A stretch of DNA of 37,207 nt. Origin: Candidatus Kaiserbacteria bacterium (GTDB taxonomy: Bacteria > Patescibacteriota > Minisyncoccia > Phycocordibacterales > UBA2100). The stretch is from positions 1 to 37,207 of the forward strand of contig VGJQ01000011.1 of the NCBI GenBank assembly GCA_016867375.1, in the 5' to 3' direction. Shown one piece after another: positions 1-37,207 of this stretch (the first letter of the stretch is position 1; every line of letters begins with the position of its first letter). The notes below the pieces were generated by a model. It searched no databases, was not told where the DNA came from, and saw only the letters and a list, made by a program, of their open reading frames with translations. The position numbers and the translations under genes are program-made.

Positions 1-68
1 AATAATCGGGCCGCACGCATCCGGCGACGTTCGAGAACCTTGCGATCTCGTGTATTGAAGTGACTCAT
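1..68 (-). CDS. N-terminal fragment of a transposase-like helix-turn-helix protein (partial)
   Basis: An open frame starts at the ATG at 68-66 and runs off the left edge, giving 22 residues (MSHFNTRDRKVLERRRMRAA, then RL). The charged helix with ERRR followed by an alanine-rich start resembles the N-terminus of IS630-type transposases or related HTH proteins, where this helix precedes the DNA-binding motif. A GATACT box lies six bases before the ATG, as for most genes here, which supports the start. Only 68 bases are visible, so the family call is tentative. Confidence 0.35.
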   Translation of the reverse strand, partial: MSHFNTRDRKVLERRRMRAARL

Positions 69-74
69 ACGTAC

Positions 75-80
75 AGTATC
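75..80 (-). promoter_or_regulatory. -10 box of the left-edge gene
   Basis: GATACT on the minus strand ends 6 nt before the ATG at 68. This implies a transcript starting at or almost at the start codon. Confidence 0.4.
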
Positions 81-140
81 GCACATGTGAGGGATAGTAC
101 ATCTAAGTTATGTGGAAAAGGTCAGTAATAACTATCAACT

Positions 141-923
141 ATGAACTCTTCTGGCCTTTGGATATCGTTCTATACCATGATCCGAAAGGACGTCGTGCGG
201 ATGTTTCGCATATGGGTACAGACATTTCTCCCCAGCGTCATTACGTCGGTGTTGTACTTTCTCGTCTTCGGCACCGTGCTCGGCAGCCGGATCGGGCAGA
301 TGCAGGGTGTCGACTATATGACATTCGTCGTGCCTGGCCTCGTCATGATGGCGATTGTCACCACCTCGTATGCCAATTCTTCGTTCACCTTCTTTGCGTC
401 AAAATTCTTCGCACGTTCGATCGATGAAATTCTCGTCTCGCCCACGCCGCCATGGGTCATGATCGCCGGATTCGTCGGCGGCGGCATCGTGCGCGGCGTC
501 CTCGTCGGCGCGCTCGTACTCATCGTCTCGCTCTTCTTCACCGGCCTGCATATTTCATTTCACAACGCTCTGATCATCTTCGTATTTGCCATTCTCACGG
601 CCATGCTTTTCGCGCTCGCCGGCCTGGTAAACGGGATTTACGCCAAGTCGATCGACGGCATCAACATCGTCCCGACGTTCGTCCTCACCCCGCTCGTCTA
701 TCTTGGAGGCATCTTCTATTCGGTACATTCGCTTCCCAGTTGGTGGCAGACGATCACATACGCCAATCCGCTCTTCTATCTCATCAACGGTTTCCGATAC
801 GGATTTTTGGGCATCTCCGATGTGTCCATCTGGTATTGCGTTGCCATACTTCTAGCACTCATCACGATCCTCGTCGCCCTCAATTGGTATTTCATCCGCA
901 CTGGCCTTGGCTTGCGTCAGTAA
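141..923 (+). CDS. ABC-2 type transporter permease
   Basis: This 260-residue integral membrane protein has about six hydrophobic segments and the layout of ABC-2 permeases (YadH/DrrB type): a cytoplasmic N-terminus, a central region with KFFARSIDEILVSPTPPWV, the coupling region seen before TM3 in this family, and a last loop with LPSWWQTITYANPLFYLING, a typical ABC-2 sequence. It should export a lipid, polysaccharide or drug with a separate ATPase. No ATPase gene is visible on either side; the neighbour to the left is on the other strand. An alternative start is the ATG at 177. No Shine-Dalgarno sequence is seen before 141. Confidence 0.85.
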   Translation: MNSSGLWISFYTMIRKDVVRMFRIWVQTFLPSVITSVLYFLVFGTVLGSRIGQMQGVDYMTFVVPGLVMMAIVTTSYANSSFTFFASKFFARSIDEILVSPTPPWVMIAGFVGGGIVRGVLVGALVLIVSLFFTGLHISFHNALIIFVFAILTAMLFALAGLVNGIYAKSIDGINIVPTFVLTPLVYLGGIFYSVHSLPSWWQTITYANPLFYLINGFRYGFLGISDVSIWYCVAILLALITILVALNWYFIRTGLGLRQ

Positions 924-931
924 TGTGGATA

Positions 932-940
932 TGGCATAAT
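932..940 (+). promoter_or_regulatory. Extended -10 promoter before the two micro-proteins
   Basis: TGGCATAAT matches an extended -10 and lies inside a 9-bp stem-loop (arms 922-930 and 939-947) that overlaps the stop codon of the permease. Transcription from here would give a leader of about 30 nt that includes the AAGGAGG at 967-973. Confidence 0.4.
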
Positions 941-978
941 CCACATTGGTCGCTCACCACCTAGCCAAGGAGGTAGTA

Positions 979-1113
979 ATGAATGAGGGCACCTCAGTCT
1001 TCATCAAGTTTCTGAGAGAGACATGGCCCTTTTCAGGGGCCATGGTCGTAATCATCATAATAAGCGGCGTATCTGCTTACCACGGAGGCATCCAATGGGT
1101 GTGGGGACAGTGA
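979..1113 (+). CDS. Single-pass membrane micro-protein A (44 aa)
   Basis: A strong AAGGAGG Shine-Dalgarno (967-973) sits 5 nt before this ATG, which is why a 44-residue frame is called. The product has a short N-terminal helix with IKFLRETWPFSG, one hydrophobic segment (MVVIIIISGVSAY) and a short tail. The FLRETWPFSG motif resembles the start of the next micro-protein (FFKNTWPWWLGG), so the two are probably related. The last 19 nt overlap the next gene, so translation is probably coupled. Function unknown. A role with the upstream permease is possible but is only inferred from adjacency. Confidence 0.65.
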   Translation: MNEGTSVFIKFLRETWPFSGAMVVIIIISGVSAYHGGIQWVWGQ

Positions 1114-1202
1114 AGACCTTTTTCAAAAACACCTGGCCGTGGTGGCTGGGTGGACTCGCCACCGCCCTGATCTTCGTGCTTCGGGTGTACACACATCCGT
1201 AA
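1095..1202 (+). CDS. Single-pass membrane micro-protein B (35 aa)
   Basis: This 35-residue frame begins inside micro-protein A and has GGAGG at 1084-1088, 6 nt before the ATG. It carries FFKNTWPWWLGG and then one hydrophobic segment (LATALIFVLRV). The stop codon TAA at 1200-1202 is the first three bases of a TAAGGGCTCGTCCAC repeat element. Overlap with micro-protein A and the shared TWP motif support both as real. No function can be assigned. Confidence 0.6.
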   Translation: MGVGTVKTFFKNTWPWWLGGLATALIFVLRVYTHP

Positions 1203-1230
1203 GGGCTCGTCCACATGTATGAATGGGACC
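1200..1230 (+). repeat. MITE-like element, minimal form (31 bp)
   Basis: TAAGGGCTCGTCCAC is joined directly to ATGTATGAATGGGACC, a degenerate opposite end of the same family. This is the shortest copy seen: the two termini with the interior lost. It overlaps the stop codon of micro-protein B. Confidence 0.6.
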
Positions 1231-1240
1231 CGACACATAG

Positions 1241-1276
1241 GGGCCGCGACGTATCCTCGTCGCGGCCCTTTTCTTT
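1241..1276 (+). terminator. Rho-independent terminator after the permease and micro-protein genes
   Basis: Perfect 11-bp stem (1241-1251 with 1258-1268, GGGCCGCGACG), 6-nt loop, then TTTTCTTT. It lies between the converging permease unit and folA. Confidence 0.85.
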
Positions 1277-1281
1277 ACACA

Positions 1282-1776
1282 CTATTCGCGCTCCAATTCA
1301 ATCCAGTGATACGTGAGATTGTTCCACTGTCGCACCTCATGAAAGACTTTTTTCTTAAAATAGTCCGGACTCACTGGAAAATACGAGTCCCCCTCCTTCT
1401 CGTCTTCGATGAGCGTGAGATAAAATCTATCAGCGTAGGGTAGCACTGCTTCATACAAACTCCCCCCGCCTCGTATGAAAATCTCTTCTTGATCAAGCTC
1501 CTTCGCTTGCGTGAGCGCATCTTCAATGGAGCGCGCCACGATGACGCCCTCGTATTGCCAGACGGGATCCCCCGTCACGACGATGTGCGGACGCTCAGAC
1601 AGCGGCGTCGCCCGCGTCGATTCAAAGAGCTCGCTGCTCATGATGACCGGATGTCCGTATGTGACCAGCTTGAATCGATCAAGGTCATCCGGAATATGCC
1701 AAAGCAACTTTCCATTCTTGCCGATGGCGCGGTTGATTCCGATTGCGACGATGATGCTTATGTGCGGCTCTTTCAT
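1282..1776 (-). CDS. folA: Dihydrofolate reductase
   Basis: NADPH-dependent reduction of dihydrofolate to tetrahydrofolate. The 164-residue protein has the family landmarks: SIIVAIGINRAIGKNGKLLWH followed by IPDDL (substrate loop and acidic residue), GHPVIMSSELFES in place of the usual GRxTWES, and IRGGGSLYE for the cofactor GG motif. Length is normal. AAGGGA precedes the ATG by about 7 nt. It follows the thyX gene on the same strand, with a hairpin between them. With glyA downstream it supports the folate cycle feeding ThyX. ThyX does not make dihydrofolate, so the enzyme probably serves folate salvage or a second activity. Confidence 0.92.
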   Translation of the reverse strand: MKEPHISIIVAIGINRAIGKNGKLLWHIPDDLDRFKLVTYGHPVIMSSELFESTRATPLSERPHIVVTGDPVWQYEGVIVARSIEDALTQAKELDQEEIFIRGGGSLYEAVLPYADRFYLTLIEDEKEGDSYFPVSPDYFKKKVFHEVRQWNNLTYHWIELERE

Positions 1777-1808
1777 AGATGAGTCCCTTCAAGCATATCA
1801 CATGACAA

Positions 1809-1857
1809 TAAGAGCTCGTCCATATTTAAAGTCCCCGCCTCGTCAGCGGGGACTCTC
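1809..1857 (-). terminator. Hairpin between thyX and folA, with a degenerate repeat end
   Basis: GTCCCCGC (1831-1838) pairs with GCGGGGAC (1846-1853). The plus strand continues with TCTCTTTT and the minus strand with TTTAAAT, so it could stop transcription in either direction. TAAGAGCTCGTCCAT at 1809-1823 is a diverged end of the MITE-like family. Confidence 0.5.
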
Positions 1858-1863
1858 TTTTGC

Positions 1864-3261
1864 TTATGTGCGCTCAACAATATCATGCAGACCTCGTTGC
1901 ACATTGAAGCGATCTTCGCTCATGTCGAGGTAGAGCTTCAAACCGAAATCCGCGAATTCAGAGAGAAGCAACGCGCCCATCTGCTGCGCGACCGTCCGCA
2001 ACGTCGGATGCACTGATATCCCGGATCTCAATTCGACGATATACACGACTGCTGGCAAATCGCCCGTCAATCTGCATGGCACCATAAGACCCATGGGCAA
2101 GTAGTATTGCCGCGTCTCATCGTCTGTGTGCAGTGTTTCGATACGCGCCAGCTGCCTGGTCATCTCCGATGCTATCTCGCCACGCAGGTCATCGGGCAGA
2201 TGTTGAAGATACCACTGTCCGATACCATGTTCTGGGGCGATGAGTGGCATGCGCTGCACGACCGATCGCTGTCTCTGCAAATCCCGGAACGACCCGAAAT
2301 CAAGTAAAAACTCAAACATCATCGTACCGCACTGTCCCAAGAATTTCGGGAGCTCAGTCTTCATCGGTCTCGTCTCAAGAATCGCTCGATACGGTTTGAG
2401 CGTCTCTCGCCATATACCATCAGCCGACAGGGCAACGCCTTCGAGATTTCTATATGAGTCGTCCCCTCGGAAATAGTAGTCGCGCCCCATCCAGCTTTCG
2501 TTATAGTCCTCGGTGGCGGGATAATGCTTGCCTGAAAATGAGCTCGGGAAGCGTTCCATTAGCGCTTCTTCGATCACTTGCGCAATCAGGCGCACTTCAT
2601 TAAGCGGATGATGGCGAAGCGTCATCAGATGATCGGACGCATGTCTCAGTTCGGTGTGCCATGCCAGATTCGTCGATGCTCCTGCGGGCAGAAAGCCGCG
2701 CATGATATCAAACGCGCGAGCATTGATAGCCTTCGCATACTTAGTCTCGTCTTCGTCCGCTTGCATGGCATGCCGCTCCCGAAGCACGCCCTTGAGCCGC
2801 TCAAGACCCTTGAGATAGAGGGTCCGCCATGATTCAAGGATGTCGCGCGATTCGCTCGTGGCGAGCGGATCGATGAATACCTGCTGTGCGAAGTCGATGT
2901 ATCGCGTCGATGCTTCTTGGCCATTGTACAGGCGATAATCTTGTATCGCCTTCGCCGCCAATATCGATACCCCTTCAATGAAAATGGTCGTCGATCCGCA
3001 GTCGCCGATGGATTTGTGTCCATAGCCGACATAAAACAGCGACATAAATTTCTCAGCGCCGCTTTTGGCAAGCTTGACGAGGTGCGCGTCCACTCCGCCG
3101 ATAGAGCGCGAGTGGAGGGCTTGGATCATCGCCTCCGCTTCCGGTCCAATGAGTGCACCGGTATCGATCACGACAACTTTACCGCCGTTTGGCAGCAACC
3201 TGCGGACATGCTTAAGACTTTCAAGGTTCATATGCCTTAAATGCGCGCGTGGGTGCACCAT
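1864..3261 (-). CDS. thyX: FAD-dependent thymidylate synthase, tandem ThyX-type domains
   Basis: Converts dUMP to dTMP with CH2-THF as carbon donor and flavin as reductant. At 465 residues it is about twice the length of a classical ThyX and appears to be two ThyX-like halves. The first half (about residues 40-240) contains GYGHKSIGDC and YNGQEASTRY, matching the NExSxRY end of the ThyX signature. The second half (about 270-460) contains LQRQRSVVQRMPL, resembling the RHRx7S part. The two halves may therefore form one active site inside a pseudo-dimer. AAGGAAG lies 6 nt before the ATG at 3261, which supports this start over the later ATG near 3231. Neighbours dcd-like, tmk, folA and glyA all belong to dTMP supply. 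Confidence 0.85.
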   Translation of the reverse strand: MVHPRAHLRHMNLESLKHVRRLLPNGGKVVVIDTGALIGPEAEAMIQALHSRSIGGVDAHLVKLAKSGAEKFMSLFYVGYGHKSIGDCGSTTIFIEGVSILAAKAIQDYRLYNGQEASTRYIDFAQQVFIDPLATSESRDILESWRTLYLKGLERLKGVLRERHAMQADEDETKYAKAINARAFDIMRGFLPAGASTNLAWHTELRHASDHLMTLRHHPLNEVRLIAQVIEEALMERFPSSFSGKHYPATEDYNESWMGRDYYFRGDDSYRNLEGVALSADGIWRETLKPYRAILETRPMKTELPKFLGQCGTMMFEFLLDFGSFRDLQRQRSVVQRMPLIAPEHGIGQWYLQHLPDDLRGEIASEMTRQLARIETLHTDDETRQYYLPMGLMVPCRLTGDLPAVVYIVELRSGISVHPTLRTVAQQMGALLLSEFADFGLKLYLDMSEDRFNVQRGLHDIVERT

Positions 3262-3302
3262 ATCGGACTTCCTTCTTTTTGTGTGCAGTCTCTGACGCCA
3301 TA

Positions 3303-4016
3303 CTAACTCTTTTTTATCCTCCTTGCACCACGCGCTTTTTGTGCGCCAATTTTGATATCACGGTCTTTATGCAACTGCGGCAGCATCATGTCAGGTTTCC
3401 AGGTCTTTTGGAGCTCCTTGAGCGTCTGCGCTGACTGGTACTTGCCGGTATCTGCATAATTCTTCTCAATGATCGAACCTGTTTCAAAAAAGACGATCTG
3501 GGCGATGCGACGACCGACCACGAGCGGTATGTAGTAGCGCACCGAGGTGTTTTGAATTTCCATAGTCCACCGATTAGTATATCCGACATCGCCCCATCCT
3601 GCGCATTTACATACCGAAATGAAGCTGCGGCCGAGACTTGAGCGCGCCTTCATCATCGTGGTGACATGATCGCGTCCCCCGATGAATTCCTGCGTATGCC
3701 CGAGAATCGTCTCTCCCGGTGCCATGAGGATGATGAGTTCCTCCGGATGAATCCCTTTCCAATCAAAGTTATATTTCTTGAACACCTCGCGGGCGGGCTT
3801 GGCACGCCGCGCATCCGTACCCCACACGCGATCAATATGGTCTTTGTTGTAGATATTGAAAATATTTTCAAAGTGCGGCGGGTGCTGCTCCGTGAAATAA
3901 TATTCTCCCAGTGTGACATCGTAGCTCGATGTGGCAAGATTCTTGCGATCGAATGGCTCGATCAAGATAGATCCTTCTTCCATGCATTCGATGATTTTTT
4001 TGTCTGAAAGGGCCAT
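3303..4016 (-). CDS. dcd: dCTP deaminase / dUTPase family protein
   Basis: Trimeric deoxynucleotide enzyme that makes dUTP (or dUMP if bifunctional) from dCTP for thymidylate synthesis. The 237-residue protein has SSYDVTLGEYY near the start, MMKARSSLGR (the RSSLGR substrate motif), AGWGDVGYTNRWTMEIQN (the Glu in TMEIQN matches the catalytic Glu of Dcd) and GKYQSAQ near the end (normally GKYQGQ). It is about 40 residues longer than E. coli Dcd, with an insertion around residues 55-85. It is divergent from tmk and 42 nt upstream of thyX on the same strand, so it probably leads a dcd-thyX-folA unit. Confidence 0.85.
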   Translation of the reverse strand: MALSDKKIIECMEEGSILIEPFDRKNLATSSYDVTLGEYYFTEQHPPHFENIFNIYNKDHIDRVWGTDARRAKPAREVFKKYNFDWKGIHPEELIILMAPGETILGHTQEFIGGRDHVTTMMKARSSLGRSFISVCKCAGWGDVGYTNRWTMEIQNTSVRYYIPLVVGRRIAQIVFFETGSIIEKNYADTGKYQSAQTLKELQKTWKPDMMLPQLHKDRDIKIGAQKARGARRIKKS

Positions 4017-4036
4017 ATATGTAGAATGTGTGTAGA

Positions 4037-4045
4037 TGTTATCAT
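4037..4045 (+). promoter_or_regulatory. Extended -10 promoter of tmk
   Basis: TGTTATCAT ends 3 nt before the first of a run of ATG triplets (4049, 4052, 4055, 4058). A start site about 7 nt downstream falls in that run, so the message is predicted to be leaderless. Confidence 0.5.
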
Positions 4046-4048
4046 AGC

Positions 4049-4705
4049 ATGATGATGATGGAGACAGATATAGACAAACGCGGGAAATTCATCGTATTCG
4101 AAGGTGGCGAAGGATCGGGTAAGTCAAGCATCTCGAAATGGCTTGTCGAAAGGCTCGCCAGCGAAGGTCATATGGTCCGGTGGACGCGTGAGCCGGGTGG
4201 CTCACCGTTTGCAGAGAAGATCCGTACGCTGATCCTGTCGGACGATGCGCGCCATGCGGATGCGGAGACGCTCTTTGCACTATTCCTCGCCGCACGGCGC
4301 GACCATCTCAAACAGACTATCATTCCACATCTCGAAGTAGGTGCATCCGTGATATCAGACCGCTTCATGTCATCAACATGGGCCTATCAGCTGGTCGCAC
4401 AGGAGCAGCCACAGCTGCGTGAATTGTTCCATCAGATGCATGCGCATTACCTCGATGGACTCGAGCCTCACTATGTGTTCCTCGACGTACCTCCCGAAGT
4501 GGGTCTGCGCCGCGCCAAATCCCGCCCGGAAGCGACGACGCACTTCGACGAGCGTGATGTAGCATTCCATACCAGGGTCCGGGACGGTTTCCTGGAGTTC
4601 TTTTCGACGATACCAAAAGAACGCATCACGGTCATTGATGCGCATGAACCACTCGAACGTGTTCAAGAGCGTGCGCATGCGACCGTACGCAGCATCATTG
4701 GGTAA
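4049..4705 (+). CDS. tmk: Thymidylate kinase
   Basis: Phosphorylates dTMP to dTDP with ATP. P-loop FEGGEGSGKSS, the TREPGGSPFAEKIR segment that binds the dTMP phosphate, SDRFMSSTWAYQ, and a LID region around SRPEATTHFDERDVAFHTRV are all present in the usual order. The frame could start at 4028, but the promoter overlaps that segment and four ATGs begin at 4049; the real start is one of these. It is divergent from the dcd-like gene, with which it shares a short promoter region, and ends just before the first REP palindrome. Confidence 0.93.
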   Translation: MMMMETDIDKRGKFIVFEGGEGSGKSSISKWLVERLASEGHMVRWTREPGGSPFAEKIRTLILSDDARHADAETLFALFLAARRDHLKQTIIPHLEVGASVISDRFMSSTWAYQLVAQEQPQLRELFHQMHAHYLDGLEPHYVFLDVPPEVGLRRAKSRPEATTHFDERDVAFHTRVRDGFLEFFSTIPKERITVIDAHEPLERVQERAHATVRSIIG

Positions 4706-4720
4706 TGGTTCGGCATCATC

Positions 4721-4796
4721 CTGTCGAGGTCAGATCCTGTCGAGGTCAGACCTCCACAAGACTGTGGAGGTCTGACCTCGACAGCTCGCGACAGGA
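4721..4796 (+). repeat. Compound REP palindrome upstream of the RAYT gene
   Basis: A perfect 22-bp inverted repeat (4737-4758 with 4763-4784, 4-nt loop AGAC) begins and ends with CTGTCGAGGTC and its complement. A further half copy, CTGTCGAGGTCAGATC, lies at 4721-4736, and CGCGACAGG follows at 4788-4796. This is the largest member of the GTCGAGGTC family and is next to its presumed transposase. Confidence 0.85.
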
Positions 4797-4798
4797 CG

Positions 4799-4807
4799 TG
4801 TTATCAT
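4799..4807 (+). promoter_or_regulatory. Extended -10 promoter of the RAYT gene
   Basis: TGTTATCAT, identical to the tmk -10 element, ends 6 nt before the ATG. It lies directly beside the compound REP, so REP structure could affect expression. Confidence 0.45.
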
Positions 4808-4813
4808 AAACAC

Positions 4814-5536
4814 ATGCGCCGAGAACCGTATGGGGTCGGATCATTCGTACACGTGGTCAAACGTGGTACACGAGGACTCCCCTTCCTTAAAGATACTACT
4901 GATCGTGACCGCACCCTCCTAATGCTCACCCATTTCAATGACAAAACATCGCGGCAAAATTGGCACCGAGAACTTCTTGACAACAATACCTGCTCGCTCT
5001 TTGAACATCCTTCGATTTGGCCCGAAAAGGAACCTCTGACGCGTGTGCACGCATTTTGTTTGCATACAAACCACCTTCATTTTTTGTTGGAAGAAATCGC
5101 CGAAGGCGGAATAAGCGCATTTATGAAGAAGATCGGTAATGGTATTGCAGGTTATATAAATGAGCGCCATGGTGAATATGGTAGTCCATTCCAGGGAGCA
5201 TATAAATCCAAGACCATTGATAATGACACGTATCTGCGTTACGTATTCGCGTACATACAAGTTAAAAATGTCTTCGAACAATTTCCGGGCGGTTATACTG
5301 TAGCCGAGAACAATTTTGATGCCGCATACGAATGGACTATACAGTTTCCTTACGGCAGTCTCTTTGACCATCTGTCGAGGTCTGACCTCGACAGTCGTCG
5401 CAACATTGTTGAGCCTTCTCTCTTTAATGGTCTATGGACACCGGCTGAGTTCAAGATCTACGCTCGCGATGTTATAAACGGGAGATCGCACCTCGGCACT
5501 ACGGACAAAAATGCTTTCAGGGGAGCATTTCTCTGA
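4814..5536 (+). mobile_element. REP-associated tyrosine transposase (RAYT, IS200-like Y1 HUH family)
   Basis: This 240-residue protein has the single-strand DNA transposase layout. HTNHLHFLLEE contains the metal-binding HUH pair (His87 and His89), and IAGYINERHGEYGSPFQGAY contains the likely nucleophile Tyr114 followed by the conserved GxxFQGxY. LRYVFAYIQVKNVF matches the helix after the catalytic core in this family. Such proteins cut and join REP palindromes and usually have no IS ends of their own. A matching palindrome lies upstream, another directly downstream and a third inside the gene at 5372-5394, read in frame as LSRSDLDS. The gene looks intact. Lower GC than its neighbours suggests later arrival. 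Confidence 0.9.
5372..5394 (+). repeat. REP palindrome inside the RAYT gene
   Basis: CTGTCGAGGTC-T-GACCTCGACAG is a perfect palindrome around one base. It is in frame near the C-terminus of the transposase, encoding LSRSDLDS. Confidence 0.9.
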
Positions 5537-5544
5537 TTAGGGTC

Positions 5545-5565
5545 TGTCGAGGTCTGACCTCGACA
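5545..5565 (+). repeat. REP palindrome after the RAYT gene
   Basis: TGTCGAGGTC-T-GACCTCGACA, perfect 10-bp arms, 8 nt after the transposase stop codon. Confidence 0.9.
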
Positions 5566-5575
5566 TTCTAAATCA

Positions 5576-5606
5576 AAATCCGGAGGCACCACCTCCGGAT
5601 TTTTGT
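5576..5606. terminator. Bidirectional rho-independent terminator
   Basis: AAATCCGGAGG (5576-5586) pairs with CCTCCGGATTT (5592-5602), continuing TT on the plus strand and flanked by A/T runs on both sides. It separates the RAYT gene from the converging gene ending at 5611. Confidence 0.8.
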
Positions 5607-5610
5607 TGCA

Positions 5611-5946
5611 TTACTCATCGACGATAGGGATTTCCTTGGTCGCCAGTGCGAATGACCAATTGAATACAGTTACGATAAGACAGGAACCTATCACAACAAC
5701 GGCGATGCCGCCGATGGTGATGCCGAACCCCCACATAAACTCGAAGAAGTGTTCATACAACTGCCACGACATGCATCCGACAAATCCTGCCGCCAGTACC
5801 ATCAAGAGTAGTGTGATGAAACAGGACCTGACCAGGAGACAAACGAGGTCAATCCTCGTGACTTCGGTGCATTCCTTCCGGTCGCGCTCCTCGACCCAAA
5901 AGAACGCGATTTTATAGACAAGACTTGAGCGTCGAAGTTTGTACAT
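5611..5946 (-). CDS. Two-pass membrane protein, function unknown
   Basis: The start at 5946 is chosen because AAGGAG lies about 8 nt before it; the frame is open further upstream but with no such signal. The 111-residue product begins with a basic segment (MYKLRRSSLVYK), then a charged stretch (WVEERDRKECTEV), followed by two membrane helices: LVCLLVRSCFITLLLMVLAA and GFGITIGGIAVVVIGSCLIV. The pattern resembles small accessory membrane proteins found near mobile elements. I recognise no family. TTGACT and a GATATT box upstream (around 5990-6020) could be its promoter. Confidence 0.6.
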   Translation of the reverse strand: MYKLRRSSLVYKIAFFWVEERDRKECTEVTRIDLVCLLVRSCFITLLLMVLAAGFVGCMSWQLYEHFFEFMWGFGITIGGIAVVVIGSCLIVTVFNWSFALATKEIPIVDE

Positions 5947-6026
5947 CTCTTCACTCCTTTTTGGGCGTATATGTAGTGGATCTGGAACTGAAAATATCCT
6001 CAAAATAGACAAGAGTCAAGACGGAC

Positions 6027-6045
6027 GTCGAGGTCTGACCTCGAC
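6027..6045 (+). repeat. REP palindrome upstream of glyA
   Basis: GTCGAGGTC-T-GACCTCGAC, perfect 9-bp arms. It lies 50 nt before the glyA start and just upstream of its -10 box. Confidence 0.9.
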
Positions 6046-6082
6046 AGGGTTGTGGGCGATATTCCTTCTCTGCTTCTTTTCG

Positions 6083-6089
6083 TGATACT
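6083..6089 (+). promoter_or_regulatory. -10 box of glyA
   Basis: TGATACT ends 8 nt before the ATG. No Shine-Dalgarno follows, so a leaderless or nearly leaderless message is expected. Confidence 0.45.
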
Positions 6090-6097
6090 CTTCACCT

Positions 6098-7360
6098 ATG
6101 TACGACCACATCAAAAAACAAGACAAGCAGGTATATAAGGCGCTCATGGGCGAGGAAGTGCGTGAGGCCGAAGGGCTCGAACTCATCCCCTCCGAAAACT
6201 ATGTCTCACTCGCCGTGCGCGAGGCCAATGCCTCGATATTGACCAACAAATACTCCGAAGGCTACCCCGGCCGCCGTTATTACGGCGGGCAGGAGTACAC
6301 CGACCAAGTGGAAAATCTCGCCCGCGACCGGGCCAAGAAGCTCTTCGGGGCAAAATATGTGAACGTGCAGCCTCTCGGCGGCGCCAATGCCAACATCGCG
6401 ATGTATATGGCACTCCTGCAGCCCGGCGACACGATCCTTGGCATGGACCTCTCGCATGGCGGACACCTCACGCACGGACACCCCGTCACGTACCTCACCA
6501 AGATCTTCAAATTTGCCCGCTATAAAATGAAAGACGCCAATACCGGCGAGATCGACTACGAGGAGATGCGCCAAGTCGCGGTGATGGAGCGCCCCAAGAT
6601 CATCCTCGCAGGATTCTCGGCATACCCGCGCGAACTCGATTATGCCAAATTCGTCGATATCGCACGCGAAGTCGGCGCCATCGCCGTGATGGACATCGCG
6701 CACATCGCCGGCCTCATCGCGGGCAAAGCGGTCAAAAATTCTTTCGACTATGGATTCGACATCATGACGACCACCACGCACAAGACTCTGCGAGGGCCCC
6801 GCGGCGGCATGATCCTCGTGCGCGAAAGCGAAGAACTCGCCAAAAAGATCGACAAAGCTGTCTTCCCCGGGCTCCAGGGTGGTCCGCATATGAACAACGT
6901 CGCCGCAAAGGCGATCGCATTCGGCGAGGCGCTTAAGCCATCATTCAAGAAATATGCCAAGCAAATCCTCAAAAACGCCAAGGCAATGGAAATGGTTTTC
7001 AAACATCACAATATTCGGCTCATCGCGGGCGGTACCGACAATCATCTACTCTTGGCCGACGTGTACGGCAGCCTCGGCGTGACCGGCAAAGAAGCGCAGG
7101 AACTCCTCGATACGATCGGTATCACGGTCAACAAAAACGCAATCGCCGATGACGCGCGTGGCCCCATGGACCCTTCGGGTATCCGCTTCGGGACGCCCGC
7201 GATCACTACCCGTGGCTTCGATGAAAAGGCCTCCGCACGCGTCGCCGAGCTCATGATCGAATCCCTCAAAAACCGCTCGGATAAAAAAGTACAAAAACGC
7301 ATCCGGGAAGAAATACGCACGATGTGCAAAAAACACCCTATTCCAAAGGTATTTCGATAG
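6098..7360 (+). CDS. glyA: Serine hydroxymethyltransferase
   Basis: PLP enzyme that moves the hydroxymethyl carbon of serine to tetrahydrofolate, giving glycine and CH2-THF, the carbon donor for ThyX. The 420-residue protein has the normal length and all key motifs: LELIPSENYVS, NKYSEGYPGRRYYGG, the cofactor-binding segment DIAHIAGLIAG, and TTTTHKTLRGPRGG with the Schiff-base lysine at Lys229. The C-terminal RFGTPAITTRG is also standard. It lies with the dTMP genes folA, thyX, dcd and tmk, although the RAYT insertion now separates it from tmk. Confidence 0.97.
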   Translation: MYDHIKKQDKQVYKALMGEEVREAEGLELIPSENYVSLAVREANASILTNKYSEGYPGRRYYGGQEYTDQVENLARDRAKKLFGAKYVNVQPLGGANANIAMYMALLQPGDTILGMDLSHGGHLTHGHPVTYLTKIFKFARYKMKDANTGEIDYEEMRQVAVMERPKIILAGFSAYPRELDYAKFVDIAREVGAIAVMDIAHIAGLIAGKAVKNSFDYGFDIMTTTTHKTLRGPRGGMILVRESEELAKKIDKAVFPGLQGGPHMNNVAAKAIAFGEALKPSFKKYAKQILKNAKAMEMVFKHHNIRLIAGGTDNHLLLADVYGSLGVTGKEAQELLDTIGITVNKNAIADDARGPMDPSGIRFGTPAITTRGFDEKASARVAELMIESLKNRSDKKVQKRIREEIRTMCKKHPIPKVFR

Positions 7361-7422
7361 TATTTCAACACATACTCGCGTGCGGGTGCACTCGCGTGCG
7401 GGCGTGCCCGAGGTACCCGGTA

Positions 7423-7431
7423 TGTTACACT
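7423..7431 (+). promoter_or_regulatory. Extended -10 promoter of the DedA gene
   Basis: TGTTACACT lies 16 nt before the ATG. AAAGGAAAG follows at 7434-7442 as a Shine-Dalgarno, so this gene probably has a short leader. Confidence 0.45.
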
Positions 7432-7447
7432 AAAAGGAAAGAATAGT

Positions 7448-8068
7448 ATGCTCGACTTTCTGCCACAGATTTCTCTTATGCATCTCGTGCAGATCGTCGG
7501 ATACCCCGGGCTTTTTGCTACTGTATTCCTCGAATCCGGCGTCTTCTTCGGATTCTTCCTCCCCGGCGCTTCCATGCTCTTCATCGCGGGGCTCCTCGCA
7601 TCGCAGGGATTCTTCAACATCTGGATACTGATTCCCCTCCTGACAGCTGCCGCCATTTTGGGCGACAACGTCGGCTACTGGTTTGGTAAGAAGGTGGGCG
7701 TCGCACTCTTCTTCCGCCCAGACTCCCGTTTCTTCAAGCACGAGTATCTCGAAAAGGCGAAGGCTTTTTTCGACAAACACGGCGCACAGACGATTTTCCT
7801 CGCGCGTTTCCTACCGATCATCCGCACGTTTGCACCGATCCTCGCCGGTATCACACAGATGAATTACCGCATCTTCTTGATATACAACGTCCTCGGTGCT
7901 GTCGTGTGGGGCGCAGGCACTACCTTCGCCGGATACTATCTGGGCGTGTGCATGCCCTACTTTGAGGAATATGTCATGTGGATCGTACTCTTCTTCATCA
8001 TCGCCAGCACGCTCCCTATCATCTGGGAACTGCGCAAACCAAAGCCAGAGCCGGATCAGATAGTCTGA
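7448..8068 (+). CDS. DedA-family (SNARE-associated/VTT domain) membrane protein
   Basis: The 206-residue protein has the DedA order of features: an N-terminal re-entrant region rich in glycine (FLESGVFFGFFLPGASMLFI), GDNVGYWFGKKVG, a long amphipathic segment with FFDKHGAQTIFLARFLPIIRTFAPILAG (the conserved FxRFxPxxRxxxP motif) and two C-terminal helices. Members of this family act as lipid scramblases or flippases, including for undecaprenyl phosphate carriers. Family membership is clear; the substrate is not. It is a single-gene unit with its own promoter. Confidence 0.9.
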   Translation: MLDFLPQISLMHLVQIVGYPGLFATVFLESGVFFGFFLPGASMLFIAGLLASQGFFNIWILIPLLTAAAILGDNVGYWFGKKVGVALFFRPDSRFFKHEYLEKAKAFFDKHGAQTIFLARFLPIIRTFAPILAGITQMNYRIFLIYNVLGAVVWGAGTTFAGYYLGVCMPYFEEYVMWIVLFFIIASTLPIIWELRKPKPEPDQIV

Positions 8069-8074
8069 TGCTTT

Positions 8075-8219
8075 TTAGGTCCCGTTCATAAGGCTCACTT
8101 CTGCATACATGACTTTTGGTCATGTATGCAAGTGTGCACTTATAATTCAACACCAAATGAACGGGCCCATAAGTGTAGTCCACAAATAACGGGTACGTTA
8201 ATTTGTGGACGAGCCCTTA
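8075..8219 (-). repeat. MITE-like element, long form (145 bp)
   Basis: Runs from TTAGGTCCCGTTCAT to the complement of TAAGGGCTCGTCCAC. It holds three internal stem-loops: GCATACATGAC/GTCATGTATGC, the ATGAACGGG hairpin and GTCCACAAAT/ATTTGTGGAC. The ROK gene reads into the right end, so its last residues (KGSSTN) are encoded by the element. Confidence 0.85.
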
Positions 8220-9022
8220 AGAAACGCCATGGCGCCCCAGAGACCGCCGAGGTCACCGAGCGATGAATGGACGACCTCTGGAGTCATCGGAAATTTCTTC
8301 ATGATGGTCTTGAGGTGCGCTTCTACGCGTTCGGGCGCAATGCCAATCTCTTTGAACATGGAGCCGCCCAACACTACTCGCTGCGGCGACCAGTGCAAGA
8401 CGGTATTGTGGACAGCAAACGCCGTGATGTGGGCCAATTCCTCCCACACCGGCGAATCTGCGCCCAAATCACGCGGATGCACGCCATATTTGCGCGCAAT
8501 GGCGGAGCCCGACACCATATCCTCAAAGGTCTCGGGCTGCTCGCCTATCGAGAGATACTGTCCGCCGATCTCAAATCCGACCGCAGCCTTTTCGACTGCA
8601 CCGTCGACAACGCGCACGCCGTTGATACCAGTGGAGACAGTGATGTACACCACAATCGATGCTCCCACACCAGCGCCATACACTGCTTCGCCAAGACCGA
8701 CAAACACAACATCGTTATCCAAAAATGCGCGGGCACCCAACTGCGACGAAAGATCGCGCGCAAGGTCCTTACCACTCCAGTCAGGCAAATTGGGGGTATT
8801 GATGATGGATTGCTTGTCGGAGGTAACGACCCCCGGCACGCCGACTGCAATCGAACTTACTGCACTCTCCCCAGTGATTCGTCGAGCCGTTTCGACAAAA
8901 AGCGCGAGACCCTCCTGATATGACTGCGGCGTCGCGTGGATCACAGGCTCGTCAAATCGCTCAAAATCATGGCATCCCGCGATACGCATGTTGGTCCCTC
9001 CTATGTCCGCTATGATATGCAT
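8198..9022 (-). CDS. ROK-family sugar kinase, probable glucokinase
   Basis: ATP-dependent phosphorylation of glucose or a related hexose. The 274-residue protein begins with ADIGGTNMRIAG (phosphate-1), has VGVPGVV, the catalytic region NLPDWSGKDLA and ARAFLDNDVVFVGLGEAVYGAG (catalytic Asp in DND), YITVSTGINGVRVVDG and LGGSMFKEIG (adenosine motif). The zinc-binding CxCGxxGCxE motif of many ROK proteins is missing. It is 9 nt from the isomerase gene on the same strand, so the pair is probably an operon giving glucose-6-phosphate and fructose-6-phosphate. The C-terminal residues come from a repeat element. Confidence 0.88.
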   Translation of the reverse strand: MHIIADIGGTNMRIAGCHDFERFDEPVIHATPQSYQEGLALFVETARRITGESAVSSIAVGVPGVVTSDKQSIINTPNLPDWSGKDLARDLSSQLGARAFLDNDVVFVGLGEAVYGAGVGASIVVYITVSTGINGVRVVDGAVEKAAVGFEIGGQYLSIGEQPETFEDMVSGSAIARKYGVHPRDLGADSPVWEELAHITAFAVHNTVLHWSPQRVVLGGSMFKEIGIAPERVEAHLKTIMKKFPMTPEVVHSSLGDLGGLWGAMAFLKGSSTN

Positions 9023-9031
9023 ATTCGGTGT

Positions 9032-10006
9032 TTATGTCGCCATACGGCGCTTGAAATCTGCAATAAGTGGCGTCTCCATGTCGGACACGCCATACCGGCG
9101 TGCCAAATCGAATGTCGTCCAGTCCGCTAGAATGGCGGAGGTAAATACTTTTTCGAAACCCTCACCGGAAAGGCGCAGATACTCGACGGGGATACCGCGC
9201 TCACGAAGGATGTCGCCCGCGACTTGCATGCGTTTTTGTATCCGCGGATGGTCGGTGTCGTCTTGCAAAAAGAGTGCGTGCATGGAAGCAGAAAGCGGGC
9301 GCGTCGAATCGACGACGTCAAATCCTGTGAGTTCATTGTGGCACCATTCGGGTAAGCTCCCGGTGAAAGCCGGAATCTTGGTGTTTTCGTTGAATTTGAT
9401 CTTCCATAGGTAGCCGATCGGCGCATTGGCGGATGATGTGTAGATGAGCGGCACCTTTCCCGCAAAGAGGAGCCCGAGCCGACCGCCTTCTTTGAGCATT
9501 TCGCCCGGACGGATTGATGTGCCCGCTGATCGGATCGAATCTTCGAGCGCAGCGTCCTGCATGAGACGCGCCGTGGCAAGCAGCGAGAGCCCGAGCGCCA
9601 TACGTGGCTGCAGATGCATATCGGGCATCTGGACATAGGGAATACCGCGATCACGTGAGAGCTCAATGAGCCGCCCACCGATGGATATGGCGGCGACCGG
9701 AAGGCCACGCGTGACCGCTTCGCTCATCGCATCAAGCGCCTCTTCGGTATCGCCGGAATACGAGCTAATGATAATCAGGCTTTCCTTGAGCGCCTCATCG
9801 GAAATGAGCGGCAAACCATAGTCTCGGTGGAACGTCAGAGAGTGGCTCTTTTGCCCGTAGTGTTTGATAACCCACGGCGCAAGCGCGGAGCCTCCCATGC
9901 CGCAGACGATAAAACGCGCGTGAGAGCCGAGCGACGCGGCATTTTCAATATGGGGCTGCCACTGAAATTGATCCCCGAATTGACTGATCACCTCTTGCAA
10001 TCCCAT
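9032..10006 (-). CDS. Bifunctional phosphoglucose/phosphomannose isomerase
   Basis: Interconverts glucose-6-phosphate or mannose-6-phosphate with fructose-6-phosphate. The SIS fold is shown by CGMGGSALAPWVIKHY and IISSYSGDTEEALDAMSEA, and NENTKIPAFTGSLPEWCHNE matches the active-site segment of the archaeal-type bifunctional enzyme, with its catalytic Glu and His. Start 10006 is chosen because TACAAT lies 11 nt upstream and the longer frame would overlap the GH15 gene. 324 residues is typical. It lies between the GH15 and ROK genes on the same strand, linking glucan breakdown to glycolysis and to mannose metabolism. Confidence 0.9.
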   Translation of the reverse strand: MGLQEVISQFGDQFQWQPHIENAASLGSHARFIVCGMGGSALAPWVIKHYGQKSHSLTFHRDYGLPLISDEALKESLIIISSYSGDTEEALDAMSEAVTRGLPVAAISIGGRLIELSRDRGIPYVQMPDMHLQPRMALGLSLLATARLMQDAALEDSIRSAGTSIRPGEMLKEGGRLGLLFAGKVPLIYTSSANAPIGYLWKIKFNENTKIPAFTGSLPEWCHNELTGFDVVDSTRPLSASMHALFLQDDTDHPRIQKRMQVAGDILRERGIPVEYLRLSGEGFEKVFTSAILADWTTFDLARRYGVSDMETPLIADFKRRMAT

Positions 10007-10017
10007 AGATAGATGCA

Positions 10018-10026
10018 ATTGTATCA
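10018..10026 (-). promoter_or_regulatory. Extended -10 promoter of the isomerase gene
   Basis: TGATACAAT on the minus strand ends 11 nt before the ATG at 10006 and overlaps the end of the GH15 gene. Confidence 0.4.
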
Positions 10027-12018
10027 CTATGGCACTGGATTGCACACTTTGTGGAAGCAGATGCCCAGTTCCTCGATCCGATCAAGGTATTTGAGAATCG
10101 CCGAGACGTACGATGCATGGCTCCAGACAAGTGGCGAAGCAGATGCTTGCGCACCCGTCTTGGGATTGAGTTGCTCGGCGAGGATCCCAGACGGTTGTGC
10201 ATACCGGACTACCCAGTGGAATATCTCGCGCACGCGATCGAAATCGGCATCCGTATGCGCATTTGCAATCAGATACTCGGCATACCAGAGAGTCGTCGTG
10301 ATCCACGGACATCCGACAGCCTCGGCATCGACACGGAAGTAGTTGTCGCCTTCGTATCGTGCGATACCGCCTATCGTGATGCCGCGCGAGAGCGTGCGTA
10401 CAGAGCCTTCAAACGCGCGACTCAGGCGCGGATCGTCCGGCGGCAGCACTCCAAACGAAAAGACCCCGTAGACACTCGAGATATCGATCGTCTTGTCATG
10501 CACCAGATTTCCCCCCTCGCGCGTGACGAGCTTCACAAACATGCCGGTTCGTTCATCGTAGAGATGCTTGAGTATCGCTTCGCGCACTTCTGCCGCTGCC
10601 GTACGATAGCGCGCTTCATGATTTTGTTTGCCAAGCACCTTGGAAAGATCGGCCGCTGCCACCAGCGCGCCGTATACGGAGGATGCAGTAAATGTAGAGG
10701 TGCCACGCTTCTCCTCCCAAAGATCGTACGACGCATCGGGGAGCTTGGTCTCTCGATCGCGATAATGCACCATAAAATCGGCAGCCTTTTCGACCAGCGG
10801 ATTGAATATGAGTTCAAGAAACTCCAGGTCCCTGCTATGTCGGTAGTGCTCGCGCAACGCGAAAATCACCAGCGCCGTTTCGTCTTCTTGGATTGGTATC
10901 TGGAGGCGCCCGTCCTTAATCCAGGGATGCCATGAGGACCCCAGAGAGCCATCCGGCAAGTATTTGTGCATAAAATAGCCGTTGTGGGAGATCACCGACT
11001 GGCAGAATTCGAAGAAACGCTTGGCGACATTGGTATCGCCCGCACGATCGAGCGCAAGCGCAGCGTACGCGGCATCGCGCGGCCATACATACGCATAGGT
11101 ATCAAGTCCGTATTGCAACATGTCCGAATCTACCGCCGCGATAATACCCCCGCCGACATCGACATGCGCACGGACATACATGAGCGAGCGGTAGAAGAGC
11201 GTGATCTGCTCGGCAGTCAGCCCGTAAAAATTCCATTCGTAGGCGCCCAGCCACGCATTCCAGAAATTACTCACGGTTTGGACAAGATGCTCCGGCCCCT
11301 TCTTTTGCACATACTGATGGTGCTCAAGCACCTCATTGATCGACTGCGCCGCCGCGAGCCAATAATAGACAGTATGCGTCTCCCCCGGAGCATACGTGCT
11401 GTAGAGACCGATCGTCGAATCGACTTGTCCGTGTTCGATGGGATTGCGAGACAACATACCGTCGTCGGCGTCGCGATACGAGCCTTCCTTGCCCAAGAAC
11501 CCCGTGATACCGGTCGCATAGTCGGAAAACGGCTCTCCAGACATCGATGCGCCGACCAGAAACACGCGCCGTCCTTTGTAATGAATGATCGCATGTGACG
11601 TCGGGTCAAAATATGCCGTATCGCCCCCGTGCGACTTATAAATCTCGAACTGCTGATGGAAATAGAGTTTGATTTCGCGTGAGCGATCGGTCGTGTTTGT
11701 CACGGCGACATTGCGAAGGAAGATAGGGCGCTCATTGTACACGACGTCCTTGAAGGCAAGCTCGACTCCGATGCGGCTATTGCGCGCAGTGATAGCGCTT
11801 GTGAGCGCACGCTCTTCGCAGCCGACCGTGATCTCCCAGCTGGCATCATCGGAAAGCCAGCTGATCTCGCCGTCGACCCACACACCGATACGATGGATGT
11901 AATGTCCGCGCACATGATCTTCGAGACCCACGTGAGGGTAATACAAATCGCGCACGAAACCGTGATGATCAATTGCGACGCACAATTCGCCATTGGAAAG
12001 GACAATGGATCGGGACAT
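10027..12018 (-). CDS. Glycoside hydrolase family 15 protein (glucoamylase-like)
   Basis: Releases glucose from the non-reducing ends of alpha-glucans, or acts on a related alpha-glucoside such as trehalose. The protein begins with MSRSIVLSNGELCVAIDHHG and DLYYPHVG, the N-terminal beta-sandwich typical of prokaryotic GH15. The (alpha/alpha)6 barrel contains YVWPRDAAYAALALDRAG, IPIQEDETALVIFAL and YDLWEEKRGTSTFTAS, where the Glu of WEE is the likely general acid. No signal peptide is visible, so it acts on a cytoplasmic glucan. Start 12018 is chosen because TATAAT lies 7 nt upstream; the longer frame passes through a terminator. Length 663 residues. Confidence 0.9.
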   Translation of the reverse strand: MSRSIVLSNGELCVAIDHHGFVRDLYYPHVGLEDHVRGHYIHRIGVWVDGEISWLSDDASWEITVGCEERALTSAITARNSRIGVELAFKDVVYNERPIFLRNVAVTNTTDRSREIKLYFHQQFEIYKSHGGDTAYFDPTSHAIIHYKGRRVFLVGASMSGEPFSDYATGITGFLGKEGSYRDADDGMLSRNPIEHGQVDSTIGLYSTYAPGETHTVYYWLAAAQSINEVLEHHQYVQKKGPEHLVQTVSNFWNAWLGAYEWNFYGLTAEQITLFYRSLMYVRAHVDVGGGIIAAVDSDMLQYGLDTYAYVWPRDAAYAALALDRAGDTNVAKRFFEFCQSVISHNGYFMHKYLPDGSLGSSWHPWIKDGRLQIPIQEDETALVIFALREHYRHSRDLEFLELIFNPLVEKAADFMVHYRDRETKLPDASYDLWEEKRGTSTFTASSVYGALVAAADLSKVLGKQNHEARYRTAAAEVREAILKHLYDERTGMFVKLVTREGGNLVHDKTIDISSVYGVFSFGVLPPDDPRLSRAFEGSVRTLSRGITIGGIARYEGDNYFRVDAEAVGCPWITTTLWYAEYLIANAHTDADFDRVREIFHWVVRYAQPSGILAEQLNPKTGAQASASPLVWSHASYVSAILKYLDRIEELGICFHKVCNPVP

Positions 12019-12025
12019 GCTGCTA

Positions 12026-12031
12026 ATTATA
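12026..12031 (-). promoter_or_regulatory. -10 box of the GH15 gene
   Basis: A consensus TATAAT on the minus strand ends 7 nt before the ATG at 12018, predicting a leaderless message. Confidence 0.5.
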
Positions 12032-12065
12032 GCCTGAGGAGATAGGTGTTTTTGAGTTTGTACAC

Positions 12066-12100
12066 ACAAAAATTCGGGACCCACCTTTCGATGAGTCCCG
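12066..12100 (-). terminator. Rho-independent terminator of the small membrane protein gene
   Basis: On the minus strand CGGGACTCA pairs with TGGGTCCCG (one G-T pair), followed by AATTTTTGTG. It separates the gene at 12125-12337 from the GH15 gene. Confidence 0.75.
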
Positions 12101-12124
12101 CACAATGTGTTGTAGGAATAGTTA

Positions 12125-12337
12125 TCAGGTTCCCATGAGCCAGAAACTGACAGAGACAATCGCGCAGATCATGAGGACCAAGGCAACCAACGACCTCCAT
12201 GTAAACCGCCGGAAATCTTCCTCCATTTCCTTTTTGCGAATCTGGTACAGATGTTCGCCGATATCGTATCTAGGGGAATCTCCGGGACCCGGACCCTCCA
12301 CCGGACCGTAACATATTTCTGGCAGTTTGATGCCCAT
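12125..12337 (-). CDS. Small single-pass membrane protein (70 aa)
   Basis: GGAGGA lies about 7 nt before the ATG at 12337, which defines the start within a longer open frame. The product has a proline/glycine-rich N-terminus (GPVEGPGPGDSPRYD), a charged amphipathic segment (LYQIRKKEMEEDFRRFTWR) and a C-terminal membrane helix (SLVALVLMICAIVSVSFWLM). It has its own promoter (TTGAGT, 17 nt, TACACT) and terminator. I recognise no family. Confidence 0.65.
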   Translation of the reverse strand: MGIKLPEICYGPVEGPGPGDSPRYDIGEHLYQIRKKEMEEDFRRFTWRSLVALVLMICAIVSVSFWLMGT

Positions 12338-12380
12338 TTGGCTTCCTCCAATTCGTCGTGAACATCCACGAACTGAAAAA

Positions 12381-12409
12381 AGTGTACCACGCCATCTCCG
12401 AAAACTCAA
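12381..12409 (-). promoter_or_regulatory. Promoter of the 70-aa membrane protein, touching a CTATAG palindrome
   Basis: TTGAGT (12409-12404) and TACACT (12386-12381) are separated by 17 nt, with TG before the -10. The -35 begins at the first base of the palindrome at 12409-12448, so a protein bound there could block this promoter. Confidence 0.6.
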
Positions 12410-12448
12410 TATTCCAAATCTCACGCTATAGCCTATCATTTGGAATAT
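12409..12448. repeat. CTATAG palindrome 1, overlapping the PaaX/Cas2-like start codon
   Basis: Arms ATATTCCAAAT (12409-12419) and ATTTGGAATAT (12438-12448) are perfect complements, and GCTATAGC (12425-12432) sits exactly on the centre of symmetry. The ATG at 12447 lies in the right arm. Confidence 0.85.
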
Positions 12449-13031
12449 GGGGTCTATGGAATCAGTATCGGGGAAAAGGCGGCGAAACAGCCGTATCCAA
12501 CAGTCAGTATTGGCGATCATTGGCACCGCAGGATTACTTACGGTCGCCATGCTCGCTCCGAATATATTTCAGGCCTTTCCTCGCATTATCGGAAAGAAGC
12601 GATACAAGCTCGCCTTCCAGGCGCGCACTGCCGTACAACGGCTCGTGATCAAGGGTCACGTGCAATGGGTAGCGCAAAACGGCAAAAAATACCTAGAGAT
12701 TACTGAGAGCGGTCGCCGCGCCCTCGATCTCTTCATGGCACGTACGACCGCCCCCGCCCGCAAGAAACAGCAGTGGGATCGACGATATCGCATGGTCATC
12801 TTCGACATCCCTGAACGCCGTCGCGCCGTGCGCGAACGACTACGCATGCTCATGAACGAGTTTGGCTTCCTGCGTCTGCAAGACAGCATCTGGATCTCTC
12901 CTTATGACTGCGAGGAACTCGTCGCACTCGTCAAAGCGGAACTCAAGGTGGGCAAAGATATTCTCTATGTGATCGCTGATTCGATTGAGAACGATGTATG
13001 GATCAGGAAACACTTCAATCTCCCAAGGTAA
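12447..13031 (+). CDS. PaaX-like protein with a Cas2-like domain
   Basis: The 194-residue protein has two parts. Residues about 15-100 resemble a winged-helix region (RTAVQRLVIKGHVQWV, KKYLEITESGRRALDLF) with a hydrophobic stretch, SVLAIIGTAGLLTVAMLAP. Residues about 110-190 (WDRRYRMVIFDIPERRRAV, RMLMNEFGFLRLQDSIWIS, DILYVIADS) match the Cas2-like ferredoxin-fold domain of PaaX regulators. Such proteins in CPR genomes are often annotated as Cas2, but no CRISPR array or other cas gene is present. One palindrome overlaps the start codon and two more follow the gene at 13105 and 13180, so the gene is framed by one repeat family. A start at 12456 is also possible. Confidence 0.8.
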   Translation: MGSMESVSGKRRRNSRIQQSVLAIIGTAGLLTVAMLAPNIFQAFPRIIGKKRYKLAFQARTAVQRLVIKGHVQWVAQNGKKYLEITESGRRALDLFMARTTAPARKKQQWDRRYRMVIFDIPERRRAVRERLRMLMNEFGFLRLQDSIWISPYDCEELVALVKAELKVGKDILYVIADSIENDVWIRKHFNLPR

Positions 13032-13104
13032 CCCGCCCGCGCGCCACTTCTTTCTCCCCCTCCCTCATCTTCTTTTTGGATTTACCTAAGTAACTCTCAC
13101 CAGA

Positions 13105-13144
13105 ATATTCGATTTCTATGGCTATAGCCTACTATTGTGAATAT
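13105..13144. repeat. CTATAG palindrome 2
   Basis: Outer arms ATATTC (13105-13110) and GAATAT (13139-13144) are centred exactly on GCTATAGC (13121-13128). Inner arms are diverged. Total span is 40 bp, the same as copy 1. Confidence 0.7.
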
Positions 13145-13179
13145 CTGTGATCTGAGGTGGGCAAAAGGTTGGGACCGAA

Positions 13180-13215
13180 ATTCCTTTTTCATGGCTATAG
13201 CGCGAAATTTGGAAT
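13180..13215. repeat. CTATAG palindrome 3
   Basis: ATTCC (13180-13184) and GGAAT (13211-13215) are centred on GCTATAGC (13194-13201). A diverged copy, 53 nt after copy 2. Confidence 0.65.
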
Positions 13216-13242
13216 CTTTTGGTTGTTCGAATTGGACATGGA

Positions 13243-13261
13243 GTCGAGGTCAGACCTCGAC
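13243..13261 (+). repeat. REP palindrome (RAYT family)
   Basis: GTCGAGGTC-A-GACCTCGAC, perfect 9-bp arms. It is the only copy far from the RAYT gene. The rest of 13032-13325 has no gene; besides this and the two CTATAG palindromes it holds a degenerate TAAGGGCTCATC repeat end at 13305-13316. Confidence 0.9.
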
Positions 13262-13325
13262 AGAACGGATGTGGAGTGAGATTATCCCGGGGTACCGAGC
13301 TGGGTAAGGGCTCATCTTCCGAGCA

Positions 13326-14519
13326 CTACCGGGCCTTTTCGACTCGCAGGCGCAGGTCCGAAAGGGCATTCATGTAGGCGATATAGGCATCATACGGCGA
13401 CTCATAGGGCGAGAAATACTGATGCACATCACCATCGGCAAACCACTTCGTGCACATGTAGTAGAAGTGATCAGAGGTCTGGAGCTTGCGCCAGTCTTCC
13501 AAAAGACGCCCGTCGTTGGCCATATGGATGCCTTGCTCGAGCGCATAGACAGCGTCGAGTGCCGCACGCTGCATCGGATTACCCGTCCAGGCTGTCAGAT
13601 CGCGATCAGTGTCGGCCCAGGTGAGCGTGTGCGGTATATCCACCTGGTCACGCACGCGGTACGTCTGGATCACCTCGCTGGGCGTCTTGAAGTCGATTCC
13701 TGGATTCTTACTCATCTCTTCGGGAAGATGCTCAAGGAAATGAAAGATGCCCGTGTCTTCCCACTGATGCTCGCCAAAGGTCTCATAGTCCATGAAGAGA
13801 TTGATGGTGTCTCCCTCGGCCTCGCCTATCCACTGTCCGAATTTACCCGTCGTGAGCGGCCATTCGGTCCATTCGCGCGAAGAAAAGCGAAATGCGATGT
13901 CGTCGGAAAAGCGGTAGTTTTTGAGCAGGAGGCGGATATTTTGGGTGTCTTTGGGCTGATACACATAATTTGGACTGCGCCAGCCCAAGATAGGATCCCA
14001 TCCTTCGGCTAGTATGCCCGCATATCCCCTACTATCGGCCCACTGCGCCAGATCATTGCGATACGAAAGCTCGGTATTGCGGAACACGCGTGGCCAGACA
14101 CCAAAGATCCTGCGCACGAGGTCACGGTGCTTGTTGACCTGTATTTCAAACTCAAGCGGTGAATAGAAAAACGACAGCGAATGGTAATACGTCTCACCCA
14201 GTACCTCCACCTGACCGGTGTCGACGACCTGCTTGAAGAGATCGAGCGCTTCTGGCGCATATCGCTCGAGCTGCTCGAGCGCAATACCCGAGAAAGAAAA
14301 ACTTACGCGCAGCTGCGGGTACTTCTTAAGGAGCTTTAAGAGAAGCGCCGTCGCGGGTATATAGGATTTGGCGGCGACTTTTTCGGCAATGAGGCGATTG
14401 TTGAGCTTGCCCGTACCACGATCGTTGAAATACTCAGGATCATTGCCAATATCAAACACACGATACTTCTTGACCCGATACGGCTGATGCACTTGGAAGT
14501 AGAAGCAGATGGATTTCAT
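13326..14519 (-). CDS. Glycoside hydrolase family 57 protein (alpha-amylase or branching type)
   Basis: Retaining alpha-glucan hydrolase or transferase of the (beta/alpha)7 fold. The 397-residue protein contains the GH57 regions in order: FYFQVHQPYR, LGETYYHSLSF, VFRNTELSYRND (Glu is the nucleophile), AEGWDPILGWRSPNYVY and LFMDYETFGEHQW (Asp is the acid/base). There is no signal peptide. The ATG at 14519 is chosen over the GTG at 14522 because TATACT ends 8 nt before it. With the GT-B glycosyltransferase upstream and GH15 downstream it suggests synthesis and use of an internal glucan. Confidence 0.92.
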   Translation of the reverse strand: MKSICFYFQVHQPYRVKKYRVFDIGNDPEYFNDRGTGKLNNRLIAEKVAAKSYIPATALLLKLLKKYPQLRVSFSFSGIALEQLERYAPEALDLFKQVVDTGQVEVLGETYYHSLSFFYSPLEFEIQVNKHRDLVRRIFGVWPRVFRNTELSYRNDLAQWADSRGYAGILAEGWDPILGWRSPNYVYQPKDTQNIRLLLKNYRFSDDIAFRFSSREWTEWPLTTGKFGQWIGEAEGDTINLFMDYETFGEHQWEDTGIFHFLEHLPEEMSKNPGIDFKTPSEVIQTYRVRDQVDIPHTLTWADTDRDLTAWTGNPMQRAALDAVYALEQGIHMANDGRLLEDWRKLQTSDHFYYMCTKWFADGDVHQYFSPYESPYDAYIAYMNALSDLRLRVEKAR

Positions 14520-14527
14520 CACATACC

Positions 14528-14533
14528 AGTATA
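14528..14533 (-). promoter_or_regulatory. -10 box of the GH57 gene
   Basis: TATACT on the minus strand ends 8 nt before the ATG at 14519; no Shine-Dalgarno is present. Confidence 0.5.
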
Positions 14534-14596
14534 TCGCAGATCCAATCCACTACCTGCGTTATTCACTGTGTACAATAGAGACGTCTGCCTCGAATA

Positions 14597-14638
14597 AATA
14601 TTCTTATGTATACCCTATAGGATGCAGATAAGAATATT
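14597..14638. repeat. CTATAG palindrome 4 (variant core CCTATAGG)
   Basis: Perfect 11-bp arms AATATTCTTAT (14597-14607) and ATAAGAATATT (14628-14638), centred exactly on CCTATAGG (14614-14621). It directly abuts the next MITE-like element. Confidence 0.75.
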
Positions 14639-14688
14639 AGGTCCCGTTCATACAATAAGGCTCTCTTCTATTTGTGGACGGGCCCTTA
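14637..14688 (-). repeat. MITE-like element, short form (52 bp)
   Basis: TTAGGTCCCGTTCAT at one end, TAAGGGCCCGTCCAC at the other. The final TTA (14686-14688) is the stop codon of the glycosyltransferase gene. Confidence 0.8.
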
Positions 14689-15936
14689 AAGCGCATGCAT
14701 GACCTCGTGGACGACGGTGTCTACTTTTTCTGCGGCCCGGCTCCACGTGAGCCGCGCAGCATCCTTCGCGCCGTTTTCGGAAAGCGTGTTCTTGAGGTGC
14801 GGATAGCCGACGACCGATAAAATCTGATTCGCCATCTCTTCGGTATCCCAAAAATCCGCCTTGAGCGCATGGCTCACGACCTCCGAGACACCCGACTGCT
14901 TCGAGATGAGGACCGGCGTACCCAGGCGCATTGCTTCGAGCGGTGTGATACCAAATGGCTCGGAGACCGAGGGCATGATGAAGAGATCGGCTGCGGCATA
15001 CGCTTCGTACCGGTCATGACCTTGGAGGAATCCGGTAAAGAGTAGATTGGATGCAATACCGAGCTGCGCCGCGAGATCCATCATCTGTCGCTCCATGTCG
15101 CCTGAGCCGGACATGAGAAAAATAACTTTTGGATTGTGTTCGAGCACGCGCTTGGCTGCGCGAATGAAATAATCGGGACCTTTTTGGAGCGTGATACGTC
15201 CGAGAAAGAGCACGACGCTGTAGCCCGCCTGCTTGAGGGTATGGAGACGCAGCAGCGTACTATCTCCTTGTGGGGCGGTCGTCTCATCAATGCCGTTGTG
15301 CACGACACTGATCTTCTCCTCGGCAATGCCGTACCGTGTCATAAGGATTGCCTTGGTGAGCTCGGAGACCGCTATGACGCGATGGGAAGCGTCCATGCCG
15401 GCGCGCTCGATCGCATACACGTCATTGTTGACCCCCCACGACCCTCCGCAGCGATCAAATTCAGTCGCATGCACGTGCGCGATCAGGGGCTTGCCGGTGG
15501 CACGCTTGGCCTCCATACCCGCTTCGAATGAAAGCCAGTCGTGCGCATAAATGACATCAAAGTCCTCCTTGAGCGCGATAGCAGCGGCCATCGCCGCATA
15601 GCGTTTGACTTCACTCATGAGATCCGGACCATAGAGAGATCCCGCAGCCATCGCCATACCTTGACGACGGTATTCATCGTAGGAAGAAGGGGTGAGGTAG
15701 GGGGTGAGCGCGGCATTGATGACACGCATATCGATACTCTCCAACCCGTCGCCGCCATCGGCAAACACAAAGCGTGTCCACGGGACCGCAAGATCGAGCT
15801 TCTTGGGCATGACGAATATTACTTCGACGCCGCGTTCAGCAAGCGCCCGCGTCAGTCCTAGACACGCGACCCCAAGCCCGCCACTATTGAAAGGCGGGAA
15901 CTCCCAACCAAACATGAGAATGCGTGTTTTTTTCAC
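14686..15936 (-). CDS. GT-B glycosyltransferase, glycogen/starch synthase-like
   Basis: The 416-residue protein has the N-terminal GWEFPPFNSGGLGVACLGL motif of glycogen synthases and GT4 enzymes (nucleotide-sugar binding through the GG loop), AHDWLSFEAG, VVHNGIDE, FLGRITLQKGPDYFIRAA and the C-terminal SEPFGITPLEAMRLGTPV, with the conserved Glu of the GT-B E-x7-E motif. It is shorter than bacterial GlgA and closer to archaeal-type or GT4 synthases. The start codon is GTG at 15936; the ATG at 15938 is out of frame and meets a stop at once. The stop codon lies in a repeat element. Partner genes are the GH57 and GH15 glucan enzymes. Confidence 0.88.
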   Translation of the reverse strand: MKKTRILMFGWEFPPFNSGGLGVACLGLTRALAERGVEVIFVMPKKLDLAVPWTRFVFADGGDGLESIDMRVINAALTPYLTPSSYDEYRRQGMAMAAGSLYGPDLMSEVKRYAAMAAAIALKEDFDVIYAHDWLSFEAGMEAKRATGKPLIAHVHATEFDRCGGSWGVNNDVYAIERAGMDASHRVIAVSELTKAILMTRYGIAEEKISVVHNGIDETTAPQGDSTLLRLHTLKQAGYSVVLFLGRITLQKGPDYFIRAAKRVLEHNPKVIFLMSGSGDMERQMMDLAAQLGIASNLLFTGFLQGHDRYEAYAAADLFIMPSVSEPFGITPLEAMRLGTPVLISKQSGVSEVVSHALKADFWDTEEMANQILSVVGYPHLKNTLSENGAKDAARLTWSRAAEKVDTVVHEVMHAL

Positions 15937-16036
15937 ATTACCAAAAAGAAGGCGGAGCCCTCAAGGCAATACTATCACGCAGCACAAAGCGATTCGGGGA
16001 TGTGTAGTGTATAACTCAAGTGCTATCTGAAAATCT

Positions 16037-16179
16037 CCGTGTTCGAGCGATACTGGCACACCCTTTCGGAATCCCCGCAGGATTTGATCCGAGGACTGAG
16101 GATTTTTCAGCAGAAAAATCCGGTTTCCGAAAGGGTGTGCCAGTATCGCTCGGACTTTTGAACACGCCAGGAAACACGG
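16037..16179. repeat. Long nested inverted repeat between two divergent genes
   Basis: A perfect 28-bp inverted repeat (16044-16071 with 16125-16152) encloses 53 nt, which contain another hairpin (GGATTTTTC, 16100-16108, with GAAAAATCC, 16113-16121). GTGTTC/GAACAC (16039-16044, 16160-16165) and CCGTG/CACGG (16037-16041, 16175-16179) extend the symmetry outward with bulges. The structure spans 143 bp of the 270-bp gap between the glycosyltransferase and the HAD gene. It could be a MITE or a folded RNA. Confidence 0.8.
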
Positions 16180-16188
16180 ATGATTGTA

Positions 16189-16197
16189 TGCTACACT
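16189..16197 (+). promoter_or_regulatory. Extended -10 promoter of the HAD gene
   Basis: TGCTACACT ends 9 nt before the ATG at 16207 and rules out the in-frame ATG at 16180 as the start. Confidence 0.5.
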
Positions 16198-16206
16198 CGA
16201 AGCGAT

Positions 16207-16977
16207 ATGAGAGTCCCGCGTGCGATACTATTTGACCTCGATGAGACGCTTGCCGAGAGTTTCAGGCCACCCACTCACGGCATACTCACGCGCTTCGTGC
16301 GGATCCTCGCGCACATGCCGACTGCGATCATCACGGGTGGGAGCTTTACGCGGGTCGAACACGATTTTCTCAAAAGCATGTCCGATAATCAGGACAGATC
16401 AAATCTGTTTATTTTTACGAACAGCGCGGCAGAATGCCACACATTCAAGGACGGCTTCTGGCAGGTCGAATACGCTATCGACGAGCTTTCCCCTGCGGAA
16501 AAGGGGCAGATCATCAAAGCGATCGAGGAGACCATCGCCGACATGCCTGAATTTGCATATGCCCGCTTTTGGGGCGAGCGGATCAGTGATCGTGGCGCGC
16601 AGATCGCCTACACCGTCGTCGGCCTGGATGCACCGCAGGAGGAAAAGATGTCGTGGGATCCCGACCACACGAAGCGCCTGCGTTTTCGTGATGCACTTGC
16701 CAAAAAGCTCCCTGGTTTTGAGATCCTTATCGGCGGCGCTTCGACCATCGACGTCACGCGCGCAGGTGTCGATAAGTCCCACGGCGTGCAGTGGCTCGCC
16801 AAGCACCTCGGTATTTCCGCGCAGGAAATGCTCTATGTGGGTGACGCGCTCTTCCCTGGCGGCAACGACTACGTCGTCATGGAGACCGGTATACAGACAC
16901 GTCGTGTAGACGGACCGCACGAGACAGCCGCCATCATGGACGAAATCATCGCGGCAAGCGCGGCGAAGAAAAATTGA
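16207..16977 (+). CDS. HAD-superfamily phosphatase, eukaryotic-type phosphomannomutase-like
   Basis: LFDLDETLAES carries the two catalytic Asp residues of HAD enzymes. ITGGSFTRVEHDFL and the C-terminal VGDALFPGGNDYVVME resemble the GGS and GDxxxPGGNDxE motifs of eukaryotic phosphomannomutases (HAD-IIB). The middle (about residues 85-185) forms the cap domain. It may isomerise mannose-6-phosphate and mannose-1-phosphate, which would fit the upstream phosphomannose isomerase, or be a sugar phosphatase. Length is 256 residues; human PMM2 is 246. Start 16207 follows the -10 box by 9 nt. Confidence 0.82.
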   Translation: MRVPRAILFDLDETLAESFRPPTHGILTRFVRILAHMPTAIITGGSFTRVEHDFLKSMSDNQDRSNLFIFTNSAAECHTFKDGFWQVEYAIDELSPAEKGQIIKAIEETIADMPEFAYARFWGERISDRGAQIAYTVVGLDAPQEEKMSWDPDHTKRLRFRDALAKKLPGFEILIGGASTIDVTRAGVDKSHGVQWLAKHLGISAQEMLYVGDALFPGGNDYVVMETGIQTRRVDGPHETAAIMDEIIAASAAKKN

Positions 16978-17001
16978 CAATCTCGCCCTGTCCTCTACAG
17001 T
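16974..17001 (+). promoter_or_regulatory. Consensus sigma-70 promoter of the HPPD-like gene
   Basis: TTGACA (16974-16979), a 16-nt spacer and TACAGT (16996-17001). The predicted leader is about 38 nt and carries AGAGGAAG at 17033-17040. It is one of the few full -35/-10 promoters with a Shine-Dalgarno here, and it overlaps the stop codon of the HAD gene. Confidence 0.7.
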
Positions 17002-17045
17002 GGCGACAGACGAAGTTCTCTCACATATAAAAAGAGGAAGCAGTC

Positions 17046-18173
17046 ATGGAAGCGCCAAAAGTTACTTTCCGCGGAATAGACCATATTGACGTGCGTCAGG
17101 TCTCCTCCCAGAAACTAGTCAGACGTTTATCTGAGATCTGGGGATTCGAGGAATTCGCCTATGCAGGACGTCAGACCGGCAGGAAAGATGTCGCCGCTCG
17201 AGTGCTCCGACAAGGCAATATCGTCATTAACCTGTCGGAACCCATGCATATCAAATCCCCTTTGATCGCATCGCTCGATGCATATGGCGAAGGGGTCAGT
17301 GATGTCGCTTTTGGCGTCTCCGATGTGCGTGCGGCCTATAATTACGCTATCGAGCACTCCGGCATACCAGTCGCAAGACCAAAAGACTTCTTCGAGAAGG
17401 TGGGTGGCGAACAGCGCGTCGCGATGACATATGCTGCTATCGGCACGTGCGGACCAGTAGTCCACACACTTATTGATCGGAGTCGTTACACGGGCGTATT
17501 TGCGCCAGGATACGTTGAGGTCGAAACCCCGATTCCCCATGCATCCCCCGTCGGACTCACCGATTGGGATCATTTTGTCCTCAATGTGGAGGAGGGGCAG
17601 ATGAATCATTGGGCCGGTTACTACAAGCGAGCCCTTAGATTCAAACGACTGATGAGTTTTTCGGAAGAACAGATCTCGACCGACACTGCCGCGCTGCGCA
17701 GCGTCGTCATGCGCAGCGAAGACGGGACTATCACCGCGCCGATCAACGAGCCCGTCGAAGACAAACACAGTCATATCGATGATTTCCTGGAAGATCGACA
17801 TGGGCCGGGCGTCCAACACGCGGCGCTTACGTCCAACGACATTGTTGCGACGGTGAGCACTTTGAGGAGCCGCGGGGAGAAGTTTCTCGCCGTCCCGGAT
17901 ACCTACTATGAAGCGGTGCCGAGGCGCCTCAAAGAAGCCGGCTTGCAGGAGGAAATACCCCAGTCCCTCATCGACGAACTCAGGAAGAACAGTATCCTGA
18001 TTGATGGCGATAAACATGGATACCTGCTCCAAATATTCACCGAGACACTCATCGGGAGCGGCACTGGCTTCTTCTTCGAGATCATAGAGCGACGCGGCTG
18101 CGACGGCTTCGGTGAAGGCAACTTCAAGGCGCTCTTCGAGTCGATCGAACGCGCTGCGGGACGCCTGAAATAG
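17046..18173 (+). CDS. hpd: 4-hydroxyphenylpyruvate dioxygenase-like protein
   Basis: Non-haem Fe(II) dioxygenase that turns 4-hydroxyphenylpyruvate into homogentisate; hydroxymandelate synthase is the close alternative. The 375-residue protein has the two vicinal-oxygen-chelate halves and the three iron ligands in standard context: His176 (WDHFVLNVEEGQMN), His258 (GPGVQHAALTSNDI) and Glu345 (GFFFEIIERRG). LIDGDKHGYLLQIFTET and GFGEGNFKALFESIE close the fold as in true family members. It is flanked by its own promoter and terminator, so it is a single-gene unit. No other tyrosine-degradation gene is in the window. Such an enzyme is unexpected in a reduced CPR genome and was probably acquired. 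Confidence 0.93.
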   Translation: MEAPKVTFRGIDHIDVRQVSSQKLVRRLSEIWGFEEFAYAGRQTGRKDVAARVLRQGNIVINLSEPMHIKSPLIASLDAYGEGVSDVAFGVSDVRAAYNYAIEHSGIPVARPKDFFEKVGGEQRVAMTYAAIGTCGPVVHTLIDRSRYTGVFAPGYVEVETPIPHASPVGLTDWDHFVLNVEEGQMNHWAGYYKRALRFKRLMSFSEEQISTDTAALRSVVMRSEDGTITAPINEPVEDKHSHIDDFLEDRHGPGVQHAALTSNDIVATVSTLRSRGEKFLAVPDTYYEAVPRRLKEAGLQEEIPQSLIDELRKNSILIDGDKHGYLLQIFTETLIGSGTGFFFEIIERRGCDGFGEGNFKALFESIERAAGRLK

Positions 18174-18201
18174 GGTTCCCCACTAGGGGATGACAAAAAG
18201 A

Positions 18202-18235
18202 GCGGCGAAGCCTGGAGGCTTCGCCGCATTTTTCT
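18202..18235 (+). terminator. Rho-independent terminator of the HPPD-like gene
   Basis: Perfect 11-bp stem GCGGCGAAGCC/GGCTTCGCCGC with a TGGA loop and then ATTTTTCTTT. Confidence 0.9.
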
Positions 18236-18243
18236 TTGGAAGA

Positions 18244-19599
18244 TCATTCTTTCGCCGCGCGAATCGCATCAGCAATAGACTCTACCATTTTTGAAGCGAG
18301 ATCTTTGTCGGTACATTCGACCATGATCCGGATCACCGGCTCGGTGCCCGATGAGCGCAGTACCAAACGCCCGATTCCTTCGAGTGCACGCTCGACTGCT
18401 TCTTTCGCCTCCTTCACCCGTGAATCAGCAAGTATCTTCTCGCCGTCCTTCGCTCCCACGTCTCTGAGTATCTGCGACACCGGCTCGAAGCAGTGCAATA
18501 TCTTGCTTGTTTTGCTTTTTTCCGCGACAAGCACCGAGAGTATCTGGAGCGCCGTAGCAAGGCCATCGGCAATCGTCCCGAATTTCGGGAACTGCGGCGC
18601 AACTATGATGACGTGTCCGGACGGTTCACCGCCGAGCACATACCCGTCGTCACGCATTCGTTCAAGGATATGATGGTCTCCGACAGGTGTCCGTACCATG
18701 GATATTCCCTGCCTTTTTAGGTACATTTCGAGACCCATATTACTCATTATTGTCCCGACCACGGTCGAATGTTCGAGACAACCTGATTGCGCCCAGCGCG
18801 TGGCAAGCACGCCGAGGAGCTGATCGCCGTCGGCTATTTTTCCGTCTTCATCGACAAATTGGACGCGATCGGCATCACCATCAAAGGCAATGCCCACATC
18901 GGCGCGCATTTCGCGCACCTTGTCGCGCAGAGCGCCCATTGAAGTCGATCCACACCCCCTATTGATGTTGAATCCGTCTGGCTGACAGCCGATCTGAATG
19001 ACTTCAGCACCGAGCTCGGAGAGTGCCTCGGGGGCACTCTTGTATGCCGCTCCATTTGCACAGTCGACGACGATTCTCAGTCCCTCAAGCGAGAGACCTT
19101 GCACAGTCATTTTGACAAACTGCACGTATCGCGCACGGTTCGTTTCATCCTTACTGACGCGACCGACCGCATGCGATTCAGCGAGCTCGATCTCATAGCT
19201 TGGATCCAGCATTCGCTCAATAGTCGCTCTTGCCTCGTCTGATAGTTTGTATCCGTTCGGGTCGAAAATTTTGATGCCATTGTCTTCGTACGGGTTGTGA
19301 GATGCCGAGATCATCACCCCGACATCTGCGCGCATTGTATGCGTAAGCATCGCTACTGCCGCCGTAGGCATAGGCCCCAGGAGAGTCACATTCATTCCGG
19401 CCTCGGCAAATCCCGACGCGAGGGCGAATTCGATTCGGTATCCGGAAAGGCGAGTGTCTTTCCCGATGATTACTCGATGGCGCCGCTCCCCTTTTTGAAA
19501 GAAGGTTCCGAGTGCATGTCCAAGACGCAAAACGAACGCTGATTTCAGCTTTTCGTTTGCGACGCCACGAATCCCATCCGTTCCAAAGTATTTCCCCAT
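18244..19599 (-). CDS. glmM: Phosphoglucosamine mutase
   Basis: Converts glucosamine-6-phosphate to glucosamine-1-phosphate for UDP-GlcNAc and peptidoglycan synthesis. The 451-residue protein has the full set of alpha-D-phosphohexomutase motifs: MGKYFGTDGIRGVAN, VMISASHNPYEDNG with phosphoserine Ser100, the metal loop AFDGDADR, GGEPSGHVI and the phosphate-binding RSSGTEPVIRIMVE. GlmM rather than PMM/PGM is indicated by the N-terminus and length. AGAGGAG precedes the ATG, and a TTGACA/TAGGCT promoter lies upstream. Confidence 0.95.
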   Translation of the reverse strand: MGKYFGTDGIRGVANEKLKSAFVLRLGHALGTFFQKGERRHRVIIGKDTRLSGYRIEFALASGFAEAGMNVTLLGPMPTAAVAMLTHTMRADVGVMISASHNPYEDNGIKIFDPNGYKLSDEARATIERMLDPSYEIELAESHAVGRVSKDETNRARYVQFVKMTVQGLSLEGLRIVVDCANGAAYKSAPEALSELGAEVIQIGCQPDGFNINRGCGSTSMGALRDKVREMRADVGIAFDGDADRVQFVDEDGKIADGDQLLGVLATRWAQSGCLEHSTVVGTIMSNMGLEMYLKRQGISMVRTPVGDHHILERMRDDGYVLGGEPSGHVIIVAPQFPKFGTIADGLATALQILSVLVAEKSKTSKILHCFEPVSQILRDVGAKDGEKILADSRVKEAKEAVERALEGIGRLVLRSSGTEPVIRIMVECTDKDLASKMVESIADAIRAAKE

Positions 19600-19645
19600 G
19601 AGGGACTCCTCTCTTTGCTTCTAGTTCACTATGTGGTCTAAAACG

Positions 19646-19673
19646 AGCCTACCAGACTCACACGATGTGTCAA
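19646..19673 (-). promoter_or_regulatory. Promoter of glmM
   Basis: TTGACA (19673-19668), 16-nt spacer, TAGGCT (19651-19646). With the Shine-Dalgarno this predicts a leader of about 40 nt. Confidence 0.6.
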
Positions 19674-19764
19674 TTTCTTTTACGAGAGGACGCGGAGAAT
19701 CGCCCGCAGTATGTGGCGAGATATGAAGAATTACGTTGGAATCAACGCGCCCCCTCTCTCCCTT

Positions 19765-19804
19765 CATATGCTATCTCCACGCTATAGCGCCAAGATAGCA
19801 TATG
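19765..19804. repeat. CTATAG palindrome 5
   Basis: Perfect 12-bp arms CATATGCTATCT (19765-19776) and AGATAGCATATG (19793-19804), centred on GCTATAGC (19781-19788). The arm sequence differs from the other copies, but pairing and the 40-bp span are kept. It lies 43 nt upstream of the -10 of the FAD oxidase gene. Confidence 0.85.
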
Positions 19805-19847
19805 GGTTGGTTTTGTATCAGGAATCGAATTTAGGTGTTTTTTGTGG

Positions 19848-19856
19848 TGGTATACT
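19848..19856 (+). promoter_or_regulatory. Extended -10 promoter of the FAD oxidase gene
   Basis: TGGTATACT ends 6 nt before the ATG at 19863, predicting a leaderless message and excluding the in-frame ATG at 19842. Confidence 0.55.
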
Positions 19857-19862
19857 TTCACC

Positions 19863-21512
19863 ATGAATCTGGCGGAAGATATGCGGACACGGATCAAGGG
19901 CGATGTCGCTGACGATGCAGAGACCATACAAGTATACAGCCGCGACACAAGTATCTTTCAGCGCGCCCCAAAAGTCGTTGTGTTCCCCAAAAATGCCGAC
20001 GATGTGAGCGCGGTTGTCACCTACGTCCGCGAAGCAAAGGAGCGGGGCGAAGTCGTGAGTATCGCCCCACGCTCGGCTGGCACCGACATGACCGGCGGCC
20101 CGCTTACCGACTCGATCTCTATGGTCTTTACCAAGTATATGAATCATATTGGGCCTATCACTGAAAATTCCGCCACTGTCGAACCAGGCACCTACTACCG
20201 CGACTTCGAAAAAGCGACACTCCAAAAATCAGGGAAACTCCTTCCCTCATACCCCGCATCCCGCGAACTCTGCGCCATGGGCGGCATTGTCTCCAACAAT
20301 TCTGGCGGCGAACTCACCTTGCGGTATGGTAAGACCAATCGGTACGTACAATCTCTGGACGTCGTCCTGTCCGATGGCACGCACACGACCCTCAAGCCCA
20401 TCCCGCTCGACGAGGCGCATCACAAAGCCGAAAATCAAGACCTCGAAGGATCGATCTACCGCAGCATAGTGGACCTCATCGAACACAATGCTGCAGAAAT
20501 TGAGGCCGCACGTCCCACCGTAAACAAAAATTCAGCAGGGTATGCCCTCTGGAACGTCATAGATGTACAGAAGCAGACTTTTGACCTCACCCAGCTTGTC
20601 GTAGGATCGCAGGGAACGCTCGCTATCGTCACACAAGCAACACTTGGACTGATCCAACCCGCCGCACACAAGGCGATGCTCATCATCTTCCTCTCTGACT
20701 ATGAAATCCTCCCCGACATTGTGCGACACGTGCTCGAGCAACAGCCTGAGTCATTTGAATCATACGACAACAAGACATTTTCGCTCGCCATGCGATTCAT
20801 GCCCCAAATGCTCAAACAGCTCGGCTTCTTCCAAGCCCTCCGCCTTGGTATCTCCTTTATCCCTGAGATGTGGATGGCAGCGACCGGCGGCATCCCGCGC
20901 CTCATCCTCCTTGCGGAATTTGCAGAGGAGACTCCCGAAACGGCGCTCGAAAAAGTCCGCTCGCTCCGCATTGTCCTGCAAAGCTACGCGGTCAAAACGA
21001 AGCTTGCGCGGACAGAACTCCAGATGGAGAAATATTGGAAAGTGCGCCGTGAAGCATTCGCCCTTTTGCGCAAACGAATGAAGGGTCTCTATGCCGCGCC
21101 CATCATGGATGATTTTTGTGTCCACCCAAAGGACTACCCGCGCTTTTTGCCGGAATTGTACAATTTGCTAGACCAGTACACCTTTACCTATGCCGTTACC
21201 GGCCATATCGGCGATGGGAACTTCCATATTTTCCCGCTCGTTAACCTCAGTGACGACAAGGTCCATGACATGATCATGGAATTAATGCCCAAAGTGTACG
21301 AACTTGTGCAAAAATATGGCGGCTCGATCACCGGCGAGCACAACGACGGCATCGTGCGCACACCATTCCTCTCGTATCAATTTTCGCCAAAAATGCTTGA
21401 GCTGTTTTCACAGGTAAAGCATATTTTTGATCCGCTCAATATCTTCAATCCAGGCAAAAAAGTCGGCGGAACGCTCAAAGACATTGAGCAGAGCATGATC
21501 AGGCATTTGTAG
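19863..21512 (+). CDS. FAD-linked oxidase, GlcD / D-lactate dehydrogenase type
   Basis: Flavoprotein that oxidises a 2-hydroxy acid such as D-lactate or glycolate. Residues about 35-215 form the FAD_binding_4 domain, with VSIAPRSAGTDMTGGPL for the pyrophosphate loop, MGGIVSNNSGGELTLRYGKT and VVGSQGTLAIVTQATL. The C-terminal half is the FAD-oxidase_C domain, with AVTGHIGDGNFHIFPL and the metal-binding GSITGEHNDGIVRTPFL. There is no Fe-S domain, so an electron acceptor subunit must be elsewhere. In a fermenting cell it could recycle D-lactate. It runs alone from its own promoter; the true start at 19863 gives 549 residues. Confidence 0.92.
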   Translation: MNLAEDMRTRIKGDVADDAETIQVYSRDTSIFQRAPKVVVFPKNADDVSAVVTYVREAKERGEVVSIAPRSAGTDMTGGPLTDSISMVFTKYMNHIGPITENSATVEPGTYYRDFEKATLQKSGKLLPSYPASRELCAMGGIVSNNSGGELTLRYGKTNRYVQSLDVVLSDGTHTTLKPIPLDEAHHKAENQDLEGSIYRSIVDLIEHNAAEIEAARPTVNKNSAGYALWNVIDVQKQTFDLTQLVVGSQGTLAIVTQATLGLIQPAAHKAMLIIFLSDYEILPDIVRHVLEQQPESFESYDNKTFSLAMRFMPQMLKQLGFFQALRLGISFIPEMWMAATGGIPRLILLAEFAEETPETALEKVRSLRIVLQSYAVKTKLARTELQMEKYWKVRREAFALLRKRMKGLYAAPIMDDFCVHPKDYPRFLPELYNLLDQYTFTYAVTGHIGDGNFHIFPLVNLSDDKVHDMIMELMPKVYELVQKYGGSITGEHNDGIVRTPFLSYQFSPKMLELFSQVKHIFDPLNIFNPGKKVGGTLKDIEQSMIRHL

Positions 21513-21541
21513 AAAGCCTTAGTCTCTGGTTTTGTAGAAAG

Positions 21542-22348
21542 TTACACTGCAACCGCCGGTGATTTTTCGGCGAGCGTCTTTGCGATCTCATTGACGATAT
21601 CGTCGAGGTCGTGCTCGGCCTTGATAAGGTACTTGTTGGCACCGAGCTCCTTGGTCTTTTCGATGTCGTCTTTTTGGCCGAGATTGGAGAGGACGATCAC
21701 CGGCACATGTGCCATGCGCGGGATGGCGCGGATCGCCTTGAGGAGCTCAAATCCGGTCATGCCGGGAAGCAAGAGGTCAAGCAGGATGATATCGGGAATT
21801 TCGCGACTCAATATTTCGAGCGCTTCGTCGCCATTTTTGGCATAAAAGCAGGTGCAGCCTTCGTGAGAAAGCTTCACTGCGAGGATACTGCTCAAAAACT
21901 GATCGTCTTCGATCCAGAGAATTTTCTGCTTCTCGAGGCGAAGCGCGCGCTGATCTTTTTTCTGCTCTGCTTCATCGGTCTTTCCCAGGTAGGTATGCAC
22001 TTTGGCAAGCACTTCATCAGGATCAAGTAGAGCTTTCACGAGATAATCCTTCACCCCAAGCGCAAGCGCACGATCAATCTCCACCGGTTGTCCGGAATTC
22101 GATACGATAATCACCGGGATAGCGGCGAGTGTTGGGTCTTTTTTCCGTCCCTCGAGTATCTCGTAGCCGTTCATGGTCGGGAGGATGATATCAAGAAGGA
22201 CAAGGTCTGGCTTCAAAAGGCCGAATTGCTTGAGGCCTTCGGCACCATCGCGGACGAGCACCACCTCGTACCCGTCGCTTTCAAGCTTCTTGGTCAGGAC
22301 GTCGCCGAGAAACTGATCATCTTCGATAAAGAGAATGCGTTTTTTCAT
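21542..22348 (-). CDS. Double-receiver response regulator
   Basis: Two CheY-like receiver domains and no output domain in 268 residues. Receiver 1 (about 1-120) has FIEDDQF, the phospho-acceptor in LVLLDIILP, VSNS and the switch lysine in KDYLVKA. Receiver 2 (about 140-262) has WIEDDQF, IILLDLLLPGMTGFE, LSNLG and NKYLIKAE. Both acceptor Asp residues are present. It probably acts as a phospho-relay or binds a target protein. It follows the histidine kinase by 53 nt; a TGATATAGT box in the gap may add transcription. Confidence 0.93.
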   Translation of the reverse strand: MKKRILFIEDDQFLGDVLTKKLESDGYEVVLVRDGAEGLKQFGLLKPDLVLLDIILPTMNGYEILEGRKKDPTLAAIPVIIVSNSGQPVEIDRALALGVKDYLVKALLDPDEVLAKVHTYLGKTDEAEQKKDQRALRLEKQKILWIEDDQFLSSILAVKLSHEGCTCFYAKNGDEALEILSREIPDIILLDLLLPGMTGFELLKAIRAIPRMAHVPVIVLSNLGQKDDIEKTKELGANKYLIKAEHDLDDIVNEIAKTLAEKSPAVAV

Positions 22349-22401
22349 AAATATAATAATGATGTATGTTTACTATATCATATTTTCTACACGTGTATCG
22401 A

Positions 22402-23244
22402 TCATGCGGTGTGCGGAAATTCGATACGAAAGGTCGTCCCTTGATCCTCTGCACTCGTGAAGGAGATCGTGCCGCCATTGTGTTCGGTGATGTTTTTGAC
22501 GATAAAGAGCCCGAGACCAGAACCATCGGTCTCCATCTTGATGGCGTTGGGAGCGCGGAAGAACCGCGTAAAAACCTGCTGCTGCTGATCGGCTGGTATG
22601 CCGATACCCTGATCCGCCACCGTGATACCCACCATCCCCTCCCCGGCCTTTTCGACAGAGACGCGCACCATGCCGCCGACTTTTGAATATTTGATAGCAT
22701 TTTCGATGAGATTCTGGAGGATCGCGCGCATATGCTGCGGATCGATATTGACGGGCGGCACCACCGCTTCAGCCGGCGGTGAAAAATCGATCGTAATATC
22801 CCTTCTCGTCGCGATAGGCCGCATCTCGAGAAGGAGATTGTCGATCAGATCCGGAAGCGCGGTGGGAATCGGTACTGATTTCAGCTTACCCGAATCGATC
22901 TGATCCGAAAGGAGCATATCGCCCAGCAGCGTGATCATGCGATTGTTGCTCTCGTACGCCTTCATGATAAAAGTCCGCTGCTGATCGTTGAGGGATCCCA
23001 TATCACCCTTCAGAAGCATGCTCAAAAGCCACTTGATGGCAGAAAGAGGTGTGCGCAGCTGATGCGTCGCCACCGACACGAAATCTGTCTTCATCTGATC
23101 GAGGGCGCGCAAGCGTTCATTGGCTTTTGAGAGCTCCAGATCGCGCCTGATCAGCATCTGGGCGCCATGCTCCTGCTCTTTCAAGAGTCGGCGGCACTTC
23201 TCGACCTCTTGCGTCAGTGCGGCTATGGTCTCGGCATCACTCAT
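22402..23244 (-). CDS. Soluble sensor histidine kinase
   Basis: 280 residues, without a membrane segment. Residues about 1-45 are predicted coiled coil (EVEKCRRLLKEQEHG...). The H-box FVSVATHQLRTPLSAIKWLL is followed by the N-box NLIENAIKYS, the G1 box VADQGIGIPADQ, the F-box VFTRFFRAPNA and the G2 box GSGLGLFIVKNITEHNGG. There is no sensor domain, so the signal probably comes from the FIST protein encoded 11 nt upstream; translation of the two is probably linked. Confidence 0.93.
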   Translation of the reverse strand: MSDAETIAALTQEVEKCRRLLKEQEHGAQMLIRRDLELSKANERLRALDQMKTDFVSVATHQLRTPLSAIKWLLSMLLKGDMGSLNDQQRTFIMKAYESNNRMITLLGDMLLSDQIDSGKLKSVPIPTALPDLIDNLLLEMRPIATRRDITIDFSPPAEAVVPPVNIDPQHMRAILQNLIENAIKYSKVGGMVRVSVEKAGEGMVGITVADQGIGIPADQQQQVFTRFFRAPNAIKMETDGSGLGLFIVKNITEHNGGTISFTSAEDQGTTFRIEFPHTA

Positions 23245-23255
23245 ACTTTGCTGAT

Positions 23256-24458
23256 TTATTCCGCCAATACGCAGATGACGACGGTCTCGTTGTGGAATGC
23301 AGTCTTACACTGCTCGATATTGCGCACTTCTCCACCTAAAGGCGCCTGTTCGCCGTATGTATAAAAGCCGATAAGCGGCACATCGTTGCCGAGCACGCTC
23401 TGGATCGCCTTGATCTCTTCGGGAGAATGCTCGCCTAAGAGCTTGTTGCGGGCGATGCAATTGAAAATGATGATGGCTTTTGGCCTGCTACCTTCGAGCT
23501 GATTGAGCGCATTCTGAGCTGCCTCCTTGGCCACCGCGACCGCCTCTTCCCTGCTTCCGACCATCATCTGAATCTCGGATCCGACAGGAATCTCCGCCGC
23601 GCAGGTGATAGAACCATGTTCATCGACGGAAATCGGATCACGGATGAGCATCTCTTCGCTCCCCTCGATACGCATACCGAGCGGATACGTGATCGCGAGC
23701 TTTGCGAGTGTCTCGGTGCGCAGTACCTTGGACTCCTCTTGGCCGAAATATTTTTCATAGATCTCTATAGCTGGTTTGCCGTCGAGTTCATGAAGGACGG
23801 ATCCGGATGATTTCGTCACGGTACGCGGCAGACCCACGGGAAGCCATCCATGCTTGACCCCGATACCGAGCTTGAAATCGCCCGCGATTCCGAGACCGAC
23901 CACCGAGCCAGAATACGCCGTGCCATTGAGGTATTGGTACGTCTTTTCAAATTTGAAATCGTCGCCCGCAGCACCTCCGACCGCCGGAAAATGCTCGCCG
24001 AGGGACTCTTGGACGCCGCGCACGATATCGGCGCCGTTGCCCGCAAGGATATCGGGAAACATGATGAATGTCTTGAGTGGTTCGCCAGCCTTTGCCTTGA
24101 CCGCCTCGGCCACGGCCCTTCCTGCAGCATGAGGACCAGCGGCCACATCCTTGCCGATATCCGCGAAGAAACGCAGCGTGTCGGATTTGATGAGCATGAC
24201 TGCCACGGAATGCCTATTAAGCGGACCAGAGGTGACAATCTCGCCAGCAGTCGAGGCACCGACCATGATCACCGCATCTCCGCTCACCGAACGAATGCCG
24301 TCGAGCACCTTCTGTTGATCGTATGCGACTGAAGCAAACACGATCGCGGCATCAGCTTGCTTTCCCTCGATACTATTGAGCGCATCCTGGCACGCATTTA
24401 CGCCCACAGCATATGGATCAACCCCTTCGCTAAAACCCACGCTCGCTTGGATGGACAT
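23256..24458 (-). CDS. FIST-domain signal sensor
   Basis: The 400-residue protein has a FIST_N domain (about 25-220; ADAAIVFASVAYDQQKVLDG, MVGASTAGEIVTSGPLNRHSV, AVGGAAGDDFKFEKTYQYLNG) and a FIST_C domain (about 230-385; YPLGMRIEGSEEMLIRDPISVD, IIIFNCIARNKLLGEHSPEEI). FIST domains bind small ligands, probably amino acids or related compounds, and often partner histidine kinases. Gene order FIST, kinase, double receiver on one strand makes a complete signal path. An extended -10 box lies 15 nt upstream. Confidence 0.9.
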   Translation of the reverse strand: MSIQASVGFSEGVDPYAVGVNACQDALNSIEGKQADAAIVFASVAYDQQKVLDGIRSVSGDAVIMVGASTAGEIVTSGPLNRHSVAVMLIKSDTLRFFADIGKDVAAGPHAAGRAVAEAVKAKAGEPLKTFIMFPDILAGNGADIVRGVQESLGEHFPAVGGAAGDDFKFEKTYQYLNGTAYSGSVVGLGIAGDFKLGIGVKHGWLPVGLPRTVTKSSGSVLHELDGKPAIEIYEKYFGQEESKVLRTETLAKLAITYPLGMRIEGSEEMLIRDPISVDEHGSITCAAEIPVGSEIQMMVGSREEAVAVAKEAAQNALNQLEGSRPKAIIIFNCIARNKLLGEHSPEEIKAIQSVLGNDVPLIGFYTYGEQAPLGGEVRNIEQCKTAFHNETVVICVLAE

Positions 24459-24473
24459 ATCTTGATTGTTGAA

Positions 24474-24482
24474 AGTATAGCA
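24474..24482 (-). promoter_or_regulatory. Extended -10 promoter of the FIST-kinase-receiver operon
   Basis: TGCTATACT on the minus strand ends 15 nt before the ATG at 24458. The rest of 24483-24582 shows no gene, only GTAGTCCACGCATC, a possible diverged repeat piece. Confidence 0.5.
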
Positions 24483-24582
24483 GGTAGTCCACGCATCTCA
24501 ATGTGCATAACATCCAAAATCATATTGCAGCCAGGCGTATGGAAGCATAGACCACCTCAGCTGCGGAACAACCGAGTCCTTA

Positions 24583-24648
24583 CAAAATGAACGGGCCCAT
24601 ACGTGTAGTCCACACATAACGGGTACGTTATGTGTGGACGAGCCCTTA
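24583..24648 (-). repeat. MITE-like element, one end missing (66 bp)
   Basis: Contains ATGAACGGGCCCAT and the GTCCACACATAACG/CGTTATGTGTGGAC stem-loop and ends in the complement of TAAGGGCTCGTCCAC. The TTAGGTCCCG end is absent. TTA at 24646-24648 is the stop codon of the SET gene. Confidence 0.8.
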
Positions 24649-25071
24649 TCGATGAGTCTTCGCCATGCATTTACACCCGCCAGGCTTGATGAACTCGTCG
24701 TAGTATTCCGCGCCATAATCGAAACTAAGCTCTTCACCTTTCGCGATATTTTTGATCGCATAAATCATGAGGCGCTCACCGTCCATCTCGACCTCGCAAT
24801 TGGGATCGCAGCCATGATTGATGTAGCGCGCCACATTCGATCGCGGCGAACCATCAATCGTCCATGTGTCGTTGATATGAAAAAGGTAGCGGGTCGTCAG
24901 CGCATCAGCGACATCAGTAGGGATCTTTTTCCCCGTGTATTCGAGGATAAAATCACCTTTTTTGATCGGTACGGTGGCAAACAGTCCGTGCCCCGAGCCC
25001 GAAGCGGCCTTACGTACCACGAAACGCGGATCGGCCTGCGTCTTTTTTACGGATGCTTTCCTTGATGTCAT
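24646..25071 (-). CDS. SET-domain protein lysine methyltransferase
   Basis: SAM-dependent protein lysine methyltransferase fold, common in eukaryotes and scattered in bacteria. In 141 residues: GSGHGLFATVPIKKGDFILE (SET-N with the SAM-binding loop), ARYINHGCDPNCEVEM (the NHxCxPN motif, Asn85) and KGEELSFDYGAEY (catalytic Tyr119). The tail GGCKCMAK resembles a shortened post-SET cysteine cluster. A basic N-terminus (TSRKASVKK) may bind nucleic acid. The start at 25071 follows a TGGTATATT box by 9 nt; the longer frame would include the promoter. Target unknown. Confidence 0.9.
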   Translation of the reverse strand: MTSRKASVKKTQADPRFVVRKAASGSGHGLFATVPIKKGDFILEYTGKKIPTDVADALTTRYLFHINDTWTIDGSPRSNVARYINHGCDPNCEVEMDGERLMIYAIKNIAKGEELSFDYGAEYYDEFIKPGGCKCMAKTHR

Positions 25072-25080
25072 AAGGAGAGA

Positions 25081-25089
25081 AATATACCA
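25081..25089 (-). promoter_or_regulatory. Extended -10 promoter of the SET gene
   Basis: TGGTATATT on the minus strand ends 9 nt before the ATG at 25071. Confidence 0.5.
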
Positions 25090-25219
25090 GAAAATCTCGA
25101 AAATTCGAGCCAAGTGACGAATGTAGAAAGTCTGACTTTTGACAAAGCAGCTCGCAGCAGGCTGCGTGTCCACGCACGACTGATTTGTCGAGGCGGCGCT
25201 TCATGGCATACTTATACTT

Positions 25220-25417
25220 ATGTTTGTTATTGAGCGGCTCATGTTTATCCTCATCGGCATCCTGCTCATCGTCGCGGCATTACTCGGCATCGCGTTGTAC
25301 TATCACTTCTCGCGCTTTTCTCCTGAGAAATCCATATCCGTCATGACCGTGGGCATCTACAGTATCGGCGTATTCGCTATCGCGCTGTTTACCTTTGTAC
25401 TGATGGCACTGTATTGA
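25220..25417 (+). CDS. Two-pass membrane protein (65 aa) ahead of a histidine kinase
   Basis: Two hydrophobic helices (MFILIGILLIVAALLGIALY and VGIYSIGVFAIALFTFVLMA) joined by a short polar loop, FSRFSPEKSIS. CATACT lies 8 nt before the ATG. The stop codon is 5 nt before the ATG of the membrane histidine kinase, so the two are co-transcribed and this protein may modulate the kinase. No family recognised. Confidence 0.65.
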   Translation: MFVIERLMFILIGILLIVAALLGIALYYHFSRFSPEKSISVMTVGIYSIGVFAIALFTFVLMALY

Positions 25418-25422
25418 CCCTT

Positions 25423-26703
25423 ATGGATCCTTCCGAATCTTCACAGAACGCCGTTACACTGCACCTGCATTGGGTCGCTTTTGCCCGCGACATCAGCATA
25501 CTCATCATGGGCGTCGTCTTTCCGCCACTCATCGCATCGATCTTCATACACAACGTCGTATCGGGAGATGTCGCTGTCGCAATCGCTCGCATCACGCCGC
25601 TCTTTGGCGCATTTTGGGCGCTGCTTGTATGGATGGCAGCCGCACTCGTCTGGACCAAATATTATCTGAGTCTCTGGGTCGTGACCGATAGACACCTCGT
25701 CTACATCAATCAGGTGAATATTTTTAACCGTCAGGTCGCCACATGGGACATAGCGGCCGTCGAGAGCGTCGTCACGAGTGCCGAAGACCCCCTCTCGGCG
25801 ACACTTGATTATGGGACGGTTTGGATCAAGACGCCAGAAGCTGGCGAGAGCGAATACATCATCGCGACCCCGATCCCTCATCCCGAGACGATGGGCGAGG
25901 CGATACGTTCGCGTATTCCCGCACCCATACAAGCGCCCTCTGAAGAGGAAGCCTTGATACAACAGACCACAGACGCCATCTCGGGCCAATCCGCAGAGAC
26001 ACAGGCCGCCCTCGTCCGATCGATCAGCCACGAGATGAAAGGACACCTTACACGCAGCCAGATGACCTTTGCCGCCATCATCGCCGGAGACTTCGGCGAA
26101 GTCCCGGAGGGCCTCAAAGACATCGCCGGCCAGGCGCTTGCGGACAGCCGCGAAGGTGTCGAGACGGTCATGGACATCCTCAATTCCGCCAACATAAAAA
26201 AAGGCACCCTCATGATGGAAAAAGAGACATTTGATCTCCTCGAGACGATCCGCGAGAGCGTCAACTCATTCCGCCCTGAAGCCGCACAGCGAGGAGTCGA
26301 ACTCCGATTCCGCGACAAGATCGGCAGCTGCCTTATCGAGGGAGACCGCCCCAAGCTCTCGCATCACGTCTTCCGCAATCTGATCGACAATGCTATCCGC
26401 TATACACCATCGGGCACGATCGACGTCGATCTGACCTGGGATATCGCATATGCGACATTTTCCGTGATCGATAGCGGCGTAGGCATCACACCCGAAGACA
26501 TGGCCCACCTTTTCACCGAAGGCGGCAAGGGGTCGCACTCGACACAGGTCAATCCTCAGAGCACAGGCTACGGCCTCTATGTAGCAAAGCTCGTCGCAGA
26601 AGGTCATGGGGGTAAAATATGGGCCGAATCCGACGGACCAGGCACTGGTTCACGGTTTTTCGTCAAACTCCCCCTCCATCCATCTGCAAAGAGAGCATTG
26701 TGA
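25423..26703 (+). CDS. Membrane histidine kinase with a PH-like domain
   Basis: Two N-terminal membrane helices (about 20-85) are followed by a bacterial PH-like segment (WVVTDRHLVYINQVNIFNRQ, then WDIAAVESV), a linker, a dimerisation helix with RSISHEMKGHLTRSQ, and an ATPase domain with NLIDNAIRYTPSG, DSGVGITPEDMAHLF and TGYGLYVAKLVAEGHGG. The phospho-acceptor His is present, but the usual ELRTPL after it has become EMKGHL. A TTG at 25414 could extend the start by three codons. There is no receiver gene beside it. The pairing of a PH-like domain with a kinase is unusual. Confidence 0.88.
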   Translation: MDPSESSQNAVTLHLHWVAFARDISILIMGVVFPPLIASIFIHNVVSGDVAVAIARITPLFGAFWALLVWMAAALVWTKYYLSLWVVTDRHLVYINQVNIFNRQVATWDIAAVESVVTSAEDPLSATLDYGTVWIKTPEAGESEYIIATPIPHPETMGEAIRSRIPAPIQAPSEEEALIQQTTDAISGQSAETQAALVRSISHEMKGHLTRSQMTFAAIIAGDFGEVPEGLKDIAGQALADSREGVETVMDILNSANIKKGTLMMEKETFDLLETIRESVNSFRPEAAQRGVELRFRDKIGSCLIEGDRPKLSHHVFRNLIDNAIRYTPSGTIDVDLTWDIAYATFSVIDSGVGITPEDMAHLFTEGGKGSHSTQVNPQSTGYGLYVAKLVAEGHGGKIWAESDGPGTGSRFFVKLPLHPSAKRAL

Positions 26704-26709
26704 TATAAT
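26702..26709 (+). promoter_or_regulatory. -10 promoter of hisS
   Basis: TGATATAAT, with TATAAT at 26704-26709, ends 9 nt before the ATG. It overlaps the stop codon of the kinase gene and predicts a leaderless hisS message. Confidence 0.55.
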
Positions 26710-26718
26710 CCCATCACT

Positions 26719-27984
26719 ATGGCAGACAAGCGCACGGTGGTTTCGACAGAACATTATAAAGGGGTGCGGGATTTCTATCCTGAAGACCAGTTCATCCAGC
26801 GCTACATCTTTGAGCATATGGAGCGCGTCTGCGAATCTTTCGGCTACGAAGAATACAACGCCTCCATCCTCGAACATGCCGAACTCTACCGATCGAAAAC
26901 CTCAGAAGAGATTGTGAATGAGCAGACCTACACCTTTACCGATCGCGGCGATCGCGAGGTGACCCTGCGCCCAGAGATGACACCGACGTTTGCCCGCATG
27001 ATCGCCGCGCGATCGCGCGACATCCCGCTTCCGGCCCGCTGGTACACCATCGCCAACGTCTTCCGCTACGAGCGCCCCCAGCGCGGCCGCTTGCGCGAAC
27101 ACTGGCAGCTCAATGCCGACATGATCGGCGTCTCCGGCGTGCATGCAGACGCCGAAATCATCGCTATGGCCCATACGATTATGCAGAGCCTCGGAGCGAC
27201 AGAGCGTGATTTTGAGATACGCGTCTCCGACCGCCGCATACTCGATGCCATGTACGACAGCCTGGGTATCCCAGCCGCTTCCCGCGCCGAGACCACACGG
27301 CTCTTGGACCGCCGCGAGAAAATGCGTGATTTCGAGACGGTGCTCGCCGATACACTCAAGAGCTCCGAGCAAGCGACTGCACTGATCGACCTCCTCGATC
27401 GCACGACGTCGACCTCGTACCTCGAAGAGCTTCGCGTGGCCCTCGAACACATGAACATCACTAACATGGTCGTCGATACCAAGATCACGCGCGGTTTTGA
27501 CTATTACACCGGCATGGTCTTTGAGGTCTTTGACACCGACCCTTCCAATCGCCGCTCCATGTTTGGCGGCGGCCGCTATGACAACCTCCTTACCCTCTTC
27601 GGTCATGAGCCCGTACCCACCGTCGGATTCGCCATGGGCGATGTGACCGCGCGCGATTTTCTCGAGAGCCACAACCTCCTCCCGAGCTACGCACCCGCGA
27701 CGGAAGTCATGGTCGCCATCGTCGAAGCGAGCGCCACGAGCCATGCCATGCGCCTCGCACAGGATCTGCGCCGCGAAGACGTGACCGTGGCAGTCAATTT
27801 CTCCGGAAAAAAAGTCGGTGATCAGATCCGCCAAGCCGACAAGATGCGCATACCGTTTATCATTGCCGTCGGGAGCACCGAGCGCGATACAGGCCGCTAC
27901 ACCGTCAAAAACCTCGCCACCGGCCACGAGATCACGCTGCCGGCAGAGCGCATCGCAGATCATCTCTTTAGCGCGCTCGGGTAG
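26719..27984 (+). CDS. hisS: Histidyl-tRNA synthetase
   Basis: Class II synthetase of 421 residues. Motif 1 is in the GVRDFYPEDQFIQRYIFEHM region, motif 2 in WYTIANVFRYERPQRGRLREH, the histidine-binding HisA loop is TRGFDYYTGMVFEVF and motif 3 is FGGGRYDNLLTLFG with GFAMGDVTAR. The C-terminal 90 residues are the anticodon-binding domain. The N-terminus is complete and normal in length. Confidence 0.97.
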   Translation: MADKRTVVSTEHYKGVRDFYPEDQFIQRYIFEHMERVCESFGYEEYNASILEHAELYRSKTSEEIVNEQTYTFTDRGDREVTLRPEMTPTFARMIAARSRDIPLPARWYTIANVFRYERPQRGRLREHWQLNADMIGVSGVHADAEIIAMAHTIMQSLGATERDFEIRVSDRRILDAMYDSLGIPAASRAETTRLLDRREKMRDFETVLADTLKSSEQATALIDLLDRTTSTSYLEELRVALEHMNITNMVVDTKITRGFDYYTGMVFEVFDTDPSNRRSMFGGGRYDNLLTLFGHEPVPTVGFAMGDVTARDFLESHNLLPSYAPATEVMVAIVEASATSHAMRLAQDLRREDVTVAVNFSGKKVGDQIRQADKMRIPFIIAVGSTERDTGRYTVKNLATGHEITLPAERIADHLFSALG

Positions 27985-27990
27985 AACCTC

Positions 27991-28092
27991 CGTCTTTGCG
28001 GGGAGCGGCATGGAGCGAAGCGGAGGGTCGCGACGAAGCAATCCAGAGTCCGTGCACTACCCCTGGATTGCTTCGCTTCGCTCGCAAAGACG
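27991..28092. repeat. Inverted repeat of the CGTCTTTGCGAGG...GAAGCAATCC type
   Basis: CGTCTTTGCGGGGAGCG (27991-28007) faces CGCTTCGCTCGCAAAGACG (28074-28092), and inside GAAGCAATCCAG (28035-28046) pairs with CTGGATTGCTTC (28063-28074). The same wording of repeat is common in several unrelated bacteria, so it is a known class of intergenic palindrome. It follows hisS and may end its transcript. Confidence 0.75.
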
Positions 28093-28122
28093 ACACACTT
28101 CGCTGAATACCTACTGTTTTTC

Positions 28123-28131
28123 TGATATACT
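28123..28131 (+). promoter_or_regulatory. Extended -10 promoter of the exonuclease gene
   Basis: TGATATACT ends 7 nt before the ATG at 28139. Confidence 0.5.
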
Positions 28132-28138
28132 CTTTCCG

Positions 28139-28723
28139 ATGCGTGTAGTCACCTTCGACATCGAAACGGCAAACTTCTTTACCGATGTCAATTCGAGCGA
28201 TCCGGCCGATCTGACCATCGCCATCGTCTGCATCCATGATTCTGAGACGGGTCTGTATTCGAGCTACCTCGTGCCCGAATTGCCACAGCTCTGGCCCATT
28301 CTTGAACGCACCGACATCCTCGTGGGATACAACAGCGATCATTTCGATATCCCGCTCCTCAATAAGTACTATCCCGGCGATCTCACCAAGCTCAAAAGCG
28401 TGGACATCATGAAAGAGGTCCATGGCGCACTCGGCCGTCGGCTCAAGCTCGATATGATCGCCGAAGGCACCTTAGGCCAAAAGAAGCTCGACGGCAAAGG
28501 CGGCCAATCCGTGATCTGGTGGCGCGAAGGCCGCGTAAACGACGTGCGCGAGTACTGCCTCAAAGACGTCGAACTCACGCGCAAGATTTTCGACCATGCG
28601 CTCAAAAATAAATCGCTCAAATACAAAGAGCTCGGCAAGACCCACGAAATCAAGCTCAATACCGCCTCGTGGCTCACGCAAGCCCCCCAAAAAGCCGCAA
28701 TGACGTTTACGCTTGGACTGTGA
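28139..28723 (+). CDS. DEDD 3'-5' exonuclease domain protein (RNase H fold)
   Basis: The 194-residue protein has VTFDIETANFF (Exo I, Asp and Glu), VGYNSDHFDIPLLNKYY (Exo II) and VREYCLKDVELTRKIF (Exo III), the four acidic residues of DEDDy exonucleases. It resembles the stand-alone predicted 3'-5' exonucleases related to the PolB proofreading domain and YprB. LKLDMIAEGTLGQKKLDGKG lies between Exo II and Exo III. It may act in DNA repair or RNA trimming. Confidence 0.88.
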   Translation: MRVVTFDIETANFFTDVNSSDPADLTIAIVCIHDSETGLYSSYLVPELPQLWPILERTDILVGYNSDHFDIPLLNKYYPGDLTKLKSVDIMKEVHGALGRRLKLDMIAEGTLGQKKLDGKGGQSVIWWREGRVNDVREYCLKDVELTRKIFDHALKNKSLKYKELGKTHEIKLNTASWLTQAPQKAAMTFTLGL

Positions 28724-28726
28724 CGA

Positions 28727-28774
28727 TAAGGGCTCGTCCACGCATAACGTACCCGTTATTTATGGACTACACTT
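28727..28774 (+). repeat. MITE-like element, partial (48 bp)
   Basis: TAAGGGCTCGTCCAC followed by the GCATAACG...CGTTATTTATGGAC stem-loop and CTACACTT. The TTAGGTCCCG half is missing. It starts 3 nt after the stop codon of the exonuclease gene. Confidence 0.75.
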
Positions 28775-28851
28775 CGCTCGATTACGACAAACCATCCGAT
28801 CTACATGTTCTTACGTGCCGCGCACTTCGAAGCCCCGTAGGGGCGAAGTAG

Positions 28852-28924
28852 TGCTTGGGGTCGGGATCGAACCGACGACCCTTCCCTCTTCAGGGGAATG
28901 CTCTACCAACTGAGCTACCCAAGC
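28852..28924 (-). tRNA. tRNA-Phe (GAA)
   Basis: 73-nt cloverleaf: acceptor GCTTGGG/CCCAAGC, D arm GCTC-AGTTGGTA-GAGC, anticodon stem TTCCC/GGGAA with loop CTGAAGA (anticodon GAA) and T arm GTCGG-TTCGATC-CCGAC. CCA is not encoded. Confidence 0.93.
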
Positions 28925-28967
28925 CCCGCACCAAAATCAGCGAATGCCGCTGTGGTGAGTATTTGAG

Positions 28968-28995
28968 AGTTTAGCACAAAATATATATCGTACAA
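28968..28995 (-). promoter_or_regulatory. Promoter of tRNA-Phe
   Basis: TTGTAC (28995-28990), 16-nt spacer, TAAACT (28973-28968) upstream of the tRNA. The rest of 28925-29290 holds no gene: it has the palindrome at 29070-29103 and a double MITE-like element. Confidence 0.5.
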
Positions 28996-29069
28996 TTAAA
29001 ATCTTGAGTATGTCAGGTACAAGGCTGCGTTCAAGGCTGCGTGAGGCAAGACTTCGTGCATATCTGTAG

Positions 29070-29103
29070 GCTGACAAAAATCCCAATTGGGAAAATTGTC
29101 AGC
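29070..29103. repeat. 34-bp palindrome GCTGACAA...TTGTCAGC
   Basis: GCTGACAA (29070-29077) and TTGTCAGC (29096-29103) share a centre with TCCCAATTGGGA (29081-29092). There is no T-run, so it is not a clear terminator. Confidence 0.7.
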
Positions 29104-29293
29104 TTAGGGTTCGTTCATACATATGGCTCACTTCTGCACAAATGACTTTTTAGTCATTTGTGCAAGTGTGCACTTAGCTATATGGCGCCCACACGCATTT
29201 AGGTCCCGTTCATAAATAGGTTCAACACCAAATGAACGGGCCCATAAGTGTAGTCCACAAATAACGGGTACGTTATTTGTGGACGAGCCCTTA
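29104..29293 (-). repeat. Two MITE-like elements in tandem (190 bp)
   Basis: One TTAGG-type end at 29104 (TTAGGGTTCGTTCAT) and a second at 29199 (TTAGGTCCCGTTCAT) share one TAAGGGCTCGTCCAC end at 29279-29293. The first has the GCACAAATGAC/GTCATTTGTGC stem-loop seen in the 145-bp copy. This looks like an insertion next to, or into, an older copy. The final TTA is the stop codon of the next gene. Confidence 0.8.
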
Positions 29294-29620
29294 TCGAGCC
29301 TCATCCGAGCTTGAAGCGCTCATACTCGGCAATGAGGGGAGGCTCTCGCGGACATCCTTGAGGAAACTCTGGAATCCGTCGAATTTCTCCTCTGCCTGCG
29401 CTGCCGTACCCTGCATTTTGTTGATCGCGGTAACCATCTGGTCGAGCGTACCACTGACATACGTAAGGTAAAACCAGATTGGCGCAGCGAAGAGCACCAT
29501 ATAAATGAGAAACTTCATAAAGCCCCAGAAAAAAGCGCTCCGGCGCATCCCATGGAGGATTTGATTGTTTTCCCGCGCCAGCCGTGCGATCTCTTCGAGT
29601 TTTTTTGCATTGGGGTCCAT
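29291..29620 (-). CDS. Membrane-anchored coiled-coil protein (109 aa)
   Basis: N-terminal helix (MDPNAKKLEEIARLARENNQ) with heptad-like spacing, one or two hydrophobic segments (AFFWGFMKFLIYMVLFAAPI and WFYLTYV), and a C-terminal helix with TLDQMVTAINKMQG and ending in a serine-rich tail. TGGTATAAT lies 8 nt before the ATG. The TAA stop codon belongs to a repeat element. Similar short proteins are common in Parcubacteria, with no known function. Confidence 0.75.
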   Translation of the reverse strand: MDPNAKKLEEIARLARENNQILHGMRRSAFFWGFMKFLIYMVLFAAPIWFYLTYVSGTLDQMVTAINKMQGTAAQAEEKFDGFQSFLKDVRESLPSLPSMSASSSDEAR

Positions 29621-29628
29621 GAAGAATA

Positions 29629-29637
29629 ATTATACCA
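29629..29637 (-). promoter_or_regulatory. Extended -10 promoter of the 109-aa protein gene
   Basis: TGGTATAAT, a full consensus extended -10, ends 8 nt before the ATG at 29620. Confidence 0.6.
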
Positions 29638-29690
29638 ATGCCCTCATAATATAAAAGGCCAGCCCACGCACTAATCTACACCCATTAAAA

Positions 29691-29728
29691 TATTCCCTAT
29701 TTGACGCTATAGCGTCAAATAGGGAATA
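29691..29728. repeat. CTATAG palindrome 6 (perfect)
   Basis: A 38-bp perfect palindrome, TATTCCCTATTTGAC plus GCTATAGC plus its complement, with no mismatch. Confidence 0.9.
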
Positions 29729-29777
29729 CGCTATGTTACATCGTTATCCTCATGTTTATCGCAACCCTTAGATTTTG

Positions 29778-29796
29778 GTGCCCTTGGCAGGAATCG
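29778..29796 (-). repeat. Duplicate of the 3' end of tRNA-Arg
   Basis: GTGCCCTTGGCAGGAATCG is identical to 29952-29970, the 3' end of the tRNA-Arg gene. The two copies are 174 bp apart and enclose GC-rich DNA with a GCCCTGCGC/GCGCAGGGC hairpin. No integrase or other gene lies between them. Confidence 0.75.
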
Positions 29797-29952
29797 GTCA
29801 GGCGTTCGCCCTGCGCCGTCGCGCAGGGCGCCGCACGACCCTGGCTCGCGGCCTCGCGTGCTCGCTCGACATCGCTGCGCCTTTCGATTCCTGCTCGCAC
29901 AGTACGAAGGTACTATGCTCTCGGGCACAAAACCTCGCTTCGCTCACTTTTG

Positions 29953-30024
29953 TGCCCTTGGCAGGAATCGAACCCACATCTTTCCCTTAGGACGGGACTG
30001 CTCTATCCATTGAGCTACAAGGGC
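29953..30024 (-). tRNA. tRNA-Arg (CCT)
   Basis: 72-nt cloverleaf: acceptor GCCCTTG/CAAGGGC, D arm GCTC-AATGGATA-GAGC, anticodon loop GTCCTAA (anticodon CCT) and T arm GTGGG-TTCGATT-CCTGC with two wobble pairs. CCA is not encoded. The top anticodon pair is G-A. ACTGTA at 30044-30049 gives a minus-strand TACAGT -10 (with TGA before it). Confidence 0.9.
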
Positions 30025-30135
30025 TACATTCGAACAGATACCAACTGTATCATGTCCGTAATGAGCATAAAACACTCGATTTCTTCGACTGCGACCAACT
30101 ATGCACTTTGAAGTGAGCGGATAGTTCTAGTCATA

Positions 30136-30166
30136 ATATAAAAAGGCCGAAATACTATCCGGCCTT
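30136..30166 (-). terminator. Terminator of the phosphagen kinase gene
   Basis: On the minus strand AAGGCCG and CGGCCTT pair around ATAGTATTT-type loop sequence, followed by TTTATATT. It follows the kinase gene and its repeat element. Confidence 0.7.
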
Positions 30167-30180
30167 CTTGTTTTCCCAAC

Positions 30181-30275
30181 TTAGGTCCCGTTCATACATA
30201 AGTTCAACGCAAAATGAACGGGCTCATAAGTGTAGTCCACACATAACGAGTACGTTATGTGTGGACGAGCCCTTA
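30181..30275 (-). repeat. MITE-like element, complete 95-bp form
   Basis: TTAGGTCCCGTTCAT to the complement of TAAGGGCTCGTCCAC, with hairpins ATGAACGGG and GTCCACACATAACG/CGTTATGTGTGGAC. Nearly identical to 34025-34119. TTA at 30273-30275 is the stop codon of the kinase gene. Confidence 0.9.
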
Positions 30276-31436
30276 GACAGTCACAGGCGCATCTTCTTCT
30301 TGATGCTGCCGTTCCAGCTCATAGAGAGCCGTCAGACCTTCGAAGAGACGTTTGGTAATCTCCGCCTCAGTGACGCCGAAGCGTGCACGAGGAGAGATGT
30401 CTGACGTCCCCGCCGCGTCCATCTGTGAATGCTCTCCGGATAGGCCGCGCGCCTGAAGATTGAGAGCCTTCGCCTTGGCCTTCAGGTGAGCCTCATCAGT
30501 CCCCCTGCGTGAAAGACGGGGGAATTGGACGAGTACGGACTGACGCTTGCCTGTGCCCATGTTGGTCGGACAGGTCGTCACGACGCCGTAAACGGGATGT
30601 CGGGCGAACGATACACCAGCCTTTTCCAAGGCCTTCAAGAGGTCTCCGAGAGACTTATCGACCTCCCCAAGATCTGATCCGTGCACGATTGAGATGATCC
30701 TCAAATGATCTTCTTCGCCGACCCAGATCATCTGTGTCTTGTCCGCAGAAAGCCATATGCCACGACCAAACGGCCATTCTGACGCGATGCCGCTCGTGGT
30801 CAGGTGATTGTCTGTCGTCATGTCATTAAACAAGAAATGATCCCGACGCATTTGCTCTGCTTCCTCTACGCTCATCTCGAGCGCATGTCCCGGCGTGAGA
30901 CTTCGATACGAACCAGCGAATGGCAGCTGTGCGAATGCACTGACAATGAACGACTCAAACCGCAGTCGCTCCTCACGATTCATCGCACTCGGAAGATTCC
31001 AACCAGCCACATTACGTGCGACACGCGCACGCATGGACATCCGACCGAACTCAGGACTGATCCTGGTGAGTGTATATTCGCCGACGGGAATATCCCAATC
31101 ATGCTCTTGGCGGGTGTCGCCAGAAATCCCGTGATACTCGCGTACGATTCTATCCAAGAAGAACGCAAAATCTTGCAAATCTTCCGGTCGAGTCAGGTAT
31201 ACGCCCACCTGCGCATCGTCATTTGCCAGGCCGGCGATAATAACGTCGAGCAGACGCAGCTGCATCTGCCTTGGAAGTGTCTGCGCCCACTGCAGCACCT
31301 CATCAGTGAAGTGCTTGTTGGCAAGCGAGACTCGCTCCGCATGGCGCAAATCAGCAAAACGTTGCACGACAATTTCCCAGTCTACCCGTATATACGCACT
31401 GATAGCCTCAGGCTTTGAGATTATCTTTTGAGTCAT
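30273..31436 (-). CDS. ATP:guanido phosphotransferase (arginine-kinase-like phosphagen kinase)
   Basis: Reversible transfer of phosphate between ATP and a guanidino compound, usually arginine. The 387-residue protein has a helical N-domain with QVGVYLTRPEDLQDFAFFLD and REYH, as in phosphagen kinases, followed by the catalytic domain. The five nucleotide-binding arginines are present: Arg136 and Arg138 (SMRAR), Arg246 (EEDHLR), Arg298 (GTGKR) and Arg330 (LNLQARG). The substrate-contacting residues are also there: Glu242, Cys289 (TTCPTNMGTG) and Glu335 (SGEHSQ). The N-domain separates it from McsB protein kinases. GAGGAA lies 5 nt before the ATG at 31436. The leader contains a AAGCGGC/GCCGCTT hairpin (31481-31497). 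Confidence 0.92.
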   Translation of the reverse strand: MTQKIISKPEAISAYIRVDWEIVVQRFADLRHAERVSLANKHFTDEVLQWAQTLPRQMQLRLLDVIIAGLANDDAQVGVYLTRPEDLQDFAFFLDRIVREYHGISGDTRQEHDWDIPVGEYTLTRISPEFGRMSMRARVARNVAGWNLPSAMNREERLRFESFIVSAFAQLPFAGSYRSLTPGHALEMSVEEAEQMRRDHFLFNDMTTDNHLTTSGIASEWPFGRGIWLSADKTQMIWVGEEDHLRIISIVHGSDLGEVDKSLGDLLKALEKAGVSFARHPVYGVVTTCPTNMGTGKRQSVLVQFPRLSRRGTDEAHLKAKAKALNLQARGLSGEHSQMDAAGTSDISPRARFGVTEAEITKRLFEGLTALYELERQHQEEDAPVTV

Positions 31437-31671
31437 GATGTTCCTCGTGTGATTGGACGCATTGGTCCTTAACGATAAAGAAGCGGCATCGCCGCTTTTC
31501 GTAATGTAGCACAAAAAAATAGAGGTGGTCTGCCAAATCAACACCAAACCACACATTTTTTTAATTTAAAAGTTCGTGGTGTAACAAACCCACGATATAA
31601 AAACATTTGTCAAATGTTATGGTGCGATATGACACCGTGTCACACATCGATGTCGCCGCGATGTGCCAGTC

Positions 31672-31914
31672 CTAAAGGCTGAGAACCTCGCGTAGACGCG
31701 GCTCGTCGAAGCCAATGATGAGCTCGCCGCCGACATTGATCACCGGCACACCCATCTGCCCGCTCTTGGTGATCATTTCTGCACGCTTCTCGAGATCCGT
31801 CGCCACGTTATAGTCCTTGAACGCGATATGATTTTCGGTGAAAAAATCCTTCGCGTCATGGCAAAAATGACATGTAGGGGTCGAATAAATGATCACTTCT
31901 TTTTGTGCTGCCAT
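31672..31914 (-). CDS. Glutaredoxin-like protein
   Basis: The 80-residue thioredoxin-fold protein has the dithiol active site CHFC (STPTCHFCHDAK), the cis-proline segment MGVPVINVGG and GFDEPRL near the end, as in NrdH/Grx proteins. It may reduce ribonucleotide reductase or other thiols. The gap 31437-31671 holds small hairpins (ACATTTGTCAAATGT) but no gene. Confidence 0.9.
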   Translation of the reverse strand: MAAQKEVIIYSTPTCHFCHDAKDFFTENHIAFKDYNVATDLEKRAEMITKSGQMGVPVINVGGELIIGFDEPRLREVLSL

Positions 31915-32040
31915 ATGCTTTAGGTTTTAGTCATGCGCTTAATAAGTATTGCCATTATATCACCTCCGCTCGCACTCGCCTGATGTGTAAAAATGTGTAT
32001 ATCTGTTCTAGTGCCCCACCCTTAAAATAGCTTGAACGCA

Positions 32041-32100
32041 TTTCGCCGCCTGCCTGCCCGTCCGAAGCCGAGAGGCGAAGGAGGGCGACGGCGAGGAAGA
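32041..32100. repeat. GC-rich CCTGCCTGCCCG-type intergenic repeat
   Basis: CGCCGCCTGCCTGCCCGTCC and GAAGCCGAGAGGCGAAGGAG are of the kind found between genes in many CPR genomes. The gap 31915-32240 shows no gene otherwise, apart from the terminator at 32176-32214. Confidence 0.45.
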
Positions 32101-32175
32101 CCCCGCGAAAAATGATTGGAAAATGTACTGCTTTGGCGGCACATTCTTTTACGAAAATTCAAATTCAAAAATTGA

Positions 32176-32214
32176 AAAAGAAAAGGCCACCGCTCCCTCT
32201 CGGAAGTCGGTGGC
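32176..32214 (-). terminator. Terminator of the zinc-ribbon protein gene
   Basis: On the minus strand GCCACCG pairs with CGGTGGC (15-nt loop), followed by CTTTTCTTTTTC. Confidence 0.8.
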
Positions 32215-32240
32215 TGTTGTCGGAGAACATGGTGCACGAT

Positions 32241-32660
32241 CTAGTCGGCGTACACCGGAGCTCCGTGGAAGTTCGGCTTCTTCTCGCAGTTCGGACAGTA
32301 GGGCACAGTGTCGTACGTGCACTCGCCACCACCGCCAGTGAAGCCACGAAACCAGACCGGATGTGCGACCTGAGCGCCGAGGATTTCGGCACCACATTCC
32401 TCGCATTTCCAGCCGTCGCCGTTCTTCACGTAGTTCTCCATGTTGCCGGGTTCACGCTTCTCGGATTCCGGCTTCTCTTTCGGCGAGGGCTTGACGTTGA
32501 CGATCTGACCGTCGAACACGAGGAACTGATCGGACTTGCTGTTCGGCCAACGACGTGCGATCTCCTCCTCCACAGCCCTGTCGTCCTCGTAGGGGCCGTA
32601 GACGCAGCCCAGATGCCAGTAGCCCCCGTACTTGGAGCCGAGCGGGATGAAAAACTTCAT
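32241..32660 (-). CDS. Zinc-ribbon protein, function unknown (139 aa)
   Basis: GGAGGAAG lies 5 nt before the ATG at 32660, which sets the start. The N-terminal part (MKFFIPLGSKYGGYWHLGCV, then a helix with DDRAVEEEIARRW) resembles no family I know. The C-terminal part has two Cys pairs, CEEC and CPNC, spaced by about 40 residues, that should bind one zinc ion, with aromatic and Gly-rich sequence between (WFRGFTGGGGECTYDT). It is a single-gene unit with a terminator. Confidence 0.7.
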   Translation of the reverse strand: MKFFIPLGSKYGGYWHLGCVYGPYEDDRAVEEEIARRWPNSKSDQFLVFDGQIVNVKPSPKEKPESEKREPGNMENYVKNGDGWKCEECGAEILGAQVAHPVWFRGFTGGGGECTYDTVPYCPNCEKKPNFHGAPVYAD

Positions 32661-32807
32661 CGGTCTTCCTCCATTCTCAATGAGTGTTTTACTGAACCAA
32701 GCCACCCTGACTTGATTCCAAGTCAACTTAGCATTTTAGACTACGAAAGTCTAGAGGCGGCAAGCACCGCCGCTTGGGAGTGTTTGAAAAATGTTTCTTT
32801 TCCTATG

Positions 32808-32881
32808 TGGTGCGGGATGGGAGAATCGAACTCCCACTTACTGCTTGGGAAGCAGTCGTCCTACCACTAAACGAATCCCGC
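32808..32881 (-). tRNA. tRNA-Gly (CCC)
   Basis: Acceptor GCGGGAT/ATCCCGC, anticodon stem ACTGC/GCAGT, loop TTCCCAA (anticodon CCC), T arm GGGAG-TTCGATT-CTCCC. Unlike the other two tRNAs here, CCA is encoded (32810-32808). A TGGTATAGT box lies upstream around 32950-32958. Confidence 0.93.
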
Positions 32882-32936
32882 CTTCGCTCGCCGAAGCGAG
32901 CTACGGCGGGCACAGCCCGCAAGTAGTTCGCGAAGG
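32881..32936. repeat. Palindromic repeat between tRNA-Gly and its promoter
   Basis: CCTTCGC (32881) and GCGAAGG (32930-32936) enclose CTCGCCGAAGCGAG and GCGGGCACAGCCCGC hairpins. Confidence 0.55.
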
Positions 32937-32987
32937 AGAGTCGTTCAATACTATACCAAAAATCATCCAAACGGCACACGTACATAC

Positions 32988-33027
32988 ATATTCCCTATTT
33001 TATGCTATAGCGTAAAATAGGGAATAT
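32988..33027. repeat. CTATAG palindrome 7
   Basis: 40-bp palindrome with ATATTCCCTATTTTA and its complement around GCTATAGC (33004-33011); one mismatched pair next to the core. Arms resemble copy 6 but differ in compensatory positions. Confidence 0.9.
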
Positions 33028-33076
33028 TTCATTGAACATGTAACGAATGTGTTGTACCCACTGTACGAACGCTTGG

Positions 33077-33130
33077 TTAGGTCCCGTTCATAAGGCTCAC
33101 TTGTGCATATTATTCGTGGACGAGCCCTTA
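33077..33130 (-). repeat. MITE-like element, short form (54 bp)
   Basis: TTAGGTCCCGTTCAT to the complement of TAAGGGCTCGTCCAC with most of the interior deleted. The last TTA is the stop codon of the DivIC/FtsB-like gene. Confidence 0.85.
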
Positions 33131-33508
33131 CCATCGTGGAAACAGCCATTTGATCCAAGAGCCCCATGATGAGGTAGATGTCGCCGAAGTGGTGGCGGGG
33201 GCCGCTGGGTCCACGATGATGATGAGCCCTTCGCCCTGCTTGCCCATGCGATATTGGTGCCGCAAAGCGGCTTCCTTGCCCCGCTCGGTATTCAGATCAG
33301 CGATGTCGGCCCTGAGATCTGCTTCTCGCTGACTCAGGTCGGCGAGATACATGGCGGATTCCCGACTGAGTGCAGCTGACTCGCGCTCACGCTGGTAAAT
33401 GCGCCACACGCCGGAGACACCCACCAGCACGAGCATAGCGAGCACAAGCATGAGTACTCGCCGCCAGAAGAGGCGTACTGGGTCAGTCCTTTGCGAAAAT
33501 ACGTCCAT
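33128..33508 (-). CDS. Septum-formation initiator (DivIC/FtsB/FtsL-like) protein
   Basis: Bitopic division protein pattern: short cytoplasmic N-terminus, one membrane helix (VLMLVLAMLVLVGVSGVW), then a coiled coil (about 50-95) with LSRESAMYLADLSQREADLR, and EAALRHQYRMGKQGEGLIII, where the R..Y.. E.. pattern is typical of the DivIC/FtsB family. The tail is rich in Ala, Thr and Ser and ends in SSWGSWIKWLFPRW. Start 33508 is chosen because the longer frame runs through the divergent promoter. 126 residues. Confidence 0.82.
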   Translation of the reverse strand: MDVFSQRTDPVRLFWRRVLMLVLAMLVLVGVSGVWRIYQRERESAALSRESAMYLADLSQREADLRADIADLNTERGKEAALRHQYRMGKQGEGLIIIVDPAAPATTSATSTSSWGSWIKWLFPRW

Positions 33509-33512
33509 AGGA

Positions 33513-33526
33513 TATAATCCTATCAT
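33513..33526 (+). promoter_or_regulatory. Divergent promoter region
   Basis: TATAAT (33513-33518) and TATCAT (33521-33526) precede the ATG at 33534 by 15 and 7 nt. GGATTATATCC on the other strand can serve the DivIC/FtsB-like gene. Confidence 0.5.
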
Positions 33527-33533
33527 CAATCGT

Positions 33534-33662
33534 ATGAGTTTTCTTTTTCATCGCCGTACCCAAAAAATCGCCAAGATCCTGTGGGGCGTGATCGCCGTAC
33601 TCATTATCGTGAGCATGGTCATCTTCTTCGCCCCGGGGGTCACAAATATTCTCTTGAGCTAA
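33534..33662 (+). CDS. Small single-pass membrane protein (42 aa)
   Basis: Begins MSFLFHRRTQKIAKILWG, a basic amphipathic segment, followed by one membrane helix (VIAVLIIVSMVIFFAPGV). TATCAT lies 7 nt before the ATG, and a hairpin with T-run follows the stop. Similar 40-50 residue RRxxK-TM proteins are frequent in Parcubacteria and often lie next to division or peptidyl-prolyl isomerase genes. No function known. Confidence 0.65.
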   Translation: MSFLFHRRTQKIAKILWGVIAVLIIVSMVIFFAPGVTNILLS

Positions 33663-33680
33663 TGATGGTGCATGCCAGTG

Positions 33681-33706
33681 GTGCATGCCAGGCATGCACA
33701 TGTTTT
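33681..33706 (+). terminator. Hairpin terminator after the 42-aa gene
   Basis: GTGCATGCC (33681-33689) and GGCATGCAC (33691-33699), then ATGTTTTT. The tight one-base loop makes it a weak call. Confidence 0.5.
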
Positions 33707-33712
33707 TAGGGA

Positions 33713-33752
33713 TTAGGTCCCGTTCATTTGGTGTTGAACTTCGGGACCCAAC
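33713..33752 (-). repeat. MITE-like element, one end only
   Basis: TTAGGTCCCGTTCATTTGGT followed by GTTGAACTTCGGGACCCAA; GGTCCCG and CGGGACC can pair. It ends at the stop codon of the coiled-coil gene. Confidence 0.65.
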
Positions 33753-34013
33753 CTATCCCTGAACCTCAGCTACAAATTCAGGCGGAAGACTTGGCAGGAC
33801 AGTGCGGATGCGCTGTTCAAGATCCTTGCGCGCGAAGGTTTCGTGGTCGAGGCGGTTTTCGATGCCGCCGATTTTGTTGTTGACGACGCCGATGATCTCA
33901 TTTTTCGCCTTTTCGACCCTTTCTTCGACAATTTCTTCAACGTCTTCCCGCGTGACCATCCGGTCCTTCATAAAATTGAGTATCTCAAGCATGTCTTGAT
34001 GATCTTGTTCCAT
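33753..34013 (-). CDS. Small coiled-coil protein (86 aa)
   Basis: MEQDHQDMLEILNFMKDRMV and a middle of heptad-like charged sequence (EDVEEIVEERVEKAKNE) predict a helical coiled coil, ending in LEQRIRTVLPSLPPEFVAEV. The start at 34013 has TACAAT 7 nt upstream, formed by the edge of a repeat element. Such proteins are common in CPR genomes, with no assigned function. Confidence 0.7.
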   Translation of the reverse strand: MEQDHQDMLEILNFMKDRMVTREDVEEIVEERVEKAKNEIIGVVNNKIGGIENRLDHETFARKDLEQRIRTVLPSLPPEFVAEVQG

Positions 34014-34020
34014 GGGCTGT

Positions 34021-34026
34021 ATTGTA
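34021..34026 (-). promoter_or_regulatory. -10 box formed at the edge of a repeat element
   Basis: TACAAT on the minus strand ends 7 nt before the ATG at 34013. Its first two bases are the last two of the TTA end of the element at 34025-34119. Confidence 0.4.
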
Positions 34027-34119
34027 AGGGCTCGTCCACACATAACGTACTCGTTATGTGTGGACTACACTTATGGGCCCGTTCATTTTGTGTTGCAGTT
34101 ATTTATGAACGGGACCTAA
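34025..34119 (+). repeat. MITE-like element, complete 95-bp form
   Basis: TAAGGGCTCGTCCAC at the left end, ATGAACGGGACCTAA at the right. Stem-loops GTCCACACATAACG/CGTTATGTGTGGAC and CCCGTTCAT/ATGAACGGG. It matches the element at 30181-30275 in reverse orientation with only a few differences. Confidence 0.9.
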
Positions 34120-34123
34120 CACC

Positions 34124-35905
34124 TCACGATTCTCGGACAACCTTCAAAAATACATCGTGCGGGATATCCACCTTACCGCGGGATAGCATGCGCTTCTTGC
34201 CCTTTTTCTGTTTTTCGCGCAGTTTCATCTTGCGGGTGATGTCGCCCCCGTACATGTGCTGCGTCACGTCTTTTCGCATTGCCGAAAGGCGCCGCGATGC
34301 GATAATACGCCCATGCGAGCGCGCTTGAATCTTGAGCTCAAACATCTGCCGCGGCAAAAGCTCTTGGAGCTTTTCTACCATCGCCTCGGCCTCATGCTGC
34401 ACGCGTCGGCGGGACACGATGCGGGTAAAGGGGAGTGCGAGCTCTTCGGCCACCAAAATATCGAGCCGCACCACATCCGCATCGCGCAGGCCGATTATTT
34501 TGTATGAGAGAGACGCGAATCCTGACGAGATGCTTTTGAGCTTGTCGAAGAAGCCGCGCATGAGCTCACGCAGGGGCATCTGTGCAGAGATCTGTGTCTT
34601 GCCATCGGGCAAAGTCTCCGTGTCACCGACGACCGCCTCATGATCATAGAGGAGCTGGGAGACTGCGCCTAGGTATCCAGGCGGAGTCATGACTTGGATT
34701 GCAGTCCAGAGCTCGCGCACACCCTTGGCCGTGCCATCATCAGGGAAACGCGCCGGCGCGTAGACATCTTCGACACTGCCATCCATATGGGTGACCTCGT
34801 AGACGGTCGTAGGCATCGTGACGACCAGGTCCATATTGAATTCGCGGCGCAGTCGCTCGGTGATGATCTCCATGTGGAGCATCCCGAGAAATCCGCACCG
34901 GAAACCCTTACCCATCACGCCCGAGGACTCCTCTTCATACGAGAGCGATGAATCACTGAGCCTGAGCCGCTCCAGCGATTGACGCAAGACGGGCAGATCA
35001 TCCTGAGATTCCGGATACACGCTCGCCCAGATCACCGGCGTCGGAGAGTAGTAGCCAGGAAGGCCTGGCGCAGGATTGCGCGCCGTCGTGATCGTGTCGC
35101 CGACACTCGCGATGCCCGGCTTCTTGATACCGGTGACGATATAGCCGATCTCTCCTGCAGAGAGCGATTCTCGCGGTGACTCTTCGGGCGTAAGTACGCC
35201 GACTTCGAGCGCGTTGAAATCCGCATTGGCGGCGACGAAACGCAGCGTATCCCCTTTTGAGATCCTACCGCCAAAGATGCGCAGGTACACGATGACACCA
35301 CGATGATCGGAATACCCGAAGTCGAAAATGAGCCCCTGAGCACCACGCTCACCTTCACTCGGTGCCGGAACGCGTTCGACGATTGTGTTGAGCACTTCAG
35401 AGACCCCCTCTCCCGTCTTACCCGAAGCACCGAGGATTTCGGATTCATCGATATCGAGGAGGAGCGATAGCTCGCTCTTGATCTCCGCAACCCGCGCATG
35501 GGGAGCGTCGATCTTGGAGACGACGGGGATGATGACAAGCCCGAGCTGCTTGGCGACCGAGAGCACCGAAAGCGTCTGCGCCTCCACACCCTGTGTGGAA
35601 TCGACGAGGAGCACCACACCCTCGACAGCCGAAAGTGCCCGCGAGACTTCATAGGCGAAATCCACGTGTCCGGGCGTGTCGATGAGATTGAGCACATAGG
35701 ACTGCCCTTTGTGGACCCAATTCATGCGTACCGGCTGCATCTTGATGGTAATACCGCGCTCGCGCTCGAGATCCATACGATCAAGGACCTGTTCCTGCAT
35801 ACGCCGTGCCTCAATGGTCCCCGTAAGCTCGAGCATGCGATCTGCCAGCGTGGACTTGCCGTGATCGATGTGCGCTATGATAGAAAAATTGCGGATATGT
35901 TGCAT
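34124..35905 (-). CDS. lepA: Elongation factor 4 (LepA GTPase)
   Basis: Ribosome-bound GTPase that acts in translation and 30S biogenesis. MQHIRNFSIIAHIDHGKSTL gives the G1 loop, ERERGITIKMQ G2, DTPGHVDF G3, SKIDAPHA G4 and GASGKTGEG G5. The LepA-specific C-terminal domain with YSDHRG... to RRKMKLREKQKKGKKRM is complete: RQMFELKIQARSHGRIIASR, then DVTQHMYGGDITRKMKL. Start 35905 matches the family N-terminus and lies 10 nt after TGTTATCGT; the longer frame adds ten residues not found in LepA. 593 residues. Confidence 0.97.
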   Translation of the reverse strand: MQHIRNFSIIAHIDHGKSTLADRMLELTGTIEARRMQEQVLDRMDLERERGITIKMQPVRMNWVHKGQSYVLNLIDTPGHVDFAYEVSRALSAVEGVVLLVDSTQGVEAQTLSVLSVAKQLGLVIIPVVSKIDAPHARVAEIKSELSLLLDIDESEILGASGKTGEGVSEVLNTIVERVPAPSEGERGAQGLIFDFGYSDHRGVIVYLRIFGGRISKGDTLRFVAANADFNALEVGVLTPEESPRESLSAGEIGYIVTGIKKPGIASVGDTITTARNPAPGLPGYYSPTPVIWASVYPESQDDLPVLRQSLERLRLSDSSLSYEEESSGVMGKGFRCGFLGMLHMEIITERLRREFNMDLVVTMPTTVYEVTHMDGSVEDVYAPARFPDDGTAKGVRELWTAIQVMTPPGYLGAVSQLLYDHEAVVGDTETLPDGKTQISAQMPLRELMRGFFDKLKSISSGFASLSYKIIGLRDADVVRLDILVAEELALPFTRIVSRRRVQHEAEAMVEKLQELLPRQMFELKIQARSHGRIIASRRLSAMRKDVTQHMYGGDITRKMKLREKQKKGKKRMLSRGKVDIPHDVFLKVVRES

Positions 35906-35915
35906 ATCGTAGAGT

Positions 35916-35924
35916 ACGATAACA
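35916..35924 (-). promoter_or_regulatory. Extended -10 promoter of lepA
   Basis: TGTTATCGT on the minus strand ends 10 nt before the ATG at 35905. It abuts the T-run of the upstream terminator. Confidence 0.45.
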
Positions 35925-35952
35925 AAAATTGGCACTGTTGCACAGTGCCAAT
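35924..35952 (-). terminator. Terminator of the ClpP-fold protein gene
   Basis: ATTGGCACTG pairs with CAGTGCCAAT (35943-35952 with 35928-35937), 5-nt loop, then TTTTTG on the minus strand. Confidence 0.9.
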
Positions 35953-35958
35953 GATAGT

Positions 35959-36510
35959 TCAGTCCTTTAGGACAAGTTTACCAGATTCGATCTCACAATG
36001 GCGCCACACGCCAGTGGCGAGAGCATCAGCACCACTCATCTCGAGCATCGCTCGACGTTCTAGTGTCGTCGGTTCGCCTCCATGCTGATCTATCCATTTC
36101 TGAATAGGGTAGATGTGGCGATTTGGGATGTACTTCTTTTCAGTGGGTTGCCACCCCTGATGGAAGATGAGCGTTGCTTTCTCACTCATACATACATGCC
36201 CTGCAGCCCACTCCATAAGCAATTCACATGAGGAGCCACATTCTCCCAGAACAGCGATGTTGAGATCATATCCGATAATCACCCATGTTGCATGTAGAAA
36301 ATCCTCCAAAACACCGCCGTAGTTCATGTCGATGCCGCACACAGGCTCATCTCCTGTGCATCCAGTCGCTTTTTGCAAGATCACTCGATGTTCAGGTAGA
36401 AGTCCTCCTTTTTGCTCTTCGCCATGCGAAGAGCCAGAAACTGCCAATACGAAAAGTGCGCCAAGTGCAATCAGGATCAAATCCCGCAGCCAATGTTCCT
36501 TGAGACCCAT
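35959..36510 (-). CDS. Exported or membrane-anchored ClpP/crotonase-fold protein
   Basis: 183 residues. An N-terminal signal or anchor (LRDLILIALGALFVLAVSGS) is followed by NYGGVLEDFLHATWVIIGYD and GECGSSCELLMEWAAG, then ATLIFHQGW. This order (Gly-rich strand, small-residue turn with CGSSC, then FH) resembles ClpP-like periplasmic proteins with CxSAC and FH motifs, in which Ser and His may form the catalytic pair. Several cysteines suggest disulfides outside the cytoplasm. AAGGAG lies 9 nt before the ATG. The family is poorly known; the enzymatic call is inference. Confidence 0.6.
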   Translation of the reverse strand: MGLKEHWLRDLILIALGALFVLAVSGSSHGEEQKGGLLPEHRVILQKATGCTGDEPVCGIDMNYGGVLEDFLHATWVIIGYDLNIAVLGECGSSCELLMEWAAGHVCMSEKATLIFHQGWQPTEKKYIPNRHIYPIQKWIDQHGGEPTTLERRAMLEMSGADALATGVWRHCEIESGKLVLKD

Positions 36511-36606
36511 GTCCGTAACTCCTTCCTATAGAGACCTCCAGCCGCACCCTGCGGCAGGTATAGTGTCGCTGCCCCGACTATGCCATTAGAGAAAAACAAA
36601 AGCAAG

Positions 36607-37207
36607 TTACGCGGTATTAGTCGGTTCAAGGGCGGGTGCCTTTCTAATGAAGCGCTGCTTGAGGGAAGATATCGTCTCATCGAGCTCTGTGTTCTTCAAA
36701 AGGGCGAGGACGATCACGGCGACGGCGATACCGATAAGACCTGCGACGAGCCCCTGGGTAAACACGCCTGCTGTCGTCCGACTTTCGACGATATACCCCG
36801 AAAGTGAGAGTACGCGATAGGTCACCGCCCCTCCGATAATCGATGCAGCGAGACTCTGGAAGGTGAGACGCAGCATCCGCTGGGACGCTATCGAAAAATC
36901 GCGCACAAAATGATAGTAGCCGATTGCAAACTGCGCGATCGCCCCGAGCGTGAATCCGAGGGTGAGCATGAGGACCGCAGTACCGGGGACGCTTTCCACA
37001 CGCAAGAGTGATTCGATAAATGCATGGAATGTGGGGATCTTTTGGAACAAGATGACCGCCACTACCGCCGTCGTGACAGAGACCAGGATATTTGCCAGTC
37101 CGTAGAACAGGGGTTTTTTTGTGTTGCCGGATGCATAGTAGGTCCGCGCGATCAAAAGCGTGATGGACTGCGCCGTCAATGCGATCACAAATATCGCGAG
37201 CGCTGCA
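36607..37207 (-). CDS. murJ: Lipid II flippase MurJ, C-terminal part (partial)
   Basis: The frame runs into the right edge with no start codon: codons upstream of 37188 (AALAIF) are also open. The visible 199 residues hold about six membrane helices and the motif LLIARTYYASGNTKKPLFYG, matching the MurJ segment LLxRxFYAxxDTxTP. MurJ moves lipid II across the membrane for peptidoglycan synthesis. The tail ends in RFIRKAPALEPTNTA. Confidence 0.85.
   Translation of the reverse strand, partial: AALAIFVIALTAQSITLLIARTYYASGNTKKPLFYGLANILVSVTTAVVAVILFQKIPTFHAFIESLLRVESVPGTAVLMLTLGFTLGAIAQFAIGYYHFVRDFSIASQRMLRLTFQSLAASIIGGAVTYRVLSLSGYIVESRTTAGVFTQGLVAGLIGIAVAVIVLALLKNTELDETISSLKQRFIRKAPALEPTNTA

Follow-up and report, generated by a model that had tools for sequence, protein, structure and literature searches.

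Gene-specific palindromes frame PaaX/Cas2-like genes of Patescibacteria: a possible self-spreading system, REP-like and apparently undescribed, on an unrelated protein

Why should one PaaX/Cas2-like gene in a Kaiserbacteria genome lie among palindromes that recur, around the same six central bases, elsewhere in the same stretch of DNA? The gene belongs to a stretch of 37,207 nucleotides (the window), contig C11 of a genome from the Patescibacteria, a large group of very small, uncultured bacteria. For this stretch an earlier note had listed seven palindromes and proposed the PaaX/Cas2-like protein as their partner. All seven are present where they had been placed, each with CTATAG exactly on its centre of symmetry (Table 1). 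The hexamer occurs nine times in the window as opposed to 3.7 expected, a count reached by 1 of 100 shuffles, and palindrome centres account for seven of these nine occurrences. Three of the palindromes do surround the gene, as had been claimed, those at 13105 and 13180 being degenerate. The 5' palindrome had been said to overlap both the start codon and the -35 element of a divergent gene; the former holds for the first ATG (12447), while for the latter the scan finds no minus-strand promoter-like site. The conserved N-terminus of the protein family (MExx) starts at 12456, not at that first ATG. The two 3' palindromes are also found downstream of an 82% identical gene in the sister genome G032, with the same layout.

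Table 1. Features of the window that bear on the PaaX/Cas2-like gene and its palindromes (arm complementarity counted over 20-nt arms).
Feature	Position	Strand	Remarks
Insert between GH15-like and GH57-like genes	12019..13325	.	spacing of those genes ≤75 bp in 7 of the 11 relatives that have the two
5' palindrome, centre CTATAG, overlapping first ATG of gene	12409..12448	.	16/20 arm bases complementary
PaaX/Cas2-like protein P0001, 194 aa	12447..13031	+	winged helix ~3-108, Cas2-like domain 110-194
Segment spanning both 3' palindromes	13084..13227	.	gene-less copies on contig C18 (88%) and, partial, on C13 (86%)
First 3' palindrome, degenerate	13105..13144	.	12/20 arm bases
Second 3' palindrome, degenerate	13180..13215	.	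12/20 arm bases
Solitary palindrome, CTATAG family	14597..14638	.	16/20 arm bases
Palindrome, CTATAG centre, deviating outer arms (CATATGC)	19765..19804	.	17/20 arm bases
Solitary palindrome, second family (gene on C9)	29067..29106	.	36/36 identical to palindrome beside C9 gene
Solitary palindrome, near perfect	29691..29728	.	19/20 arm bases
Solitary palindrome, near perfect, convergent genes on both sides	32988..33027	.	19/20 arm bases

The proposal that one gene is the partner of all seven copies does not survive in full. In the copy at 19765 the outer arms read CATATGC instead of ATATTCC, and the same arms recur in a sister copy on contig C16; these differences make it probable that this palindrome belongs to another family, with another partner gene. 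A gene-flanking palindrome in genome G041 has similar arms. The same intergenic region carries palindromes of two different families in two sister species (L115:11920 in G032, window 19765 in G000). A reading of the 19765 copy as a conserved divergent-promoter site was rejected, since in most relatives the FAD-oxidase gene is not preceded by a palindrome. A further palindrome, absent from the earlier note, lies at 29067 (GGCTGACA...TCCCAATTGGGA...); its gene is another PaaX-like one, on contig C9. The palindrome at 14597 sits in a gap of 163 bp that corresponds to one of ~20 bp in G032.

What kind of protein do these palindromes accompany? P0001 matches PaaX_M (E 3e-18) and the NCBIfam Cas2 model TIGR01573 (E 1e-6, 29 bits against a cut-off of 24.5); it remains under the cut-off of Pfam Cas2 (17.2 against 23.8) and does not reach that of the NCBIfam PaaX equivalog (36 bits against 264.55). 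Among 70 aligned relatives, PaaX_M is matched by all and Cas2 by 53. The predicted structure (mean pLDDT 77, at least 85 in the Cas2-like half) joins a MarR/PadR-like winged helix to a Cas2-like domain; over the full length it matches the structure of E. coli PaaX best, and neither a transposase nor a recombinase is among the best matches listed, which does not in itself rule out such a function. The HUH motif (His-hydrophobic-His) occurs in 0 of 70 members, in which Pfam finds PaaX_M and not Transposase_17, the domain peculiar to the RAYT family. Such a fold fits PaaX, PadR and MarR regulators, and a serious rival has to be weighed throughout, namely that the gene encodes a self-regulating PaaX-type repressor, with the 5' palindrome as an operator over the start and the 3' copy serving DNA looping, the solitary copies being regulon or decoy sites and the gene moving by ordinary horizontal transfer. 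We regard this reading as possible, if somewhat doubtful. Against it stands Asp120 of the Cas2-like domain: all 70 members have it, whereas neither of the two aligned solved PaaX-like chains has an Asp at this position.

The genome holds five PaaX/Cas2-like genes, four of which clearly have their own adjoining palindromes and further copies elsewhere. The four paralogues are only 24–42% identical to the window gene, so that no recent duplication is involved. In the genome contig collection, 546 relatives of the protein were retrieved with an alignment as query and none with the single protein; none was found in the viral contig collection, so that collection gives no sign of phage carriage. 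Across the phylum, 40 of 145 genomes have a member at E 1e-15; within the window's own taxonomic family 40 of 70 do, with 0 to 14 copies per genome. No neighbour or partner gene recurs among 80 loci.

The palindromes, on the other hand, do recur, although their sequence changes from gene to gene: most homologues carry one just 5' of the start and one just 3' of the stop. At the 80 named loci, palindromes with a score of at least 10, lying within 150 bp of a gene's start or stop, were found at 68% (5') and 81% (3'), as opposed to 6% of 580 control stretches taken from the same loci. In the family set, at a score of at least 11, the figures are 48/71 (5') and 51/71 (3') loci against 22/399 controls, and among 20 distant members of the phylum they are 14 (5') and 15 (3') against 4/78. 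The framing that had been noticed around one gene thereby extends to the whole PaaX/Cas2-like family, and it does so with matched pairs: out of 7 outer positions, 0.5 are unlike between the 5' and 3' palindromes of the same gene and 4.4 between those of different genes (permutation p = 5e-5, the floor of the test). A repressor would fit the nearly fixed distance at which the 5' palindrome is often found, usually centred 17–27 bp before the start; the matched palindrome that most genes also carry behind the stop speaks against one.

The presence of the window's own palindrome, too, follows the gene. Its pattern, CTATAG-centred, has palindromic matches in 3 of the 70 family genomes (G000, G018 and G032), bracketing a close homologue in all three, and no such match in any of the 30 genomes that lack PaaX-like genes. 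Near-perfect palindromes of any sequence number 14–21 per 100 kb in four genomes with such genes and 3.5–9 in three without, a density difference to which other palindrome families add. It is unlikely, to our mind, that some other, unseen enzyme acts on the palindromes, with the PaaX-like genes as passengers settling in or beside them. Other palindrome and hairpin repeats, commonly found in these genomes, do lack a PaaX partner, and some solitary copies are embedded in larger repeats, as passengers would allow; yet a passenger would share its palindromes with other genes, whereas here every gene comes with a matching pair of its own, and this pairing is phylum-wide.

How might such a site be read? 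When arm mismatches are sorted by distance from the centre, positions 4–9 are mismatched in 18–39% of cases and positions 0–3 and 10–17 in 0–6%, with G-T and A-C mismatches equally frequent (22/26 and 28/26). With the centre and the outer arms spared, and without a bias towards G-T, the pattern suggests duplex DNA read by a dimer, as opposed to a strand-specific hairpin. The long self-complementary arms would, of course, also suit hairpins specific to one strand that function in single-stranded DNA or in RNA, in the manner of a true REP or a terminator, but the parity of G-T and A-C argues, if only indirectly, against this, as does the scan, in which no terminator-like sites were found at the window gene; the terminator reading was rejected on the latter ground, and we consider hairpins of either kind very improbable. 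Duplex binding by a dimer, which the bipartite arms and the lack of strand bias fit, would also suit a repressor.

The dispersed copies bear on the choice between a regulator and a mobile unit. TTC-N11-CTATAG-N11-GAA has 15 exact matches in the 1.0 Mb genome and its reversed control has 0. Counting those beside the gene, this genome has 15 sites of the window gene's family and 19 of that of the C9 gene; the C1 gene has 10 and one C5 gene 4, numbers that derive from pattern searches and sampled stretches of the genome. Some dispersed copies on different contigs have flanks in common: three C1-family copies are alike over ~110 bp. In the C9 family, the copies of contigs C12 and C16 have the left flank and the palindrome in common and diverge exactly at the palindrome's outer edge. 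Of the solitary copies, 26 were classified: 10 have convergent neighbours (19% expected, p 0.016) and four divergent ones, with no enrichment at promoters, which is evidence against a simple regulon. Nor were any solitary sites in common with sister genome G032 found among those compared. For a repressor, then, the excess between convergent genes as opposed to divergent promoters, the identical spacers in copies at many loci, and the want of a site in common with the sister species are all unfavourable.

Solitary copies also show an excess of internal symmetry (p 7e-5) that gene-flanking palindromes lack. This excess may reflect several gene specificities that were not sampled and is therefore not taken as proof of hairpin copying. 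In G052 and G053, which have many PaaX-like genes, only 1 of 62 solitary palindromes matches a sampled gene, 14 matches credited to gene L017 having been left out as a separate two-hairpin repeat near that gene.

Other repeats accompany these families. Several abundant near-perfect palindrome families in G053 and G052 (L165–L181; for example ATTCTAACGTTTTG/CAAAACGTTAGAAT) have no partner among the sampled PaaX-like genes. A two-hairpin repeat of ~95–110 bp (GGTCCCGTTCAT...GTCCACAnATAACG) gives 33–37 motif matches in 437 kb of the present genome and none in samples of six related genomes; its copies, mostly 90–97% identical and often adjoining PaaX palindromes, lie in the window at 8078–8191, 14640–14685, 24608–24639, 29202–29284, 30184–30266 and 34034–34116. 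The palindrome repeat GAGGTCWGACCTC (window 4742, 4767, 5377, 5549, 6030 and 13246) is matched 11 times in the sample of this genome and never in those of related genomes. Rfam finds three tRNAs in the window and nothing else; one tRNA gene has its 3' end repeated ~175 bp away (29778–29800 and 29953–30024), as attachment-site duplication would leave it.

Have the gene and its palindromes been inserted as a unit? Here the GH57–GH15 spacing is 1307 bp, and it is 2148 bp in G032, with a PaaX gene between in both. The C1 gene lies within 990 bp that correspond to 57 bp in G032 and to 51–169 bp in nine other relatives, and one C5 gene lies within 1979 bp against 233 bp in G032, such that three PaaX-like genes have empty counterparts in relatives. 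Neither exact element ends nor a target duplication were found at these inserts, which exceed palindrome-gene-palindrome and whose relatives are too diverged between genes. The nearest orthologues retain the same genomic place, as a repressor gene would, and jumps must therefore be rare; to judge from these comparisons, cassettes have been gained but seldom move.

What is observed here, then, is gene-specific pairing, phylum-wide framing, insertions with empty counterparts, and dispersed copies. The reading that we prefer would make the gene and its flanking palindromes one cassette. A dimer of the protein would recognise the palindrome flanking its own gene, in duplex form, reading the outer arms and the central 6–8 bp and leaving the stretch between less constrained. 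The unit of gene plus palindromes would be inserted into intergenic DNA, and from there it would leave solitary palindromes by some cut-and-copy step, as RAYT genes relate to REPs. We infer that the protein binds its own palindrome, and the spread of the palindromes would be its doing; it would have to cut or join DNA, possibly by way of the invariant Asp120. That a palindrome-gene-palindrome cassette is inserted and spreads its own palindromes seems to us evenly balanced between true and false; the inserts larger than the cassette, the dissimilar paralogues, the constant place of the closest orthologues and the scarcity of cognate solitary copies in G052 and G053 count against it. The wider proposition, of phylum-wide self-spreading elements in which a winged-helix Cas2-like mobility protein acts on duplex palindromes, a REP-like arrangement of an origin independent of HUH transposases, we advance only tentatively.

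How does this arrangement compare with systems already known? As in PaaX repressors, PaaX_M (Cas2-like) follows a winged helix, and the resemblance in profile and fold is that described above; the members are, however, shorter, have no detected C-terminal PaaX domain and an invariant Asp120, and their palindromes flank the gene at either end and are dispersed besides. With Cas2 the protein has in common the HMM match, the fold and an Asp that closes the first strand, but here the domain is fused to a winged helix and flanked by its own palindromes instead of a CRISPR array. If the wider proposition is true, this would be a second natural link of Cas2-type proteins to palindromic repeats besides CRISPR, and a lead on the abilities of the Cas2 fold outside it. 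IS200/IS605 elements are likewise small, with one gene and palindromic ends, but there is no Y1/HUH transposase here and the palindromes fit duplex recognition. A search of open-licence papers found none on PaaX together with the Candidate Phyla Radiation, nor on Kaiserbacteria together with palindromes. On the preferred reading, Patescibacteria genes with matches to PaaX or Cas2 models, of which there are hundreds, would be elements of a single gene, each with its own target site that can be read from the sequence. Such pairs of protein and site would be a rare resource for learning DNA recognition.

The nearest working model is RAYT/REP, although membership fails on the HUH motif. RAYT genes have two flanking REPs that coevolve with the gene, and they keep their position in orthologues (PMC2817692). 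The comparison drawn in the earlier note thus holds for anatomy, a gene between two cognate palindromes, and, on the tests applied, not for homology, since the domains here are others: a winged helix plus a Cas2-like domain, with no strand asymmetry in the sites and 4–19 copies as opposed to tens to hundreds of REPs. A single gene between its own palindromes, gene-palindrome coevolution, dispersed copies and orthologues that stay in place are features of both (PMC2817692). Rare jumps count against mobility, yet RAYTs behave alike (PMC2817692), and the present genes would offer a new comparison for the coevolution of palindromic repeats and their proteins.
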